Shown here: positions 1 to 64,000 of the stretch, in pieces
Numbering within the stretch: position 1 is the first letter of the stretch
Layout of the letters: each line of letters starts with the position of its first letter
Origin: Hymenobacter amundsenii
GTDB taxonomy: Bacteria; Bacteroidota; Bacteroidia; Cytophagales; Hymenobacteraceae
Direction: 5' to 3'
NCBI RefSeq assembly: GCF_002204745.1
Contig: NZ_NIRR01000020.1
Location: forward strand, 1-64,000
Length of the DNA stretch: 64,000 nt
Notes under the pieces: generated by a model
Told to the model about the DNA's origin: nothing
Databases searched by the model: none
Seen by the model: only the letters and a program-made list of their open reading frames with translations
Made by a program: the position numbers and the translations under genes

Positions 1-2
1 TA

Positions 3-104
3 CGCGGCCTCACGCCACATGAATTTGTGTGTGCCCAGTGGCAGAAAAACCCCGTTAACTTTACCCATGACCCGACCCACCTCACGCTGGGACTATACAG
101 TTAG
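3..104 (+). mobile_element. C-terminal tail of an insertion-sequence transposase (partial)
   Basis: In the third forward frame the first 104 bases encode an open tail that includes LTPHEFVCAQW and ends HDPTHLTLGLYS-stop. The pattern TPxExxCxxW...PxHxxxGLxx-stop resembles, from memory, the C-terminus of DDE transposases whose stop codon lies inside the terminal inverted repeat. The flavoprotein coding sequence begins in another frame exactly where this tail ends, as expected of an IS end inside a gene. The rest of the element lies left of the window. The family is not certain, and the terminal repeat cannot be confirmed from one end. Confidence 0.45.
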
Positions 105-1296
105 CGCCGCCTGGAGCAGCCAGGAGGCGTGCTGGACCGTGGAGGCCGAGCAGGCCGACGGCGGGCCACCCCTGACGTTGCGGGCGCGGTTCCTGTACGC
201 GTGTAGCGGCTACTATAACTACGAAGAAGCCCACCGGCCCACCTTCGCCGGCGAGGCCGATTTCCGGGGCCGCATCGTGCAGCCCCAGTTCTGGCCCGAG
301 GACCTGGACTACGCCAACCAGCAGGTGGTGGTGCTGGGCAGCGGGGCCACGGCCGTGACGCTGGTGCCGGCCCTGGCCAAAGCTGCCGCCCACGTCACCA
401 TGCTGCAACGCTCCCCCTCCTTCATCGTCTCGCAGCCTTCCGCCGACAAAATTGCCAACTGGCTGCACCGCTACCTGCCCAATGGCTTGGCCCACCGGCT
501 CACGCGCTGGAAAAATGTGCTGGTGCAAATCGGCCTCTACACACTGGCCCGCCGCCGCCCGGCCCAGGCCAAGCGGCAGCTTGTGGGGCTGGCCAAGCGC
601 CAGCTCGGTCCCGATTACGACGTGAACACCCACTTCACGCCCCGCTACAACCCTTGGGACCAGCGCGTGTGCCTGGTGCCCGACGGCGACCTGTTCCGCG
701 CCCTGCGTAAGGGCCGGGCCGAGGTGGTAACCGACGAAATTGACCACTTTACGCCCACCGGCCTGCGCCTCAAATCGGGCCGCGAGCTACCCGCCGACCT
801 CGTGGTACTGGCCACCGGCCTGAAAATCAAAATCCTGGGCGGCATCACGCTCACCATCGACGGCCAGCCGCGCCACCCCGCCGATACCATCAGCTACCGG
901 GGCATGATGCTCAGCGACGTGCCCAACCTGATCATGGCCTTCGGCTACACCAACGCCTCCTGGACGCTGAAAGTAGACCTCACGGCCAACTACTTCTGCC
1001 GCCTGCTGCGCTACATGGACCGCCGCCACCTCGCCATTGCCGTCCCCCACGGCGGCGACAACCTGCACCCCCAGCCCCTGCTCGACTTCACGTCGGGTTA
1101 CGTGCAGCGGGCCACCGCTGAGCTGCCTAAGCAGGGTTCGCGCCGCCCCTGGTTCGTGCACCAGAACTACCTCAAGGATCTGCTCAACATCCGCTACACC
1201 CGCATCAACGACGGCACCCTGCAACTAGGGCCCGCCGGCCGGATGCCGGGACCCGGACAGCCTAAGGAGACGCAACTGGCCACAGCGGGCGGCTAG
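19..1296 (+). pseudogene. FAD-dependent monooxygenase (EthA/FMO-like), N-terminus missing
   Basis: Flavin-containing or Baeyer-Villiger-type monooxygenase of the EthA kind, which uses FAD and NADPH to oxygenate ketones or sulfur compounds. Visible are the NADPH Rossmann motif VVVLGSGATAVTL, an FMO-like stretch FRGRIVQPQFWPEDLDY and the late LVVLATG motif. The family is about 490 residues and starts with an FAD GxGxxG motif. Here roughly the first 95 residues are absent, and the first 30 codons of the open frame read through an apparent transposase end, so homologous sequence only begins near position 103. I read it as a gene cut by an insertion sequence. A short fused product could be made but would lack the FAD-binding fold. 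Confidence 0.72.
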
Positions 1297-1312
1297 AATT
1301 TAAGGATGAAGT

Positions 1313-1436
1313 GTCATGCTGAGCGGAGCGGAGCGCAGTCGAAGCATCTCTACTGCTTCGTTGTGCTGCTAACCTGACATCGGAATTAACATTGCGGTAG
1401 AGATGCTTCAACTGCGCTCCACTACGCTCAGCATGA
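1313..1436. repeat. R-family intergenic palindrome, copy 1
   Basis: Imperfect inverted repeat. The left arm begins GTCATGCTGAGCGGAGCGGA and runs to GAAGCATCTCTAC; the right arm is the complementary GGTAGAGATGCTTC...GCTCAGCATGA. The loop is about 40 bases. The same arms recur at seven other places in the window (see findings). It lies between two genes on the plus strand. Confidence 0.85.
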
Positions 1437-1494
1437 AACCGTTCTGGATTCTTTATCCTGATAACTGACAACCAAAAACCGACAACTCCCCTTC

Positions 1495-2439
1495 ATGAAT
1501 ATCCTCAAAACCACCGCTTACTCCCTACTGGCGCTGAGCGGCGCTACCGTAGCCGGCTTGGCACTTTTTACCCACCGCACGGCTCGGAAAGTGCGGGCCG
1601 CGCTGCCGCCCAGTGGCACGTTTGTGGACTTACCCCACGGGCGGCTGCACGTACGCGAGCAGGGTACGGGGCCAGTGCTGCTGTTGGTGCACGGGCTGGG
1701 CGGTCAGATGGGCCAGTTCAATTACGACGTAGTGGAGCGGCTGGCCGCCGATTACCGGGTCGTCGTCGTCGATAGGCCGGGTTCGGGCTACTCCACGCCG
1801 TTGGCCAGCCCCGACCTAGTTAGCCAGGCCGACGCGCTGGCCGAGCTGATTACCCGCCTGGAGTTGGGGCGGCCGCTGGTGGTGGGCCATTCGCTGGGTG
1901 GGGCCGTGGCCTTAGCCCTGGCCATCCACCACCCCAGGCTGGTAGCGGGGTTAGCCCTGATTTCTCCCCTCGCGGCCCTTCCCGAAACGGTGCCCGCCAT
2001 TTTTCAGCGGCTGCTGATTCCCTCGCGCTGGAAGCGCCAGCTTGTCGCCTGGACGGTGGCCACGCCGCTTTCCATCCGCCGCAGCCCCCAGGTAATGAAG
2101 GCCCTGTTCCGCCCCGAAACCCCGCCCCGCGACTACGCCACCCGGGCCGGCGGCATGCTCAGCCTCCAGCCCGCCCAGTTCCTGGCCACCATTGCCGACC
2201 TGGAATCCTTGCCCAACTCCCTGCCCACGCTTACCGCCCGCTTCCCCGAACTGCGCCTGCCTGTCCGGGTACTCTACGGCCGCCAGGATGCCGTCCTCGA
2301 CTCTGAGTTCAACAGTCAGGCTCTGATCGAAAATATCCCCGGCGCTACCCTGCAGTTGATCGAAGGCGGCCACATGCTGCCCATTACCCAATCCGAACTG
2401 GTCGCCCGCTTTATTAGGGGCGAGGCAGTGGGAGGGTGA
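1495..2439 (+). CDS. alpha/beta hydrolase, membrane-anchored
   Basis: Serine hydrolase of the alpha/beta fold, 314 residues, substrate unknown. An N-terminal hydrophobic segment (residues about 8-25) followed by positive charges suggests a membrane anchor or uncleaved signal. The oxyanion-loop motif LLLVHGLGG is at 62-70, the nucleophile elbow GHSLGGA puts the serine at 133, an acid lies in YGRQDAVLD, and the histidine is in the final GGHMLP. It sits alone after a palindromic repeat. The start at 1495 lies a few bases after a GATAACTGACAAC-type repeat also found before the gene at 15953. It could be an esterase, lipase or haloperoxidase-like enzyme; the sequence does not decide. Confidence 0.88.
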   Translation: MNILKTTAYSLLALSGATVAGLALFTHRTARKVRAALPPSGTFVDLPHGRLHVREQGTGPVLLLVHGLGGQMGQFNYDVVERLAADYRVVVVDRPGSGYSTPLASPDLVSQADALAELITRLELGRPLVVGHSLGGAVALALAIHHPRLVAGLALISPLAALPETVPAIFQRLLIPSRWKRQLVAWTVATPLSIRRSPQVMKALFRPETPPRDYATRAGGMLSLQPAQFLATIADLESLPNSLPTLTARFPELRLPVRVLYGRQDAVLDSEFNSQALIENIPGATLQLIEGGHMLPITQSELVARFIRGEAVGG

Positions 2440-2572
2440 AGTGGTGAATGAGTGAAGGCTATTCGCACTGACTCATTCACTGGAAGAGCTCTTGAGCGGC
2501 GGTGGCAAGGCGGTGGTGAAGGCTGTTCGCACTGACTCATTCACCGAGTCACTCATTCACCACTACCCCCAG
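2440..2572. repeat. CATTCACC-type repeat region between convergent genes
   Basis: Between the hydrolase and the EamA gene several copies of a GTGAATGAGT / ACTCATTCAC unit occur in both orientations, with a doubled GCACTGACTCATTCAC block. The same unit occurs at 14360-14540. The units could pair into hairpins and might end both transcripts. Confidence 0.7.
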
Positions 2573-2979
2573 ATCAATACCAGGGTACCGATGATGATCA
2601 GGCCGGCGCCGATGCCAGTGTGCAGGGTCAGCTTTTCGCCCAAAAACACGACCGACAGCCCGATGGCCAACGCCACGCTGAGTTTATCGACGGGCGCCAC
2701 CTGCGAGACTTCCCCCAACTGCAAGGCCCGAAAGTAGAACACCCACGACAGCCCCGTGGCAATGCCCGAGAGCACCAGAAACAGCCAGTTGGTACGCGTC
2801 AGGGCATGGATTCCTTCCAAGCCGCCCCGGAAGTACACAATGCCCCAGGCCAGCACCAGCACCACGGCCGTGCGCACCGCCGTGGCCAGGTTGGAGTCAA
2901 CCCCCTTGATACCGATTTTGGCCAGCACGGCCGTCAGGGCCGCGAACAGGGCCGAAAGCAGGGCGTATATCCACCACAT
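2563..2979 (-). CDS. small EamA-family membrane protein
   Basis: Integral membrane protein of 138 residues with about four or five hydrophobic helices, starting MWWIYALLSALFAALTAVLAK and ending in a long hydrophobic stretch. It matches a single EamA (drug/metabolite transporter) repeat, about half the usual ten-helix transporter. Such half-size proteins are a known EamA subgroup that probably dimerises, like EmrE-type transporters. The substrate is unknown. The ATG at 2979 opens the first helix directly. It is convergent with the upstream hydrolase and followed on the same strand by two PAP2 phosphatases, which need not be related. Confidence 0.85.
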   Translation of the reverse strand: MWWIYALLSALFAALTAVLAKIGIKGVDSNLATAVRTAVVLVLAWGIVYFRGGLEGIHALTRTNWLFLVLSGIATGLSWVFYFRALQLGEVSQVAPVDKLSVALAIGLSVVFLGEKLTLHTGIGAGLIIIGTLVLIWG

Positions 2980-3052
2980 ATTTTCAGTCAGAAAGTCAGG
3001 TATGCTTGTCGACAGTTGCGAAGCTGGCCCTTCCGCTTCACTCGCCAGTTTC

Positions 3053-3775
3053 TCATCCGAAAAGCTTTCTGACGGAAAGGCTTCCCTCCCGCCACCAGGT
3101 GCGGATCTGGGCCAGATCGGGGGAGAAAAAGACGTGTAGCGACGCCACCCAACCCACCGAGCAGAACCAGCCGGCCAGCACGTCGGATGGGTAGTGGACG
3201 CCCAGGTAATTACGCGAAATACCTACCCCCAGCGCGAACAGGGTGCCCAGCACCACCACCGGCCAGCGCCAGGGCGTGCGCCACGCCAGAAACGCCAGGG
3301 CCGCCGCCAGCGCCGCCGTGCCCATGGCGTGCCCGCTCGGGAAGCTGTAGAACTTGGCCGGCGCAATGGACTCCCAGAGCGCTGGCCGGGCCCGCCCGAA
3401 CAGCAGCTTGGCCACCACGTTCAGCACCACCGCGCCACCCACCGAAAGCCCGAAAAACACCGCCGCAGTACGCTTTTCTCGCTTCCACAGCAGTAGCAGT
3501 CCGATACCTATCCCCACCACTGCCATTACGGTGGGGCCCCCGACCGTCGTTAGGGCCAGGGCCAACTGGTCGAGGCCGGGACTCCGGTGGGCGTGGAGCC
3601 ACTCCAGAATCGGCTGGTCGCCGATGAAGCCGCCGCTCTCCCAGATGTCCTCGGCCACGTTCACGAAAATCAGCCACGGCAGGCCAATGCCCAGCAACAG
3701 CACGGCCACCAGATGCCCGTGCCCACGCAGGGCCTTGCGGAAGTCGGCGTAGAGCGTGGTGAGCACCTTTAGCAC
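3053..3775 (-). CDS. PAP2-family phosphatase
   Basis: Membrane phosphatase of the PAP2 (phosphatidic acid phosphatase type 2) superfamily, acting on lipid phosphates or undecaprenyl pyrophosphate at the outer face of the inner membrane. All three signatures are visible in order: KLLFGRARP, PSGHAMG and SRNYLGVHYPSD. Five or six hydrophobic helices surround them. A longer reading frame would begin at 3859, inside the next gene; the GTG at 3775 just after that gene's stop gives a standard-length protein of 241 residues and is preferred. Its partner upstream on the same strand is a second PAP2 protein, so the pair is probably co-transcribed. Confidence 0.85.
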   Translation of the reverse strand: MLKVLTTLYADFRKALRGHGHLVAVLLLGIGLPWLIFVNVAEDIWESGGFIGDQPILEWLHAHRSPGLDQLALALTTVGGPTVMAVVGIGIGLLLLWKREKRTAAVFFGLSVGGAVVLNVVAKLLFGRARPALWESIAPAKFYSFPSGHAMGTAALAAALAFLAWRTPWRWPVVVLGTLFALGVGISRNYLGVHYPSDVLAGWFCSVGWVASLHVFFSPDLAQIRTWWREGSLSVRKLFG

Positions 3776-3798
3776 AGCGGCAAATAAGCAGAAAACAG

Positions 3799-4632
3799 TT
3801 ACTTCACCGGATGCCAGGTGAAGCCGACCCCGGCCCCACCACCGGGGCCCGGCAGCCAAGTGGGCGTGAAGCTCATGCCCTCGGGCAGGCGGGGCTGGCG
3901 ACCCCAGCGGTTGCGGTGGGTAAGGTAGCCCAGGTGGGCCGACAAAATGCCGAAGCCCGCGCCCGCCACTACGTCGCTCTGCCAGTGCTTGGTATTAATC
4001 ATGCGCAGGGCTGCCACGCTGGTGGCAATGGTGTAAGCCCCGATGCCGTACCACTGGCTTTTGTCGCGGAACTCGGTGTGCACGATGCTGGCCGCCAGAA
4101 ACGCCTGGGCGGTGTGGCCCGACGGAAACGAGAGGTTGTCGGAGCCGTCGGGGCGGGTTTCGCGGGTCAGATTCTTCACGGTAAATACCGTGGCCAGCAT
4201 AATGGCCTCCGATTTGGCAATAACCAGCAACGTATTCAGCCGGTCGTCGCGCGATTCAATGCCGGCCAGCGCCACCAGCCCTAGTTCGGCATACGGGGCC
4301 AGAATCAGCACATTATCCAGCTTGGTACGGTAAGTCGGGAAGAGCTTGTGAATGTCGCGGTTGGCTTGCTGATTGGTGTAGAAACCGCCACCGTTGAAAG
4401 TGTAGGCGCCGTACCCAATGAGCACCGCTGGCACAATGGTGGCCTTCACCAGCTTGCCCTTGTACCAGGGCTTTTTGATCACCGCCGGAACACGCCCCAC
4501 ATTTTCGAATTTATGGGTGGTATCGGCGGGTACGGCTTCCGCGGGCGGTACCACCTGGGCCAGCGTGGAGGAGAGCGAGGCGCTGCCCATGGCAAGCACC
4601 AGGGCCAGACGAACAATAAGCGGCTTAATCAA
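3799..4632 (-). CDS. PAP2-family phosphatase with signal peptide
   Basis: Second PAP2-superfamily protein, 277 residues. A cleavable signal peptide of about 26 residues ends in STLAQ. A polar stretch follows, then the motifs KNLTRETRP, FPSGHTAQ and RMINTKHWQSD. Fewer long hydrophobic helices than its neighbour suggest a periplasmic or loosely membrane-bound enzyme. The start is TTG at 4632, chosen because it opens the signal peptide; the next ATG would remove it. It lies 23 bases upstream of the neighbouring PAP2 gene if that gene starts at 3775. Substrate is unknown; lipid A or polyprenyl phosphates are common for the family. Confidence 0.87.
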   Translation of the reverse strand: MIKPLIVRLALVLAMGSASLSSTLAQVVPPAEAVPADTTHKFENVGRVPAVIKKPWYKGKLVKATIVPAVLIGYGAYTFNGGGFYTNQQANRDIHKLFPTYRTKLDNVLILAPYAELGLVALAGIESRDDRLNTLLVIAKSEAIMLATVFTVKNLTRETRPDGSDNLSFPSGHTAQAFLAASIVHTEFRDKSQWYGIGAYTIATSVAALRMINTKHWQSDVVAGAGFGILSAHLGYLTHRNRWGRQPRLPEGMSFTPTWLPGPGGGAGVGFTWHPVK

Positions 4633-4801
4633 GAGAAAAGAACGATTGAGGGGAATGAATCAGGATTGGGCGCGGTGTTGCCAGGTCCGGCAACGCCGGG
4701 AAAGGTAATCGGTAATTCTGTTGGGAATCTGAACTGAATGGATATTCCAGCTCGGCCTACTCCAGGCAGGGCAGGAACATCCGCAGCCGGTTGGCAGCCG
4801 G

Positions 4802-5695
4802 TTATTCAGCCAGAAAAGCCACTACCTGAGCCAGTACGGCCGGGTCGCGCATGATCTGGTTGTGGCCCAGGCCGGAGGTCGCCCGGAAGTCGAGGGCGGG
4901 CCAGCTGGCGGCAATTTCCCGGGCCTCCTCAAACGGAATACTGGCGTCCTGGTCGTCGTGGAGCAGCAGGGCCTGGTCAGCCGGAAACTGGCGGCCGGCG
5001 CGGGTGAGGCTGAAGCTTTCGGCGTCGCGGCCGTGCTGCTCCCGGATGTAACGGTTCATGCGGGCCTGCACGGCGGGTGGTAGCTGCAGCATTTCGGCGA
5101 AGCGGTGGGCCACGGCCACCGTGCTGCCCGGCACGGCCAGCAGCACCAGCCGGGGCAGGCGCCCGCCCGCCGCCTCATTGAACCGCACCGGCACGCCCAC
5201 CGTGGCCGCCCCGCCCAACGAGTGGGCCACCACCCCGTACACGTCGCCCAGCGCATCGGCTACTGCCTGCACGGCCCGGGCGTAGGCGGGCAGCGTCACG
5301 CGGCGGCCGTAGGAGGCGCCGTGGGCGGGCCCATCGAGGGCCACCACCCGAAACCCGGCGGCGGCCAGCTCCCGGGCCAGTACGCCCCAGAAGCTGGCCC
5401 GGTGCTCCCAACCGTGCACCAGCAGCACCGTACGGGTACCGGCGCCATTCCACTCGTAAACCGCCACGTTGCCGGCCGGCATCGGCACAAAAAACTGCCG
5501 GGCTTCCGCCAGAACCGGGGCTTCCCAGTGCTTTTCGGGCAGACGGCGGGGTGTGGTAAACAGCCGCCAGGCCGACCCAAAGGCCCAGTCGGTGGATACG
5601 GACGCCATCAGCCGGAGCTTGAGGCGCAGCAGGTTCAGGCCGGGCGGAATGGGAGCCGTTACGGGCGCCTGGGAGCGGGTGCGGGTAGTCGTCAT
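4802..5695 (-). CDS. alpha/beta hydrolase
   Basis: Alpha/beta-fold hydrolase of about 297 residues. It shows the strand-3 motif VLLVHGWEH, the nucleophile elbow AHSLGGA (serine near residue 159), an acid region HDDQDASIPFEEA and a C-terminal GLGHNQIM with the catalytic histidine. No signal peptide; the N-terminus is basic and proline-rich, so it is probably cytoplasmic. The ATG at 5695 is used; an in-frame TTG lies three codons earlier. It is transcribed away from the gene at 5834. The substrate cannot be told. Confidence 0.86.
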   Translation of the reverse strand: MTTTRTRSQAPVTAPIPPGLNLLRLKLRLMASVSTDWAFGSAWRLFTTPRRLPEKHWEAPVLAEARQFFVPMPAGNVAVYEWNGAGTRTVLLVHGWEHRASFWGVLARELAAAGFRVVALDGPAHGASYGRRVTLPAYARAVQAVADALGDVYGVVAHSLGGAATVGVPVRFNEAAGGRLPRLVLLAVPGSTVAVAHRFAEMLQLPPAVQARMNRYIREQHGRDAESFSLTRAGRQFPADQALLLHDDQDASIPFEEAREIAASWPALDFRATSGLGHNQIMRDPAVLAQVVAFLAE

Positions 5696-5713
5696 GCGCC
5701 ACAAATATCCGCC

Positions 5714-5748
5714 TTTGAGGCTAAATCAATCAGCCGGTGTTATTTTTG
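5714..5748 (+). promoter_or_regulatory. candidate Bacteroidota-type promoter
   Basis: TATTTTTG at 5741-5748 fits the TAnnTTTG -7 consensus of the Bacteroidota housekeeping sigma factor, with TTTG at 5714-5717 as a -33 element at a slightly long spacing. It lies about 85 bases before the start at 5834. Confidence 0.5.
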
Positions 5749-5833
5749 CACTCTTCCGCGCAGTTAGAAATCCATTTGGATGCCGTTGCCGTATCTGCGA
5801 CCCCTAGCGGATAATTTGCCCCCAGACCGGTAC

Positions 5834-6292
5834 ATGATTCTTTCTCTTCACGACATTAGGGCCCAGTACGTACCGGAACTGTCGCTGCTTCGCTTCCAGT
5901 GGAATCGGCTGGCCCCGGCTCTGGCGCGCTTCGAAACGAGCCTGCTCGCCATTGCCCAGCTAGTGGAGCAGCACACTGTTTCCGCCATCCTGCTCGACCT
6001 GCATGGCCTGCCTACTCTGGGCCTCGATGAGCAGTTCTGGCTGGCGGCCAACTGGCTGCCACGCGTGTCGGTACCGGCCGTGGAGCAGGTGGCCGTGGTG
6101 CTGCCCGCCGGCAGCCTTTACAACCAAATGGTGGTGGAAAGCCTGCTGCGGGCCTGCCGCCATTTCGTGCATTATGAGGTGCAGTTTTTCGGCGAAACGG
6201 CCGAGGCCCTCGACTGGCTGCTTCATCACCAGCCCGTCGCCCAGCAAACCGTGGAGCAAGCCTGGCAGCTGGCCCTGGCTGCCCGTTCATAG
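5834..6292 (+). CDS. SEC14/STAS-like hypothetical protein
   Basis: Cytoplasmic protein of 152 residues. An internal VSAILLDLHGLPTLG segment followed by alternating helices and strands resembles the SpoIIAA/SEC14-like fold found in many small Cytophagales proteins. The ending YEVQFFGETAEALDWLL is typical of that group, where aromatic residues precede a DAxxWL helix. There are no catalytic motifs, so the role (possibly a regulatory partner) is unknown. A longer frame opens at 5780, but the ATG at 5834 matches the family's start. A related, diverged protein is encoded at 12544-12957. Confidence 0.7.
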   Translation: MILSLHDIRAQYVPELSLLRFQWNRLAPALARFETSLLAIAQLVEQHTVSAILLDLHGLPTLGLDEQFWLAANWLPRVSVPAVEQVAVVLPAGSLYNQMVVESLLRACRHFVHYEVQFFGETAEALDWLLHHQPVAQQTVEQAWQLALAARS

Positions 6293-6418
6293 TTAGATGG
6301 CCCTCGCCTGGCTGCTTAGCGGGCGCGACCCTGCGGCCCAGGGCGCGCTGAAGCGGGAATGGGTCGGCGCAGCAGCATCTGGCCCGGGCGTATCACGCAT
6401 CGTATAAACCGACTTTTC

Positions 6419-6426
6419 TACCTTTA
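6419..6426 (+). promoter_or_regulatory. candidate -7 element upstream of pgi
   Basis: TACCTTTA, one base off the TAnnTTTG consensus, lies 68 bases upstream of the isomerase start in a TC-rich leader. No clear -33 element is visible. Confidence 0.35.
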
Positions 6427-6494
6427 CCCGCGTCACCGGGTAGCTACTTCGCGCCCGGCCGGCTCCTCATCCTCCATTCCGCTACTCCTTTTCT

Positions 6495-8222
6495 ATGGAT
6501 TCTACTCCTGCTCTACCCGCCATGACCCTGGAAATGGGCACCTACCAAGCCTCATTGAATGCTCAACTGGAGAAATTCAGGGGCCACAACTTCACCACCG
6601 GCTTCTGGCAGAAGCAGGCCGATTTATGGGTGGCCGATGCCGAAGGCCAGCAGAGCATCCGCAGCTTCATGGGCTGGCTACGGGTGGTAGACACCATGCT
6701 GCCCGCCGTACCCGAAATCGAGCAGTTTGTAGCGGAGGTAAAGGCCGCCGGCTTCCGTCACGTCGTCGTGATGGGCATGGGCGGCAGCTCCATGACGCCT
6801 ATTGTGCTGCGCCAGGCGTTCGAGCACCTCGCCCAGGGCCTGCCCATGTCGGTGCTTGATACCACCAACCCCGGCTCGGTGCGCGAGATTGAACAGGCCA
6901 TACCGCTGGCTGAAACGCTATTCGTGATTGCCAGCAAATCGGGCACCACGGCCGAGCCGCTGGCCTTCGGCGACTATTTTTACGCCCGCATGCAGGAGCT
7001 GAAAGGCGACCAGGCCGGCGAAAACTTCGTGGCCATCACCGACCCCGGCTCCCAGTTCGTGACCCAGGCTACGGAGCAGAACTACCGCCGCATCTTCCTC
7101 AATTTCGCCGAAGTGGGCGGCCGGTTTTCGGCCCTCTCCTACTTCGGACTGGTGCCCGCCGCATTGTTCGGCATCGACATCAAAACCCTGCTCCAGCGTG
7201 CCAAAACCATGATGCGCGCCTGCGGCTCGGAAGGCGCGGTGGAGCATAACCCCGGCCTGGAGCTGGGCGCTGCCCTAGGCGTGCTCGCCCAGCAGGGCCG
7301 CGATAAGCTCACGCTGGTCGTGCCCGCCGACCTCTCCGATTTCGGCCTGTGGCTGGAGCAGCTCGTGGCCGAAAGCACCGGCAAGCAGAACACTGGCATC
7401 CTGCCCGTAGCCGGCGACCCGCTGGGCAGCCCCGAAGTTTATGGCACCGACCGGGTGTTCGTGTACGTGGGCTACGAAAGCCTGCCCGACGAGGAAAACC
7501 GCCAGCAGGTAGCCGCTTTGCAAGCCGCCGGCCACCCCGTCATCACGATCCTGCTGCACGACCCGCTGGATTTGGGCGCCGAGTTTTTCCGCTGGGAAGT
7601 GGCCACAGCCGTGGCCAGCGCCGTGCTCGGCATCAACCCCTTCGACCAGCCCAACGTGCAGGCCGCCAAAACTGCCACCAACCGCCTCATGGAAGTGGTA
7701 GAGCAGCAGGGCCAACTCCCCCAAACCAGTGCCCCCACGACCAGCGAAGATGGCCTCGATTACTATGCCAACGTAACCGGCAACAGTGCTGAGGCCGTGC
7801 TAAAGGCCTTTTTCGGGCAGGCCCGGCCCGGCGACTACCTTTGCGTGCAGGCCTACCTGATGGAAACCCCGGCCCTCAACACCGAGCTCGATGCGTTGCG
7901 CCAGCTCGTGCAGCAGCGCCTGCACCTAGCCACCGCGGCTGGCTACGGCCCGCGCTTTTTGCACTCCACCGGCCAGTTCCACAAGGGCGGCCCCGATACG
8001 GGGCTATTCCTGCAAATCACCACCGACCACCCCCACGACCTGCCCCTGCCCGGCCGCCCCTACACCTTCGGCACCTTCCAGAACGCCCAGGCCGCCGGCG
8101 ACCTGCAAGCCCTCCAGGACTACAACCGCCGCACTCTGCGCGTCCACCTCGGCAGCGGCGGCGAGCAGGCCGGCGTAGAGCAGCTGCTGGAAAGCCTGAA
8201 TGAGGCACTAAGCACGAAATAA
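6495..8222 (+). CDS. pgi: glucose-6-phosphate isomerase
   Basis: Interconverts glucose-6-phosphate and fructose-6-phosphate in glycolysis and gluconeogenesis; 575 residues, cytoplasmic. The sugar-isomerase (SIS) motifs are clear: GMGGSSMTP, FVIASKSGTTAEPL, a second SIS domain beginning near GGRFSALSYFGL, the LVAESTGKQNTG loop and the C-terminal HSTGQFHKGGPDTG with the catalytic lysine/histidine region. The sequence resembles the isomerase half of the bifunctional transaldolase/phosphoglucose isomerase family rather than classical E. coli Pgi, but no transaldolase domain is attached. It stands alone and is convergent with the cupin gene, separated by a strong palindrome. Confidence 0.9.
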   Translation: MDSTPALPAMTLEMGTYQASLNAQLEKFRGHNFTTGFWQKQADLWVADAEGQQSIRSFMGWLRVVDTMLPAVPEIEQFVAEVKAAGFRHVVVMGMGGSSMTPIVLRQAFEHLAQGLPMSVLDTTNPGSVREIEQAIPLAETLFVIASKSGTTAEPLAFGDYFYARMQELKGDQAGENFVAITDPGSQFVTQATEQNYRRIFLNFAEVGGRFSALSYFGLVPAALFGIDIKTLLQRAKTMMRACGSEGAVEHNPGLELGAALGVLAQQGRDKLTLVVPADLSDFGLWLEQLVAESTGKQNTGILPVAGDPLGSPEVYGTDRVFVYVGYESLPDEENRQQVAALQAAGHPVITILLHDPLDLGAEFFRWEVATAVASAVLGINPFDQPNVQAAKTATNRLMEVVEQQGQLPQTSAPTTSEDGLDYYANVTGNSAEAVLKAFFGQARPGDYLCVQAYLMETPALNTELDALRQLVQQRLHLATAAGYGPRFLHSTGQFHKGGPDTGLFLQITTDHPHDLPLPGRPYTFGTFQNAQAAGDLQALQDYNRRTLRVHLGSGGEQAGVEQLLESLNEALSTK

Positions 8223-8313
8223 ATCACGGATGGCGCGGATGTTTGGATGCCGCTGATGCAGACGAGCCCTTTCCCGGTGTGAAACCCATCAAAGGGATTC
8301 GCCCTGCATCATC

Positions 8314-8372
8314 ACCCAGTGATAACCAAAACAGCCACTCCGCAAGGGGTGCTGTTTTGGTTATCACTGGGT
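8314..8372. terminator. 22-bp perfect palindrome between convergent genes
   Basis: Arms 8314-8335 and 8351-8372 are perfectly complementary over 22 bases (ACCCAGTGATAACC...), with a 15-base loop. There is no long T-run, so it is a likely bidirectional transcription block rather than a textbook intrinsic terminator. It separates pgi (plus strand) from the cupin gene (minus strand). Confidence 0.65.
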
Positions 8373-8402
8373 AGTGTCACCACATTGAACGTCCCATCTG
8401 CT

Positions 8403-8909
8403 TTATCTGCGATTAAAGTCGTCCTGCACGCGCACGATGTCGTCTTCGTCGGAGGGGTTTTGGGCGTCGGTGTGTTGCCAGATTTCGGCGATGGTGCCCC
8501 AGCCGTCGAGGCCAATGAGGCGGTGCCGCTCGCCTTGGCGGAGCGTGATTTGCTCGCCCGGACCATATGTTTTCAGCGGGCCTTCCGCATCGGTGTCGCT
8601 GACGACGACGCCCACCGTGCCGCTCACGACGCGCCAGATTTCGGCCCGGCGGTGGTGGTACTGCCACGACAGGCGCTGGTGGGGTGCGACGAGCAGAATT
8701 TTAGGACTCAACTGGCCCGATATCCGCAAATCATCGACGCAGAGGCCATCGAAGTACTGGTTGGCAAAGATTTGGGCCTGTGTTTCGTCGAGCACGAAAA
8801 AGCCGCCCCAGGGCCGGGTATCATCTTGGCGTTCGATGCGCAGCCCTTGGGCCTGCAAGAGTCGGGCGGTTTGGAAAAAAAGGTCAGCTTTTTCGGAACT
8901 GGCAGCCAT
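8403..8909 (-). CDS. mannose-6-phosphate-isomerase-type cupin protein
   Basis: Single-domain cupin of 168 residues. It resembles the C-terminal domain of type II mannose-6-phosphate isomerases: RPWGGFFVLD near residue 33, PKILLVAPHQRLSWQYHHRRAE with the metal-binding histidines and glutamate, then ERHRLIG and the closing EDDIVRVQDDFNR. The family isomerises or binds sugar phosphates (mannose- to fructose-6-phosphate); standalone members often have untested activity. It faces pgi across a palindrome, which fits a role in hexose-phosphate metabolism but does not prove it. The nucleotidyltransferase half of ManC-type enzymes is absent. Confidence 0.75.
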   Translation of the reverse strand: MAASSEKADLFFQTARLLQAQGLRIERQDDTRPWGGFFVLDETQAQIFANQYFDGLCVDDLRISGQLSPKILLVAPHQRLSWQYHHRRAEIWRVVSGTVGVVVSDTDAEGPLKTYGPGEQITLRQGERHRLIGLDGWGTIAEIWQHTDAQNPSDEDDIVRVQDDFNRR

Positions 8910-9083
8910 AGAATAAAGGAAAAAGGGACGTTACCGGCTTGAAGTAGCGAGGGAGAGATGCTCCTAAAGTAGCGTTTAGTCGCTTTCGCACCTAGTGCGG
9001 GGCCGTGCTTATGGCGGGTTCACCAAATCAAATTGAGCGGGAACACGTAGTGTAAGGTATCGTTTTACCTTATTTCCTGTCCC

Positions 9084-10073
9084 ATGAAACAAGTAGCGCC
9101 CGGCGTTCATCAGCTTTCCATTCAGCGCTTTGTGAATGTATATTTTATTGAAACCGGCACGCCCGGCGAGTGGGTGCTGGTTGATACCGGCTTGCCCGGC
9201 TCGGAGCAGGCCATTGTGGCGGCGGCCGACAAAATTTTCTACCCTGGCACCCACCCCGAAGCCATTATCCTCACCCACGGCCACATGGACCATGCTGGTT
9301 CGGCCCAGGCCCTGGCGGAGCACTGGCACGTACCGGTGTTGGCGCACGAGTTAGAACTGCCCTTTCTCACGGCCCGGGCTGTGTACCCGCCCGCCGACCC
9401 TACCGTGGCTGGGGGCGGCTCGCTGGCCTTCGTGTCGCGGTTTTTCCCGCCCCAGTCGTTTCAGCTCTCCGACCATGTGCAGCAACTGCCGGCCAACGAC
9501 CTCGACCCACCCTTCCTGCCCGATTGGCACTGGTACCACGTACCGGGCCACGCGCCGGGCCAGATAGCGCTGTTCCGCGAAAAAGACCGCACCCTGCTTG
9601 GGGCCGATGCCTTTGCCACCTGCGACCACGAATCGGTACCCTCGGTGCTGCTCCAGCTGCCCGGCATCAGCATTGCCGGCGCCCCCTTCAACTACAACTG
9701 GCAGCAGGTAGGCGAGTCCATCCGCACGCTGGCCGACTTACGGCCCGAGCACATCGGTTGCGGACACGGCCCGGCCATGAGTGGCCCCACCGCCACCGAA
9801 GGCCTGCGTAAGCTAGCCGACGAATTCGCGGTGCCCGCCCACGGCCGCTACACCCGCGAGCCCGCCCGCCTCGATTCCAAGGGAGTAGCCTACTTGCCCC
9901 CCGCCCCCGCCGACCCCATTCGGACCAAATTCGCGGTGGCCGCCGCCAGCCTGGCAGCTCTGGCAGGGGCGGCCGTGCTGGTAAAAAAGTACCAGCAGAA
10001 AAAGCAGAACGAATACCCGCGCCCGCAGGCCGGCGAGCCCAAACGCTTCCGCACCGAAGAAGTCGCGCGCTAA
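9084..10073 (+). CDS. MBL-fold metallo-hydrolase with C-terminal hydrophobic tail
   Basis: Zinc-dependent metallo-beta-lactamase-fold hydrolase, 329 residues. The metal-binding motif HGHMDH is at 65-70, a VPGHAPGQIALF segment carries the next ligand histidine, and LLGADAF supplies the bridging aspartate. After the domain comes a hydrophobic stretch (AVAAASLAALAGAAVLV, near residue 290) followed by KKYQQKK and a charged tail, which looks like a C-terminal membrane anchor with the enzyme outside or inside. The family covers glyoxalase II-like, lactonase and quorum-quenching enzymes; the substrate is not evident. It stands alone upstream of the channel gene. Confidence 0.85.
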   Translation: MKQVAPGVHQLSIQRFVNVYFIETGTPGEWVLVDTGLPGSEQAIVAAADKIFYPGTHPEAIILTHGHMDHAGSAQALAEHWHVPVLAHELELPFLTARAVYPPADPTVAGGGSLAFVSRFFPPQSFQLSDHVQQLPANDLDPPFLPDWHWYHVPGHAPGQIALFREKDRTLLGADAFATCDHESVPSVLLQLPGISIAGAPFNYNWQQVGESIRTLADLRPEHIGCGHGPAMSGPTATEGLRKLADEFAVPAHGRYTREPARLDSKGVAYLPPAPADPIRTKFAVAAASLAALAGAAVLVKKYQQKKQNEYPRPQAGEPKRFRTEEVAR

Positions 10074-10238
10074 GCACCCAGTAGTGGCTGGCTAACCGGC
10101 CAAGACAACAAATCATTTCCCGTAAGTCGCTGTTTACACTTTCGTATTCAGCGGCTTGCGGGATTTTTGCGCCCGGATGCCTTTTTTCTTTTTCGTTGGC
10201 CTTCGCCGTTTATTGGCCGAACGCGTTTAAGCCCCTCT

Positions 10239-11087
10239 ATGCAGCAAGAAGTAGACGAGAAGACCAAGCAGCAGGATATCCAGAAGGATCGGGCTGAGCA
10301 GCGGGAAGCCAACGAGCGGAAGGCGCCAAGTGGCAAAGTACTTTACCGCACCACCTTGCAGGAAGGCGAGTCGGAGCTCAAGCGCTCCACGGCCGCCCTG
10401 TTCTGGTCGGGGCTGGCGGCGGGCCTTTCCATGGGCTTCTCGATGATTGCCGAAGGACTGCTCAACCACTACCTCCCCGACGCGCCCTGGCGGCCGTTGG
10501 TGTCCACTTTCGGCTACAGCATGGGCTTCCTGATCGTGATTCTGGCGCGTCAGCAGCTTTTCACCGAAAACACGCTGACTCCCATTCTGCCTCTGTTGGC
10601 TAAAAAGGACCTGACCACACTGCTCAATGTGTTCCGGCTCTGGGGTGTGGTCCTCGGCTCCAACCTCATCGGGGCCTTGGCGCTGGCGCTAGTGGCCATG
10701 CACAGCTCCGCTTTCGACGATTCGGTCAAGGCCGAGTTCGTGAAGCTGGGCGAGCATGCCATGCAGTACGATTTTGGAACCACCCTGCTGCGCGGCATTT
10801 TCGCGGGCTGGGTAATTGCCCTCATGGTGTGGCTGCTGCCCTTCGCTGAGTCGGCCCGGGTGTGGGTCATCATCCTGATGACTTATCTGGTGGGCATTGC
10901 CCATTTCAGCCACATTATTGCCGGCTCGATTGAAGTATTCAGCGTGGCGGCCGTGGGGCAGGCTAGCTGGGGGGCGGTATTCGGCGGCTTCGTGGTGCCG
11001 GCCCTGCTGGGCAACATCCTGGGGGGCGTTACGCTGGTAGCCGTGCTCAACCACGCCCAGGTAGTGGCCGGCGACGATTCATTGTAG
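10239..11087 (+). CDS. formate/nitrite transporter family protein
   Basis: Inner-membrane channel of the FNT family (formate, nitrite or hydrosulfide), 282 residues. A charged N-terminal segment rich in K, E and Q precedes six hydrophobic helices. FNT-like features are the first helix WSGLAAGLSMGFS, FTENTLTPILPLL before helix three, and IAHFSHIIAGSIEVF, where the central histidine occupies a pore region. The sequence fits the YrhG-like branch rather than FocA proper. A longer frame opens at 10167 but the ATG at 10239 is chosen because the extra residues look random. It is preceded by the MBL gene and followed by a convergent gene. Confidence 0.83.
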   Translation: MQQEVDEKTKQQDIQKDRAEQREANERKAPSGKVLYRTTLQEGESELKRSTAALFWSGLAAGLSMGFSMIAEGLLNHYLPDAPWRPLVSTFGYSMGFLIVILARQQLFTENTLTPILPLLAKKDLTTLLNVFRLWGVVLGSNLIGALALALVAMHSSAFDDSVKAEFVKLGEHAMQYDFGTTLLRGIFAGWVIALMVWLLPFAESARVWVIILMTYLVGIAHFSHIIAGSIEVFSVAAVGQASWGAVFGGFVVPALLGNILGGVTLVAVLNHAQVVAGDDSL

Positions 11088-11106
11088 CCTATTTCCTGCC
11101 CCCACC

Positions 11107-12000
11107 CTACTCCTCCGCGTCGATTGTGTCGGCGGGAAGTTGGGGCGGGTGATCCTGCACGACGCGCACGTTGCCGTTTACGGTACTCACTTTCAGCTGA
11201 ACGCCGCCCTTGCCCAGGGTGGCCGCTAGGCTATGCGGCAGCACGCTCAGGCGCTTGGTGTTTAGCTCTGCACTGACCCGGCCGCGGGTGGTACGGGCCA
11301 GTAGCGTGGCAGCGTAGGCGGGCGGCAGTTGCCAAATCACGTTTCCGTTCACGGTGCTTATATCGAGGGCTGGCCCCATCCAGGTGTCGCCGGTTAGGGT
11401 CAGGGTCAGCTCGCCGTTGGTGGTGCGGCCGCGCACATCGCCGCTTACGCCGCTCAGGCGCACGTTGCCGGTGGTGTTCTCGAAACGGAGGACGCCTTGT
11501 ATGTTTTCCATGGTCAGGCTGCCGGCAATGGCTTTTAGTATCAGGTCGGTAGCGGCGGGCACCAGCACTTCGTAGCTCACGGCCCAGCCGTCGAGCGAGC
11601 CGTTGGCCAGCTCGGCCCGCAACGTATTGTTGGCGGTACCCACGCGCACGGCAGCGGCCAGGGCGCGGGCCGTTTCGGCCGTGGCGGCCCGACCCGTTAT
11701 GCGGGCCCGTACGCGAACATCGGACCCGGCCCAGGCCCGCACATTAATGCCGCCATCGGCGCGCGCGTCCACGGTCAGGGCCGTACCGGTGGGCGGGGCA
11801 GGCAGCTTCAGCTGCCGCGTTTCACAGTAGATTTTCTGGAGCGGACTCGCCGGTAATTCTGTAGCGCAGCTAAGCGTGAATGCGGGGGCCGGACTAGCAG
11901 GAACGGCCATGTTCTTAGCCACCGGATTGTTAGCAGGCGTTTTCTGAGCCAGTACGGAACCGGCGGTCAGCAGCAACAGAGCGAGCAAATGAATTTTCAT
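11107..12000 (-). CDS. DUF4097-type exported beta-repeat protein
   Basis: Exported protein of 297 residues with a clear signal peptide (MKIHLLALLLLTAGSVLAQ). The mature part contains repeated short beta strands of the type GNVRLSGVSGDVRGRTTNGELTLTL and STVNGNVIW, the DUF4097/adhesin-like putative beta-helix pattern found throughout the Bacteroidota. Function is unknown for the family; in other genomes it often accompanies anti-sigma or transmembrane sensor genes, but none is adjacent here. A frame extends upstream to 12057; the ATG at 12000 opens the signal peptide directly. Confidence 0.8.
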   Translation of the reverse strand: MKIHLLALLLLTAGSVLAQKTPANNPVAKNMAVPASPAPAFTLSCATELPASPLQKIYCETRQLKLPAPPTGTALTVDARADGGINVRAWAGSDVRVRARITGRAATAETARALAAAVRVGTANNTLRAELANGSLDGWAVSYEVLVPAATDLILKAIAGSLTMENIQGVLRFENTTGNVRLSGVSGDVRGRTTNGELTLTLTGDTWMGPALDISTVNGNVIWQLPPAYAATLLARTTRGRVSAELNTKRLSVLPHSLAATLGKGGVQLKVSTVNGNVRVVQDHPPQLPADTIDAEE

Positions 12001-12057
12001 GGCAGCAGGCGGCATGGAGCCTAGGGAAGGGAGTGGGAAGGTTGGGCAGCAGCACAA

Positions 12058-12543
12058 CGTCCCTAATATAAGCCTTAGCGAAGGTTTTGTGTGCCTGCCT
12101 CAGCACGGCCTGGATGGCGCCAGGGACAAAATAGCCCCGAACCAGCCAACTTCGAGTACAGCCTTAAGATAATAGCGGCGGCCATTAAATGTGCGCTGTT
12201 TCGAACGGCTGCATGGTTGGAGTAACCACCTTTAAAAATACTTCCGTATTTGCAGCACTAAGAGGAAGCCTTGGTACAGCGGGGTCCGCTTGCCTTATCG
12301 CCAACACTGCCTTTAGGCGCTTGCTGAGCAGCTGCGCTTTTTCAGATGCGGCTAGGCTGGTTCATGAGTGGAGCAGATAGGTTCAAGTTGCTGTGAACCC
12401 GCTAACACAACTTCCGTAGGCTAGAACAGGCATCTTAAAAATTTCTATTTTTACCACTGTTCAGCTTGAAAATAGATTAGCACAACCTTAACCAGCGCTC
12501 AGGCATTCAAATAAACGCCTGATCCTGTTCGCCCTATCCTTAT
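12058..12543. other. intergenic stretch without supported gene
   Basis: About 490 bases, more AT-rich than the surroundings. A 63-codon frame at 12189-12380 has no recognisable features and mixed codon use, so it is not called. TATTTTTA near 12446 could be a weak -7 element for the gene at 12544. Confidence 0.5.
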
Positions 12544-12957
12544 ATGCCTGTTCTCGAAAAAATACTACTTGACATAGAACCGCTAGTTGTTAGTTATGCA
12601 GCCCCGGAAGCGCTGTTGCGGGTGCGGTGGCTAGGATACCACGACGCAGACTCGGCTAAGAGAGACTGTCAGCTTTTACTCAATTATCTGCCCGATGCTC
12701 CTTGTCGGCGCATGATCAACGACAGCAGCGAAGTGTACGGCGAGTGGTGGGAAGCCGCCGAATGGATTGGCCGGGAGTTTGCGCCGCAGCTCGCGGCCCG
12801 GGGCGTGCGGTACGTCGCCTGGATTCAGTCCATGGATTGGCCTTCGCGCCACGCTATTGCCTCCGCCCTCCCCCACATTCAGGGCGTAGAGCTCCGGGCA
12901 TTCGATTTTGATGAGCAGCTGGCCGCCCACGCCTGGCTGCTGAGCTGCCCCGTTTGA
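12544..12957 (+). CDS. SEC14/STAS-like hypothetical protein
   Basis: Cytoplasmic protein of 137 residues in the same general family as the one at 5834: an N-terminal beta strand with RVRWLG, a central CRRMINDSSEVYGEWWEAAEW segment where the family usually has DxRG/LPxL, and a C-terminal VELRAFDFDEQLAAHAWL. The aromatic motif and final AxxWL helix are shared with the protein at 5834, though overall identity looks low. There are no catalytic signatures. Its stop overlaps the open frame of the following gene, but that gene's likely ATG is about 40 bases further on. Confidence 0.65.
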   Translation: MPVLEKILLDIEPLVVSYAAPEALLRVRWLGYHDADSAKRDCQLLLNYLPDAPCRRMINDSSEVYGEWWEAAEWIGREFAPQLAARGVRYVAWIQSMDWPSRHAIASALPHIQGVELRAFDFDEQLAAHAWLLSCPV

Positions 12958-12995
12958 CCGAGGCCACGTTTGGGCCCGGCCGCTTATCTTTCGGC

Positions 12996-13430
12996 ATGAA
13001 TTTACGTTTTTATTTGCTGCTACTACTGTGCGTGGGGCTGTTGGCTGAGGCGCCCCCCGCTCGTGCCCAGCAAGCGGCCCCGCCCGCCACCTTTTTCGGC
13101 ACTTATACTTACCGTTCCTATGCCATCCTCGACCAGGAGAGCGGCCCCGAGCTGCTGCCAGCCCAGGGCGTGGGCGGCACGCTTACGCTGCGCGCCAACG
13201 GCACCTACCAAAAACGCCTGACGCTGGCGGCCAATGGGGGTACCATGCGCTTCGATCAGGATGGGCGCTTCACGTTTACGCCCGGCCACATCAGCTTCAT
13301 GTACCCCGACAAAAACGGCCGTTCCCGTACCGACGAGGGCACTTTCCGGTTGGTTAAGAATTCGCTTACGATTACGCTGGCGGGCTATCCGGCCGGCAAC
13401 CAGAGCATCTATATTTTGCGGCGTCTGTAG
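12996..13430 (+). CDS. exported lipocalin-like hypothetical protein
   Basis: Small secreted protein of 144 residues with a signal peptide (MNLRFYLLLLLCVGLLAEAPPARAQ). The mature part is rich in beta strands and contains GTLTLRANGTYQKRLT, FDQDGRFTFTPGHI and DEGTFRLVKNSLTITL, which is the pattern of lipocalin-like/DUF4923-type domains in Bacteroidota. No enzymatic motif. The ATG at 12996 is preferred to the frame opening at 12954 because it starts the signal peptide. A TATCTTTC element lies only a few bases upstream, so the transcript may begin almost at the start codon. Confidence 0.7.
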   Translation: MNLRFYLLLLLCVGLLAEAPPARAQQAAPPATFFGTYTYRSYAILDQESGPELLPAQGVGGTLTLRANGTYQKRLTLAANGGTMRFDQDGRFTFTPGHISFMYPDKNGRSRTDEGTFRLVKNSLTITLAGYPAGNQSIYILRRL

Positions 13431-13495
13431 GGCAGCGCCCCAACGTGCTACCCTGCGGTGGCACTGCTTTATCTCCTCCTAACCAGTTCCTGCCG

Positions 13496-14362
13496 ATGGC
13501 CCCTGCTATTCTTAAATCCATAGTGATTACCGGCGTATCGAGTGGGGTGGGGCTGGCGGCGGCGCGGGCTTTTCTGGCCCGGGGCTACCGGGTGTTCGGC
13601 AGCGTCCGCCGCGAGGCCGATGCGGCGCGCCTTCGAGCGGAATTGGGCCAGCATTTCACGCCTCTACTTTTCGACGTGACGGATGCCGACGCCATTGCTG
13701 CCGCTGCCGCCGAGGTAGCCCACGCCCTGGGCCCCGAGCCGCTCACGGGACTGCTCAACAACGCCGGCGTGGCCTTTGGCGGGCCGCTGCAATACCAGCC
13801 CATCGAGATAATCCGGCAGCAGTTTGAGGTGAACGTACTGGGGCTGCTGCAGGTGACGCAGGCATTTCTGCCACTGCTCGGGGCGCGGTCGGGCTTTACG
13901 GGGCAGCCGGGCCGGGTGTTGAACATGGGCTCGGTGAGCGGGCAGGTGGCGGCCCCGTTTTTGGGGGCCTACGTGGGCACCAAGCACGCGCTGGAGGGCC
14001 TCACGGCTACGCTGCGCCGCGAATTGCGGCTGTTCGGGGTGCCGGTAGTACTGATCGGGCTTGGCGTCACGCAAACCCCCATCTGGGACAAGGGCATCGA
14101 CCTGGAGCCGTATGCCCAAACGCCCTACCACGGCCCGGCCCAGCGGTTTCTGGGCTTTATCAACAAAACCCGCACCCAGGGCCTGACGCCCGAGTACGTG
14201 GCCGACCGGCTGGTGCAGATACTGGAAACGCCCCGCCCTAAAATCCGCTACACCATTGCCGCCGATGTGTTCCGGGCCTATATCGTGCCCCGCCTGCTAC
14301 CCGCCCGCGCCCTCGACTGGCTGCTGGCCCGCGGCATTGGGCTGAAGCCGGGGCCTCGGTGA
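13496..14362 (+). CDS. SDR-family oxidoreductase
   Basis: Classical short-chain dehydrogenase/reductase of 288 residues, NAD(P)H-dependent. Cofactor motif TGVSSGVG at 12-19, NNAG near residue 89, and the catalytic Ser in NMGSVSGQVA with Tyr and Lys in AYVGTKHALEG. An extended C-terminus is similar to 11-beta-hydroxysteroid-dehydrogenase-like SDRs; true substrate unknown. A frame opens upstream at 13445 but the ATG at 13496 is just before the Rossmann fold. The TGA stop is also the first bases of a GAAT tandem repeat. Confidence 0.87.
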   Translation: MAPAILKSIVITGVSSGVGLAAARAFLARGYRVFGSVRREADAARLRAELGQHFTPLLFDVTDADAIAAAAAEVAHALGPEPLTGLLNNAGVAFGGPLQYQPIEIIRQQFEVNVLGLLQVTQAFLPLLGARSGFTGQPGRVLNMGSVSGQVAAPFLGAYVGTKHALEGLTATLRRELRLFGVPVVLIGLGVTQTPIWDKGIDLEPYAQTPYHGPAQRFLGFINKTRTQGLTPEYVADRLVQILETPRPKIRYTIAADVFRAYIVPRLLPARALDWLLARGIGLKPGPR

Positions 14363-14540
14363 ATGAATGAATGAATGAATGAATGAATGAGTAACCCGGT
14401 GAATGAGAACGTTAAGCACTCATTCACCGAGTCACTTACGCAACGCTTCCCTACGTCGCCGGGCTTTCTGCTAACTTGCGCCACGTTTCGCCTCCGGGCC
14501 GAAACAACTCACATATTCACTTACTCACTCATTCACCAAT
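14360..14540. repeat. GAAT tandem repeat and CATTCACC-type repeat region
   Basis: Starts with about seven and a half copies of GAAT (14361-14390) beginning within the SDR stop codon, followed by GTGAATGAG and its complement CTCATTCACC in several copies. The last copy ends a few bases before the yebC start at 14543. Shares its unit with 2440-2572. Tandem-copy number of the tetranucleotide is likely to vary between strains. Confidence 0.8.
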
Positions 14541-14542
14541 AG

Positions 14543-15277
14543 ATGGGACGCGCGTTTGAATTCCGGAAAGGCCGCAAAATGAAGCGCTGGGACCGGATGT
14601 CGAAAGACTTTACCCGGATTGGCCGCGAAATCGTGATGGCCGTGAAAGAGGCCGGCCCCAACCCCGATACCAACTCGCGCCTACGCACGGCCATCCAGAA
14701 CGGCAAGGGCGTGAACATGCCCAAGGACCGGGTAGAGGCCGCCATTAAGCGGGCCTCCTCCCGCGAGGAAAAAGATTACCTGGAAGTGGTGTACGAGGGT
14801 TACGCACCCCACGGCGTGGCCGTGGTTATCGAAACCGCCACCGACAACCCCACCCGCACCGTGGCCAACGTGCGCATGTACTTCAACCGGGGCAACGGCG
14901 CCCTTGGTACCGCCGGCTCCTCCGACTATACCTTCACCCGCAAGGGCGTATTCAAGCTGGCCGCCGAAGGGCTGGACGTGGAAGAGCTGGAGCTGGAGCT
15001 GATTGACGCCGGGGCCGAGGACGTGTACGCCGACCAGGACGAGGACGAGCAGGGCAACGTCACGGAGTTCATTGTGGTCGAAACTGCCTTTACCGACTTC
15101 GGCCAGATGCAGAAGGCGCTGGAAGAAAAGGAGTTCAACGTAGTATCGGCCCAGCTCCAACGGGTGCCCAACACCACCGTCCACCTCGAAGGCGATGAGC
15201 TGGAAGAGGTGATGAACCTGATTGAGAAGTTCGAGGACGACGACGACGTGCAGGCTGTGTACCACACGCTCGGCTAA
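14543..15277 (+). CDS. YebC/PmpR-family regulator
   Basis: Cytoplasmic protein of 244 residues in the YebC/TACO1 family. Members bind DNA as transcriptional regulators or act with the ribosome to relieve stalling at proline stretches. The first 30 residues (MGRAFEFRKGRKMKRWDRMSK) are the family's basic N-terminus; the conserved AIKRASS and YEGYAPHGVAVVIETATDN follow. Three domains of normal length are present and the C-terminus is acidic. The start sits immediately after a repeat, so regulation may involve its leader. A hairpin follows 25 bases after the stop. Confidence 0.93.
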   Translation: MGRAFEFRKGRKMKRWDRMSKDFTRIGREIVMAVKEAGPNPDTNSRLRTAIQNGKGVNMPKDRVEAAIKRASSREEKDYLEVVYEGYAPHGVAVVIETATDNPTRTVANVRMYFNRGNGALGTAGSSDYTFTRKGVFKLAAEGLDVEELELELIDAGAEDVYADQDEDEQGNVTEFIVVETAFTDFGQMQKALEEKEFNVVSAQLQRVPNTTVHLEGDELEEVMNLIEKFEDDDDVQAVYHTLG

Positions 15278-15289
15278 CTCACTACATTA

Positions 15290-15769
15290 ATGCTTCCTAA
15301 TAATGGGCCGCTCAGTTTGGGCGGCCCATTGTCGTTAGGCAGCAAGAAACAGTATCTGCGCCGTTTCGCGGAGCCCTACGCGGCCTACTCGCTGCTGACG
15401 ACGGCCGCTGACTACAACCGCTTTTTGCAGGCCTTGCGCACTGGCCGGGGCCTGAAACCGGCCACCGCCCACCTGCTCACCACGGCCGCCAACGAGGCAC
15501 AGCGCTGCGGCAATCCTGTCTCCCCCACCGACCCGTTTATCGGTTGGGCTACCGGCGTGGGCCTGGCCACCACCATCGCTGGCCCCGCCTTCTGGCACTG
15601 GGGCGACAACGACGACTTCCAGGGCTTCTTCATGGTACTCCCCGGCCGCCAGGAAAGCCTGCTGTTCTTCACCAACAGCGCCCACGGCCTGGAACTCACC
15701 GACAATGTGCTACGCCTGTTCATCGGCCCCGGCGAGTACCGGGTAATGCAGTGGCTGGCAGAGGAGTAG
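15290..15769 (+). pseudogene. C-terminal remnant of a beta-lactamase-family serine hydrolase
   Basis: The open frame of 159 codons has its first 15 or so codons within the yebC hairpin. From about position 15335 it reads like the C-terminal third of a class C beta-lactamase-type serine hydrolase: AAYSLLTTAADYNRFLQAL, GWATGVGLATT and FWHWGDNDDFQGFFMVLPG, ending with FFTNSAHGLE. The catalytic SxxK and YxN motifs of the N-terminal two thirds (usually about 350 or more residues in total) are absent. It is therefore a leftover of a deletion, with no visible start of its own. A short product could be expressed but would be inactive. Confidence 0.72.
15302..15330 (+). terminator. hairpin after yebC
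   Basis: Ten-base perfect arms (AATGGGCCGC / GCGGCCCATT) with a nine-base loop, 24 bases after the yebC stop. The following TTGTCGTT is only weakly T-rich. Confidence 0.6.
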
Positions 15770-15791
15770 TTACTGGTTGTTGGTTGCCAGT

Positions 15792-15890
15792 AAGAACGTC
15801 ATGCTGAGCTTGTCGAAGCATCTCTACCGCTTCCTCTAAGTCATTCAACGAAGCGCTAGAGATGCTTGACAAGCTCAGCATGACGTTCTT
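15792..15890. repeat. R-family intergenic palindrome, copy 2
   Basis: Arms AAGAACGTCATGCTGAGCTT...GAAGCATCTCTACCGC and their complement, with a short loop. Here the middle of both arms reads GAGCTTGTC/GACAAGCTC instead of the usual GAGCGcAGTC, a matched change on the two sides. Flanked by AACTGACAAC/GTTGTTGG-type short repeats. Confidence 0.85.
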
Positions 15891-15952
15891 GTTGATTTCG
15901 GGTACTTTGTAAACAGCTTCGATAACTGACAACTGCTGCCTACATTGCTTTC

Positions 15953-17014
15953 ATGCTGAACAAACTACTCGCCGGAGCCCTGTTGGCCCTTACCGCAGCC
16001 TGCTCCACTGCTCCCACCACCCCGGCCGCCGATGCCGCCGCCCCGGCTCTCGCCACCTACTTCCCTGCTCCCGATACCGCTATGCTGGCCGATGGCGGGG
16101 TGAAAATGGTGCCTATCACGACGCCCAAGGGCACGTTCAACGTTTGGACCAAGCGGTTCGGCAGCAACCCACGCATTAAGCTGCTGCTGCTCAATGGCGG
16201 GCCGGGCGCGACGCACGAATATTTCGAGTGCATGGAGAGCTTTCTGCCCCGCGAAGGCATTGAATTCATTTACTACGACCAGCTCGGCTGCGGTAACTCC
16301 GACAGCCCCAAGGATACGGCCATGTGGAGCCTGCCGCGCTACGTGGAAGAGGTGGAACAGGTGCGCCAGGCGCTGAACCTGGACAGCAGCAATTTCTACC
16401 TGCTCGGCCACAGTTGGGGCGGCATCCTGGCCGCCGAGTATGCCCTCAAGTACCAGCAACACCTCAAGGGCCTCGTCATCAGCAACATGATGATGAGCAT
16501 TCCTGCCTACGGCAAGTACGCCAACGACGTGCTGGCGCCCCAGTTCAAGCCCGAAGTGCTGAAGGAAATCCGGGCAATTGAGGCGCGGAAGGATTACCAG
16601 AATCCGCGCTACATGGAGTTGCTGTTGCCAAACTTCTACACCCAGCACATTCTGCGCCGCCCTCTGGAGCAGTGGCCCGAGCCGGTGAACCGTTCCTTCG
16701 CCAAAATGAACCAGTCGCTCTACGTGACCATGCAGGGGCCCAGCGAGTTTGGCGTATCCGGCAAGCTGCTCAACTGGAACCGCGTGCCCGACCTGCCCAA
16801 GCTGGCCGTGCCCGTGCTCAGCATCGGCGGCAAGTACGACACCATGGACCCCGAGCACATGCGCATGGTGGCCGAAAAAGTCCAGCACGGCACGGCCCTC
16901 ATCTGCCCCAACGGCAGCCACATGAGCTTCTACGACGACCAGCAAACCTACATGCACGGCCTGATGACGTGGATGCAAGGCGTGGATAAGGGCGAAAAAG
17001 AGGTAAAATTGTAG
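15953..17014 (+). CDS. proline iminopeptidase-family lipoprotein
   Basis: Alpha/beta-hydrolase of 353 residues in the S33 (proline iminopeptidase) family, which releases N-terminal proline from peptides. A lipoprotein signal peptide ends LTAAC, with the lipidated cysteine at 17. Motifs: NGGPGATHEYF at 81-91 (the HGGPG of the family), YYDQLGCGNSD near 108, nucleophile elbow GHSWGG with serine 154, and a late GSHMSFYDD containing the histidine. The export signal suggests it acts in the periplasm or on the outer membrane. It is the first gene after the R2 palindrome. Substrate assignment is by family only. Confidence 0.88.
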   Translation: MLNKLLAGALLALTAACSTAPTTPAADAAAPALATYFPAPDTAMLADGGVKMVPITTPKGTFNVWTKRFGSNPRIKLLLLNGGPGATHEYFECMESFLPREGIEFIYYDQLGCGNSDSPKDTAMWSLPRYVEEVEQVRQALNLDSSNFYLLGHSWGGILAAEYALKYQQHLKGLVISNMMMSIPAYGKYANDVLAPQFKPEVLKEIRAIEARKDYQNPRYMELLLPNFYTQHILRRPLEQWPEPVNRSFAKMNQSLYVTMQGPSEFGVSGKLLNWNRVPDLPKLAVPVLSIGGKYDTMDPEHMRMVAEKVQHGTALICPNGSHMSFYDDQQTYMHGLMTWMQGVDKGEKEVKL

Positions 17015-17088
17015 GTCCAAATAACCCGATCAGCCGCCGGCCATGCTTGGCTGCTGGCGTGTCCTACGCATTTCCCCTTACCTAATCC

Positions 17089-17487
17089 ATGCCCCTTCCC
17101 GCTGCTTCCGCCACTGCCAACCCGCCACTTTACTCCCAGCGGAGCGTGCGTTTGTTCTCGTTGCTGTTCACGGCCATTGCCGGCGGGGTGTTCACGGCGC
17201 ACAACCTGCGGACCGTTGGCCAGCCCGATGCAGCTCGGAAGGCCCTTTGGGGCAGCGTGGCCGTGGTGGCCCTGATGGCCATTGTGCTGGCGTTGCTGCC
17301 CTATTCCCCCAACACCGGAGCCTACACCGTGGGCGTGGGCCTGGCCAGTGCCTACGGACTGAATGGCTACGCCGACCGTTTCATTGCCAACCCGCGCGAC
17401 TTCCCCACCAAAAGCATCTGGCGGCCGTTGGCTATCTGCCTGCTGGTGTTTGTGCCGATTGTGGCCCTGCTTATTTACGCCTTTTAA
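17089..17487 (+). CDS. small membrane protein, unknown
   Basis: 132 residues with about four hydrophobic helices: LFSLLFTAIAGGVF, AVVALMAIVLALL, YTVGVGLASAYGL and LAICLLVFVPIVALLIYAF. It resembles uncharacterised Bacteroidota membrane proteins in which helices surround a short soluble loop. No motif indicates a function. The ATG at 17089 is the first in frame with good hydrophobic content. A short same-strand gene follows 18 bases later, so the two may be co-transcribed. Confidence 0.7.
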   Translation: MPLPAASATANPPLYSQRSVRLFSLLFTAIAGGVFTAHNLRTVGQPDAARKALWGSVAVVALMAIVLALLPYSPNTGAYTVGVGLASAYGLNGYADRFIANPRDFPTKSIWRPLAICLLVFVPIVALLIYAF

Positions 17488-17505
17488 GCATCCTTTTTCT
17501 TCCCT

Positions 17506-17844
17506 ATGAGCTTCCCCTACCGCTCCCTATTTCTGTTTGAAGCCGATACGGCCACTATTTTTGAGATAAAGCGCCTCGACATTCAGAGCAAAAACCCCGC
17601 TCACTTATACTTTTGGCTGCATTTCGATAACGCCAGCGGCCAGCTCAGCCAGCTCGATTTTGAGGATATGAGCACGGAAGACGGCGAGCACCAGCGCGAA
17701 TTCAGCCAGGGCCAGCTGCGGTTCAATACCACCGATGGTACTTTTGCGCCCACCGATGGGAGCCTGCCGCTGACGCTGCGCACCATCACGCCGCCCACGC
17801 TGCCCGCCGAGCTGGAAACGGCGCTGTTCGCGTTTTTTGCCTGA
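17506..17844 (+). CDS. hypothetical protein
   Basis: Cytoplasmic protein of 112 residues with no recognised family. It begins with several beta-strand-like segments (SLFLFEADTATIFEIKRLDI) and has an acidic middle (SQLDFEDMSTEDGEHQ). Coding potential looks genuine: strong GC preference at third codon positions, and a start 18 bases after the previous gene, suggesting a two-gene unit with it. Confidence 0.6.
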   Translation: MSFPYRSLFLFEADTATIFEIKRLDIQSKNPAHLYFWLHFDNASGQLSQLDFEDMSTEDGEHQREFSQGQLRFNTTDGTFAPTDGSLPLTLRTITPPTLPAELETALFAFFA

Positions 17845-17882
17845 GTCCGGGTCTAGGCGCACGGCTGCCCGTTGGTTATCGT

Positions 17883-18374
17883 ATGCGAAAGCTCATTCTG
17901 TGCTTATTTCTACTGCCGCTTGCTGCCTGCTCCAGCAAAGCAGATAGATATGCCTATACCTTAACCAATCAGTGCGTCAAGGATTATGTCTCAAAGCATT
18001 ACAAAGTTCGTGATGAAGTTCCGTACATAGAGATAATTGAGAATAACAATAATTGTAAACAGTATTATATCAGCAGCATAGCATATGTAAGCTATGTCAC
18101 GAATAATCCTCCTTGCTATTATGCGACCATCGACAATAAAATGGTTCTTATCTACACGAAAAACTGTCTGAACAAAGACACATTAGGCAGGTCCAGCTTT
18201 TTTGTCAATAAATTTAAAAACAGGCTGCAAGACGATGTCACAAAGCAGCCAGACAGATACATAGATGGGTACAAAATCATCACGGTTCATGATTTCTTCG
18301 ACCCCTCGAACGTAAGAATTAGCGAGTGCGGGGATGCTGGATGTGCGCCAGTGTTTGTGGAGAAGATGCCATAG
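17883..18374 (+). CDS. small lipoprotein, AT-rich
   Basis: 163-residue lipoprotein with signal peptide [18 protein letters not shown] (lipidated cysteine at 16). The mature part contains several cysteines ([43 protein letters not shown]), enough for multiple disulfides. Codons such as AAT, AAA, ATA and TAT are common, unlike the GC-rich neighbours, so the gene looks recently acquired. No homologue is recognised. A promoter-hairpin region follows before rluF. Confidence 0.7.
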
Positions 18375-18423
18375 TAATAGGCCAAATTTACCCGCCTCTT
18401 CTACCCCTATCCTATATCCGGTG

Positions 18424-18471
18424 TACCTTTGCAGGCTGCCGACCCCTCTCGGGTTGGCAGCCTGTTTTTTT
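18424..18471 (+). promoter_or_regulatory. overlapping promoter and terminator-like hairpin before rluF
   Basis: TACCTTTG at 18424-18431 matches the -7 consensus. It abuts a hairpin with 14-base arms (18432-18445 and 18451-18464, one G-T pair) followed by seven T at 18465-18471. Read-through RNA from upstream would form a full intrinsic terminator; a transcript starting from this promoter would begin inside the left arm and escape it. rluF starts at 18499. Confidence 0.6.
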
Positions 18472-18498
18472 ACCCGTTTGCCTCAGTCCCCAGCGCCC

Positions 18499-19641
18499 AT
18501 GTCGACCCGTCTCAATAAATACATCAGCGAAAGCGGCGTGTGCTCGCGCCGCGAAGCCGACCGCCACATCGAGCAGGGCAACGTGCTGGTCAACGGCAAG
18601 CGCGCCAGCGTCGGCGACCAAGTGACGCTCAAAGACCGGGTGGTAGTGAACGGCGTGCATATTGAGCCCCGGCCCGAAGAAGAGGCCGTGTACATTGCCT
18701 ACAACAAGCCCCCGGGCATCGTCACGACCACCGATACGTCGGTGCGCGACAACATCATCCGCAGCATCAAGCACTCGGTGCGCATCTTCCCCATCGGCCG
18801 CCTCGATAAAGAGTCGCAGGGCCTGATTCTACTCACCAGCAACGGCGACATCGTCAACAAAATCCTACGGGCTGGCAACCAGCACGAGAAGGAGTATGTC
18901 GTGATGGTTGATAAGCCCATCAAAGACGACTTCATTGAGGCCATGCAGGGCGGCGTGCCGATTTTGGGGGTGATGACCCAGAAGTGCAAGGTGAGCAAGG
19001 AGACGCCCTACATCTTCCGCATTATCCTTATCCAGGGCATGAACCGCCAGATCCGGCGCATGTGCGAGCATTTCGGCTACGAAGTGGTCCAGCTCGAACG
19101 CATCCGCGTCATGAACATCGGCATCAAGGGCCTGGGGCCCGGCGAGTGGCGCGAGCTGCGCGATAAGGAGTTGAAGGTGCTGTTCGAGATGATTGAGCAT
19201 TCGAGCGGCACCGACGATGGCGCAGTGCCGCGCCGCCGCAAAGTGGTGTCTACAGCCGACCAGTGGGGCGACCGGCCGGGGCACAAAACGGCCCGGCCCG
19301 CCACCAGCCGGCCCGCTATTTCCCGTCTTCCTTCCGGCCCGTCTTTCGACGACGAAACCACGCCGCGCCCTACCAAAACCTTACCCGTGGGTACTTGGCT
19401 CGACAAGGGCAAGCCTAAAGCCGGAGCCAACCCCAAGAAGCTGTCCACGGCTGGTCGTAGTGCTGGTTCGGGCCGGCCCAGCGGCAAGGCTGGCACCCGC
19501 CCCGGCAAACCCGCCAGCCCGGCCAGCGGCCCCAAAGGCCCCACTAAACGGCCCGCCAAGGGAGCCAGCAGCAGCGGCCCAGCCAAGGGCAAAACCAGCA
19601 GCCGGGGCAGCCGTGGAGCCAGTCGTCCCGGCAAGCGGTAG
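18499..19641 (+). CDS. rluF: 23S rRNA pseudouridine synthase RluF-like
   Basis: Makes pseudouridine in 23S rRNA (position 2604 in E. coli). The first 50 residues are an S4 RNA-binding domain ([20 protein letters not shown]). The RsuA/RluF catalytic core carries [18 protein letters not shown] with the catalytic aspartate at 103, then [13 protein letters not shown], a RluF-specific signature. After about residue 245 comes a long disordered tail very rich in Pro, Ala, Gly, Ser, Lys and Arg, which E. coli RluF has only in short form; it could add RNA affinity. A frame extends upstream to 18334, but the ATG at 18499 starts the S4 domain. Confidence 0.92.
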
Positions 19642-19732
19642 ATCAGCCACTCCTGGTTGGCCGTGATTCGGCCGTTCGGGACAGTCGCCCCATAAGTTAC
19701 ACTAGGGCACAATTGGGGTTCTCCTGTATCTT

Positions 19733-19767
19733 GCGGCTCGCTGGTGGTTTTGGCCCCGGCGAGCCGC
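19733..19767 (+). terminator. hairpin after rluF
   Basis: Nine-base perfect arms GCGGCTCGC / GCGAGCCGC with a 17-base loop, followed by CTCGTTTTACC. A moderate terminator, about 90 bases after the rluF stop. Confidence 0.5.
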
Positions 19768-19790
19768 CTCGTTTTACCCCTACTTTGGCC

Positions 19791-19874
19791 GTTAGCTGAT
19801 AGCTTTTCGCTATTAACTGCCGGTCTAAAGCCCACCCCAAAAGCTAGCAGCCCTCAGCTAACAGCTAACAGCTC
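19791..19874. repeat. S-family leader repeat upstream of bioB
   Basis: Contains GTTAGCTGATAGC on one side and AGCTAACAGCTAACAGCTC on the other, in inverted orientation. The last AACAGCTC ends nine bases before the bioB ATG. Similar repeats precede lysA and the gene at 38539 at nearly the same distance. Confidence 0.75.
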
Positions 19875-19882
19875 AAAAATCT

Positions 19883-20893
19883 ATGAATCTCCGTACCGAC
19901 TGGACCCTCGCCGAAGTATCCGCCATCTACCACCAGCCCGTGCTGGAGCTGGTGACCAAAGCCGCCGCCATTCACGCCGAAACTCAGGCCACCGGTGAGG
20001 TGCAGGTGTGCACCCTGCTGAGCGTAAAAACCGGCGGCTGCCCCGAAGACTGCGCCTACTGCCCCCAGGCCGCCCGCTACCACACGGGCGTACAGGCCCA
20101 CAAGCTGCTGCCCGACGCCGAAGTGCTGGCCTCGGCCCAGCGCGCCCGCGACGCCGGCTCGACCCGCTTCTGCATGGGCGCCGCCTGGCGCGAAATCCGC
20201 GATAACCGGGACTTCGACCGCGTGCTGGGCATGGTGGAGCAGGTGAACGGCCTCGGGCTGGAAGTATGCTGCACCCTGGGCATGCTAAACGAGTACCAGG
20301 CCGAGCGCCTCAAGCAGGCCGGCCTTTACGCTTACAACCACAACCTCGACACCAGCCGCGAGAAGTACGACGACATCATCACGACCCGCACCTACGACGA
20401 CCGGCTGAACACGCTGGAGCATGTGCGCAAGGCCGGTATTTCGGTCTGCTCGGGTGGCATCATCGGCCTCGGCGAAACCGACGGGGACCGCATTGCCATG
20501 CTGCACACCCTGGCCACCCTGGCCGCCCACCCCGAAAGCGTGCCTGTGAATGCCCTGGTGCCCGTGGAAGGCACGCCTTTGGCCGAGCAGCCCCGCGTGA
20601 GCGTGTGGGAAATGCTGCGCATGATTGCCACCGCCCGCATCCTGATGCCCCACACGATGGTACGCCTCTCGGCCGGCCGCCAGGAAATGCCCGTCACGGA
20701 GCAAGCCCTCTGCTTTTTGGCCGGTGCCAACTCCATCTTCTCGGGCGAGAAGCTGCTGACCACCCCCAACCCCGACTTCGACGCCGACCAGCAGATGTTC
20801 GCCTTGCTCGGCCTCACGCCCCGCAAATCGTTCAAGGACGTGCCCGAAGGCGCCGTGCTCATGGGCCGCGGCAAGGCTCCGGTGGAGGCGTAA
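19883..20893 (+). CDS. bioB: biotin synthase BioB
   Basis: Radical-SAM enzyme converting dethiobiotin to biotin, using a [4Fe-4S] cluster for SAM cleavage and a [2Fe-2S] cluster as sulfur donor. 336 residues. Radical-SAM motif CPEDCAYC at 53-60; [25 protein letters not shown] and the late [18 protein letters not shown] are characteristic. All domains and length are normal. It is first in a plus-strand biotin region but separated from bioF by a palindrome and a small gene. No biotin-operator-like sequence was seen upstream; an S-family repeat abuts the start. Confidence 0.96.
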
Positions 20894-20928
20894 GGGGCGA
20901 ACCCTAAGAACAGCTTTACCAGAACGGT

Positions 20929-21038
20929 GTCATGCTGAGCGCAGCGGAGTCGAAGCATCTCTACCGCAGTAGTAATCCTATTGACTGCAACAAAGCGGTA
21001 GAGATGCTTCGACTCCGCTCCGCTGCGCTCAGCATGAC
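20929..21038. repeat. R-family intergenic palindrome, copy 3
   Basis: Arms starting GTCATGCTGAGCGCAGCGGA and ending with the complement TGCGCTCAGCATGAC; loop of about 30 bases. Located between bioB and a small orphan gene on the same strand. Confidence 0.85.
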
Positions 21039-21069
21039 TGTTCTATTCATCCCACCTTCCTCCCTCCCC

Positions 21070-21333
21070 ATGGAAATTGCCTTCGACCTCAACCTCGACC
21101 ACACCTACGCTGAGACCATCCGTCAGCAGCACGATTCCCGCGAAGCCCAGGACGTGATTTCGGAGCTGGAAGATAAAATTGGCGCGGCCCTGAGCCTGGT
21201 CATGCAGCGCCACGGCGTGCTACCCGCCGTCGGCGACCGGGTAGAAGTGGACTCCGAGTGGTTGGTTATCAATGCCCGCACCTTCGGCCAGGACGGCAGC
21301 GTGTGGCTCTCGGCCAAGCAGTTTGAAGGGTAA
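21070..21333 (+). CDS. small hypothetical protein within the biotin region
   Basis: Cytoplasmic protein of 87 residues, starting MEIAFDLNLDHTYAETIRQQ. Acidic N-terminal half with a helix, then VGDRVEVDSEWLVINARTF, a short beta-rich segment. No family recognised. Codon bias matches neighbours, supporting a real gene. A frame opens at 20932 inside the palindrome; the ATG at 21070 is used. It could be co-transcribed with bioF, but repeats lie on both sides, so a role in biotin synthesis is not implied. Confidence 0.6.
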   Translation: MEIAFDLNLDHTYAETIRQQHDSREAQDVISELEDKIGAALSLVMQRHGVLPAVGDRVEVDSEWLVINARTFGQDGSVWLSAKQFEG

Positions 21334-21352
21334 GCCGAAAGAGAAAGAGCAG

Positions 21353-21462
21353 TAGCGCGAAAGTCCGTTTCGCGACGAGCGAAGCGAGTATTTGGAAACG
21401 AGCCACGAGAACCAGGCGCGCCGATACTCGCTTTGTTTGTCGCGAAACGGGCTTTCGCGGTA
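21353..21462. repeat. inverted repeat upstream of bioF
   Basis: Imperfect 40-base arms: TAGCGCGAAAGTCCGTTTCG...GAAGCGAGTAT on the left and ATACTCGC...CGAAACGGGCTTTCGCGG on the right. Different from the R family; no other copy noticed in this window. It ends about 20 bases before the bioF start. Confidence 0.7.
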
Positions 21463-21484
21463 TTTACCGTCTTGACCGTTGCCC

Positions 21485-22615
21485 ATGATGCCCTCTCCTC
21501 TCCACCAACGCCTACACGCGGAGCTGGCCCGCCGCGAGGCCGCCGGCACCCGCCGCCGCCTGCCCGCCCCGCCTGCGCCCGGCCTCATCGATTTCAGCTC
21601 CAACGACTACCTGGGCCTGAGCCGGCACCCGCGGGTGCGCGCCGCCGTAGCCGATGCTGCGCAACTGCCCGCCGGCAGCACTGGCTCCCGCCTGCTGACC
21701 GGCAACTCCGCCGCCGCCGAAGCCCTGGAAACCCACCTGGCGCAGTTTCATGGTACCGAAGCGGCATTGCTCTTCAACTCGGGCTACACCGCCAACCTGG
21801 GCTTCTTCAGCACCGTGCCCCGGCGCGGCGACACGATTCTCTACGACGAGGCCAGCCACGCCTCCGTGAAGGAAGGCATCCGGGCCAGCTTCGCCACCGC
21901 CTGGAGCTTCCGCCACCACGATTTGCAGGACCTGGAGCGCAAGCTGAGCCGGGCTACCGGCGCGGTATTCGTGACCGTGGAAGCTCTGTACTCCATGGAT
22001 GGCGATATGGCCCCGCTGCCCGAACTGGCCGCCTTCTGCCGGACCCGGGGGCTGCACCTAGTGGTGGATGAGGCCCACTCCAACGGCGTGTACGGCCCCC
22101 AGGGTGAGGGGCTGGTAGCGGCGCTGGACCTCCAGAACGATGTATTTGCCACCATTCTCACGTTCGGCAAGGCCCTCGGCAGCCAGGGCGCGGCGGTGGC
22201 CGGCCCGGCCCTGCTGCGCGATTACCTGCTGAGCTTCAGCCGCCCCTTCATCTACACCACGGCTCTGCCGCCCGCCACCATTGCCGGCCTCACGGCGGCC
22301 TGCCAGCTACTGCCAGAACTCCACGCGGAGCGGGCGCAACTGCTGGCGCTGTCGGCGCATTTGGTAGCCACGCTCAACGTCGTGCCCGGCCTGCGCGTGC
22401 CCGCCACCAGCCACATCATCCACCCGGTTTTCTTCACCCACAGTCCCGGTCCGGCCCAGGTGCGCGCCGTGGCTGCCGCTGCTCAGGCCGCCGGCTTCGA
22501 CGTGCGGGCCATCGTGTCGCCGACGGTGCCGGTAGGTACCGAGCGCCTGCGCCTGATCGTGCATTCCTACAACACGGAGGCGGAAATTGACGGGCTGGCA
22601 GCGGTGTTGCGTTAA
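21485..22615 (+). CDS. bioF: 8-amino-7-oxononanoate synthase BioF
   Basis: PLP-dependent condensing enzyme that joins pimeloyl thioester and alanine, first of the four late biotin steps. 376 residues. Fold-type I aminotransferase features: SSNDYLGLSRHP near 38-49, STGSRLLTGN, DEASHASVKEG, DEAHSNGVYGPQGEG, and TFGKALGSQGAAVAG with the PLP lysine at 229. The start ATG at 21485 follows an in-frame TTG by two codons. Same strand as bioB, bioD and bioA. Confidence 0.93.
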   Translation: MMPSPLHQRLHAELARREAAGTRRRLPAPPAPGLIDFSSNDYLGLSRHPRVRAAVADAAQLPAGSTGSRLLTGNSAAAEALETHLAQFHGTEAALLFNSGYTANLGFFSTVPRRGDTILYDEASHASVKEGIRASFATAWSFRHHDLQDLERKLSRATGAVFVTVEALYSMDGDMAPLPELAAFCRTRGLHLVVDEAHSNGVYGPQGEGLVAALDLQNDVFATILTFGKALGSQGAAVAGPALLRDYLLSFSRPFIYTTALPPATIAGLTAACQLLPELHAERAQLLALSAHLVATLNVVPGLRVPATSHIIHPVFFTHSPGPAQVRAVAAAAQAAGFDVRAIVSPTVPVGTERLRLIVHSYNTEAEIDGLAAVLR

Positions 22616-22945
22616 ATGAACCAGCTTTTACCGGAGTCATAAAACATAATGGGCCCCGTTTGGGCTAGATAGTCAGTTGTCGGCAACAGTCTGCAGCGCG
22701 GATGGTCTTTCTTTCTCCGCGCCGGTCCAGCCAATTCGAGTTACGTTGCGGTACTTGTCACAATTCAAATAACTGCACAAAGCATCCTTGCGTCACGTAG
22801 AAGCCGATAGTACGCAGCCGCATTTCGTACTCGCACAATGGCCCAGGAAGTTGCTGCCGGAACAAAAGCGCAGAACTCATACGTCAGTCATACCCTTCAC
22901 CACCACACTACATCAGGCACTCACAACACAGTACATTTTTGCGCA
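22616..22945. other. intergenic stretch before ClC gene
   Basis: About 330 bases without a supported gene. Includes a short GC-rich hairpin-like CGCGGATGG...TCCGCGCC near 22700. Base composition shifts from GC-rich to AT-rich along it, marking the border of the ClC segment. Confidence 0.5.
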
Positions 22946-24238
22946 ATGGAAAGAGAAGAAATCATAAAACACAACTACTTAAAGCTTATTCTCTCCTCGG
23001 CACTCATCGGGTTAGCCAGTAGCATTCTGGCCTATGCGTTGAAACATATGACCGAGCATATCGAATTGATGGTTTATAAAAATATCAATAATTTTAACGC
23101 TCTTTTATTTATCATATTACCCACTGTCGGACTGACACTTATTTTCTTTTCCAGAAAACACTTGTTCCACGGCCGAAAGAACAAAGGAATTGTAGAAATA
23201 TATAAGACGCTCGACCAGAGAAAAGAGCATCTACCCATATTTAAAATTCCGTCCCATTTTCTCAATGGTTTCCTGACGGTTGTTTTTGGCGGCTCTACGG
23301 GTGTAGAAGTTTCCACAGTGGTGGCTACTGCTACCATCGGCAACACCGTTTATAAAAATGATTTTTCGGCCAAAAGGTATAAGCGCGAACTGGTATGCGC
23401 TGGCGTTACGGCGGGTGTCGCTGTTCTGTTTGTAAGCCCATTGGCGGGCGGGCTGTTCGCGATGGAAGTTATTGCCCGAAAAGCAAGGCGTTCCATTGTC
23501 GTTAGCTGCGCCGCATCAGCCTTGGTAGCCTGGCTGTTTATTGCCTTATTCGAACACGAACGACTTTTATCTTTACCTGTTCAGAACTGGCACTGGCAGG
23601 CATTACCCTGGTTTGCCGCCCTTAGCTTGTTAAGCGGCCTGCTATCAGTCTATTTCACGTTGCTCGTAACCCGTATGAAAGCCGTATTCGGCAATATTAA
23701 CAACAACTTTGTGCGGGTTAATATCGGGGCTATTCTGGTTGGCAGCATGATTTTTATGTTCCCGGCTTTATATGGTGATAGTTACCACGGGTTAAAAGAA
23801 GTACTAGACAATCCATCAATCCCAATTCTAACCCTAGCTATTATTATGTTGCTGAAGCCGCTGGCTGCTTCCCTAACGCTTGGCGCCGGTGGTGATGGAG
23901 GAGTATTCGCACCGAGCATCGTAGCGGGCGCGTTTCTGGGTTTGCTATTCTGCTCTTTATGCAATGCCGTAGCAGGCACCCATCTAATACCAATCAACTT
24001 TGCTTTAGTAGGCGCGGCAGCTACCCTATCAGCCTCTATTTATGCGCCTTTTACTGCTTTAATATTGGTGTGTAATATCGTTCCGAATGGCTATGACTTG
24101 TTCTTTCCTTTGTTATTAGGCTGCTTTATAGCTAAATTATTTGCTCAGAAAATATTGCCTTATAATGCCTATACCTACGATTTTTATTTAGCTAAATTCA
24201 ACAATATCAAAACGGAAATATCAGCAAGTAAACTTTAA
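22946..24238 (+). CDS. ClC-family chloride channel or antiporter
   Basis: Membrane protein of 430 residues with about ten hydrophobic helices. ClC family features: GGSTGVEVST (the position of the family's GKxGPxxH), an ion-selectivity stretch LTLGAGGDGGVFAPSIVAGA matching GxFxP, and the first helices of the N-terminal half. It exchanges or conducts chloride or another anion; lack of the usual GSGIPE in clear form leaves the anion open. Upstream in-frame codons back to 22838 are GC-poor and unlike a membrane start, so ATG 22946 is used. The gene is AT-rich compared with bioF and bioD on either side, suggesting horizontal entry into the biotin region. Confidence 0.85.
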   Translation: MEREEIIKHNYLKLILSSALIGLASSILAYALKHMTEHIELMVYKNINNFNALLFIILPTVGLTLIFFSRKHLFHGRKNKGIVEIYKTLDQRKEHLPIFKIPSHFLNGFLTVVFGGSTGVEVSTVVATATIGNTVYKNDFSAKRYKRELVCAGVTAGVAVLFVSPLAGGLFAMEVIARKARRSIVVSCAASALVAWLFIALFEHERLLSLPVQNWHWQALPWFAALSLLSGLLSVYFTLLVTRMKAVFGNINNNFVRVNIGAILVGSMIFMFPALYGDSYHGLKEVLDNPSIPILTLAIIMLLKPLAASLTLGAGGDGGVFAPSIVAGAFLGLLFCSLCNAVAGTHLIPINFALVGAAATLSASIYAPFTALILVCNIVPNGYDLFFPLLLGCFIAKLFAQKILPYNAYTYDFYLAKFNNIKTEISASKL

Positions 24239-24251
24239 ATCTGATACCGTA

Positions 24252-24893
24252 TTGATAACGCCAAGCGCACATTCTTTGGAACACCTCTTCATCACCGGCA
24301 TCGGTACCGACGTGGGCAAGACCTTCGCCGCGGCCGTGCTCACCGAAGCCCTGCAAGCCGACTACTGGAAGCCCGTGCAAGCGGGCCTGACGCCCACCAC
24401 CGACGCGGGCACCGTGCGCGGGCTGGTGCAGAACCCCATCAGCCGCTTCTGGCCCGAGCGGCACCGACTAGCGCTGCCGGCCTCGCCCCACGCCGCCGCC
24501 GCCGCCGAGGGCCTCACGCTGCAACCCACTGACTTTGAACTCCCCGCCACCAAAAACCACTTGGTGGTAGAGGGCGCGGGCGGGTTGCTGGTGCCCCTGG
24601 CCCCCGGTTTTCTAGTGGCCGATCTGGTGCAGCAATTGGGGCTGGCCGTGGTGGTGGTGTCGCGGCACTACCTGGGCAGCATCAACCACACGCTGCTCAC
24701 GCTGGAGGCGCTGCAGGCGCGGCAGATTCCGGTGCGCGGGTTGCTGTTCAATGGGGAGCCGACGCCCGCCACCGAGGAGGCTATTCTGAGTTACTACGAC
24801 GGGCCGGTGCTGCCCCGGCTGCTGCCGGAGCCGGCCGTAACGCCCGCCGTGGTGAGCCGGTACGCGGCGGAGTTCCGGGCCTGGTTTGCGTAA
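24252..24893 (+). CDS. bioD: dethiobiotin synthase BioD
   Basis: ATP-dependent carboxylase forming the ureido ring of dethiobiotin; 213 residues. P-loop GIGTDVGKTF at 16-25, KPVQAGL near 45 for substrate binding, VEGAGGLLVPL, then VVVSRHYLGSINHTLLT. The only start in range is the TTG at 24252, 14 bases after the ClC stop; no ATG fits before the P-loop. Translation may couple to the upstream gene. It lies between the ClC gene and bioA. Confidence 0.9.
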   Translation: MITPSAHSLEHLFITGIGTDVGKTFAAAVLTEALQADYWKPVQAGLTPTTDAGTVRGLVQNPISRFWPERHRLALPASPHAAAAAEGLTLQPTDFELPATKNHLVVEGAGGLLVPLAPGFLVADLVQQLGLAVVVVSRHYLGSINHTLLTLEALQARQIPVRGLLFNGEPTPATEEAILSYYDGPVLPRLLPEPAVTPAVVSRYAAEFRAWFA

Positions 24894-24895
24894 TA

Positions 24896-24985
24896 GATTT
24901 TTTCGCGCGGATTTCGCGGCGTTACGCAGCGCGATTTACGTGAAACCGATGCTGCGCAATGCCACGAACTCCGCGCGAAAAAACT
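24896..24985. terminator. palindrome between bioD and bioA
   Basis: TTTTTCGCGCGGA near 24898 pairs perfectly with TCCGCGCGAAAAA near 24972 over 13 bases, with a 60-base middle that itself contains CGCAGCGCGATTTACG and CGATGCTGCGCAATG. The T and A ends suggest a bidirectional terminator. Confidence 0.6.
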
Positions 24986-24994
24986 TACCCGCCC

Positions 24995-25002
24995 TACCTT
25001 TG
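24995..25002 (+). promoter_or_regulatory. promoter -7 element of bioA
   Basis: TACCTTTG, an exact match to TAnnTTTG, ending four bases before the bioA ATG at 25007. Transcription would begin at or next to the start codon, so the mRNA would be almost leaderless. Confidence 0.65.
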
Positions 25003-25006
25003 CCTC

Positions 25007-26329
25007 ATGCCCACCCTCTCCGAACGCGACCACGCCGTACTGTGGCACCCCTATACCCAGATGCAGACTGCCCCGCTGCCCATTGCCATCGTAAAAGGTG
25101 AGGGCAGCTGGCTTATTGGTGAGGATGGCACCCGCTACCTCGACGCTATTTCGTCGTGGTGGGTGAACCTGCACGGCCACGCCCACCCGCGCATTACCGC
25201 CCGGGTGAGCGAGCAGCTCCGCACCTTGGAGCACGTGCTGTTTGCCGGCTTCACCCACCCTACCGCCGTGGAGCTGGCCGAGCAACTGCTGGCGCTGCTG
25301 CCCGCCAGTCAGGCCCGCGTATTCTACTCCGACAACGGCTCGACGGCCGTGGAAGTGGCCCTGAAAATGGTGCTCCAATACTTCCACAACCTCGGCCAGC
25401 CGGAGCGGCGCACCTTTATTTGCTTCCGAAACTCTTACCACGGCGACACGTTCGGGGCCATGGCCGTGAGTGCGCGCGGGGCCTTTACGGAACCCTTCTG
25501 GCCGATGCTGTTCGACGTGGAATTTCTGGACGTACCGGTGCCGGGCCGCGAGACCGAGGTGTTGGCCCAACTCGATGCGCTGCTGCAACGTCCCGACGTA
25601 GCCGGCTTCATTTTTGAGCCGCTGGTGCTGGGCACGGCCGGCATGGTGATGTACGAGCCGGAAGTGCTCAGCGAGATGCTGCGCCGCTGCCACGCGGCCG
25701 GGGTGCTCTGCATTGCCGATGAGGTGATGACCGGTTTCGGGCGCACTGGGCCGCTGTTTGCCTCCGAGCTGCTGAGCGAGCAGCCCGACATGATGTGCTT
25801 TTCCAAGGGCCTCACCGGCGGCACGCTGGCCATGGGCCTGACCACCTGCGCCGCCCCGATTTACGACGCCTTCCTGAGCGACGACAAGATGCGGGCCCTC
25901 TTCCACGGCCACTCCTACACGGCCAACCCCGTGGCCTGCGCCGCCGCCCTGGCCAGTCTGGAGCTGACCCGCGCCGATGCCTGCACCGAGCAGCGCCAGC
26001 GCATTGCGGCCGCCCACGCTGCTTTTCAGGCCGAAATAGCGGGCCAGCCGGGCATTCGGGCGGTGCGGCACCGGGGCACCATTCTGGCCGTAGAATACGA
26101 CCCGGGCGAGGGCACCAGCTACTTCAGCCGCCTGCGCGACGCCTTCTACCAGCTAGCCCTCGACCACCACGTGGTGCTGCGGCCCCTGGGCAACGTGGTG
26201 TACCTGCTGCCGCCCTACTGCACCACCGACGAGGAGCTGGACCTGCTTTACGCCGTGCTGCGGAAAATGCGCGAACTGGTCCTCAACTTCACTCCTGCCC
26301 CCAACCTGCCCCACATTCTGCATGACTAA
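25007..26329 (+). CDS. bioA: adenosylmethionine-8-amino-7-oxononanoate aminotransferase BioA
   Basis: PLP aminotransferase that uses SAM as amino donor to convert 8-amino-7-oxononanoate to 7,8-diaminopelargonate. 440 residues. Class III aminotransferase motifs: WHPYTQMQTA at 13-22, ISSWWVNLHGHAHP at 48-61, FYSDNGSTAVEVALKM at 106-121, ADEVMTGFGRTG at 237-248, and FSKGLTGG with the PLP lysine at 267. The ATG at 25007 follows a promoter element and is chosen over a frame opening at 24959. Its stop overlaps the start of the ketoacyl-synthase gene by eight bases, so the two are translationally linked. Confidence 0.95.
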   Translation: MPTLSERDHAVLWHPYTQMQTAPLPIAIVKGEGSWLIGEDGTRYLDAISSWWVNLHGHAHPRITARVSEQLRTLEHVLFAGFTHPTAVELAEQLLALLPASQARVFYSDNGSTAVEVALKMVLQYFHNLGQPERRTFICFRNSYHGDTFGAMAVSARGAFTEPFWPMLFDVEFLDVPVPGRETEVLAQLDALLQRPDVAGFIFEPLVLGTAGMVMYEPEVLSEMLRRCHAAGVLCIADEVMTGFGRTGPLFASELLSEQPDMMCFSKGLTGGTLAMGLTTCAAPIYDAFLSDDKMRALFHGHSYTANPVACAAALASLELTRADACTEQRQRIAAAHAAFQAEIAGQPGIRAVRHRGTILAVEYDPGEGTSYFSRLRDAFYQLALDHHVVLRPLGNVVYLLPPYCTTDEELDLLYAVLRKMRELVLNFTPAPNLPHILHD

Positions 26330-27578
26330 CCCCGCGCCTGCCGACGACGCCGTGGTGGTTATTCGAGGCCGGGGACGGGTATCGGCGCTGGGCCTGGAGC
26401 TAGGCATCAATTACCCGGTTTCGCCCTTCACTGCCCACCCTACCGGCGTACCCGTAGCCGCTTTGCCGCCTGCCACCGAAGCGGCGCTGGCGGCGCTACG
26501 CCACGCCCACCCTGCCTACCGCCAGCTCGACCGCACGGTGCTGCTGGCCCTACTGGCCGCCCGGTTGGCAATGGCCGATGTTGAGTCGCCAGTTGCCAGT
26601 TGTCAGTTGTCAGGTCGTTTTAAATCTGGTTCGTCTGAACGACCTAGCAACTGGCAACTGGCAACTGGCAACAGAATGGCCATCAGCATCGGGAGCAGCC
26701 GGGGCGCGACGGGGCGGCTAGAGGAGTTTCACGCGGGGTTTCTGAGTGAGGGCAGCGTGCCGGCTGCCGCTTCACCACTTACTACCCTGGGCAACGTGGC
26801 CAGTTGGGTGGCCTTCGATGCGGGGCAACAGGGCGCGGCAGCCCTGAGCCATTCGAGCACTTGCAGCAGCGCATTTCAGGCGTTGGGCAACGCTGTAGCC
26901 TGGCTGCGGGCCGGTATGGCCGACCGGTTTCTGGCCGGCGGCACCGAAGCCCCACTCACCGATTTCACCCTGGCCCAGATGCGGGCCATTGGCATTTATT
27001 CGCCCTACGCGGCCGCCGACTGGCCCTGCCGGCCGGGGGTGGGCCGGCCCTCCACGTTCGTACTGGGCGAGGGCGCGGCCGTGTTTGCCCTGGAACGGGG
27101 CAGTCGGGCGGCATTGCAGGCCGCGGGAGAACCCGCGTTTCTGCTCGAAGGGGTTGGGTTCGGCTTTGAGGCCATCGGCAGCAAAACCGGCCTCTCGCCC
27201 GAGGGAAGCCACTTCCAGCAGGCCATTCGGGAAGCAATCTGCCAGGCCCACGTCGCCCCCGAAACCATCGACGCGGTGGTGCTGCACAGCCCCGGCACCC
27301 CCGCCGGCGACGCGGCCGAGCGGGCCGCACTACGGGCCGTGTTCGGGGAGCACCAGCCGTTGCTGCTCTCCAACAAGTGGCTGTCGGGCCACACGTTGGG
27401 CGCTTCGGCCGCCCTCAGCCTCGACTTCGCCCTGCACGTGCTGGAAACTCAGCAGTGGCCCACACCACCCTTCGCTACCGACGTGAACGGGCCCGCCCCG
27501 CGGCCTTTACGGCGGATTCTGGTGAATGCGGCCGGCTTCGGCGGCAACGCCGCCAGCGTGATAGTGACGCAGGTGTAG
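26322..27578 (+). CDS. beta-ketoacyl synthase (FabF/FabB-like) of the biotin region
   Basis: Thiolase-fold condensing enzyme, 418 residues. Active-site cysteine 181 in SSTCSSAFQALGN, histidine 322 in HSPGTPAGD (HxTxT motif with P for the first T), lysine 352 and histidine 357 in NKWLSGHTLGASA, and the glycine-rich FGGNAA end. Overlap with bioA implies a biotin-related job, perhaps making a pimeloyl or related thioester for BioF; this is inference. Residues 88-117 come from an inverted repeat inserted in frame (26588-26669) that has no counterpart in the family, near the first strand-helix border. Whether the enzyme tolerates it cannot be told. Confidence 0.85.
   Translation: MTNPAPADDAVVVIRGRGRVSALGLELGINYPVSPFTAHPTGVPVAALPPATEAALAALRHAHPAYRQLDRTVLLALLAARLAMADVESPVASCQLSGRFKSGSSERPSNWQLATGNRMAISIGSSRGATGRLEEFHAGFLSEGSVPAAASPLTTLGNVASWVAFDAGQQGAAALSHSSTCSSAFQALGNAVAWLRAGMADRFLAGGTEAPLTDFTLAQMRAIGIYSPYAAADWPCRPGVGRPSTFVLGEGAAVFALERGSRAALQAAGEPAFLLEGVGFGFEAIGSKTGLSPEGSHFQQAIREAICQAHVAPETIDAVVLHSPGTPAGDAAERAALRAVFGEHQPLLLSNKWLSGHTLGASAALSLDFALHVLETQQWPTPPFATDVNGPAPRPLRRILVNAAGFGGNAASVIVTQV
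26588..26669. repeat. in-frame inverted repeat inside the ketoacyl-synthase gene
   Basis: Arms 26588-26619 and 26638-26669 are complementary in 29 of 32 positions, built from copies of AACTGGCAACTGGC, with an 18-base loop. It encodes a low-complexity peptide inside the synthase. Related short units occur at 1468-1490, 15770-15790 and 15921-15935. Confidence 0.8.
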
Positions 27579-27635
27579 CGGATGCCGTCTGAACGGCCGT
27601 AGCGCGAAGCTCCGGCCGTTCAGACGGCATCCGCT
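27577..27635 (+). terminator. 22-bp perfect palindrome after the ketoacyl-synthase gene
   Basis: Arms 27577-27598 and 27614-27635 match perfectly over 22 bases and begin in the stop codon of the synthase gene. Each arm contains ATGCCGTCTGAA or its complement. Likely terminator for the bioA-synthase unit, without T-run. Confidence 0.75.
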
Positions 27636-27705
27636 GTAACGAAAAGTCGCCGCCGCAACGCCCGGGCCGGAATTGCGTCTATACTCCTTCAACCACCACT
27701 CTCCC

Positions 27706-29064
27706 ATGACCCGTTCTCTTCTCCTGCTGCTCGGCTTATGCTGCGCGGCCCCCGTTTTCGCCCAGAATAAGCCCACCACCACGCCCGATCCGCTCATTCT
27801 GCGCATGGTTCAGCAGGTGTCGGCCAAGAATCTGAAGGAGGATATCGACAAGCTCGTGAGCTACGGCACCCGCCACACGCTGAGCGACACCAAAAGCAAA
27901 AAGCGCGGCATCGGGGCAGCCCGCAACTGGGTCGAGGACGAGTTCAAGAAGTATAGCAAGGCCAGCGGTGGGCGGCTCAAGGTCGAGCAGGACACGTTCA
28001 CCGTCAAGCCCGACGGCCGCCGCATCAACCAGCCCGTGGTAATGGCCAACGTGATGGCCACGCTGCCCGGCACCGACCCCACCGACAAGCGCATCTTTAT
28101 CGTGAGCGGGCACATCGACTCGCGGGTTTCGGACGTGATGAACGCCACGGCCGACGCGCCGGGCGCCAACGACGACGGCTCCGGCACGGTGGCCGTGATG
28201 GAGCTGGCCCGCGTGATGAGTCAGCAGCAGTTCCCGGCCACCATCATTTTCGTGGCGGTGCAGGGCGAGGAACAGGGCCTCTATGGCTCCACCCACCTGG
28301 CCAAACGTGCCAAAAAAGAAGGCTGGAACCTGGTGGCGATGCTCAACAACGACATCATGGGCAACTCGACCGGCCACGACCCGGAAATAAAGAACACGAC
28401 CCAGCTGCGGGTGTTCAGCGAGGGCGTGCCGGCCACCGAAACACCCGAGGAAGCCAAACTTCGCCGCACGCTCAGCAGCGAAAACGACTCGCCCAGCCGC
28501 CAGCTCGCCCGCTACGCCCGCGAGGCCACCAAGCAGTACGTGCCCGGCCACGAAGTAGTGCTGGAGTACCGCCCCGACCGGTTTTTGCGTGGCGGCGACC
28601 ACACGCCATTTAATCAGCAAGGCTTCACGGCGGTGCGCTTCTCGGAAATGAACGAGGACTTCCGCCACCAGCACCAGGATTTGCGCACCGAAAAGGGCGA
28701 GGAGTACGGCGACCTGGCCAAGTTCATGGACTTTGCCTACCTGCGCAGCAACACCGGCGTGAACCTGGCGACGCTGGCGAATCTGGCCCTGGCCCCCGCC
28801 GCCCCCCAGAACGTGGGCGTGCTCACGGCCGAACTCACCAACCGCACCCAGCTCAAGTGGGAAGCCCCCGCCGCCGGCGAAAAGCCGGCCGGCTACTACG
28901 TGCTTATGCGCCCCACCAGCGCCCCCGAGTGGGAGCAGAAGTTCTTCGTCACTGACACCACCGCCGACCTGCCCTTCAGCAAGGACAACTTCCTGTTCGG
29001 CGTAGTAAGCGTGGACGCTGAGGGCCACGAGAGCCTGCCCGTCATGCCCAAGCCGGTGCGGTAG
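27706..29064 (+). CDS. M28-family metallopeptidase, exported
   Basis: Zinc aminopeptidase-like enzyme of 452 residues with signal peptide (residues 1-19, MTRSLLLLLGLCCAAPVFA). Metal ligands are visible: SGHIDSR (His 136), GANDDGSGT (Asp 156), QGEEQGLYGS (Glu 188 as catalytic base) and NNDIMGNS, with a late histidine in EMNEDFRHQHQD. After the peptidase domain there is a C-terminal fibronectin-like region (NRTQLKWEAPAAGEKPAGYYVLM). Acts in the periplasm or outside. A frame begins at 27673, but the ATG at 27706 opens the signal peptide. Followed by a terminator. Confidence 0.88.
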   Translation: MTRSLLLLLGLCCAAPVFAQNKPTTTPDPLILRMVQQVSAKNLKEDIDKLVSYGTRHTLSDTKSKKRGIGAARNWVEDEFKKYSKASGGRLKVEQDTFTVKPDGRRINQPVVMANVMATLPGTDPTDKRIFIVSGHIDSRVSDVMNATADAPGANDDGSGTVAVMELARVMSQQQFPATIIFVAVQGEEQGLYGSTHLAKRAKKEGWNLVAMLNNDIMGNSTGHDPEIKNTTQLRVFSEGVPATETPEEAKLRRTLSSENDSPSRQLARYAREATKQYVPGHEVVLEYRPDRFLRGGDHTPFNQQGFTAVRFSEMNEDFRHQHQDLRTEKGEEYGDLAKFMDFAYLRSNTGVNLATLANLALAPAAPQNVGVLTAELTNRTQLKWEAPAAGEKPAGYYVLMRPTSAPEWEQKFFVTDTTADLPFSKDNFLFGVVSVDAEGHESLPVMPKPVR

Positions 29065-29087
29065 GCAAAAAGAATCAGCAGTAACCG

Positions 29088-29134
29088 AACGCTCCGCCGA
29101 CACATCCACTGGATGTGTCCGGCGGAGCGTTTTG
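29088..29134 (+). terminator. intrinsic terminator after M28 gene
   Basis: Arms AACGCTCCGCCG-ACACATCC and GGATGTGT-CCGGCGGAGCGTT pair over about 20 bases with a short loop, followed by TTTG. Confidence 0.8.
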
Positions 29135-29200
29135 CTCTACCACCCATTTCCTTTATAATCCGTCAGCTTGAAGTTTGCGGCTGAAAATCTGTTGCTACTT

Positions 29201-31867
29201 ATGCCGCTACCCGCGCCCGTTCAGTTCAAATTTCCCTGGCGGGGCTACCAGCAGCGAATTCTGGAGGAGTTGGATGACCATTTGGCCAACGACCACCTGC
29301 ACGTGGTGGCCCCGCCGGGTTCGGGCAAAACGGTGCTGGGCCTGGAGGTACTCTGCCGCCTGGGCGAGCCGGCCCTGGTGCTGGCCCCCACGCTCACCAT
29401 CCGCGACCAGTGGGTGCAGCGGTTCTGCGAACTGTTTCTGGCTGACGGCACCCGGCCCGAGTGGCTTTCGACCAACCTGCGCCAGCCGGACTGGCTGACC
29501 GTGAGCACCTACCAAGCACTGCACGCCGTCTGCACCAACCCCGACCCGGCCGTGGAGGCCGCCGAAACGGCGGCGCTAATAGCACGGCTCCGCGAGCAAG
29601 GCGTCCGGACGCTGGTACTCGACGAGGCACACCATCTGCAAAATGCCTGGTGGCGCAGCCTAATGCGGATAAAAGAGGCCCTGACGCCCACCGTAGTCGG
29701 CCTGACGGCCACCCCACCCTACGACGTATCGGCGGCCGAATGGAAGCGGTACTGCGAGCTGAACGGCCCCGTAGACGCTGAAATTACGGTGCCCGAACTG
29801 GTGGCGGCTGGCGACCTTTGCCCCCACCAGGATTACGTGTGCTTCTCGGAACCCACTGGTTCGGAGGGGCAGCGCCTGCACGAGTTGCACGAGCTGTTGC
29901 GCGCCGAGTACGCGGCCATGCGCCACGACCCGGCCCTGGCCGCCGCCCTGGCCAGCCATCCGGCCCTGCAAGCCCCCCACGACCACCTCGATTGGATATA
30001 TGGGCAGCTGCCCAGCTTCGCCGCCAGCCTGATTGTGCTGCACGCCCAGGGCCGTGCCTTGCACCCCGATCAGCTGGCCGTATTGGGGGTTGAGCCCGGA
30101 GACGTGCCCCCGCTCACGCCCGAATGGCTGGAAAAAGCCCTCGGATTTTACCTGTTTGAGCCAACCGGATTTGAAGCCCACCAAGCCCACCGCCGGGCGC
30201 TCGAAAAGCACCTGCGCCAGCGCGGGCTCCTGACCGGCCGCCGGGTAACGCTGCGCTTTCATCCCCAGCTCGACCAGCTGCTGGGGGCCAGCCTGAGCAA
30301 GCTGTTCAGCATTGGGCGAATCGTGGAATTCGAGCAGGCCGCGCTGGGAGCTGAGTTGCGCCTGGTGGTGCTCACTGACTACATCCGGCGCGAGTTTATG
30401 CCCGCCACGCCCACCAACGAACTTCCCCTGAACCGCCTGGGCGTACTGCCGGTTTTCGAGCTCCTGCGCCGTCAGACCCAACCACACCAGCGCCTGGGCG
30501 TGCTCACGGGCAGCGTGGTAATCGTGCCCACCAGCGCACTGTCCGCCTTACTGGCGGCGGCCCCGAACCAGCCACCGCTACCGAGCCAACCCCTGCCCTA
30601 CGACAACGCCTACTCGGTGGTGTTGCCCCCGGCGGGACGTCAGACTGAGCTCGTGGGCCTCGTTACCCAACTCTTCGAGCAGGGCGATATCACGACGCTT
30701 ATTGGCACCAAGGCGCTGCTGGGCGAAGGCTGGGACGCGCCCTGCCTCAACACGCTGGTGCTGGCCAGCTTCGTGGGGTCGTTCGTACAATCGAACCAGA
30801 TGCGGGGCCGCGCCATCCGAACCCAGGCCGGGCAGTCAGAGAAAACCAGCCACATCTGGCACCTGGCCTGCCTCGACCCTCACGCCTCCGCCGGGGGTCC
30901 CGACTTAGCCCTGCTACGGCGGCGGTTCCAAGCCTTTGTGGGGGTGGCGCTACCGCCCCAGGCGCCCGGCCTGGCCGAGGGTTTGGGCCGCCTGGGCGTC
31001 CCGCCCGCAACCGAGGCCGTACCACCAGCCGAAACGCTCAACGCGCCCACTTTTGCGCACGCCCTCGACCGGCCGGCCCTGTCCCGGCGGTGGCAAACTG
31101 CACTGGCGGCCGGCTCGCAGCTCGTACCCCAGCTGCGTGTGCGTCCCGACTTTGAGCTGCCCGAGCCCCTGCCCCGCCTGCGTCGCCTCTACCTCACCCG
31201 TACGCTGGCCTATCTGCTGGCCGAGCTGAGTTGCGCCCTGCTGCTGTTTGCCGAGCAGGCGCTTAATGTACTGGCCCGTTTCACCAAGCAGAAACACTCG
31301 GTAGCCGAACTGCTGCTGTTGCTGAAAATAGGGGCCGTAGTTGGCTTGGTCATGTTCGGGCGGCGACTCTGGCAGGCCCTGCGGCTCTACCTCACCTACC
31401 GCGACATCGGCCGCGACGTAGAGCCGATTGCCCAGGCCCTGCTCGCGGCCCTGGGGCGCGGGGGTTTGGTACGGGCCGGAGCGGGCCTAACGGCAGTGGC
31501 CGAACGCGAACCAGATGGCAGCGTGACGTGCTCGTTGCTGGGGGGCACGGCCTTTGAAATATCCGTGTTCCTGCGCAACCTGGCCGAAATCCTCAACCCC
31601 CTCGATAACCCCCGCTACGTGCTGGAACGGCAGAGCACCCTGTGGCGGCTGGTGCCCCAGCGCGACTACCACGCCGTGCCTGAGGAGCTGGCCCGAACCA
31701 AAAAAGACGCCGAGCATTTTGCCCACTGCTGGCACCAGCGCGTGGGCTCCTGCCGCCTGATCTTCACCCGCACCCTCGACGGCCGCCAGGAGCTTCTCCG
31801 CGTGCGGGGCCGTACCCTGGCCACTGCCCTGGCCCCCCGGGCCGAGGAACGCAGCCGGTGGCAGTAG
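29201..31867 (+). CDS. SF2 DEAD/DEAH-type helicase with membrane segments
   Basis: Large protein of 888 residues. Superfamily 2 helicase core: Walker A APPGSGKT at 37-44, LVLDEAHH at 138-145, GLTATPP at 167-173, and a second RecA-like domain ending QMRGRAIR (motif VI), so ATP-driven action on DNA or RNA is likely. After the core, two hydrophobic stretches (AELSCALLLFAEQALNVLA and LLLLLKIGAVVGLVMFG, roughly residues 670-730) are strongly membrane-like. The end, including GGTAFEISVFLRNLAEIL and DYHAVPEELARTKKDAEHF, is a conserved but uncharacterised C-terminal domain. The ATG at 29201 is used rather than the TTG at 29168. No partner gene is next to it. Confidence 0.85.
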   Translation: MPLPAPVQFKFPWRGYQQRILEELDDHLANDHLHVVAPPGSGKTVLGLEVLCRLGEPALVLAPTLTIRDQWVQRFCELFLADGTRPEWLSTNLRQPDWLTVSTYQALHAVCTNPDPAVEAAETAALIARLREQGVRTLVLDEAHHLQNAWWRSLMRIKEALTPTVVGLTATPPYDVSAAEWKRYCELNGPVDAEITVPELVAAGDLCPHQDYVCFSEPTGSEGQRLHELHELLRAEYAAMRHDPALAAALASHPALQAPHDHLDWIYGQLPSFAASLIVLHAQGRALHPDQLAVLGVEPGDVPPLTPEWLEKALGFYLFEPTGFEAHQAHRRALEKHLRQRGLLTGRRVTLRFHPQLDQLLGASLSKLFSIGRIVEFEQAALGAELRLVVLTDYIRREFMPATPTNELPLNRLGVLPVFELLRRQTQPHQRLGVLTGSVVIVPTSALSALLAAAPNQPPLPSQPLPYDNAYSVVLPPAGRQTELVGLVTQLFEQGDITTLIGTKALLGEGWDAPCLNTLVLASFVGSFVQSNQMRGRAIRTQAGQSEKTSHIWHLACLDPHASAGGPDLALLRRRFQAFVGVALPPQAPGLAEGLGRLGVPPATEAVPPAETLNAPTFAHALDRPALSRRWQTALAAGSQLVPQLRVRPDFELPEPLPRLRRLYLTRTLAYLLAELSCALLLFAEQALNVLARFTKQKHSVAELLLLLKIGAVVGLVMFGRRLWQALRLYLTYRDIGRDVEPIAQALLAALGRGGLVRAGAGLTAVAEREPDGSVTCSLLGGTAFEISVFLRNLAEILNPLDNPRYVLERQSTLWRLVPQRDYHAVPEELARTKKDAEHFAHCWHQRVGSCRLIFTRTLDGRQELLRVRGRTLATALAPRAEERSRWQ

Positions 31868-31998
31868 CCGGGTTTTCAAGGAATTCGGCGGGGATAATGC
31901 GGCCCACGAGAATTACCAGCAAGGGCCACGCAGGGGCGGTAGGATACTGGTCCGCAGCCCGCTACCTTCGGCCTCCATTATAGTTATCCGTATTGTCC

Positions 31999-32517
31999 AT
32001 GAAACACCTGCTACTCCTGCTCACAGCCACTTTCAGCCTTTCCTACGCCCAGGCCCAAACGCCGACAACCCCCACCTACCGCGTGGCGGTGGGGGTGCTG
32101 GGCTCGTACCGGACGGTAGGGGTGCTGGGCGAAGTGCGCCTGACGCCCCATTTCGGCCTGAAACTAGCCGGCGTGCGCAACTACGACAGCACCGTGCCCG
32201 ACGAGTACAGCACCGCCGGCATCGGGCAGTTGGCCTATTACCTGCCTTGCCGTCTAACGTGGCTGGAGCCGGTGGTGGGGCTGGGCGGCATCTACACCCG
32301 CTACCACTGGAAGCAATACGGGCAAAGCGGCACCGTCCGGGACCTGAACGTGGGCGGCAGCTTCGGGGCCAACGTAGTCTTTCATCCGCGCCTGCGCACG
32401 GGCGTGCAGGTGTTCGTGGCTAACGGCTTTCGTTCCGCGTACTCCGACAACGCCATGCGCATCAGCGGCCGGCGGCTGCTGGCGTTGCCGGCTCTCACGC
32501 TGGAAGTGCTGCTGTAA
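31999..32517 (+). CDS. exported beta-barrel-like hypothetical protein
   Basis: 172 residues with a signal peptide (MKHLLLLLTATFSLSYAQAQ after MKH). The mature part has alternating beta strands with aromatic belts (GLKLAGVRNYD, IGQLAYYLPC, GGIYTRYHWKQYG, LGANVVFHPRL) and ends in LALPALTLEVLL with a terminal hydrophobic residue, consistent with a small outer-membrane barrel. No family name can be given. ATG at 31999 is used; a promoter-like TACCTTCG lies about 35 bases upstream. Confidence 0.65.
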   Translation: MKHLLLLLTATFSLSYAQAQTPTTPTYRVAVGVLGSYRTVGVLGEVRLTPHFGLKLAGVRNYDSTVPDEYSTAGIGQLAYYLPCRLTWLEPVVGLGGIYTRYHWKQYGQSGTVRDLNVGGSFGANVVFHPRLRTGVQVFVANGFRSAYSDNAMRISGRRLLALPALTLEVLL

Positions 32518-32800
32518 GCGCCTGGGGCGGGCCCTGCCCACCAGTGTTCCGGGAACCGATGGCCCCAGATAACACAAGCAGCCCAACGAGTGGCCCCGGC
32601 GACAAAAGCCGCAGTAACGGCCAGCTAAAGGGCGATAACAAGTAGGGCGTTGGGCTTACGTGCACCTTCAGGCTAGCACGTTGATTTGCGAGGCCGATGC
32701 TGTTTTTTTCGGGGACTTACTGGAATATTGCCAATCCGGAGCGAACTTGCGGCCGCAAAAAGGTCGAGTTATCTTTTGCACTCCCGATTATAATTGCCCT

Positions 32801-32950
32801 ATGTGCTGCCCGTTTTCCTCTGCTCCCGCTTCTTTTGCCAGCCGGTCGGCTTGTGCTATGGGCGTGTGCGGCAAGGGCAAGCGGGCGACCGGCGGCCCCC
32901 TGATGGTCAAGAAATCGAAGAAACCTACCCCGACCCGACCGTCGCACTAG
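32801..32950 (+). CDS. possible small basic protein
   Basis: Forty-nine codons ending MGVCGKGKRATGGPLMVKKSKKPTPTRPSH (last 30 residues). The tail is lysine-rich and would suit a nucleic-acid-binding or ribosome-associated peptide. An internal ATG at 32858 would give the 30-residue form alone. Supporting evidence is position between a promoter-like element and a terminator and the basic, non-random composition; no homologue can be named. Confidence 0.35.
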   Translation: MCCPFSSAPASFASRSACAMGVCGKGKRATGGPLMVKKSKKPTPTRPSH

Positions 32951-32975
32951 TTCACCGTACCTCCCCTGAACGTTC

Positions 32976-33012
32976 AAGCGCCGGTCCTGCCCAGGATCGG
33001 CGCTTTCTTTTG
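32976..33012 (+). terminator. intrinsic terminator upstream of lysC
   Basis: Arms AAGCGCCGGTCCTG and CAGGATCGGCGCTT with a two-base loop, followed by TCTTTTG. One mismatch. Ends 64 bases before the lysC start, so lysC must have its own promoter or rely on read-through. Confidence 0.75.
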
Positions 33013-33076
33013 TTCTGCTCTTTTCACATCGCCCGCCGGGTCTTTTTCCGACACTCGTTTTCTGCTTTTCTGGTTT

Positions 33077-34404
33077 ATGAAGATTTTGAAGTTTGGCGGT
33101 ACGTCCGTCGGGTCGGCGCAGCGGATGCGCGAAGTGGCAGAGCTGATTCACGCACCCCATTTGGACCGGCGCATCGTGGTGCTCTCGGCCATGAGCGGCA
33201 CACCAATTCGTTGGTGGAAATTGCCCGCTTGCTCTATAGCGGCGACGCGGCCGCGGCCGAAGCGCGCATCACATTTCTGCAGCAGCGCTACCACGAAGTG
33301 GCTCGCGAGCTGCTCGGTGAAAAAGCCGACGCGTTGCTGCCCACCCTCAATCAGCACTTCCAGACCCTGCTCGATCTGACAGCTGCACCCCTCTCGGCCG
33401 ATGGGGAGCGGGTGGTGCTGGCCCAGGGCGAGCTACTGAGCACGCTGCTGGTGCACGCCTACGTAACCGAGGTATTGGGCCGCCCAGCCGTATTGCTGTC
33501 GGCCCTCGATTTCATGCGCATCGACACCGACGAAGAGCCCGACGCGCCCGCCATCCGGGAGCTGCTGGCCGCCACGTTGGCCCCCTACGCCAGCGCCCCG
33601 CTGTTCATTACGCAGGGCTACATCTGCCGCAGCGCCCAGGGTAGCATCGACAATCTCAAGCGCGGCGGCTCCGACTACTCGGCTTCGCTGATCGGGGCGG
33701 CCGTGGGGGCTGAGGAAATCCAGATCTGGACCGATATCGACGGCCTGCACAACAACGACCCGCGCATTGTAAAGGGCACTTACCCAATCCGGGAATTGTC
33801 GTTTGACGAGGCGGCGGAGCTAGCCTACTTCGGGGCGAAAATTCTGCACCCCAGCTCGGTGCTGCCGGCCCGCCAGCACGGCATTCCGGTACGCCTGCTA
33901 AATACGATGCAGCCCGACGCCCCCGGTACGCTCATTTCGGCCAAAACCGGAGCCGAAGCCATCAAGGCCGTGGCCGCCAAGGACGGCATCACAGCCATCA
34001 ACGTGAAGTCGAGCCGGATGCTGCTGGCCCACGGTTTCCTGCGCAGCCTGTTCGAAATTTTCGAGCGCTACCGCACGTCCATCGACATGATTACGACTTC
34101 GGAAGTGGCCGTGTCGCTGACCATTGACGACGCCGGCCGCCTGCCCCAGATTCTGGACGAGCTGCGCCGCTTCTGCACCGTGGAAGTCGATGAAAACCAG
34201 AGCATCATCTGCCTCGTGGGCAGCCTCACCCAGGATACCAACGGCAGTGCTAACCGGGCTTTTACCGCCCTGCGCGACGTGCCAGTGCGCATGATCAGCT
34301 ACGGCGGCTCGCCCAACAACATCAGCATCCTGGTCAGCACCGACGACAAAGTGCGGGCGTTACAGGCGCTGAACGAGGGGCTGTTTATTTCAGCTGTTAG
34401 CTAG
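33077..34404 (+). pseudogene. lysC: aspartate kinase, single-base frameshift as read
   Basis: First enzyme of lysine, threonine and methionine synthesis: phosphorylates aspartate. Begins MKILKFGGTSVGSAQRM; after the frameshift the kinase continues with NLKRGGSDYSASLIGAA and ITINVKSS-like ACT domains (GITAINVKSSRMLLAHG) involved in feedback. Near 33200 the sequence reads GGC ACA CCA, where GGC ACN ACC AAT TCG is expected, i.e. one base missing at the third position of a threonine codon; the rest follows in the +1 frame. As an essential-type enzyme next to lysA, this is more likely a sequence error than decay, but a real frameshift cannot be excluded. Total length fits a normal enzyme of about 440 residues. 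Confidence 0.85.
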
Positions 34405-34474
34405 TAGCTTTTGGCTGCTAGCTATTTTTCCATCCTACCATCAGCTAATAGCCAACCGCTAATAGCTAACAGCT
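34391..34474. repeat. S-family leader repeat upstream of lysA
   Basis: CAGCTGTTAGCTAGTAGC on the left and GCTAATAGCTAACAGCTT on the right, mostly complementary. The left end overlaps the lysC stop region and the right end is 11 bases before the lysA ATG. Confidence 0.75.
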
Positions 34475-34484
34475 TAATTCCTCC

Positions 34485-35633
34485 ATGCCCTTTCAACTTC
34501 CGGCTGAATTTCACACCCAGCCCACGCCCTTTTACTACTACGACCTCGCCCTGCTCGACCAGACGCTGACGGCCCTGACGGCGGCGGCCCGGCCAGGCAA
34601 TTTTCAGGTGCATTACGCCCTTAAGGCCAACTTCAACCGGCCCGTGCTGGAGCGCATCAGAAGGGCCGGGCTGGGGGCCGACTGCGTGAGCGGCGGCGAG
34701 GTACAGCGGGCACTGGAGGCCGGTTTCGGGGCCGACCACGTGGTATTTGCCGGCGTGGGCAAGTCGGATGCCGAGATAAACCTGGCCCTGGCGGCCGATA
34801 TTTTCTGCTTCAACGCTGAGTCGGTGCCCGAGCTGCGGGTGCTCGATGAGCTGGCCGGGGCCCAGGGCCGCCGGGCGCGGGTGGCGCTGCGCGTGAACCC
34901 GAACGTGGACGCCTACACCCACCCCCACATCACGACGGGCCTCGACGCCAATAAGTTCGGCATCAGCCTGCCCGATCTGGCCGGCGTCATCGACCAGCTC
35001 GACCAGTTGCCGAACGTGGAGTTGATTGGCCTGCACGCTCACATCGGCTCCCAGATTACGGAAATGAGCGTGTTTGCCGCCCTCAGTCGCAAGCTCAATG
35101 ACCTGCAAACCTGGCTTGAAGACCGGGGCCACCACCTGCCCCACCTCAACGTGGGCGGCGGCCTGGGCATCAACTACGAGCAGCCCGACGAGCAGCCGAT
35201 TCCCGATTTCGCCACCTACTTCGGCATGTTTGAGCAGCACCTGCAGCGGCGGCCGGGCCAGCAGGTGCACGTGGAGCTGGGCCGTTCGGTGGTAGCTCAG
35301 TGCGGCACATTGCTCAGCCGGGTACTCTACGTAAAGGAAAGCCAGCACACCCGCTTCGCCATTCTGGATGCGGGCATGACCGAACTCATGCGCCCGGCCC
35401 TCTACGGCAGCCACCACCACATCCAGAACCTGAGCAGCCAGCAGCCTGAGCAGGCCTACGACGTAGTAGGCCCCATCTGCGAATCGACCGACACGTTCGG
35501 CCGCGCCCGCCTGCTGCCCGAAACCCAGCGCGGTGACCTAATGGCTATCCGCTCGGCCGGGGCCTACGGCGAGGTGATGTCGTCGGGCTACAACCTACGC
35601 GAGAAGGCGGCAGCGGTGTATGGCGGTGCGTAG
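34485..35633 (+). CDS. lysA: diaminopimelate decarboxylase LysA
   Basis: PLP enzyme converting meso-diaminopimelate to lysine; 382 residues, cytoplasmic. Fold-type III features: VHYALKANFN with the PLP lysine near residue 47, DCVSGGEVQRALEAG, GLHAHIGSQI, NVGGGLGINYE, and ICESTDTFGRARLLP with the dimer-interface cysteine; the late YGEVMSSGYNLR completes the site. Directly follows aspartate kinase on the same strand, consistent with a lysine/cell-wall unit. A GAAT-free S-family repeat separates them. It converges on the glycosyltransferase gene with only 16 bases between. Confidence 0.94.
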   Translation: MPFQLPAEFHTQPTPFYYYDLALLDQTLTALTAAARPGNFQVHYALKANFNRPVLERIRRAGLGADCVSGGEVQRALEAGFGADHVVFAGVGKSDAEINLALAADIFCFNAESVPELRVLDELAGAQGRRARVALRVNPNVDAYTHPHITTGLDANKFGISLPDLAGVIDQLDQLPNVELIGLHAHIGSQITEMSVFAALSRKLNDLQTWLEDRGHHLPHLNVGGGLGINYEQPDEQPIPDFATYFGMFEQHLQRRPGQQVHVELGRSVVAQCGTLLSRVLYVKESQHTRFAILDAGMTELMRPALYGSHHHIQNLSSQQPEQAYDVVGPICESTDTFGRARLLPETQRGDLMAIRSAGAYGEVMSSGYNLREKAAAVYGGA

Positions 35634-35649
35634 GGGCTTCGCTTCGCCC

Positions 35650-37308
35650 CTACCAATACACCGTCCATTTGCCCAGTTCCTCGTGGTGCTGAAAGCCGGC
35701 CAGCAGCCAGCGGTGCTCGGCTGGGGGCTCGTTTTTGAGCAGCAGCACGGGGTGGCGGGCTAGCAACTGGCGCAGGGGGGCTTCGGCTGCGGGCTGATCG
35801 AGGTAGAGCAGGTAGCGGTGCCAGCTGGTGCCGGGCTCGAACTGGGTTTCGCGGTTGAGGCTGGCGTTGCCGTCGTTAAGGAACACCGGGAGCTGGCCCA
35901 GCTCGAAGGCCAGGGACGGCAACAACTCATTATAGACGACGACCTGGCGGGTGGCGAGGTGCTTCTGGCGCAGGAATTCGGCTAGCGGGCGGCTGCCGTT
36001 GAAGGCCAGTTCATTCTGGCGCAGGATGGGCTTGGCCGAAATCAGCAGGAAGGCGGCGAACAGCGTGGTGGCCACCAGCAGCCGGGGCGCAATGCGCACT
36101 TGGTTCCAGAGCGTGAGCGTAAGCACCAGCGTAACTACCCCGAGGGCGGGCGCGATGGCCGTGAGCGGGTGCACCTCTAAGTCAAGCTCCAGGGCCGCCA
36201 CAAACACCGGCAGCAGGCACAGCGCCCCCAGCAACAACCCGAAAAACGCCACGATGCCCACGTACCACTTCAGCAGCAGGGCCTCGGTGCAGCGGCCCAG
36301 GTAGTACACCGTGAGCAGGGCCACGCCCGGGAAAATGGGCAGCACGTAAAGCAGCAGCTTCGATTTGGAAAGCGAGAAGAATACCAGCGGAAGGAGCACC
36401 CAGAAGATAAGCACGTTGCGCCACTGCCGCGGCACCGTGGCCCAGGGCGTGCGCACGGCCCGCACCACCAGTGCCACCGCCCAGGGCAGGCTGGTAGCCG
36501 GAGCCAGCACCACGTAGAACCACCACGGCTTGGCCCGGTTGAAAGTGGCCGCATTGGCGAACCGCTCCACCGTGTGCTCGACCAAGAAGTAGCGGATAAA
36601 AGCCGGATTCTCGGCCACCAGGTACGCATACCAGCTCAGTCCCACCACCAAAAACAGCCCGAAGCCTAAGGCGTGGTGCACCGTGAACGGCCGCCGCGCT
36701 GGTGGCCCTTCGGCCCGGAAGTAGGTGCTGATAACGGCCATCAGCGGCAGCACGAAACCTACCGGCCCCTTAGTCAGAAACGCCAGCCCCAACCCTGCCC
36801 AGAACAGGTACAGCCAACGCCGCCCGCTGCCCGCGTAGTAGCGCAGGATGCCGTAGGTGGCAGCCAGCTCCAGGGTGGCCAGATAGCCGTCGGTGGTCAC
36901 GTTGAGAGCCGAAATAAGCACCACCGGCAGCGTACCGTAGATGACGGCCGCCGCCAGGGCCCGGGCGCGGTCTTGCTTAAACAACAGTAAGCCCAGCCCG
37001 TACATGAGCACCACTTGCAGCAGCACGGCCAGCACTGGCAGCAGGCGTACACCCACCATGTTCACGCCAAACAGGCCCAGCCCGGCCGCCGTGAGCCAGT
37101 ACGTGAGGGGGGGCTTATGGAAGTGCTGGATGCCGAGCAGCCGCGGGTGCAGCCAGTCGCGGCCCACCAGCATTTCGCGCCCGATTTCTGAGTAGCGGGC
37201 CTCGCTGCTTTCCAGCGGCCCCCAGTTGCCCAGCTGCCACGCAAAAGCCCCACCCAGCACCAACAGAAACAGCCAGAGCCAGTGGCGGGAGGTCATGGGA
37301 AGAGGCAT
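35650..37308 (-). CDS. glycosyltransferase family 39 (ArnT-like)
   Basis: Membrane glycosyltransferase of 552 residues, the PMT/ArnT fold that moves sugars from polyprenyl-phosphate donors onto lipid A, proteins or polymers outside the inner membrane. First half: LESSEARYSEIGREMLVG, where the conserved acidic pair (SEARY..E) lies in the first periplasmic loop, then FHKPPLTYWLTAAG. Ten or more hydrophobic helices follow, and a soluble C-terminal region closes with ELPSLAFELGQLPVF. The acceptor is unknown. Two ATG codons (37308, 37296) are possible; the first is kept. Confidence 0.87.
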   Translation of the reverse strand: MPLPMTSRHWLWLFLLVLGGAFAWQLGNWGPLESSEARYSEIGREMLVGRDWLHPRLLGIQHFHKPPLTYWLTAAGLGLFGVNMVGVRLLPVLAVLLQVVLMYGLGLLLFKQDRARALAAAVIYGTLPVVLISALNVTTDGYLATLELAATYGILRYYAGSGRRWLYLFWAGLGLAFLTKGPVGFVLPLMAVISTYFRAEGPPARRPFTVHHALGFGLFLVVGLSWYAYLVAENPAFIRYFLVEHTVERFANAATFNRAKPWWFYVVLAPATSLPWAVALVVRAVRTPWATVPRQWRNVLIFWVLLPLVFFSLSKSKLLLYVLPIFPGVALLTVYYLGRCTEALLLKWYVGIVAFFGLLLGALCLLPVFVAALELDLEVHPLTAIAPALGVVTLVLTLTLWNQVRIAPRLLVATTLFAAFLLISAKPILRQNELAFNGSRPLAEFLRQKHLATRQVVVYNELLPSLAFELGQLPVFLNDGNASLNRETQFEPGTSWHRYLLYLDQPAAEAPLRQLLARHPVLLLKNEPPAEHRWLLAGFQHHEELGKWTVYW

Positions 37309-37386
37309 AGGGCAGTGGTTGGGGTGAAGGAGAAGCGCAAAGGTAGGTTTTTGAAGAAGGCAGGAATGAAGCAGAGAAGGAGAAAA

Positions 37387-37500
37387 GAACTGTCATTCCG
37401 ACGCAGGAGGAATCTCGCGTGCCAAAGTAACTTCTGTTGTCAAGGTCACCACGACAACGGCAGCACGCGAGATTCTTCGCGCTGCTCAGAATGACAGTTC
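37387..37500. repeat. R-family intergenic palindrome, copy 4 (GTCATTC variant)
   Basis: Arms GAACTGTCATTCCGACGCAG...AATCTCGCGTGC and GCACGCGAGATTCTTCG...CAGAATGACAGTTC. A diverged subtype with ATTCT/AGAAT in place of ATGCT/AGCAT. Lies between divergent genes, so not a terminator there. Confidence 0.75.
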
Positions 37501-37598
37501 CTTTTTCTCTTGGCCTCTCCCAATTTCCCCTTACACCAGCCTCCCCAAACTCCTACCTTTACCCCAGCGAAGCCTCCACTTCGCCCGCGCTGCTATCC

Positions 37599-38204
37599 AT
37601 GAACGACGCCGACATCCGCCCTTTCCTCTACCCCCGGCTGTTGGGCGGCGTCTGGATTGATGAGCTGCCCACTGGCACCACCCGCGCCGACGTAGTCCAC
37701 ATCACCGAGCAGTTTATGCACGGCTACGAGCTAAAGGGCGACGCCGACACGCTGCAACGGGTGCCCCGGCAGCTGCCCTGCTACGGCCGGGCCTACGATT
37801 TCGTCACGTTCGTGGTCACGGAAAAGCACCTGGTTAAGCTGCTGCCCCAGCTGCCCGAGTGGGTGGGCGTGCTGGTGGCCTCGGCCGAAGGGCTGCGCGA
37901 GCTGCGGCCCGCCGCCTACAACGCCACCGTCGAGCGGCCCGCCGTGGCCGGGCTGCTGCGGGTATCCGAAATCAAGCAGTTCTTACTAGCCCAGGGCCTA
38001 CCCGGCGTGAGCACCCTGCGCCGCCGCGACATCCTCAACTTCCTGCGCACCACCCGCCTCGTTTCCCTGGCGGAGCTAGCCAGCTTCGTGCGCCGCCAGC
38101 TACTAGCCCGCCACGAGGAGCGCCTACTGTTGCGGGCCGTCCGCAAAGTGGAGCGCGATAAAGCGGCGGCCAGGCGCAAGCGGCGGCCGAAACATCAGAG
38201 GTGA
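37599..38204 (+). CDS. sce7726-family protein
   Basis: 201 residues. The first half matches the sce7726 pattern: MNDADIRPFLYPRLLGG, then a strand-and-helix region with HGYELKGDADTLQRVPRQLPCYGRAYDFVTFVVTEKHL. The ExK (residues near 47-49) next to a downstream Asp and the HLVKLLPQLPEWVGVLVA segment suggest a PD-(D/E)xK nuclease-like fold, but no cleavage activity is established for the family. The C-terminal part is basic (RDKAAARRKRRPKHQR). The family is often orphan or near mobile DNA; no partner such as sce7725 is visible. A promoter-like TACCTTTA lies at 37554. The frame opening at 37437 runs through a palindrome and is not used. Confidence 0.75.
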   Translation: MNDADIRPFLYPRLLGGVWIDELPTGTTRADVVHITEQFMHGYELKGDADTLQRVPRQLPCYGRAYDFVTFVVTEKHLVKLLPQLPEWVGVLVASAEGLRELRPAAYNATVERPAVAGLLRVSEIKQFLLAQGLPGVSTLRRRDILNFLRTTRLVSLAELASFVRRQLLARHEERLLLRAVRKVERDKAAARRKRRPKHQR

Positions 38205-38234
38205 GAGGTGAGAGGTGAGAGGTGAGAGGTGAGA
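38198..38234. repeat. seven-base tandem repeat at gene end
   Basis: Five copies of GTGAGAG beginning with the stop codon of the sce7726 gene. Variable-number tandem repeat candidate. Confidence 0.8.
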
Positions 38235-38260
38235 AACGGTACGGGACCCGGACTTCAACC

Positions 38261-38383
38261 GAACGTCATTCTGAGCGAAGGCGCAGCCGCAGTCGAAGAA
38301 CCTCTACCACTTTGTTTGAATCGTCACAATGAAGCGGTAGAGATTCTTCGACTGCGGCTGCGCCTTCGCTCAGAATGACGTTC
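38261..38383. repeat. R-family intergenic palindrome, copy 5
   Basis: Arms GAACGTCATTCTGAGCGAAG... and CTTCGCTCAGAATGACGTTC, with CTACCAC / GCGGTAG inside and a loop of about 20 bases. ATTCT variant; the middle of the arms (GGCGCAGCCGCAGTCG) is unique but complementary on both sides. Confidence 0.85.
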
Positions 38384-38490
38384 TCATGTCTAACCTCTCC
38401 CTCTCCCGTCCTACTAATAACCTCTCCCCCACCTAAGCAGTTGAACTACTGAGGCCCCGGCGTAGACCCAGCCTCCGCTGTCAGCCTGAA

Positions 38491-38530
38491 AGCTAACAGC
38501 TAACAGCTAATAGCTCTCAGCCAACAGCTT
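38491..38530. repeat. S-family leader repeat upstream of NAD(P)-binding gene
   Basis: AGCTAACAGC TAACAGCTAA-type units ending CCAACAGCTT, eight bases before the ATG at 38539. Third copy of the leader repeat in this window. Confidence 0.7.
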
Positions 38531-38538
38531 AAAAAGCC

Positions 38539-40035
38539 ATGCATATTCTCCTCACCGGGGCCACCGGCTACATTGGCCAACGCCTGCTGCCGCTGCTCGT
38601 CGAGGCCGGCCACCACGTTACCTGCCTGGTGCGCGACGCCCGCCGCTTCGAGTTCCCGGAGCGGCTGCGGGATGGCATTACGGTGGCCGAGGGCGACCTG
38701 CTCCGGCCCGATTCGCTGGCCGATTTGCCGCTCGATATAGATGTAGCTTACTACCTGGTACACTCCATGAGCGGGCACGACAAGGACTTTTTCCGGCTGG
38801 AGCAGCAGTCGGCCCGGCACTTTGCCCACTACCTCAACCGCTCCGGCTGCCGGCAGGTCATCTACCTCTCGGGCATTGCCAACGACCGGGCCCTGAGCGT
38901 ACACCTTCGCTCCCGCAAGGCCGTGGAGAAGGTGCTCGGCAAGGCCGAAAAAGCGCGGCTCACGGTGTTGCGGGCCAGCATCATCATCGGCTCGGGCTCG
39001 GCGTCGTTCGAGATTATCCGGGATTTGGTCGAGAAGCTGCCCGTGATGGTGACGCCCCGCTGGCTCAACTCCCGCTGCCAGCCCATTGGTATCCGCGACG
39101 TGATGTTCTACCTCATGCAGGTGCTCGACAACCCCGCCGCCCAGGGCCAGTCGTTCGATATTGGCGGGCCCGACGTGCTGACGTATCGCCAGATGCTGCT
39201 CGGGCTGGCCGAGGCCCGGGGGCTGCGCCGCTACATCATTACGGTGCCCGTGCTCACGCCCCGGCTTTCGTCGTGGTGGCTGTACCTGGTCACGAGCACC
39301 ACGTTTTCGCTGGCCCAGAGCTTGGTCGAAAGCCTACGCAACGATACCGTGGCCGACCCAGCCCGCAGCATTGCGGCAGTGGTACCCCACGCGTGCATGA
39401 GCTACAACGCGGCCGTGCGCCTGGCCTTCCAGCGCATCGAGCAGAACGAGGTAGTGAGCAGCTGGAGCGATGCGCTGAGCAGCGGCGTGATGCCCCGCGA
39501 CTACATGGACCACATCCAGATGCCCCAATTCGGCCTGTTCCGCGACCGGCAAACGCTGCGCTTTACCCGTCCGCCCGCCCAGGTGCTGCAAAACGTGTGG
39601 AGCATCGGCGGCGAGCGGGGCTGGTATAAGGTCGATTGGCTCTGGCGCATCCGGGGGTTGCTCGATAAGCTAGCCGGCGGCGTGGGCCTGCGCCGGGGCC
39701 GCCGCTCGCCCACCGACCTGCGCGCCGGCGACCCGCTCGACTTCTGGCGCGTGCTGGTGGCCGACCGCGCCAACGGCCGCCTGCTGCTCTACGCCGAAAT
39801 GAAGCTCCCCGGTGAAGCCTGGCTCCAGTTCCGCATCCTGCCCAACCCCGAAGACGGTTCGCACACCCTTGAACAGCTGGCCGCTTTCCGCCCCCACGGC
39901 CTGGCGGGCCGGCTCTATTGGTACGCCATGGTGCCCTTCCACTCGGTTATTTTTAAGGGCATGATTGAGAATATCGTGCAGTACGGCGAAACGACAGCGG
40001 TGCGTTCTGCGCCGATGCCAGCGCTGGGTTCTTAG
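38539..40035 (+). CDS. NAD(P)-binding protein with DUF2867
   Basis: 498 residues. N-terminal Rossmann domain of the atypical SDR type, with TGATGYIGQRL at the very start, then LTVLRASIIIGSGS and a Q/PIGIRDV region; the C-terminal half is a DUF2867 domain with SIGGERGWYKVDWLWRIRGLLDKLAGG and a late YWYAMVPFHSVIFKGM. Such two-part proteins are widespread and uncharacterised; they probably bind NADPH and a lipid or quinone-like ligand. It stands alone. The S-family repeat immediately precedes the ATG. Confidence 0.83.
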   Translation: MHILLTGATGYIGQRLLPLLVEAGHHVTCLVRDARRFEFPERLRDGITVAEGDLLRPDSLADLPLDIDVAYYLVHSMSGHDKDFFRLEQQSARHFAHYLNRSGCRQVIYLSGIANDRALSVHLRSRKAVEKVLGKAEKARLTVLRASIIIGSGSASFEIIRDLVEKLPVMVTPRWLNSRCQPIGIRDVMFYLMQVLDNPAAQGQSFDIGGPDVLTYRQMLLGLAEARGLRRYIITVPVLTPRLSSWWLYLVTSTTFSLAQSLVESLRNDTVADPARSIAAVVPHACMSYNAAVRLAFQRIEQNEVVSSWSDALSSGVMPRDYMDHIQMPQFGLFRDRQTLRFTRPPAQVLQNVWSIGGERGWYKVDWLWRIRGLLDKLAGGVGLRRGRRSPTDLRAGDPLDFWRVLVADRANGRLLLYAEMKLPGEAWLQFRILPNPEDGSHTLEQLAAFRPHGLAGRLYWYAMVPFHSVIFKGMIENIVQYGETTAVRSAPMPALGS

Positions 40036-40103
40036 GCGAGTAAGCAGGCACAGTCCTTGAGGAGCGGGGGAATTCTTTTTCCCTCCCTCCTTTTCTGCTG
40101 TAT

Positions 40104-40724
40104 ATGCATCGATTGTTACTTATCGTCCCGGCTTTGCTATCCGGCGTGGCCGCGCTGGCTCAAACTCCGGCAGCGCCGAAGTCCCCCGTTCCGCTTACCC
40201 TATTTGCGGGCCTGGGGCGGGGCATTTACACCAACGACGGCTGGCCCGGCACCTTGGCCACGGTCGGGCTCCAGCGGCCCTTCGCGGCGAACTCCCTGTT
40301 CAGCATCCAGCCCCAGATCGGCTTTTTTCAGGCCGATAAAGCGGCCCGCGACCCCGACAAGAACCCGGGCGAGCAGTACGCCGCATTTATGGTAGATGGA
40401 GCGCTGGCCGTGCGCACATCCCGTCATCCGGAGCGATTGGCGTTACGCGTGGCGCTGGGACCGGGCCTCGTGGCGGGGCGCGTCACGAATCTAACGCGCT
40501 ATCCGGGCCAGTACCTTAACCGCGACGGCTCGGTCACGGTCCTGACCGCCCCCGAGTACCACACCGACCACCTGCTCAAGCCAACTGCTTACTGGGGAAT
40601 AGGTATGGACATCGTGCTGGAAAACCACTTTTACCTGGCCGGGGGCATTGAGAGCCGCACTTACTCCTATTTCCCCGGCGACCTGCTCAGCGCCCACCTG
40701 CGCCTGGGCTACCAGCTGCGGTAG
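40104..40724 (+). CDS. exported hypothetical protein, barrel-like
   Basis: 206 residues with a signal peptide ending VAALAQ. The mature part alternates beta strands and turns, with the last strand SAHLRLGYQLR ending in a charged but aromatic-flanked segment, as in small outer-membrane or periplasmic beta proteins. No family is recognised. It precedes the next gene on the same strand by about 40 bases. Confidence 0.62.
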   Translation: MHRLLLIVPALLSGVAALAQTPAAPKSPVPLTLFAGLGRGIYTNDGWPGTLATVGLQRPFAANSLFSIQPQIGFFQADKAARDPDKNPGEQYAAFMVDGALAVRTSRHPERLALRVALGPGLVAGRVTNLTRYPGQYLNRDGSVTVLTAPEYHTDHLLKPTAYWGIGMDIVLENHFYLAGGIESRTYSYFPGDLLSAHLRLGYQLR

Positions 40725-40767
40725 GCAACATAAGCATCATTGCTTAACCTGAATTGTGAGCTGCGTA

Positions 40768-41586
40768 ATGAAGTGCGTAACGAAGGTTGACTGCTTCCGT
40801 TTGATTCCTCCCGCTATCCGTTTCCACCCAACTGCTCGTCGGTGTGGGAGCGGGTGCGTTATAGCGGGTCTGCTGGCGCTGGCGCTGCTGCCCCGCACCG
40901 GGCGGGCTCAAGCCGCAGAGCCCGCCCGCCCCGCTACCGGCCACAGCAGCCAGAACGCGCTGCTCATCAGCGGCTACGGTCTGGGCGGCCGCGTGCCCGA
41001 TTACTACCGTTACCTGGGGACCGGCGTGGGCCTGGCCCGCCGCAACCGCTGGGGCTACGCCGATGCCGACTACGACTCCGATTTCACGCTGGGCCTGCGC
41101 CTGGGCATCGGCCGGCAGTTCGACGGCCGCGTTTCCGGCCCTCAAACGCTGTGGGGCCTGAATCCTTACGTAGCCGTGGACGGCCGCTTTTTTGGGGCGG
41201 CGCTGGGCGTGTGGGTAGGCCAGCTGGGCGACTTCCGGGCCGAGGGCCAGCGGCCGGGCCGCCTGATTCCGCAGTTGCGGGCCCGTGCCGGCCAGCTCAC
41301 CGGCTGGTACGGCCGGCTCAGCTACGCCGATGAATTAGGGGGGCTCGGCAATCCGCTGCTGCATTTGGGGGGCGGCTACGGTGGCCTGCTGAACGGGCGG
41401 CTGCGCCTGGGCACCGGCGTGGCCGTGCCCACCCTGGCCCGCCCGGGCCAGGAAATAGGCCTGTACGCAGAGGCCGGAATCAGGACCAGCTTCGGAGAAT
41501 TCGGAGCCTACGGGCAGCCACCCCTTAGGGCCGGTGCTCCTGGCCAGCTGGGCTTACAGCTGTGCTTGAGCGGCCTTGCGGAATGA
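40768..41586 (+). CDS. exported homologue of the barrel half of the downstream fusion
   Basis: About 272 residues. An N-terminal hydrophobic stretch (VIAGLLALALLPRTGRA) could be a signal or anchor. The core contains GLNPYVAVDGRFFGAALGVWVGQLGDFR, which aligns well with the C-terminal part of the fusion protein at 41951 (INPYMCFDRKWVGLGYGLLLGNLGYHR). Both probably are membrane beta structures. The start is uncertain: GTG 40756 and ATG 40768 are both in frame and the first codons look unusual for a leader. Function unknown. Confidence 0.6.
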   Translation: MKCVTKVDCFRLIPPAIRFHPTARRCGSGCVIAGLLALALLPRTGRAQAAEPARPATGHSSQNALLISGYGLGGRVPDYYRYLGTGVGLARRNRWGYADADYDSDFTLGLRLGIGRQFDGRVSGPQTLWGLNPYVAVDGRFFGAALGVWVGQLGDFRAEGQRPGRLIPQLRARAGQLTGWYGRLSYADELGGLGNPLLHLGGGYGGLLNGRLRLGTGVAVPTLARPGQEIGLYAEAGIRTSFGEFGAYGQPPLRAGAPGQLGLQLCLSGLAE

Positions 41587-41833
41587 GGGCCGGGCTGCAT
41601 CGGCGGTAAGTTGCGGCCCGGCTTACCTTTCTAAAGTCCTTGAAAATCGACTTGCCGGTTCCTCAAACGCAATTTTTGGGGAGCCAGCGCGGTATTGAAA
41701 AGTCTGAAAAACCTATATTCTGGTTGGCAGGGCGCGAGGGCCGACAATACCTTGCCAGCGTTATTCATCCCCCTATTCTGCGTGCCAGCCCTCCCCAGGG
41801 CTACTGTTACTGAGCCATTCTTATACTTGCTAT

Positions 41834-41877
41834 TGGGCCGCCGCCGAACACCTACACCAGGGCCGGGCGGCGGCCCA
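41834..41877 (+). terminator. GC-rich hairpin after 40768 gene
   Basis: Twelve-base perfect arms TGGGCCGCCGCC / GGCGGCGGCCCA, loop of 20 bases, followed by TCTGTTTCTGCTT. Either terminator for the upstream gene or leader structure of the fusion gene. Confidence 0.55.
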
Positions 41878-41950
41878 TCTGTTTCTGCTTAGCGTATGCC
41901 GGCCGTTGCCGGTAGTACTCTTACCTGTTCCTGGTTTTATTGCTGCGCCC

Positions 41951-43816
41951 ATGCTTCTATCCGCTACTGCTCCTGCCTGGACACTGGCCGTGCCGGCCGA
42001 CACGCCCTTCGACTTTTATACGCTGTTCTACGTGCTGGCCTTCGCCCTCAACCTGGCGCTGCTGGTGTGGGAAGGCTGGCGGCGCGGCTATGCCCTGCGG
42101 CCCTGGCTGGTAATGCTGGCCTGCACCACGCTGGCCTTTATTCTGGGCACCAAGCTACTAGCCCTCACCGGCCCCGAGTGGCGCGGGTTGCTGCACACCG
42201 GCCACTGGCCCGATTCGGAGGCCCGCACAGTGCTGGGCGGGGCCCTGGCGGGCACCCTCACGCTACTGGCCCTGCGCCGGCCCTTCGGTTTCAGCTGGCA
42301 CGTATTCGATGCCTTCACGCTACCCATGTGCGCGGCTTTGGTGGTGCAGTGCGTGGGCTGCATCCTCACGGGCTGCTGCTTCGGCGAAACAACGGCGGGC
42401 GGCTGGGGCTTCACCTACCCGCCCGATACGCTGCCCTACCTGGTGCAGGCCGTGCAGGGGCAACTACCACGCGGGGCCGCCCATTCGCTGCCGGTGCATC
42501 CTACCCAACTTTACTCGTTGCTGCTGTGCGCGGCCGTGGGTGGGGTGCTGCTGGTTACCCGGCGGCGCCCCTGGCCCGGCGGCAGCCAGCGCCTGCTCCA
42601 CCTGGGCCTGCTGCTCACGGGCCGCTTCCTGATTGAGTTCTGGCGCAATCCGGCCGGCGAACAGGCGGGCAGCGCCGTGCACGTTCATGCTGGTCTGGCC
42701 CTCAAGCAGGTTCAATGGATACTGCTGCTGCTGGGGCCGGCCGTGCTGGCCCTCTGGGCCTGGCGGGTATGGCGCCGCCGCACGGCCCGCCCCGAAATCG
42801 GACCGGTGCATCAGCCCGTGGGCAACCTGCTGGCGGTGGTGGCGCTGCTGGCCGCCACGGCCTGGCTGGGGCCGGTGGCGCTGGTGCTGCCCGAAGTGTT
42901 GGTGGTGAAGACATTGCTGCTGGCGGTGCTGGTACTGGAAGGCGGGGCCCTGCTGCTGGGTGCGGCCGAGGCTGCTGCCCGGCCCGCCCGCGTGGCCCTG
43001 CCCCTGGGCCTCGCCTGCACCGTGTTCGTGCTCACCAGCCAGACGCCGGCCGCCGACACCACCAGCCACCAGGGCCGGGAGCAGTATTCCACCATCAGCG
43101 GGAGCCTGAGTGCCGGCTCGTTTGAGCGCCTCCAGAACACCGGCGGCGGGGGCGGCTGCGGGGGCGCTTCGCAGCTGCTGGCCTACCGTCACCGCTACGC
43201 TACGGGCACCCTCGATGCCTCGTTTACCAGGCTCCCCGGCCAGGATACGGATGGCGACGTGCACAAGGCCGCAGCCACCTACGGCGTTCGGCTCCACGCC
43301 GGTTCCGACCGTCAGAACCTACTGTTGCCGGACAGCATTTCCTTTGGGGCCACTTCCCCACGCACTACCGCCATCCTGGCCATCAACCCCTATATGTGCT
43401 TCGACCGAAAGTGGGTGGGCCTGGGCTATGGCCTCCTGCTGGGCAACCTGGGCTACCATCGGGTCAATTTCGGGGATGAGCAGAGCAACCTGGATTTACA
43501 AGGTGCCCTGCGCCTGGGACGCCGCGAGACGGTTTACGCGCTGGCTGAATACAACTTCCTGGGCTACGGCGCGGCCAATCCGCAGCACCGCCTAGGTATC
43601 GGTACGGGTTTCGGCGGGACGCGGTGGCACCTGCTGGGCGGGGCCGCCACCGCCAAGAATTACGAAATGCGGCCGAATCAGAGCCGGTGGTCGGGTTTTG
43701 TGGAGGCGCAGGGGCAGTTCTCAGAACGCTGGCAGGCCAGCACGTTTTTTCTGCTGGGCAACCGCTACCAACAGCAGGCCGGCCTCCGGCTGGGCTACCG
43801 GCTACCGGGTAAATAA
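41951..43816 (+). CDS. Lgt-like membrane protein fused to barrel-like domain
   Basis: 621 residues in two parts. The first 300 or so form a polytopic membrane domain resembling prolipoprotein diacylglyceryl transferase: GCILTGCCFGETTAGGWGF, PVHPTQLYSLL and, near the end, GRFLIEFWRN. Such Lgt-like paralogues exist in many bacteria, but with GCxLTGCCFGxxT rather than classical GRxGNFxNGE, so the substrate may differ. After a few more helices comes a signal-like stretch (VALPLGLACTVFVLTSQTPAADTT) and then about 250 residues of beta-rich, barrel-like sequence including a GGGGGCGG loop. The C-terminal half resembles the protein just upstream. ATG 41951 is taken; TTG 41906 is possible. Confidence 0.75.
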   Translation: MLLSATAPAWTLAVPADTPFDFYTLFYVLAFALNLALLVWEGWRRGYALRPWLVMLACTTLAFILGTKLLALTGPEWRGLLHTGHWPDSEARTVLGGALAGTLTLLALRRPFGFSWHVFDAFTLPMCAALVVQCVGCILTGCCFGETTAGGWGFTYPPDTLPYLVQAVQGQLPRGAAHSLPVHPTQLYSLLLCAAVGGVLLVTRRRPWPGGSQRLLHLGLLLTGRFLIEFWRNPAGEQAGSAVHVHAGLALKQVQWILLLLGPAVLALWAWRVWRRRTARPEIGPVHQPVGNLLAVVALLAATAWLGPVALVLPEVLVVKTLLLAVLVLEGGALLLGAAEAAARPARVALPLGLACTVFVLTSQTPAADTTSHQGREQYSTISGSLSAGSFERLQNTGGGGGCGGASQLLAYRHRYATGTLDASFTRLPGQDTDGDVHKAAATYGVRLHAGSDRQNLLLPDSISFGATSPRTTAILAINPYMCFDRKWVGLGYGLLLGNLGYHRVNFGDEQSNLDLQGALRLGRRETVYALAEYNFLGYGAANPQHRLGIGTGFGGTRWHLLGGAATAKNYEMRPNQSRWSGFVEAQGQFSERWQASTFFLLGNRYQQQAGLRLGYRLPGK

Positions 43817-43915
43817 GTGCACAGCTGCCAAGATCCCTTAAAGCCTCATTTGTGCTACCTTAGGTGCCTGCGGTGGGTTGAAATAAAGATACGCACGTCA
43901 TTTTACCACAAAAAA

Positions 43916-44595
43916 ATGAAATATCTCTATCTCCTATTGCTTCCAGTCTCTTTTCTCTTCAGCTCTTGCGAAAAGGAAACAGTTATTTGTACTGGCAACT
44001 GTTATGACCTGAACGTAAATGGCAAGGTCACGAACAGGCTGACTAACGCCAACGTCCCGGATATTCTGCTTACGCTGGAACGAGTGAAATTTACCGGATT
44101 ATTCTCGAAATCAGGAATAGTTCATGAATTCAAATCAGGTAAAGATGGCACGTTCAATCTAAGGCCTAAGGTCGATACAACTATTTTTAGTGGTGGTTAT
44201 TTTCTGGCCTTGAAAGTGAACGAGAATAAGGATTACCTAACTATTCCTGATCGGGGCTTCTACCGGCTGTATGATCTTTCGTCCACTTCATTTCAAAACC
44301 TAGGCATCCCAGTATATCCCAAGGCTACTTTAAAAATCAAGCTTAACAGAAAGGACGATGATGACTTTCAATACTTTCAAGTGATGTATTTTTTGAAAAA
44401 AACGCTCCATTTTTTCCTCTGAACGTCTCCTCACCTGATGACATCAGGAACTCCGAGTTAAACGTACCTACCTCGTCGGATATATACACCACCATATGGA
44501 TAAAAAAAACCGCTCTTAATGGCATATCAACTGTCAAAATAGATTCTATAAGATGCACCAAAAAAGGCCCTAATACATACACAATAGATTATTAG
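43916..44595 (+). pseudogene. lipoprotein with carboxypeptidase-like domain, frameshifted at A7
   Basis: Lipoprotein with signal peptide ending LFSSC, then an extracellular domain of carboxypeptidase-regulatory/CNA-B type (GKVTNRLTNANVPDILLTLE). In the first frame it stops at 44422 with KKTLHFFL. If one base is added at the seven-A run near 44397 it continues NAPFFPLNVSSPDD... and ends PNTYTIDY at 44595, with matching composition. This is either a one-base sequence error, a decayed gene or a phase-variable homopolymer. AT-rich throughout. The hydrophilic end in the restored frame supports a real longer original. Confidence 0.7.
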
Positions 44596-44617
44596 AACAG
44601 CGGTTCTCCCTACCACC

Positions 44618-44659
44618 AAAAAGCCCCACCCGAAGCATGCAGCTTCCGGCGGGGCTTTT
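44618..44659 (+). terminator. terminator after the lipoprotein
   Basis: AAAAAGCCCCACCCGAAG and CTTCCGGCGGGGCTTTT pair over about 17 bases with two mismatches; ends with TTTTCGCTTTT. Confidence 0.75.
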
Positions 44660-44750
44660 CGCTTTTAACGAGCCTGAGGTATCGGGGCCAGCGCCCGGTT
44701 TTTCCGGGGCCAGCCGGCGGTGCTACCGCTTCCGGGAAGAGGCTTCTCAC

Positions 44751-44799
44751 GAAGCGGTAGAGATGCTTCGACTGCGGCTGCGCCTTCGCTCAGCATGAC
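44751..44799. repeat. R-family palindrome, partial copy 6
   Basis: Right arm only: GAAGCGGTAGAGATGCTTCG...GCTCAGCATGAC. The left arm survives only as CTACCGCTTCC at 44723. Remnant of a full copy. Confidence 0.8.
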
Positions 44800-44821
44800 A
44801 CGTTCTTTTCCAGTGCCGGGG

Positions 44822-46363
44822 CTAAATGTGCTCCGGCAGCAGGGTGGCATCTTCGAAGTTGCCCCGGATGGCTTTTTCGCCTTCCGTCACGGCTTCCACC
44901 AGCAGGGCCCCGCCCACGAAGGCGCCCTTCCACGACTCGCCGAGGCCGCCGAATACTTCCTCCCGGTCGCCGCGGGAACGGAGCTTGTTGAGGCCCACTT
45001 TGAAGGCGCGCACTTCCTTGGCCGTGCGAGCGGCCCACTTCGGGTCGTCGGAGGCCAGGGCGGCTACCAAGGCGCCGTTGCTGATGTTCATCTCGCCCAC
45101 CAGTTCCTCCACCCGGTCCACGAGTACGATGCTGTCGATGGGGCCGAAGGGCTCCTTGAAGTAGAGCTCACTCTGACGGGGCAGGTTCACGAGGGCGCGG
45201 GGGGCGCGGTAGGCGCTTCGGTCCTGGCCGGGCAGGAACAGGCTGTCGTCGAGCTGGCCCTCGTAGATGGGCGTGGCCCCGGTTTTGAGCGCGTCGGCGT
45301 ACAGGCGGTCCAGGTCTTCGGCCTGGGCGCGGTTGATGACCGGACCGAAGGCTAGGTCGGGCAGCTTATCGTCGGCCGAATCCACGAGCGTGGGGTTGCC
45401 CACTTTCAGGCCCTTGATGGTGTTCCAGTAGGTTTCCACGAATTGCGGGAACAGGCGGCGCTCCACCACGAAGCGCACGTAGGCCGTGCAGCGCTGCTTG
45501 CCGTAGTCGTAGCCCTTTTTGAGTTGCTCGGCCAGGCCGTCCCAGTCGCTGTAATCCCAGATGCCGTAGGTGTTCACGCCTTCCATTTCCAGCATGTAGC
45601 GCTTGTCGTTCTGCGCCAGCGCGTCGGCGATGTTGCGGCCGTTGTAGCGCCCGCCCACGAAGCTGAGGCAGTCCACGGCATCGTTCTTTACCAGCACGTC
45701 GCTGAGCTCCCCGCCAGAGCCACTGACCAGCGTCACGGGCAGGCCGCAGCGGCGGGCAATGGCGAAGGTCAGGCTCAGGGAAATGAAGCCGCCGTCGGTG
45801 GGCGTCTTGGCAATTACGGCGTTACCGCACAGCGCCTGCACCAGCACCGCGTGCAGCAGCACCGACATGGGGTAGTTCCAGGAGGCGATGTTGCTGATCA
45901 GCCCCAACGGCTTGCGCTGGCCCAGCATGCCCTCGATGTTGTCCACGTACCACTGCACGCCATCAATGGCGCGGTCGATGTCGGTGAAGCCCAGCTTGTA
46001 GGTTTTGCCGATTTCCCACATCAGCAGCTTGCCCACCAGCTCCACGTGGGGCTGCAGCTGGTCGAGGCAGTCCTGCACCCGGCGCTTGCGCTCGTCCAGG
46101 TCTACTTTGGCCCAGGCGGCGGCTTCGGCCTTAGCGGCTTTCACGGCCCGCAGGGCGGTGGCCTCATCCAGCATCGGCAGGCGGCCGAGCGAGCTGCCAT
46201 CGATGGGCGAGATGAAGTCGCGGGGCTTGCCCGGCTCCTGCCAGCGGCCTTCCATGAGGTTAAGGAAGCCCTGGCCATCGGCCGTGAAAATTTCGGGCGC
46301 GGCGGCTTTGGTTTGAGCCAGCAGGTGGCTGAACTCGACCTGGGGAGAAACGATTTTGGCCAT
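44822..46363 (-). CDS. aldehyde dehydrogenase family protein
   Basis: NAD(P)-dependent aldehyde dehydrogenase fold, 513 residues. Family landmarks: SNIASWNYPMS (cofactor-binding), LEMEGVNTYGIW with the general-base glutamate, and YGKQRCTAYVRFVVER with the catalytic cysteine near residue 296. Cytoplasmic. The active-site neighbourhood differs from typical GQxC motifs, as in the phenylacetaldehyde or gamma-glutamyl-semialdehyde-like groups, so the substrate is unknown. Starts at an ATG at 46363 and ends close to a terminator. Confidence 0.85.
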   Translation of the reverse strand: MAKIVSPQVEFSHLLAQTKAAAPEIFTADGQGFLNLMEGRWQEPGKPRDFISPIDGSSLGRLPMLDEATALRAVKAAKAEAAAWAKVDLDERKRRVQDCLDQLQPHVELVGKLLMWEIGKTYKLGFTDIDRAIDGVQWYVDNIEGMLGQRKPLGLISNIASWNYPMSVLLHAVLVQALCGNAVIAKTPTDGGFISLSLTFAIARRCGLPVTLVSGSGGELSDVLVKNDAVDCLSFVGGRYNGRNIADALAQNDKRYMLEMEGVNTYGIWDYSDWDGLAEQLKKGYDYGKQRCTAYVRFVVERRLFPQFVETYWNTIKGLKVGNPTLVDSADDKLPDLAFGPVINRAQAEDLDRLYADALKTGATPIYEGQLDDSLFLPGQDRSAYRAPRALVNLPRQSELYFKEPFGPIDSIVLVDRVEELVGEMNISNGALVAALASDDPKWAARTAKEVRAFKVGLNKLRSRGDREEVFGGLGESWKGAFVGGALLVEAVTEGEKAIRGNFEDATLLPEHI

Positions 46364-46498
46364 GAGGGAAGGAGGGGTTGGATGGCGAAAGGAAGCACCC
46401 GAAACCGCAGCTCCGGGCCGATAAGGTACGCGGTTCCGACCAGCATAAACCGGTCGGTTTACAAAAGCCGCGGGGCCATCTCTTTGTTCAGCTCGGTC

Positions 46499-46729
46499 CT
46501 ACCCACCCAGCCGCCGCCACAACCATAGTAGCGCGCTCAGCACTACGCTCACCACCAGCATCGACACCCAGGGCACGTAGAGCCGGAAGCCCGGCCGCTC
46601 CACCCGCACGTCGCCCGGCAGCCGCCCGAACCAACCCAGCAGGCTCCCGCCGCCCAGCCACAGCAGCGCCCCGAGCAGCATCAGGCCCAGGCCAAGCAGG
46701 AAAAGGGTTTTACCGAGGTGGGGGGACAT
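46499..46729 (-). CDS. DUF2905 membrane protein
   Basis: 76 residues, two hydrophobic helices separated by GRLPGDVRVERPGFRLYVPWVS, which is the conserved core of DUF2905 (GRLPGDxxxERxGFxxYFP). Function unknown. ATG 46729 used because it starts directly at the first helix; a frame from 46753 is longer. Between ALDH and topB, separated from the latter by an R-family palindrome. Confidence 0.85.
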   Translation of the reverse strand: MSPHLGKTLFLLGLGLMLLGALLWLGGGSLLGWFGRLPGDVRVERPGFRLYVPWVSMLVVSVVLSALLWLWRRLGG

Positions 46730-46748
46730 AAGAGTGTGTTTTATAAGC

Positions 46749-46853
46749 GTCATGCTGAGCGCAATCGAAGCATCTCTCCCACTTCGTTGCGCTGGTAGTC
46801 AAATAGCAGAATTACCACTGCGGGAGAGATGCTTCGACTGCGCTCAGCATGCC
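46749..46853. repeat. R-family intergenic palindrome, copy 7
   Basis: Arms GTCATGCTGAGCGCAATCGAAGC.../...GAGATGCTTCGACTGCGCTCAGCATGCC with a TTCGTTGCGCTGG...TTACCACTGCGG loop. Between DUF2905 and topB, both minus strand. Confidence 0.85.
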
Positions 46854-46871
46854 ATTCTTTTTAGATCAATT

Positions 46872-49439
46872 TTACCCCTTATTATCAAACACAGGCTCAA
46901 TCCGCCCTTCGGCGCCGATTTGCAGTACGGCCTCGTAGCGGTTGCCGGTTTTGCTGGAGATGAAGCCGCGGATGACGCCGGTTTTGCCCTTGCGCAGCAG
47001 CTGGTTCATCTGGGTGTCGGTGAGAGTTTTGCCGCCCCAGGTGAAGGGCACGCGGAACTGGCAGTCCTCGCGGAAGCGGGAGCAGCCCCAGGCGCCGTTG
47101 CCGCGCAGCATCTGGCCCAGCCGGCACACCGGGCAGGGTATCTGGCCGGGGTCCTGGGCGGTGGTGGGCTTGCTTTCGGCGGCGCGCACCAGCTCCAGGG
47201 TGCGGGCGGGCGTGAGCAGCACGGCCGCGTCGAACTTGTTGCCGTCGTCGTCCAGGAAGCCTTTCATCACCTGGGTACGACCTTTTTTGAGCAGGTCGCC
47301 GGCCTGCTTGTCGGTCAGCTTCTTGCCCTCGAACTCTGTGGGCAGCCGGAACTGGCAGCCTTCCTTCCAGCGCGAGCAACCAAACGCCGCCTTGCCCCGC
47401 AATACGTGCCCGGAGCTGCAAACCGGACAGGGGCCCAATCCTTGGTTCGTTTGTGGTGATTGGGTTTTGGTTTTTGGTGATGAAGGAGCGGCGGGGCTGG
47501 CTCCCCCTCTCCCCGAGGAGAGGGGGCCGGGGGGTGAGGTTCCGGCCACCGTGCTGATGGCCCTACCCGAGCCGTCCTGTTTCACTTCCTGCACCATTTC
47601 GCGCACCAGCTGCTTGAGCTCGCCCAGAAACTGCCCCTGGTCCAGCTCGCCACCCTCAATCTGGCGCAGCTTCTTCTCCCACTGGCCCGTGAGCTCCGCC
47701 GATTTGAGCGTGGGGTTGCGGATGAGGCCAATGAGCTCGATGCCGGTGGGCGTGGGCACGATTTTCTTCCGGTCGCGGATGATGTAGCCGCGCTTGAACA
47801 GCGTTTCGATGATGGCGGCGCGGGTGGAGGGGCGGCCGATGCCGTTTTCCTTCATGGCCAAGCGCAGCTCGTCGTCGTCGACGTTGCGGCCGGCGGTTTC
47901 CATGCCGCGCAGCAGCATGGCCTCGGTGTAGTCGCGCGGGGCCTGGGTTTGCTTGGCATCAAGGCGGGGCTGGTGGGGTCCCGATTCGTCCTTCACGAAG
48001 GCCGGCAGCACGGTGCCCACCACGTCGTCATCGTCGCTGCGACTGGTGCTGCTGCGTTTTTCGTTGCTGGCAACGGTCTGCTTCTCCGGGTCGCCGTAGA
48101 CTTCGCGCCAGCCGGGACTCAGAATCTGCCGGCCCCGGACGCGGAACGTGAGCCCAGCCACATCGGCTGTTACCGTCGTGTTCGACACCTCGCAGTCGGG
48201 GTAGAACGCAGCCAGGAAGCGGCGCACAATGATGTCGTACACCCGCTGCTCGTTGCCGCCGAGGCCGCCCGCGCTGGCCCCGGTCGGGATGATGGCGTGG
48301 TGGTCGGTGACTTTATTGTTGTTGAAGACTTTGGCGCTCTTGCGGATTTTGGCCGCCAGCAGTGGGGCCGTGAGGGCCGCGTAGCCACTCAGGCCACGCA
48401 AAATACCGGCAATTTTAGGGTACTGGTCGTCGGGCAGAAACGTGGTGTCCACGCGGGGGTAGCTCACCACTTTCTTCTCGTAGAGGCCCTGCACCGTTTT
48501 CAGCGTGTCCTCGGCCGAAAGGCCCAGCTGGTTGTTGCACTGCACCTGCAACGAGGTCAGGTCGAACAGCGCGGGCGGGCTTTCCAGGGCTTTCTTGATG
48601 ATGACGCTGGTGACGGTCAGCGGCTGGCCGGTCACGCGGGCCAGGGCCTCGTCAGCCTCCTGCTGGGTCACGAAGTAGCCGCGGGCCTTGAGACGGGCTT
48701 TTTCGTCGGGCTCGTCGTCGTCCTTGCCCGGTTTCACCACCGCTACGTGGCTGAACATCGTGCTCCGGTACTCGGCCCGTAGCACCCAGTAGGGCTCGGG
48801 CCGGAAGTTTTGAATTTCGTGGTAGCGGTCGACGAGCAGGGCCAACGTGGGCGTCTGCACCCGCCCGATGCTGAGCACCTGCCGCTGGCCGGGCGCGTAT
48901 TTTAGCGTGAACAGCCGGGTCGCGTTCAGCCCCAGCAGCCAGTCGCCCACTGCCCGGCTTTTACCGGCCTGGTAGAGCGAGTCGAACTCGGAGCCCTCGC
49001 GCAGGTTCTGGAAACCCTGGCGGATGGCTTCCTCGGTGAGCGAGGAAATCCAGAGGCGCTTGGTGGGCTTGCGGTACTTGGCCTCCATCAGCACCCAGCG
49101 CTGAATTACCTCCCCTTCCTGGCCGGCGTCGCCGCAGTTCACCACCTCGTCGGCGGCGGCCAGCAGGCGCTTAATCACCCCAAACTGGCGCACCACCCCG
49201 TCGTCGCGCAGCATGAGCTTGATGCCGAACTGCTCGGGCAGCATGGGCAAATCGTGGATGCTCCAGCGCTTCCATTCGGGACGGTAGTCCTCGGGCTCGC
49301 GCAGCTGGCAGAAGTGCCCGAACGTCCACGTCACCTGGTAGCCGTTGCCCTCGTAGTAGCCATCCATCCGGCGGTCGGCGCCGAGCACGTGGGCAATTTC
49401 ACGGGCTACGCTGGGCTTTTCGGCAATGCAAACAATCAT
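46872..49439 (-). CDS. topB: DNA topoisomerase III (type IA) with extra zinc-ribbon repeats
   Basis: Relaxes negatively supercoiled DNA and resolves decatenation intermediates; 855 residues. TOPRIM domain at the N-terminus (IVCIAEKPSVAREIAHVLG, EVVNCGDAGQEGE), catalytic tyrosine in SYPRVDTTFLPDD near residue 330 and GIGRPSTRAAIIETLF near 560. After the core is a linker containing TSPPGPLSSGRGGASPA, encoded by a palindromic repeat, then two CPVC...GCSRW/RFxxxCQFR-type zinc ribbons (C-x2-C...C-x8-C), each followed by a KxLTD-type helix. The two ribbons probably add DNA or protein contact. Confidence 0.93.
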   Translation of the reverse strand: MIVCIAEKPSVAREIAHVLGADRRMDGYYEGNGYQVTWTFGHFCQLREPEDYRPEWKRWSIHDLPMLPEQFGIKLMLRDDGVVRQFGVIKRLLAAADEVVNCGDAGQEGEVIQRWVLMEAKYRKPTKRLWISSLTEEAIRQGFQNLREGSEFDSLYQAGKSRAVGDWLLGLNATRLFTLKYAPGQRQVLSIGRVQTPTLALLVDRYHEIQNFRPEPYWVLRAEYRSTMFSHVAVVKPGKDDDEPDEKARLKARGYFVTQQEADEALARVTGQPLTVTSVIIKKALESPPALFDLTSLQVQCNNQLGLSAEDTLKTVQGLYEKKVVSYPRVDTTFLPDDQYPKIAGILRGLSGYAALTAPLLAAKIRKSAKVFNNNKVTDHHAIIPTGASAGGLGGNEQRVYDIIVRRFLAAFYPDCEVSNTTVTADVAGLTFRVRGRQILSPGWREVYGDPEKQTVASNEKRSSTSRSDDDDVVGTVLPAFVKDESGPHQPRLDAKQTQAPRDYTEAMLLRGMETAGRNVDDDELRLAMKENGIGRPSTRAAIIETLFKRGYIIRDRKKIVPTPTGIELIGLIRNPTLKSAELTGQWEKKLRQIEGGELDQGQFLGELKQLVREMVQEVKQDGSGRAISTVAGTSPPGPLSSGRGGASPAAPSSPKTKTQSPQTNQGLGPCPVCSSGHVLRGKAAFGCSRWKEGCQFRLPTEFEGKKLTDKQAGDLLKKGRTQVMKGFLDDDGNKFDAAVLLTPARTLELVRAAESKPTTAQDPGQIPCPVCRLGQMLRGNGAWGCSRFREDCQFRVPFTWGGKTLTDTQMNQLLRKGKTGVIRGFISSKTGNRYEAVLQIGAEGRIEPVFDNKG
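47503..47526. repeat. GC-rich palindrome inside topB
   Basis: CCCCCTCTCC CCGA GGAGAGGGGG encodes SPLSSGRGG-like residues between the core and zinc ribbons. A similar palindromic unit occurs at 52308-52395. Not encoded by topB homologues of other phyla that I recall. Confidence 0.75.
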
Positions 49440-49741
49440 CGCGGATTTTGCGGATTAATCGTGATTTTGCGGATTTTGGTTGGCCGCGCGGAATCAACAA
49501 AGATAGGCCGGGAAAAGGTCGCGAAGGAAGTGGGCCGAAATGCAAAGCCACCTTCGTTGGACCGAATTGCTAGGCACAAACGGCTGCAGCGGTTTGTGCC
49601 TTCCTCCGCTACTCGCTCTACTCCTCCGCCCGCTTTGCATGCGCACTCCTCACGCGCCGATCCTAGTTTGCGCCGCGCTGGCCCGGCCGCACCACTACAG
49701 GCCTACGAATCGTTGCAGCCGTAGCCGGGTACATAATGGGC
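49440..49741. other. intergenic stretch between topB and galM
   Basis: Contains direct short units GCGGATTTTGCGGATTAATCG. No gene or clear regulatory site. A larger frame here is an antisense shadow of the flanking genes. Confidence 0.45.
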
Positions 49742-50821
49742 CTATAACCGCACGCCGAAGTGGTATTCGGTTGTGGATTGAAAGGTTTGACCCGGTTCGA
49801 GGATGGTATTCGGAAACGTGGGCTGGTTGGGCGAATCGGGGAAGTGCTGGGTTTCGAGGCAGAGGCCAGCATGCTGAACATAGGGCTGGCCGGTGGGGCT
49901 GGTCAGCGAGCCATCGAGGAAGTTGCCAGAGTAGAATTGGATGCCGGGTTGGGTGGTCTGGACCTGCAGGGTGCGGCCCGAGCTGGGCTCGTACACGCTG
50001 GCCACCGCCCGCATTCCCGCGCCTCGTAGCACCCAGTTGTGGTCGTAGCCGCCGGGCACCTGCCCGAGGCGGGCCCCGATGGCGTGGGGCTCCCGGAAGT
50101 CGAAGGGCGTACCGGCCACTGGGCGCAGCTCGCCGGTGGGCAGTTGGTCGGGCCCTACCACGGTGTAGGCATCGGCGGCCAGCTGCAGCTCGTGGCCCAG
50201 CACGTCGGGGGCTCGGCCCGCGCTTAGGTTGAAGTAAGAGTGGTTGGTGAGGTTGAGCGGCGTGGCTTGGTCGGTGGTGGCGGTATACTCGATGCGCAGG
50301 GTGTTATCGGCCGTGAGCATGTACACTACCCTCACGTCCAGAGTGCCGGGGTAGCCTTCTTCGCCGTCCGGGCTCTGGTAGCGCAGCGTCAGCGTTGGGC
50401 CGGCGGGCGAAACGCCGGGCTCGGCCTGCCACATCACTTTATCGAAGCCCCGCAGGCCGCCGTGCAGGGCGTTGCCATGGTCGTTGGTGGCCAGCTCGTA
50501 GCGCCGGCCGCCGAGCCGAAACTGCCCGCCCCCGATGCGGTTGGCGTAGCGCCCGATCAGGGCTCCGAAGTATGGCCCGGCGGCGCGGAAGGCCGGGCTC
50601 TGGTACCCAGCCAGGCTCTCAAACCCCAGCACCACATTGCCCAACTCGCCCTGCCGGTCGGGGGCCAGCAGTTCGGTTATGGTGCCGCCATAGTCGCTGA
50701 TGCGCACCAGCAGCCCCTGGGCGTTGGCCAGCGTGTAAAGCTGCGCCGTTTCGCCGTTGGCAGTCTGGCCGAAAGCAGTGGCCGATGGGGAGCCAGCAGG
50801 TTTGGCGGAAGGATACGACAT
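49742..50821 (-). CDS. galM: aldose 1-epimerase (galactose mutarotase)
   Basis: Interconverts alpha and beta anomers of galactose or glucose; 359 residues. Family residues: NALHGGLRGFDK with the general-acid histidine, TNHSYFNLS with the second histidine, and LETQHFPDSPNQP with the glutamate base near residue 316. Starts at ATG 50821; a TTG two codons earlier is weaker. No other galactose genes nearby; alone in its unit, minus strand. Confidence 0.9.
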   Translation of the reverse strand: MSYPSAKPAGSPSATAFGQTANGETAQLYTLANAQGLLVRISDYGGTITELLAPDRQGELGNVVLGFESLAGYQSPAFRAAGPYFGALIGRYANRIGGGQFRLGGRRYELATNDHGNALHGGLRGFDKVMWQAEPGVSPAGPTLTLRYQSPDGEEGYPGTLDVRVVYMLTADNTLRIEYTATTDQATPLNLTNHSYFNLSAGRAPDVLGHELQLAADAYTVVGPDQLPTGELRPVAGTPFDFREPHAIGARLGQVPGGYDHNWVLRGAGMRAVASVYEPSSGRTLQVQTTQPGIQFYSGNFLDGSLTSPTGQPYVQHAGLCLETQHFPDSPNQPTFPNTILEPGQTFQSTTEYHFGVRL

Positions 50822-50905
50822 CAGCAAAGGAAAACAGGTAGTTCCGATTCGGCCCTGCCACGGCCAGGGCTAGTAGCAGCAACGGCCCAGGCAAGGCCGC
50901 GAAAG

Positions 50906-51313
50906 TTACCGCGGCGGCCCGGGCGCGGGTGCGTCGCCGGGCTGCTGGCGGCGGGCCTCTCGCAATGCCAGGCTATCGATAACGGTGGCGTAGATGGCAT
51001 CCAAGTCCTGGTCGTGAGTGGCGTAATAGCGGTAGCTCTGCTGAAACGTGGAGTCGGTGACTTCGTAGCGCCAGTAGAGCTTCTTTTGCTCCTGCCGGAA
51101 CAGGGCCCGGGTCGAGTCGGGGGTCAGGCCGGCCCCGTCGGCGCGGGCTTCCAGCGTGTGCAGGTCTACCAGTAGGCGCACCATCTGGTTAGCAGGCACG
51201 AGTTGCGGGGGCGCGGGCATGTCATCGGCCTTCTGGCAGGCGCTCAGGGCCAGCACGGGGCCCAGCAGCAGGGCCCTCAGGCCGGGAAGCAGGCGGCAGG
51301 AATTTCGTTTCAC
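50906..51313 (-). CDS. DUF4296 lipoprotein
   Basis: 135 residues starting with GTG at 51313, which opens a lipoprotein signal peptide ending LALSACQ. The mature part matches DUF4296: VPANQMVRLLVDLHTLEARA and YWRYEVTDSTFQQSYRYYATH..LDAIYATVIDSL. Function unknown; widespread in Bacteroidota. A frame from 51427 would overlap the divergent DUF58 gene and is not used. Divergent from the DUF58 gene, 37 bases between starts. Confidence 0.78.
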   Translation of the reverse strand: MKRNSCRLLPGLRALLLGPVLALSACQKADDMPAPPQLVPANQMVRLLVDLHTLEARADGAGLTPDSTRALFRQEQKKLYWRYEVTDSTFQQSYRYYATHDQDLDAIYATVIDSLALREARRQQPGDAPAPGPPR

Positions 51314-51350
51314 GGCAGCAAAGTTAGCCCGATGCCGTAGTTTAGACGCC

Positions 51351-52250
51351 ATGAAGCCCGCCGATTCTCCTTTCCAGCAACTCGTGCGCCGCCTGCGGCA
51401 GATGGAAATTCGCATTCTCAAGGCCATCGACGCCCAATTGCAGGGCGACTTTCACTCCGTATTTAAAGGCACGGGACTGGAATTCGACGATGTGCGCCTC
51501 TACCAATACGGCGACGAGGTACGGGCCATCGACTGGGCCGTATCGAGCAAAGGCCACGGCACGTTCGTTAAAACCTACAAGGAAGAACGCGAGCAGCAGG
51601 TGCTGCTATTGCTCGACGTAAGCGCTTCCCAGCAGGTAGGCGCGGCCGGCAACCGCAAGCTCGATGTGGGCCGCGAAATCTGCGGGGTGCTGGCCCTGGC
51701 TGCCGCCCGCCAGAGTGCTCAGCTCGGGATGCTGGCTTTTTCCGATCAAAAGGAACTCTACCTGCCCCCCGGCAAGGGCAACCACCACGCCTACTCCCTC
51801 ATCAAGCGCCTCTTCGAACTCACGCCCCGCAGCCGCCAAACAGGAGTGGCGGCCGGCATCAAGCAGGCGCTGGGGCTGCTGCGGCGGCGTACGCTGGTGC
51901 TGCTGATTTCCGATTTCATTGACGCCGATTACGAGCGCGAGCTGACGATGCTGGCCCGCAAGCACGACCTGGTGGTACTTCAGCTGCTCGACCAGCGGGA
52001 GCAGGAGTTTCCGCCCCTGGGCATCATTCCGCTCCACGACCAGGAGTCGGACCGCACAGTGTGGGTCAACACGTCGTCGGCCGCGTTCCGGGCCCGCTAC
52101 CGCGCTACCTACGAGCAGAACCGCGAGCAAATCGGCCAGATCTGCCGCCGCCACCGCACCGAGTACCTATCCATCAGCACCGCCACCGACTTCGTTCCCC
52201 AGTTGGTGAACCTGTTTCGGCGGCGCAACCAGCGCGGCGGCCGTGGATAA
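51351..52250 (+). CDS. DUF58 domain protein (BatA/MoxR-locus type)
   Basis: 299 residues; DUF58 proteins contain a von Willebrand A-like fold. Seen: SVFKGTGLEFDDVRLYQYGDEVRAIDW, SKGHGTFVKTYKEEREQQVLLLLDVSAS (MIDAS-like DxSxS) and LLISDFIDADYE. Such proteins are found with MoxR-type AAA ATPases and Bat membrane proteins involved in envelope stress; here the next gene is a BatD-like protein and no MoxR ATPase is in the window. Starts at ATG 51351. Overlaps the next gene by eight bases. Confidence 0.88.
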   Translation: MKPADSPFQQLVRRLRQMEIRILKAIDAQLQGDFHSVFKGTGLEFDDVRLYQYGDEVRAIDWAVSSKGHGTFVKTYKEEREQQVLLLLDVSASQQVGAAGNRKLDVGREICGVLALAAARQSAQLGMLAFSDQKELYLPPGKGNHHAYSLIKRLFELTPRSRQTGVAAGIKQALGLLRRRTLVLLISDFIDADYERELTMLARKHDLVVLQLLDQREQEFPPLGIIPLHDQESDRTVWVNTSSAAFRARYRATYEQNREQIGQICRRHRTEYLSISTATDFVPQLVNLFRRRNQRGGRG

Positions 52251-53343
52251 GGGCCTGGATTGGAAAAGCTGGCTGGGGTGGCGCCGGGCCCAGCCGTTTA
52301 TCCCACCCCCGTCCCCTCCCCTCCGGGAGTGCGGTGCTAGACGCGAGTTCGAGGATTTACTGAACGCACCCCTCTCCCGGAGGGGAGGAGACGGGCATGA
52401 GGTGCACGGCTGGGCTAAACGCGCCATCTGCTGCCTGGTAGTAGCAGCAATAAGTTTAACCGCTACCCTGTCCCTGCTGGCGCAAGCGCCCGCCGATATG
52501 CCACCCCAAGGCCATTTCCGGCAACCCACGCTGCGGGTGGGCGAAATCGTGGAGTTCGAGTTGAGCTCCCGGCACGCCCCCGGCCAGGAACTGATTTTTC
52601 CCGATTCGGCGGCCAACTTCGCGCCCTTCGAGTACGTGGGCCGCCGCTACTACCCTACCCGCACCCGCCAGGGCCGCAGCTTCGACCGAGCCGTGTACCA
52701 ATTGCGCACCTTCCAGCTCGATTCGGTGCAGACGCTAAGCCTGCCCGTAACCGTGCTGCGTGGCCGCGACACGCTGCTGCTACCCACTACAACGGCCCAG
52801 GTGCGGCTAATACGCACGGCTCCGTTGGGCGCGGCGCGAGGTTCCGAGCCGCCGGCACTACGCCAGAACCTGGAGCTGCGGCCCACGCCGGCCCGCTTCA
52901 ATTACCCGTACTGGCTGGCCGCGCTGGCCGCGCTGCTGCTTACAGTGGGCGCACTGGTGCTAGGCTTTCGGCGGCGCCTGCGCCAGCGCTACCGCCGCTA
53001 CCGCCGCCGGAAAAATCACGCCTATTTTCTGGCTCAGTACGCCCGCCATGTCGAGCGGTTCACGCTTTCCCGCTCGCTTACTAACATGGAGCGGGCTATC
53101 ACGCTTTGGAAGAACTACCTCTCCACGCTCGAAGACCACAACATCACCAGCCTGACCACCCGCGAAATCGTGGCCCGCTACGAGCACGATGCCGACGTGC
53201 GCCTAGCTCTGCAACTGGCCGACCGGGTTATCTACGGCAACCTGTTCTCCGAAGACGACACCGAAACCGACCTGGCCTTCGACCTACTCCGCACCTTTGC
53301 CGAACGGCGCTACGCCACTCAGGGCGAATTGGGAGAAGTTTGA
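52243..53343 (+). CDS. BatD-like membrane protein with repeat-derived N-terminus
   Basis: 366 residues. After an N-terminal piece encoded largely by a palindrome (52308-52395) comes a signal-like segment (AICCLVVAAISLTATLSLLAQ), a periplasmic beta-rich domain (VGEIVEFELSSRHAPGQEL, RTFQLDSVQTLSLPVTVLRG) and a membrane helix near residue 236-256 (ALAALLLTVGALVLGF). A cytoplasmic basic helical tail follows. It resembles BatD in architecture. The start is GTG 52243, forced by overlap with DUF58; the true start could be later, after the repeat, as in homologues. Confidence 0.65.
   Translation: MDKGLDWKSWLGWRRAQPFIPPPSPPLRECGARREFEDLLNAPLSRRGGDGHEVHGWAKRAICCLVVAAISLTATLSLLAQAPADMPPQGHFRQPTLRVGEIVEFELSSRHAPGQELIFPDSAANFAPFEYVGRRYYPTRTRQGRSFDRAVYQLRTFQLDSVQTLSLPVTVLRGRDTLLLPTTTAQVRLIRTAPLGAARGSEPPALRQNLELRPTPARFNYPYWLAALAALLLTVGALVLGFRRRLRQRYRRYRRRKNHAYFLAQYARHVERFTLSRSLTNMERAITLWKNYLSTLEDHNITSLTTREIVARYEHDADVRLALQLADRVIYGNLFSEDDTETDLAFDLLRTFAERRYATQGELGEV
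52308..52395. repeat. GC-rich palindrome at the start of the BatD-like gene
   Basis: Arms 52308-52329 and 52374-52395 (22 bases, one mismatch): CCCGTCCCCTCCCCTCCGGG and its complement. Same class as the unit at 47503. Confidence 0.8.
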
Positions 53344-53660
53344 GAGGGAAGCATCGCACCACTGCCGCATAAACCGGCCGTCTACTGCAACGCGCTTTGC
53401 ACCTACACTACCCGGAACCAAGGCGAGTACTGCACGCTGCCAGCAATGGCTCATTCGGCGCGTTTTTACCGTAAACATTGCCCTCAGACTGACTCCGTTG
53501 GTCTGGCATCGTTCAAAAACGAGGCGCAAAGTGGCGCTCCTACCGGCTGAACACTCCGCCTATGGAATTGCTGTATGGCAAGGACACTGGAGGCTTAAAG
53601 CAAGTTTCAGTGCTCATCGGGAAGCAGATTTCGGGTATGGCATCCGCAGCCCCACAAAAC
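53344..53660. other. intergenic stretch before tRNA-Lys
   Basis: About 320 bases without a supported gene; frames here are short and lack features. Confidence 0.45.
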
Positions 53661-53696
53661 AAAAAAGGCCTCACTACGCAGCGTAGTGAGGCCTTT
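53661..53696 (-). terminator. terminator of the tRNA-Lys gene
   Basis: On the minus strand, the tRNA 3' end is followed by AAAAGGCCTCACTACG, a three-base loop and CGTAGTGAGGCC then TTTTTTG: a complete intrinsic terminator with about 16-bp arms. Strong. Confidence 0.85.
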
Positions 53697-53772
53697 TGGT
53701 GATCCCGCTGGGATTCGAACCCAGGACCCATACATTAAAAGTGTATTGCTCTACCAGCTGAGCTACAGAATC
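53697..53772 (-). tRNA. tRNA-Lys (anticodon TTT), CCA encoded
   Basis: Read on the minus strand: acceptor GATTCTG pairs with CGGGATC (with G-T wobbles); D arm with AGCTCAGCTGGTAGAGC; anticodon arm ATACA-CTTTTAA-TGTAT giving anticodon TTT; T arm with GGGTTCGAATCCC; discriminator A and genomically encoded CCA. Length 76. Directly followed by a terminator. Reads lysine AAA/AAG codons. Confidence 0.95.
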
Positions 53773-53950
53773 AATTCCCGACCATTGGCTGAATGCTTTT
53801 CGGAAGGGAGTGCAAAAGTAGCGGGGCATTCCGAACTGTGCAAGGTCTGCCCAGCATTTTTATGCATACCAGCCTTTTTTCACAGGTAATCAGCTGATTA
53901 TCACAGGGAATATTTTCGCTGCCCGACGCTTTGCCTCCCCGCTTGCGACT

Positions 53951-55690
53951 CTATAACTTGGCCATTTCGGCTTGCACAAAGTCGGCGAGGGTACGCAGAT
54001 ACTCGGTGCTGAAGTCGAAGCGGATGCCGGCGGCGGCGTAAATCTCGCCGATGGGCGCAGTATAGCCCAGCGCTAGCGCCCGTTGGTAGCTTGCGAGGGC
54101 CTCCTGCGGGTTCTGGCGGTATTTGCGCCACACGGCAATGGCGCCGAGTTGGGCCATTGCATATTCAATGTAGTAAAAGGGTACTTCGTAGAGGTGGAGC
54201 TGCTTTTGCCAGAGGTAAGGCTTGATATTCTCCAGCCCCTGCCAGTCTACAGTACGCTGGTTGAACTCATCGAACAGCTCGACCCAGCGGGTATGGCGCT
54301 CCTGCTCAGTGTGGGTCGGGTTCTCGTACACCCAATGCTGAAATTTATCGATGGTAGCCACCCAGGGGAAGGTTTCGAGGACGCTTTCGAGATGGGTGCG
54401 CTTGGCCCGGCGCAGCTCGTCGGGGTCAGTGAAGAACACGTCCCAGTGGTCGAGGCTGAGCAGCTCCATGCTCATGGAGGCTAGCTCGGCTACTTCGGAG
54501 GGTGGGTGCTTGTCGGCGCTCAGGGGCAGGCGACGCGTAAGGAAGCTGTGCACGGCGTGGCCGCCTTCATGGAGCATGGTCACTACATCGCGCAGCGAAG
54601 ACGTGGCGTTCATGAAGATGAAGGGTACGCCAGTTTCGTCGAGCGGGTAGTTGTAGCCGCCGGGAGCCTTGCCCTTGCGGCTTTCCAGGTCGAGGTTGCC
54701 CATCTGGCCCATCGTGCGCAGGCACTGGCCCAGGAACGGGTCGAGGCGGTCGAAAACAACCGTTGTCTTCTCCAGCAATTCTGCGCCCGTGGCAAATGGC
54801 CGCAATGGCGCCTGGCCCGACACGTCCACGTCGAGGTCCCAGGGGCGCAGCTCGGGCAGGTTCAGGTCTTGGCGGCGGGCCAGGTCAAGGTCGTCGATGA
54901 GCGGCACTACGGTTTCGCGGATGGCCCGGTGGAAGTTAAGCGTGTCCTGGGGCGAGTAGTCGAAACGGCCCAGGGCGGCGAACATGTAGTCGCGGAAGTT
55001 GGCAAAGCCTGCATTCAGGGCCACTTGGTGGCGAAGGCCGATAAGGCGGGAATACAGCTCATCAAGCGCCTTCGAGTCCTGCATGCGGCGAGCCTGCACG
55101 GCCCGCCAAGCGGTTTCGCGCACAGCCCGGTCGGGGCTTTTGAGGCGGTCGGCGGCCCGGGGCAACGTCAGCTCCTCGCCGTCGAGCGTTACGGTCATGG
55201 CCCCGGCCAGGGCAGCATATTGCTGCTGCTGGGTACTGATTTCGGTTTTGAGCGGGATGTTTTCGGGCCGGAATATTTCCAGTGCCTGCCGCACCGACCG
55301 GACAAACACCCGGTAGCGGCCCTCATCAAGACCCGTGAGAAATTCCGAGCCGATCATCTTCTCGTTCAGGGCGTGGTCGTAGGGGGCCACGTTGGGCTCG
55401 ATTTCGTTCACGAAGTACTGGAACGCCTCGGTGCGGCCGCCATCCTGGGTGTCACAGGTCATGCGAATGTAGCGCCAGGCTAGGTCCTCGCTCAGAGCCG
55501 CTTCCAGCTCCGAGCGGTTGAGCAGCCAGCGCTCCAGCTCCGGAGCCGAAGTAATTTCCCGGTCGCGCAGCTCCATGAAGTAAGGCTCGATGGTGGCCCA
55601 GTCGGTGACGGTAAAGGCCTCGGGCAAGTAGTGGCGCGGGGGGCGTTGGGTATCGGTAGCCAGGTCGGCAGTAGGAGCAGAATGCATCAT
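53951..55690 (-). CDS. pepF: M3-family oligoendopeptidase F-like
   Basis: Cytoplasmic zinc metallopeptidase of the thimet/oligoendopeptidase (M3) family, 579 residues. Cleaves short peptides. The zinc motif HEGGH is near residue 378 in VVTMLHEGGHAVHSFLT, and the downstream PSEVAELASMSMELL supplies the third ligand glutamate. Length and domain order match PepF-like Bacteroidota enzymes. ATG 55690 chosen; an upstream in-frame start at 55735 adds 15 residues that look non-conserved. Alone in its unit, facing the tRNA. Confidence 0.9.
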   Translation of the reverse strand: MMHSAPTADLATDTQRPPRHYLPEAFTVTDWATIEPYFMELRDREITSAPELERWLLNRSELEAALSEDLAWRYIRMTCDTQDGGRTEAFQYFVNEIEPNVAPYDHALNEKMIGSEFLTGLDEGRYRVFVRSVRQALEIFRPENIPLKTEISTQQQQYAALAGAMTVTLDGEELTLPRAADRLKSPDRAVRETAWRAVQARRMQDSKALDELYSRLIGLRHQVALNAGFANFRDYMFAALGRFDYSPQDTLNFHRAIRETVVPLIDDLDLARRQDLNLPELRPWDLDVDVSGQAPLRPFATGAELLEKTTVVFDRLDPFLGQCLRTMGQMGNLDLESRKGKAPGGYNYPLDETGVPFIFMNATSSLRDVVTMLHEGGHAVHSFLTRRLPLSADKHPPSEVAELASMSMELLSLDHWDVFFTDPDELRRAKRTHLESVLETFPWVATIDKFQHWVYENPTHTEQERHTRWVELFDEFNQRTVDWQGLENIKPYLWQKQLHLYEVPFYYIEYAMAQLGAIAVWRKYRQNPQEALASYQRALALGYTAPIGEIYAAAGIRFDFSTEYLRTLADFVQAEMAKL

Positions 55691-55816
55691 AATCGAAGAG
55701 AGAAAAAGGCTGCCGCAATAACAGGCCGCCAACAAGATAGTACCGCGAAATGAGCTACCGAATTAGCCGGTCGCGAGAGTTACGCACGTTTTTCTGTGCT
55801 CAATCCGACCAGAACC

Positions 55817-55942
55817 ATGCCAGCCGCCCACGCCCGGCAGTTCTGGCAGCTAACCTGGGCGTACATCACCAAAACCAAAACGCCCATCACCCTGCGCAAC
55901 GTACAGGATGACGGGCAGCATTTCAGCGCTTTCCGGGAATGA
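55817..55942 (+). CDS. possible 41-residue peptide
   Basis: Open frame ATG 55817 to TGA 55942: MPAAHARQFWQLTWAYITKTK...QHFSAFRE. Third positions are mostly G or C, consistent with coding, but length is small and no family is known. Ends one base before the convergent reductase gene. Confidence 0.3.
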   Translation: MPAAHARQFWQLTWAYITKTKTPITLRNVQDDGQHFSAFRE

Positions 55943-57052
55943 CTACCCGATTTCAATCACCACGTCGGACGTGAGCGGGTGGCCGACGCAAGTCAGGATG
56001 TAGCCCTGGTCCATTTCGGAATCCGAGAGGCCCTCGCGTTCATCGAGGTGCACTTTGCCCGAGAGGCACTTGCCCCGGCAGGCGGTGCACAGGCCCGCCT
56101 GGCAGCTGTAGGGCAGGTCGATGTCCTGGTCGAGGGCAGCTTCAAGGATGGTCTGGCTGGGTTCGACGGCAAACTGGTACTCGGCGCCCTCGTAGTGTAC
56201 CGTCACGGTGCGAGTACCGTCCTGGCCTTCATCGGCGGCAGCCGAGACGTCGCCGTGGCCGTTGGGCTGGGCGGCAGCACTTTCGGCCGTTTCGGCGGCG
56301 GCCACGAAACTCTCGCGGCGGATGCGGCTGGCTGGTACACCCAGCAGCTCCAGGGCCGACTGGGCTTCGATCATCATGCCATCGGGGCCGCAGAAGAAGT
56401 ACTCGGCCTGCGCCGCCGGAAACTGGTGGCGTTGCTCCAGAATGCGCAGCAGCGTGGTGCGGTTGAGGCGGCCGGTGTGCTTGTGCGCGGCCGAGGGCTG
56501 CAGGGGCTGGCTGAAGACGTGCTCAACCTGGAAGCGGTCGGCGTACTGCTGCTCTAACCGGGCCAGCTGGGCAGCAAAAATCACCGACTCTTCGTTGCGG
56601 TTGCCGTACACGAGCAGCACGTGGCTCTTGGGCTCATCGCGGAGAATAGCCTTGAGCATGCTCATGAGCGGGGTGATGCCCGAGCCGGCGCCCACCAGCA
56701 CGATGGAACGGGCCGCCTGGGGCTGGGGCGCGAGCGTAAAGTTGCCCAACGGGGCCATCACCTCCAGCTGCTGGCCCACCTGCACGGTATCGAGCAGATA
56801 GTTACTCACCAGCCCGCCCGATACGCGCTTGACCGTGACGGCCAGGCGCGGAGCCTCGCCGGGGGTGCTGCTGAGCGAGTAGGCCCGGCGCTCCTTTTTG
56901 CCGCCGGGGCCGCAGGGCAGAATCAGGGTCAGGAACTGGCCCGGCTGGCTGGCCACCGGCTGGCGGTCGGCCCGCTCGAAGTGAATGGTAACGGCATCGG
57001 CGGTTTCCTGGGTGAGTTCAACTACGTTCAGCGTCAGGTATGGGCTACTCAT
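55943..57052 (-). CDS. ferredoxin-NADP reductase-like oxygenase reductase with 2Fe-2S domain
   Basis: 369 residues of PaaE/oxygenase-reductase type: FAD domain with RAYSLSSTPGE (FAD-binding RxYS), NAD-binding GAGSGITPLMSML, and a C-terminal plant-type [2Fe-2S] ferredoxin with SCQAGLCTACRGKCLSG (three cysteines spaced C-x4-C-x2-C, plus a later Cys in ILTCVGHP). It passes electrons from NAD(P)H to an oxygenase or other acceptor; none is encoded in the window. ATG 57052 starts the domain; a longer frame at 57181 is palindrome-derived. Upstream divergent gene encodes an M23 peptidase. Confidence 0.9.
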   Translation of the reverse strand: MSSPYLTLNVVELTQETADAVTIHFERADRQPVASQPGQFLTLILPCGPGGKKERRAYSLSSTPGEAPRLAVTVKRVSGGLVSNYLLDTVQVGQQLEVMAPLGNFTLAPQPQAARSIVLVGAGSGITPLMSMLKAILRDEPKSHVLLVYGNRNEESVIFAAQLARLEQQYADRFQVEHVFSQPLQPSAAHKHTGRLNRTTLLRILEQRHQFPAAQAEYFFCGPDGMMIEAQSALELLGVPASRIRRESFVAAAETAESAAAQPNGHGDVSAAADEGQDGTRTVTVHYEGAEYQFAVEPSQTILEAALDQDIDLPYSCQAGLCTACRGKCLSGKVHLDEREGLSDSEMDQGYILTCVGHPLTSDVVIEIG

Positions 57053-57125
57053 ATTGGAATGCAGGGCTTGCGGGTGGATTTTAAACACAAAGTTCGGTAT
57101 TCGATATTTGTTTTCCGCACCGAAC

Positions 57126-57242
57126 GTCATGCTGAGCGAAGCGGAGCGGAGTCGAAGCATCTCTCCCGCATTGCTATCCAAATATCAGAGCTACTATTGC
57201 GGTAGAGATGCTTCGACTCCGCTCCGCTTCGCTCAGCATGAC
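57126..57242. repeat. R-family intergenic palindrome, copy 8
   Basis: Arms GTCATGCTGAGCGAAGCGGA...CATCTCTCCCGC and GCGGTAGAGATGCTTCG...TTCGCTCAGCATGAC with a loop of about 30 bases. Between divergent genes, so not acting as a terminator for either. Confidence 0.88.
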
Positions 57243-57270
57243 AGCCTATCAAGAACAACGAAAATCCCCC

Positions 57271-57969
57271 ATGCTCTCCCAACTACTCCAACGCCACCAG
57301 GCCGATTTCGGCCCCGTTCTGCCTGTTGACCTCAATGCGCCCACTGTGGCCCGCCTCGATTTCACGGCCGCCAACCCCTTGCTCGCCGACGAGAGCCTGC
57401 GTGATACGGCCGCTTTCGAGGAACTCGTGGCTCGCCTGCTGGCCAACCAAAATGCGCTGATTGGCGTGGGCGGCTACCTCGAAAACCGCGTTATCTACCG
57501 CCGCAGCCCCGGCCTGTTCGATGCCGACCCCACGGTGCCCGCCCGCTCCCTGCACCTGGGCGTTGACGTGTGGCTGCGGGCCGGCACGCCGGTACTGGCC
57601 CCGCTGGCGGCCACCGTGCATAGCTTCCAGGACAACGAAGGCCACGGCAACTACGGTCCCACCGTCATCCTGGAGCACGAGCTGGAAGGCACCACTTTTT
57701 ATACGCTCTACGGCCATCTCAGCCGACGCGAAACCGATCTACTCCGCCCCGGCCTCACCATCGAAAAGGGCCAGAATTTCGCCGAAGTCGGCCCCGCCCC
57801 CGAAAACGGCGACTGGCCGCCCCACCTGCACTTTCAGGTAATAGCCGATTTGCAGGGCCGCGTGGGCGACTTCCCCGGCGTGGCCTTGGTAGCCGAGCGC
57901 GACCAATGGGCCGCCCGCTGCCCCGACCCCAACCTGATCCTGCAAAGCCGCCACCTGCTCATGGCCTAG
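57271..57969 (+). CDS. M23-family peptidase (peptidoglycan DD-metallopeptidase-like)
   Basis: 232 residues. Peptidase M23 motif: HLGVDVWLRAGTPVLAPLAATV, with the histidine and aspartate zinc ligands, GHGNYGPTVILEH and PHLHFQV with the HxH pair. These enzymes cut peptidoglycan crosslinks and take part in growth or separation. No obvious signal peptide, unusual for the family, so it may act on cytoplasmic fragments or be exported by other means. The ATG at 57271 is used; the frame opening at 57208 reads palindrome. Convergent with the Lol-type permease gene. Confidence 0.85.
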   Translation: MLSQLLQRHQADFGPVLPVDLNAPTVARLDFTAANPLLADESLRDTAAFEELVARLLANQNALIGVGGYLENRVIYRRSPGLFDADPTVPARSLHLGVDVWLRAGTPVLAPLAATVHSFQDNEGHGNYGPTVILEHELEGTTFYTLYGHLSRRETDLLRPGLTIEKGQNFAEVGPAPENGDWPPHLHFQVIADLQGRVGDFPGVALVAERDQWAARCPDPNLILQSRHLLMA

Positions 57970-57970
57970 G

Positions 57971-58209
57971 ATCACGGATTAGCGCGGATTTTAACGGATT
58001 TAGCTTCGCTGTCTTTCGGTTCACGGATCTTGTAGTCGGGCCTCCCGGTACCTCTCGCGTCGTCAGGTCTTCTGTATTTCTCCGGTTCTCTAAAAAAAGC
58101 AGCCAGCCACCTCAATTGAGGTGGCTGGCTGCTTTTCAATCGTCTACAAAATCCGTGATCCGAAGGACAGCGAAGCTAAATCCGTTAAAATCCGCGCTAA
58201 TCCGTGATC
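57971..58209. repeat. MITE-like element with 58-bp terminal inverted repeats and inner terminator
   Basis: Outer arms 57971-58028 and 58152-58209 are complementary over 58 bases with two mismatches (ATCACGGATTAGCGCGG... and complement). The centre holds a perfect 21-bp palindrome at 58095-58136 (AAAAGCAGCC...GGCTGCTTTT) with A and T ends, an ideal bidirectional terminator between the convergent M23 and permease genes. Confidence 0.78.
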
Positions 58210-58211
58210 TA

Positions 58212-59426
58212 CTAGTCGAACTTGATGGCTGTTACGGGCTTGATGCGCGAAATCAGGTAGGTGGGCACCAGTACGGCCAGCAGGGAGGTGAGGAAAGTAG
58301 CCGCGTTGAGGATCAGCACGATCATGAAGTCCCAGTGGATGGGCACGCGGTCCATGTAGTAGTTTTCGGGGTCGAGCGGGATGGGATGGAAAAAGTACTG
58401 CACAGCGCAGAAGCCCAGCCCAATCACGTTGCCGTAGAAAATGCCCCGCACCGTTAGGCTCAGGCCCCGGAAAAAGAACATGCTCCGAATCTGATTATCG
58501 GTGGCCCCGATGGCCTTGAGAACCCCGATCATGTTGGTGCGTTCCAAAATCATGATGAAAATAGTAGCCACCATGTTGAACGTGGCCACGAAAATGATCA
58601 GAATCAGGAAGATGACCACGTTGCGGTTGAGCAACTGGAGCCAGTCGAAAAGCTGGGCGTACTGGTCGGTAATTTTATCGAGCTTGAGGTCGTAGCGCAG
58701 GTTCTCATAGAGGTTATCGGCCACTGGATCGAGGCGATTGAAGTCTTTGAGCGTGACTTCGAGGCCGCCCACCAGTGAATCGGGCCAGGCGTTGAGGTCG
58801 CGAATCTGCTGGATGTCGCCGATGACGAAGGCCTCGTCGAACTCATCGAGGCCAGTCTGGTAGATGCCGCTGATTTTGAACTGCCGCACCCGGGGCGGGT
58901 TCTGGATGAAGTAGAACAGCGCCTTGTCGCCGACTTTAAGCCGCAGCTTATCGGCCACTTTGCGCGAGAGCAGCACGTCGTTGCTGGCGGCCGAGTCGGA
59001 GAATGTGATGAACTTACCGGATGCCAGGTTCTGGCGCATCGAGGAAGGACTGCTTTTCTCGTCGATGCCCTTAATGACCACGCCCAACACCTCATCTTTG
59101 GTTTTGATGATGGCCGTTTTGCGGGCGAAAGGCTGGAGCGAACTCACCTGGGGGTTGCGGCGCAGCTCGCGCACCAGCCGGGGCCCGCTGATGGGCTCGG
59201 CCTCCAGCGAGTTGTTGGTGTCGTACTTGCTGATTTGCAGGTGGGAGCCGAAGGAGAAGATCTTGTTCTGGATTTCGTTGCGAAACCCCTCCAGGATAGC
59301 AAAGGACACAATCATCACCGCCAATCCCATGGCAATGCTGATGATGGCTATCTTTGTCACCGACGAGGTAAACGACCCGGCGTCGGCCCCGTCAATCTTA
59401 TTAGATATGTACTGCGAAACGTTCAC
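58212..59426 (-). CDS. ABC transporter permease, LolC/LolE-like
   Basis: 404 residues, inner-membrane protein with four hydrophobic helices and a large periplasmic domain between the first two, as in the FtsX/LolC fold (MacB-PCD domain then FtsX domain). Seen: first helix IAIISIAMGLAVMIVSFAILEGF, a periplasmic region with SGIYQTGLDEFDEAFVI, and three C-terminal helices. Likely extracts lipoproteins to LolA or exports other lipid molecules; the ATPase (LolD) is not in the window. The GTG at 59426 starts VNVSQYISNKIDG, typical of Bacteroidota homologues; the long upstream frame is not conserved-looking. Confidence 0.83.
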   Translation of the reverse strand: MNVSQYISNKIDGADAGSFTSSVTKIAIISIAMGLAVMIVSFAILEGFRNEIQNKIFSFGSHLQISKYDTNNSLEAEPISGPRLVRELRRNPQVSSLQPFARKTAIIKTKDEVLGVVIKGIDEKSSPSSMRQNLASGKFITFSDSAASNDVLLSRKVADKLRLKVGDKALFYFIQNPPRVRQFKISGIYQTGLDEFDEAFVIGDIQQIRDLNAWPDSLVGGLEVTLKDFNRLDPVADNLYENLRYDLKLDKITDQYAQLFDWLQLLNRNVVIFLILIIFVATFNMVATIFIMILERTNMIGVLKAIGATDNQIRSMFFFRGLSLTVRGIFYGNVIGLGFCAVQYFFHPIPLDPENYYMDRVPIHWDFMIVLILNAATFLTSLLAVLVPTYLISRIKPVTAIKFD

Positions 59427-59477
59427 TGGCGTAAAGCTAGATGAATCCCGGTAGTTTTCCAGTTCCCGCCCCGCCCT

Positions 59478-60731
59478 ATGCCTTCTTTCCTGCCTTCGGG
59501 CCTGCTCAGCCTCGCCCTTTTCCTCTCCGACTGCACCCGCCCGCCCCAGTCGGCGCCAGCAACGGCCACCACCGCCCCCGATACGGTGCTGCGGCAGACT
59601 GTGGCCGCTCCGCCCCAGGTGCTGTTGCCCGCCGCCGCGCCTCTGCAGGTGGGGGCCGCGCAGTTCGATAAGTACCTGCCGCTGCTGAAAGGCAAGCGGG
59701 TGGGGCTGGTTGTGAACCAGACGGCCCGCGTGGGCACGGCATTTCTGGTCGATACGCTGCTGACCAAGGGCGTCGATGTAAAGGTGATTTTTGGACCGGA
59801 ACACGGTTTTCGGGGCGAAGCGGCCGACGGGGCTACCATCAAAGACGGTAAGGATTCCCGCAGCGGCCTGCCCGCGCTAAGCCTATACGGCGCTACCAAA
59901 AAACCGTCGGCCGAAATGCTGCGCGATGTCGATGTGTTGGTATTCGACATCCAAGACGTGGGGGCGCGCTTCTATACCTTCATCAGCACGATGCACTACG
60001 TGATGGAGGCCGCCGCCGAGCAGGGCAAGCAGGTCATCATCCTCGACCGCCCCAACCCCAACGGCTGGTACGTGGATGGGCCGGTGCTGGAGCCCAAATA
60101 CAAAACCTTCGTGGGCATGCACCCGATTCCGGTGGTGCATGGCCTTACGGTGGGTGAACTGGCCCAGATGATTAACGGCGAGAAGTGGCTAGCCGGGGGC
60201 CGGCAGTGCCGCCTGACGGTGATTCCGGTGGCCGGCTACACCCACGCCACCCGCTACGAGTTACCGGTGCGCCCCTCCCCCAACCTACCCACCGCCCACA
60301 GCGTCGACCTCTACCCCAGCCTCTGCCTGTTCGAGGGTACCGACGTGAGCGTAGGGCGGGGCACCGACCGGCCGTTCGAGCTCATCGGGGCGCCCACCCA
60401 GCCGGCCAGCCGGCCGTTCAGCTTCGTGCCCGCACCCAACACCGGCTCCCCCACCCCGCCCCAGAACGGCAAGCGCTGCTATGGCCAGGATCTGGCGGGC
60501 ATCGGCGAAATCGGCTTTACACTTTCCTACCTGATCGACTACTACCAGCAAAGCACCGACAAAGCCCACTTCTTTAACGCTGGTTTCGAACGCCTGATGG
60601 GCACGGCCGACACCCGCCAGCAAATCATTGCCGGCAAGTCGGAAGCCGATATCCGCGCCTCCTGGGAGCCGAGGCTGGGCGCTTACAAAGTGATGCGCAA
60701 GAAGTATTTGCTCTACCCGGATTTCAACTGA
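59478..60731 (+). CDS. exo-beta-N-acetylmuramidase NamZ-like (DUF1343)
   Basis: 417 residues. DUF1343 was shown to be the exo-muramidase fold in Tannerella NamZ, releasing N-acetylmuramic acid from peptidoglycan chains. Seen: VGLVVNQTARVG near 75, FGPEHGFRGEAADGATI near 107, PALSLYGATKKP and VLVFDIQDVGARFYTFIST. Starts with a hydrophobic segment and a Cys in LFLSDC, a likely lipoprotein or signal. C-terminal half includes SVDLYPSLCLFEGTDVSVGRGT. Facing the permease gene; cell-wall recycling fits M23 and lysA near by. Confidence 0.88.
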   Translation: MPSFLPSGLLSLALFLSDCTRPPQSAPATATTAPDTVLRQTVAAPPQVLLPAAAPLQVGAAQFDKYLPLLKGKRVGLVVNQTARVGTAFLVDTLLTKGVDVKVIFGPEHGFRGEAADGATIKDGKDSRSGLPALSLYGATKKPSAEMLRDVDVLVFDIQDVGARFYTFISTMHYVMEAAAEQGKQVIILDRPNPNGWYVDGPVLEPKYKTFVGMHPIPVVHGLTVGELAQMINGEKWLAGGRQCRLTVIPVAGYTHATRYELPVRPSPNLPTAHSVDLYPSLCLFEGTDVSVGRGTDRPFELIGAPTQPASRPFSFVPAPNTGSPTPPQNGKRCYGQDLAGIGEIGFTLSYLIDYYQQSTDKAHFFNAGFERLMGTADTRQQIIAGKSEADIRASWEPRLGAYKVMRKKYLLYPDFN

Positions 60732-60783
60732 GCTGGAGCCTGAGGGCAGGACTTCCGCAAGTGAGGGCCGTATGCTTGTAGCA

Positions 60784-60882
60784 CGAACCGAAGGACGGCG
60801 AAGCCAAGCTCCAGCTTCGCGTATGGTTGCTGACCTCCGAACGACATCGTGCAACGACATGCGAAGCTGGAGCTTCGCGTTA
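60784..60882. repeat. short inverted repeat upstream of fmt
   Basis: CCAAGCTCCAGCTTCGCGT on the left and GCGAAGCTGGAGCTTCGCGT on the right, with an intervening 40 bases. The preceding CCGAAGGACGGCGAAGC resembles a part of the 57971-58209 element. Confidence 0.6.
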
Positions 60883-60896
60883 CATCGCTGATAACA

Positions 60897-61841
60897 ATGC
60901 TGAACATCATCTTCATGGGCACCCCCGATTTCGCGGTGCCCACCCTCGAAGCCCTAATCAGTTGGGATGGTTGCCGGGTGGTAGCCGTGCTCACGGCCCC
61001 CGACCGGCCCGCCGGGCGCGGGCGGCAGCTTCAGGGCTCGGCCGTGAAGGCGGCGGCCCGCGCCCACGGTTTGCCGGTGCTTCAGCCCACCAACCTCAAA
61101 TCCCCGGAGTTTCAGGCGGAGCTCAAGAGCTACGCCGCCGATTTGCAGGTGGTGGTGGCCTTCCGGATGCTGCCCGAAACGGTCTGGAACATGCCGCCGC
61201 TCGGTTCCATTAATATCCATGCCTCGCTGCTGCCTCAGTACCGGGGCGCGGCCCCCATCAACTGGGCCCTCATCCACGGCGACACGCAAACGGGCGTTAG
61301 CAGCTTTTTCCTGCGCCACGAAATCGACACCGGTAACCTTATTTACCAGGATGCCGTGGACATTGCTCCGGAGGACGATTTCGGCTCGCTCTATGAGAAG
61401 CTACAGGCGGCTGGCGCAGCGCTGGCCCTACGTTCGGTGCAGGCCATTGCGGCCGGCACCGCCCCAAGCCTTCCCCAGCACGAGCTGCCCGAGCTACGGC
61501 CCGCCCCTAAACTCACCAAAGAAACCGGTCGCCTCGACGTGATGAAGTCGGCTCCGGCCCTGGCCAACCTCGTGCGGGGCCTTTCGCCGTTGCCCACCGC
61601 CTTCACCCAACTTCCCGACGGCCGCACACTCAAAGTGTTCAAAGCCCAGCCCTTCAGCGATGAAGAAGCCAGCGGCCCCGACACTGGCGGCGCGGGCCAC
61701 TGGTACTCCGATGGCCGCACCTACCTGCGCCTGCAAACCGGCGACGGCCTGCTAGACCTACTCGACGTCCAGCTCGAAGGCAAAAAGCGCATGGCCATCC
61801 AGGATTTTTTGCGCGGGTTTGATGTGAAGCTGCTTGATTGA
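60897..61841 (+). CDS. fmt: methionyl-tRNA formyltransferase
   Basis: Formylates initiator Met-tRNA using 10-formyl-THF; 314 residues. Motifs: IIFMGTPDFAVPTLEAL at the N-terminus, APDRPAGRGRQLQ, and NIHASLLPQYRGAAPINWALIHGDTQTGVSSF, which contains the SLLP signature with catalytic Asn/His. The second domain is normal (C-terminal OB-like). Starts at ATG 60897. Paired with a dihydrofolate reductase gene, both one-carbon/folate-related. Confidence 0.94.
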   Translation: MLNIIFMGTPDFAVPTLEALISWDGCRVVAVLTAPDRPAGRGRQLQGSAVKAAARAHGLPVLQPTNLKSPEFQAELKSYAADLQVVVAFRMLPETVWNMPPLGSINIHASLLPQYRGAAPINWALIHGDTQTGVSSFFLRHEIDTGNLIYQDAVDIAPEDDFGSLYEKLQAAGAALALRSVQAIAAGTAPSLPQHELPELRPAPKLTKETGRLDVMKSAPALANLVRGLSPLPTAFTQLPDGRTLKVFKAQPFSDEEASGPDTGGAGHWYSDGRTYLRLQTGDGLLDLLDVQLEGKKRMAIQDFLRGFDVKLLD

Positions 61842-61848
61842 GTTATCG

Positions 61849-61897
61849 GTTAAGAGAACGTCATTCTTCGCTGCGCTGTGAATGACGTTCTCTTAAC
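61849..61897. repeat. short palindrome between fmt and folA
   Basis: Perfect 18-bp arms GTTAAGAGAACGTCATTC / GAATGACGTTCTCTTAAC with a 13-base loop TTCGCTGCGCTGT. Appears to be a shortened R-type palindrome (GAACGTCATTC ends). Confidence 0.8.
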
Positions 61898-61943
61898 CTC
61901 TCGAACGGCAACACCCTATTTCCCCAACTCACCACCTCACCTT

Positions 61944-62429
61944 ATGACCGCACTCGTTGTAGCCGTGGCCGATAACGGCGTTATCGGGGGCGAAAACCGC
62001 CTGCTCTGGCACTTACCGCTCGATCTGAAACACTTCAAGCAGCTCACCCTCAACCATCCCATCATCATGGGCCGGCGCACCTATGAAAGCATCGGCCGGG
62101 CGCTGCCCAAGCGGCGCAATATCGTGGTTACGCGCCAAGCCGACTGGCAGGCGGAGGGTTGCGAAACCGCCGCTTCGGTGCCCCAAGCCCTGGAAATGGC
62201 TCTGGCATCGGACGAGGATATCTTCGTTATCGGGGGCGGCGAAATCTACCAGCAGGCCCTGGCCGCTGCCGACACCGTGTACCTCACCGAAGTACACCAC
62301 GCTTATGAGGGCGACGTAACCTTCCCCGAGCTGCACCCCGGCGAGTGGCGCGAGGAATCCCGCGAGCGGCACAAAGCCGACGAGCAGCACGCCCACGCCT
62401 TCAGCTTCGTCACGCTCCGGCGGCGGTAA
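61944..62429 (+). CDS. folA: dihydrofolate reductase
   Basis: Reduces dihydrofolate to tetrahydrofolate with NADPH; 161 residues. Motifs: VVAVADNGVIGGENRLLWHLPLDLKHFK with the catalytic Asp/Leu region, IIMGRRTYESIGRALPKR, IFVIGGGEIYQQALAAADTVYLTEV, and the last GDVTFPEL. Starts at ATG 61944. The fmt-folA pair makes sense metabolically because formyl-THF and THF are linked. Confidence 0.95.
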   Translation: MTALVVAVADNGVIGGENRLLWHLPLDLKHFKQLTLNHPIIMGRRTYESIGRALPKRRNIVVTRQADWQAEGCETAASVPQALEMALASDEDIFVIGGGEIYQQALAAADTVYLTEVHHAYEGDVTFPELHPGEWREESRERHKADEQHAHAFSFVTLRRR

Positions 62430-62528
62430 GTAGCGCAGGAGTGACTTGGTAAAAGAGTGTGATTAGAAGGACTCCAGCAATAGAATGCCATAGGAATGTA
62501 GTCCTTCGCAGAGGAAGCGCCATTTAAT

Positions 62529-62566
62529 AAACAGCCCCCGACGTACAAATACGTCGGGGGCTGTTT
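62529..62566. terminator. bidirectional terminator, folA / PorU2
   Basis: Perfect 17-bp arms AAACAGCCCCCGACGTA / TACGTCGGGGGCTGTTT with a four-base loop. A and T ends suit both strands. Between convergent folA and the sortase gene. Confidence 0.85.
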
Positions 62567-62622
62567 ACTTACCAGAACTTCGGACTGCGTAAGTGCAGTC
62601 ACCGAAGTTACTTTTTTACCAT

Positions 62623-64000
62623 TTACCGTAATAGCACCAACTTGCCCCAGTCCTTTTTAAAGGCTTTATCGGCGGCCGTGGTACGTTGCTTGAACTCGCC
62701 GTTGGGGTCGTCGAGCACTACCCGGTAGAGGTAGGTGCCGTTGGCCAGCCGGTCGCCGAAGTCGTCGGTACCATCCCAGGCATACTCACTGATGTTGTTA
62801 CCGATGCGCAGCGGGCCGAGCTCAGCCATCATGATTTCCTTCACCACGCGGCCCGTCAGGCTCACGATCTGGATTTTCATGTTGCGCGGCGGCGCAGTGC
62901 CCGTGAGCGTGAATACGAACTTGGTTTTGCTGGTCACCGGGTTCGGATAGGGGAATACGTTGGTGATGGACGAGCTTGTGATGACCTCGAACGTGATGCG
63001 GTAGGGCTCGGTACCGGCCAGGTTACCGCTGCCGTCCTTGCCCTGCACTTCCAACATGTACACGCCATCGGTGAGGGGCTGGGTTTTGCCCGGCTGGAAT
63101 TCGAGGCGGGCCGTGCCCTGGGCCGAATCGGCCACAAAGGCGGTGATGTCGGCCGAACTCAGGTTCACGGCCTGACCAGCCTGGCCCGGCCGGGTGAGCA
63201 CGAGCAGGAAGTTGGAGCGGCTGGTAATGGGCCGCAGCTTGTCGAGGTCGCGCAGCTGAATGCTGATGGTGGGCCGGGCCGACACAATTTCACCGTTGAG
63301 CAGGTGGCGGCCATCGAAGGCCACATCAAGCAGTGGTGGTGTATCGTTGTTCGTGACCTCGAAGGGCGCGATATCGAGCGTGTTGTTGAAGTAGTTGAGC
63401 TCGGGCTGGCGGCGCGGATTAAGCACCACCTGACCCGAAAGCGTACCGAACAACCCGCGCACGTCGAGCGTGACCGGGTAAGTCTGCTGGGTGTGGGCCA
63501 GCAGAGCCGGGCCGCTGAGCGGGTAGTACCGCTCGCGCGGAGCCCCAGCCGAGCCCGAGCGCAGCACGATGTAGCCCACCAGCGGCGCTTTGAAATCGAA
63601 GTCGGCCACGTTCTGGAAAGGCACCGGAATCGTGACCGTGCCGGTCTTCTGGGCCTGGTCGGTGAGTTGGGCGGCTGTCAGGGCCGTGGCACTCGGGCGC
63701 ACCACCCCTTCGGGCACGCCCTGGTAGGTTACCAACCACTGCTCCAGCTGGGGCGTGCGGCCGGGCGTCGCATCTTCCAGCGTAGCTTGCAGCTGCAGGT
63801 AAGGGTACTTTTTGGCCGAAATTGCGTTCAGCGTCAGCGTCCGGTTCGTTACGTTGGCATCAAGTACCGTCGTGACGCCGAGCGTGTCGATGCCCAGCAG
63901 TTGCAGTTTATAGCTACCCGTGGCGCTGGTCCGGATGGTGTGGTAGAGCGTTTCCCACTGCCGGGCCGGGCCGATACGGGTAGAGGTAACGGTAGCCCGC
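62623..64000 (-). CDS. PorU2-like type IX secretion system sortase (C-terminal part)
   Basis: The open frame runs without stop to the right edge of the window, so the start lies beyond. The visible 459 codons are the C-terminal end of a very large protein: repeated beta-rich domains (FDFKAPLVGYIVLRSGS, LFGTLSGQVVLNPRRQPELNYFNN, SARPTISIQLRDLDKLRPI) and a final FlgD-like domain FVFTLTGTAPPRNMKIQIVS, EYAWDGTDDFGDRLANGTYLYRVVLDDPNGE. This end pattern is typical of PorU2 or related C25 peptidases of the T9SS that anchor substrates on the cell surface. The catalytic part (Cys-His) is outside the window. Minus strand, facing folA. Confidence 0.7.
   Translation of the reverse strand, partial: RATVTSTRIGPARQWETLYHTIRTSATGSYKLQLLGIDTLGVTTVLDANVTNRTLTLNAISAKKYPYLQLQATLEDATPGRTPQLEQWLVTYQGVPEGVVRPSATALTAAQLTDQAQKTGTVTIPVPFQNVADFDFKAPLVGYIVLRSGSAGAPRERYYPLSGPALLAHTQQTYPVTLDVRGLFGTLSGQVVLNPRRQPELNYFNNTLDIAPFEVTNNDTPPLLDVAFDGRHLLNGEIVSARPTISIQLRDLDKLRPITSRSNFLLVLTRPGQAGQAVNLSSADITAFVADSAQGTARLEFQPGKTQPLTDGVYMLEVQGKDGSGNLAGTEPYRITFEVITSSSITNVFPYPNPVTSKTKFVFTLTGTAPPRNMKIQIVSLTGRVVKEIMMAELGPLRIGNNISEYAWDGTDDFGDRLANGTYLYRVVLDDPNGEFKQRTTAADKAFKKDWGKLVLLR

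Follow-up and report, generated by a model that had tools for sequence, protein, structure and literature searches.

An Lgt-fold membrane domain fused to a predicted outer-membrane β-barrel with an invariant loop cysteine in Hymenobacter

In the window, that is, the whole 64,000-nucleotide stretch of Hymenobacter amundsenii DNA analyzed here (contig NZ_NIRR01000020.1), one gene joins a membrane domain with the predicted fold of the lipoprotein diacylglyceryl transferase Lgt to an exported part predicted to form an outer-membrane β-barrel. The strongest result of the analysis is a cysteine in a loop of this barrel, C403, which is present in every distinct fused protein and absent from most barrels that occur without the Lgt-like half. 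Among the explanations considered, the most likely, and one we hold tentatively, is that the Lgt-like half modifies this cysteine in cis and that the barrel is then cut free. It is followed, in this order, by a dead membrane anchor, a redox or metal site, and a barrel that stays tethered to the inner membrane. The positions of all features are collected in Table 1.

Table 1. Features of the fused gene and of the region upstream of it (positions are those of the window)
Feature	Residues	Positions	Strand	Basis or remark
Unfused barrel relative		40768-41586	+	272 aa, signal-peptide-like start, no loop Cys
Second intergenic hairpin		41587-41624		Fold z -2.23
Stable hairpin between barrel gene and fused gene		41834-41877	+	Fold z -2.46
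Terminator-like site		41860-41876		Within the hairpin region 41834-41877
Fused gene		41951-43816	+	Lgt-like domain of the inner membrane, then three extra helices and an exported barrel of 12 strands (predicted); translation and relatives
Lgt-fold domain	19-278	42005-42784	+	Pfam LGT; structural and profile match to 5azb
Signature stretch GCILTGCCFG	136-145	42356-42385	+	Replaces GNFINGELWG of E. coli; 5azb alignment
VHPTQLYS	182-189	42494-42517	+	H183 = H196 of E. coli Lgt; H in 53/72
RFLIEFWR	225-232	42623-42646	+	R225 = R239 and R232 = R246 of E. coli Lgt
Three additional membrane helices	289-362	42815-43036	+	Model and loop charges; last helix oriented like a signal peptide
Invariant Gln364	364	43040-43042	+	Directly after the last helix; 72/72, also in G637 and G822
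Predicted 12-stranded outer-membrane β-barrel	378-619	43082-43807	+	Model, structural matches
Loop between strands 1 and 2, GGGGGCGG		43142-43165	+	Holds Cys403 (43157-43159); Cys in 72/72

The reading frame of the fused gene starts with ATG and runs through 621 codons with no internal stop. Its translation contains GCILTGCCFGET, VHPTQLYS, RFLIEFWR and GGGGGCGG, and the window genome holds one copy of the gene. An earlier note, made from the letters of this DNA, had claimed the fusion of an Lgt-like domain with an exported barrel-like one. The continuous frame, a Pfam LGT match and twelve predicted strands bear this out, and structure prediction returned an Lgt fold for the first half and a 12-stranded barrel for the second. 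A start-codon or frame artefact is ruled out, since relatives across genomes align over both halves in one alignment.

When sought in other genomes, the fusion was readily recovered. Relatives are present in seven named Hymenobacter records (L004-L010; 46-79% identity in the best segment), with close ones in H. rigui and H. perfusus, for instance, and 85 of the 120 genomes of the genus match the fused protein. Both halves are spanned by a single alignment in 73 of these genomes, two of which (G024 and G038) have an inner stop; six match over the barrel only, four carry fragments or split genes and two give Lgt-type matches only. In the family, 101 of 200 genomes match the fused protein, and in 12 of the 200, belonging to three genera other than Hymenobacter, the match covers both halves; one of the 12, G142, contains an inner stop. 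In a sample of 241 genomes of the order, the Lgt-domain profile reached E < 1e-90 only within the family of Hymenobacter, the best matches outside it being at 2e-18 and weaker. A sample of 395 genomes of the phylum revealed one further fusion (G637), and the order of that genome (114 genomes) a second one (G822), interrupted by a scaffold gap; the two carriers belong to one genus of another family. The fusion is real and old.

In total, 72 distinct full-length fused proteins, forming 14 clusters at 50% identity, were aligned. They were drawn from 113 ORFs matching the fused protein and were kept if distinct, below an E value of 1e-30 and longer than 540 aa, so that duplicates, unfused barrels, canonical Lgts and split copies were excluded; two of the excluded split copies (L071, L073) nonetheless retain the loop cysteine. 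In a tree of Lgt domains (71 rows, thinned from 105) all fusions group in a single clade (SH-aLRT 90), separate from canonical and GCC-type Lgts, with long branches that leave the nearest kin unsure.

Split or frame-shifted fused genes were seen in single genomes (L071 5895-7798 in G082; L073 6261-11218 in G013; L042 5928-7732 in G118), and tandem pairs of fused genes in five genomes (L008, L009, L051, L073, L074). The split or stopped copies (G082, G013, G118, G024, G038, G142) may mean that the gene is dispensable in some lineages, or may be assembly errors.

The fold of the first half was recognized in three ways. Pfam LGT (PF01790) matches residues 19-262 with an E value of 1.9e-16 and 60.6 bits (cut-off 24.9). 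Residues 13-278 of the model superpose on E. coli Lgt (5azb) with Z 13.9 and an rmsd of 4.3 over 223 aligned residues. Finally, among solved sequences a profile of 29 fused Lgt domains has a single distinct match with an E value of 0.01 or less, E. coli Lgt (5azb/5azc, E 1.6e-12). The helical half received little testing by VIA-align, and the lack of a match from the structure tools rules nothing out. The NCBIfam equivalogs for prolipoprotein diacylglyceryl transferase gave scores below their cut-offs (45.8 bits against 334 and 14.4 against 118.9); NF000778 was matched by 28 of the 29 relatives at E up to 0.01, the best E value being 2.4e-21.

Residues were counted over the 72 fused proteins, anchored on the 5azb profile alignment. 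According to the accessible text of PMC13251419, Y26, H103, R143, N146, G154 and R239 are absolutely required in E. coli Lgt, and the tested substitutions of R143 and H103 were inactive in the available part of the work of Mao and colleagues (PMC4728403). Over about 265 residues the fused protein shares with Lgt the fold and the equivalents of Y26 (Y in 67/72), the GG of the HGGL motif, G145, G154 (G in 72/72), R239 (R225, 69/72) and R246 (R232, 72/72). It differs from Lgt in its three extra helices and barrel, in lacking a lipobox substrate, and at four positions. At H103 no protein has histidine (L in 64, F in 4, V in 3 and I in 1; L95 in the window protein). The R143 position holds C in 49, G in 14, R in 8 and S in 1 (C134 in the window protein), and the eight proteins keeping arginine all come from genera other than Hymenobacter. 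Neither N146 nor E151 is kept, both being cysteine in all 72. The changes at H103, R143 and N146 count against modification in cis. The description "lipid transferase-like" in the earlier note is thus supported for the Lgt fold and not supported for lipid transfer, with H103 and N146 replaced in 72/72 and R143 in 64/72.

Altered sites have been described in other Lgts. In the available portion of PMC13251419, some Lgts carry Y, W or F at H103 of the HGGL motif, and natural Lgts exist in which N146 and E151 are replaced by C or C/D, so that a changed signature motif is by itself already known; the fused family shares these cysteine replacements with the distant Lgts of that source. A further subgroup there lacks R143 and R239 and is suggested to have a different substrate or mechanism; the fused family, by contrast, keeps R239 in 69/72. 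The E151A variant is functional in PMC13251419 and inactive in Mao and colleagues (PMC4728403), in each case by the part of the source at hand.

Conservation of the domain extends well beyond these positions: W52, G66, W77, G96, G97, D120, Q133, C137, C142, C143, R232, Q255 and, past the domain, E315 are invariant in the fused family. This indicates that the Lgt domain is under constraint, which favors modification in cis. The window genome has a stronger Lgt match elsewhere (247.1 against 62.5 bits), and a much stronger second Lgt match was found in all five fusion-bearing genomes searched with PF01790 (the window genome, G034, G075, G076 and G130). It is thus unlikely that the fused gene is the main Lgt of the cell; with a separate, stronger Lgt in the genome the fused copy would be free to specialize, again in favor of a role in cis.

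In the AlphaFold2 model the extra helices that follow the Lgt domain lie at residues 289-306, 313-340 and 346-362. The loops preceding them contain on average 2.8, 0.3 and 1.6 K+R and 1.1, 1.1 and 0.1 D+E, respectively. By these charges the end of the chain is expected outside the cytoplasm, with the last helix oriented as in a signal peptide; this agrees with export of the barrel and favors modification in cis. In 60 of the 72 proteins Gln364 is preceded by S or A, and in the other 12 by N, with F at -3; in G637 and G822 the preceding residue is F. Because of this N with F at -3 and of the F in the relatives from the other family, a signal-peptidase cut before Gln364 seems doubtful, a point against the proposal. 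By the accessible text of PMC5837995, signal peptidase I products of Bacteroidetes mostly start with Gln, the Q-rule placing this Gln at +1 behind a small residue. A barrel of such a kind would need to be released.

The model consists of helices up to residue 362 and then of strands, from 378-396 to 607-619. Its mean pLDDT is 66.2, from a ten-row alignment; within the barrel most ten-residue blocks reach 73-89, several loops 45-54, and the stretch 398-405, which includes C403, stays under 50. Confidence this low, in particular in the C403 loop, makes the arrangement of the two halves uncertain, which counts against the reading in cis. Structural comparison with Foldseek and VIA-align gave NalP (Z 14.8, rmsd 3.4, 188 aligned residues), BrkA (14.5), KdgM (14.1) and LpxR (12.9). 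The predicted fold is shared with NalP, KdgM and LpxR, each an outer-membrane barrel of 12 strands. Unlike them, the fused barrel has only weak Pfam matches and no catalytic set was seen in it, the most conserved residues of the exported part being glycines, Gln364 and C403. Assignment to a known family was dropped, as the Pfam matches were weak and scattered (best E 0.12 among 29 fused and 0.0026 among 14 unfused barrels). PagL was absent from the Pfam matches of the 29 fused barrels, and the upstream gene scored 17.4 bits against the PagL lipid A deacylase, below the cut-off of 23.

Turns 2-3, 4-5, 6-7, 8-9 and 10-11 of the modeled barrel are 14, 3, 4, 6 and 4 residues long; loops 1-2, 3-4, 5-6, 7-8, 9-10 and 11-12 comprise 12, 13, 13, 8, 11 and 4. 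Barrels usually have their short turns on the periplasmic side. The C403 loop would therefore face the cell exterior, by a rule of thumb that turn 2-3 and loop 11-12 break.

The earlier note had pointed to the loop cysteine as worth testing, and its presence in 72/72 distinct fused proteins gives this suggestion substance. C403 lies 30-49 residues past Gln364 and is the single cysteine after it in 62 of the 72; nine proteins have two and one has three. The preceding residue is G in 64 of 73 rows (the window protein being counted twice) and otherwise T, S or D. Both G637 and G822 have a cysteine in the same loop columns. The strict conservation and these distant counterparts favor modification in cis. 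A lipobox at C403 is absent, even a loose pattern being found in 1/72 (L050, FGGC, in a glycine-rich stretch), and this counts against it.

We compared these proteins with 17 unfused barrels, whose mature start was set by a simple pattern. Fourteen of them have no mature cysteine, two, including the one in the window, have cysteine near the C-terminus only, and one (L048) has a loop cysteine. This distribution favors modification in cis; L048 itself, with two cysteines in the loop and one late, speaks against it. The set of 17 excludes a broken copy (L073/L029) as well as a fragment (L067 5747-6232), and near copies (L069/L070, L091/L092) are among the unfused barrels. In a barrel tree built with the loop columns removed (89 rows, 15 unfused) the unfused state needs four changes, three of them forced by well-supported branches, and the cysteine three; the cysteine is absent from every unfused row except L048. 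The sign test for association of cysteine and fusion gave a median p of 0.5 with few independent changes, a further point against, and with too few independent pairs the test was unable to reach significance. The pattern of cysteine with fusion is suggestive, and statistically not established.

The gene upstream of the fusion had been described as a homologue of the second domain and as its partner. Pairwise BLASTP between the upstream product and the fused barrel is weak (E 0.017); profiles of 29 fused and 14 unfused barrels align with an hhalign probability of 99.95 and E 1.8e-37, which confirms the homology and rules out that the domains are unrelated by profile search. A fixed partnership did not hold up, since only 9 of 68 family genomes have an unfused barrel adjoining the fusion, and in the window the two genes are separated by hairpins; a conserved operon partner is ruled out by the same count. 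The 68 are the family genomes whose fused locus was fetched, with a flank of varying length, at least 1.5 kb unless the contig ends sooner. Two further genomes, in which the adjacent piece is the cut end of a second fusion, were not counted in the nine. Three other genomes (L022, L026, L027) have a close form of the upstream gene next to the fusion, and more distant relatives occur in three sister-genus genomes, where the barrel is the sole match to the fused protein. Other unfused barrels adjoin fusions in G014, G015, G056 and G103 and, broken, in G013. The upstream barrel gene is an occasional companion of the fusion. Unfused barrels begin with what resembles a signal peptide. The upstream protein gave a poor model (pLDDT 56.6, 11 strands), to which no weight was attached. 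Shuffled sequences average 4.5 terminator-like sites (sd 2.5), so that the six in the region are not above chance.

Among seven neighboring ORFs of the window Pfam revealed no lipoprotein-pathway gene, which counts against modification in cis. In 54 wide loci with the full fusion, relatives of the DUF2867 dehydrogenase encoded in the window were found in 33 and relatives of its topoisomerase in 38; these neighbors look like frozen synteny and give no clue to function. A plasmid search gave no match. Two further genes lie close by. The one at 40104-40724 encodes an exported protein of 206 aa that begins with a signal-like stretch; neither Pfam nor NCBIfam matched it at E up to 1, and among 99 loci it has relatives only in L024/L097 and L026. 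Just downstream of the fusion, 43916-44419 encodes 168 aa, in which SCEKE follows a hydrophobic start and for which Pfam gave nothing at E up to 0.001; by eye its product is likely a lipoprotein, and the frame might shift past its stop, the sequence continuing in another frame.

If the cysteine is modified in cis, the fused gene would encode a self-contained precursor. Its Lgt-fold domain would sit in the inner membrane with the active cleft facing the periplasm; in the accessible text of PMC4728403 the natural substrate of Lgt is a cysteine thiol accessed from the periplasmic side. The three extra helices would return the chain outward, so that the barrel reaches the periplasm, and the Lgt-like domain would act on C403 of its own barrel. 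The change would most likely be a thiol modification akin to the diacylglyceryl transfer of Lgt; several residues of E. coli Lgt being replaced, the chemistry need not be that transfer. The barrel would then be cleaved near Gln364 and inserted into the outer membrane, its modified loop pointing outward. Orientation, action in cis and release are steps that we infer. That the whole makes a self-modifying outer-membrane protein, whose Lgt-fold enzyme lipidates or otherwise modifies the loop cysteine of the joined barrel before release, is a possible and rather doubtful proposal.

The loss of three essential Lgt residues can also be read as a sign that the Lgt-like half no longer catalyzes anything and acts only as a membrane anchor or carrier, C403 having an independent use such as dimerization or cargo attachment. 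The existence of the barrel alone in six genomes of the genus and three of a sister genus, with a topoisomerase gene at the locus in 9/9, agrees with this. However, the domain is strongly conserved, with the equivalents of R239 and R246 in 69/72 and 72/72, and the cysteine is missing from most unfused barrels, so that cysteine and Lgt half tend to co-occur. We consider a dead anchor unlikely, and still the best placed of the alternatives.

Less probable again is a thiol-redox or metal site in the Lgt-like half, which would exchange disulfides with C403 or bind metal with no lipid transfer. In the signature stretch C137, C142 and C143 are invariant (C137 and C142 in 72/72) and C134 is present in 49/72, giving a CxxC plus CC near the periplasmic face, while H103 and the lipid-binding R143 are lost; in the accessible text of PMC13251419 a cysteine pair of Leptospira Lgt, at N146 and W153, is proposed to be near enough for a disulfide. 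Against this, the same source, as far as available, has N146 replaced by C and E151 by C/D in distant Lgts. Moreover, unfused Lgt-like proteins that keep R143 also have GCxxxGCC, so the cysteine cluster is not specific to the fusion, and C403 is alone in 62/72 exported parts, so no intra-barrel disulfide can form there.

These unfused GCC-type Lgts bear on the modification in cis as well. No Gly-Cys partner was seen beside them in the order (8/16 loci with the motif, at most three ORFs per side), which counts against it. At L137 6677-7462 an unfused GCC-type Lgt stands, by eye, right after an lspA-like gene, an arrangement that hints that GCC-type Lgts act in lipoprotein maturation. The GCC-type domain was also observed in other fusions, open frames of about 650-690 residues in four other genomes (L184 3088-5061, L185 3134-5215, L204 5605-7551, L205 4125-6083); in L184 and L185 it is preceded by what, by eye, we presume to be membrane domains resembling a methyltransferase and a PAP2-like domain. 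A distinct Lgt-like group has GDG(C/D)(Y/W)G or similar at the end of the signature motif and forms one tree clade (99) of 21 rows (L178, L182, L194, L196, L198, L200, L203, L209, L210, L212-L214, L221-L223, L225-L228, L230, L234).

In the least probable alternative the barrel would stay in the periplasm, attached to the inner membrane, and the protein would be a bridge or sensor that handles lipids and not a precursor. In its favor, Gln364 is invariant and yet a clean signal-peptidase site is not in all rows. Against it, the best structural matches of the barrel half are outer-membrane barrels, and the roughly 13 residues from Gln364 to the first strand are too few to span the periplasm.

With bacterial lipoproteins the fused protein shares a conserved exported cysteine beside an Lgt-fold enzyme; it differs from them in that this cysteine lies in a barrel loop, well past Gln364, and has no lipobox. 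An account of an Lgt-barrel fusion was not found in the literature searched, in which coverage of subscription journals is thin, and a text search of PMC13251419 did not return the word "fusion". Such a fusion is not mentioned in the available parts of PMC12636315, on peptides entering the normal lipoprotein pathway, PMC12419801, where a different enzyme is proposed for a Ser lipobox, and PMC12611786, on barrel assembly.

Lgt is held to act on the lipobox cysteine of separate precursors, and a conserved Lgt fold together with a strict barrel cysteine would widen the role of the fold. The fusion may also be relevant to the altered-site relatives of Lgt for which, in the accessible text of PMC13251419, another substrate or mechanism is suggested. 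If the proposal is true, enzyme and substrate would lie in a single chain, and an outer-membrane barrel would carry a modified surface loop without a lipobox. Hymenobacter and its relatives would then offer a case of thiol modification in the loop of an outer-membrane barrel, with enzyme and substrate naturally paired in cis for study.
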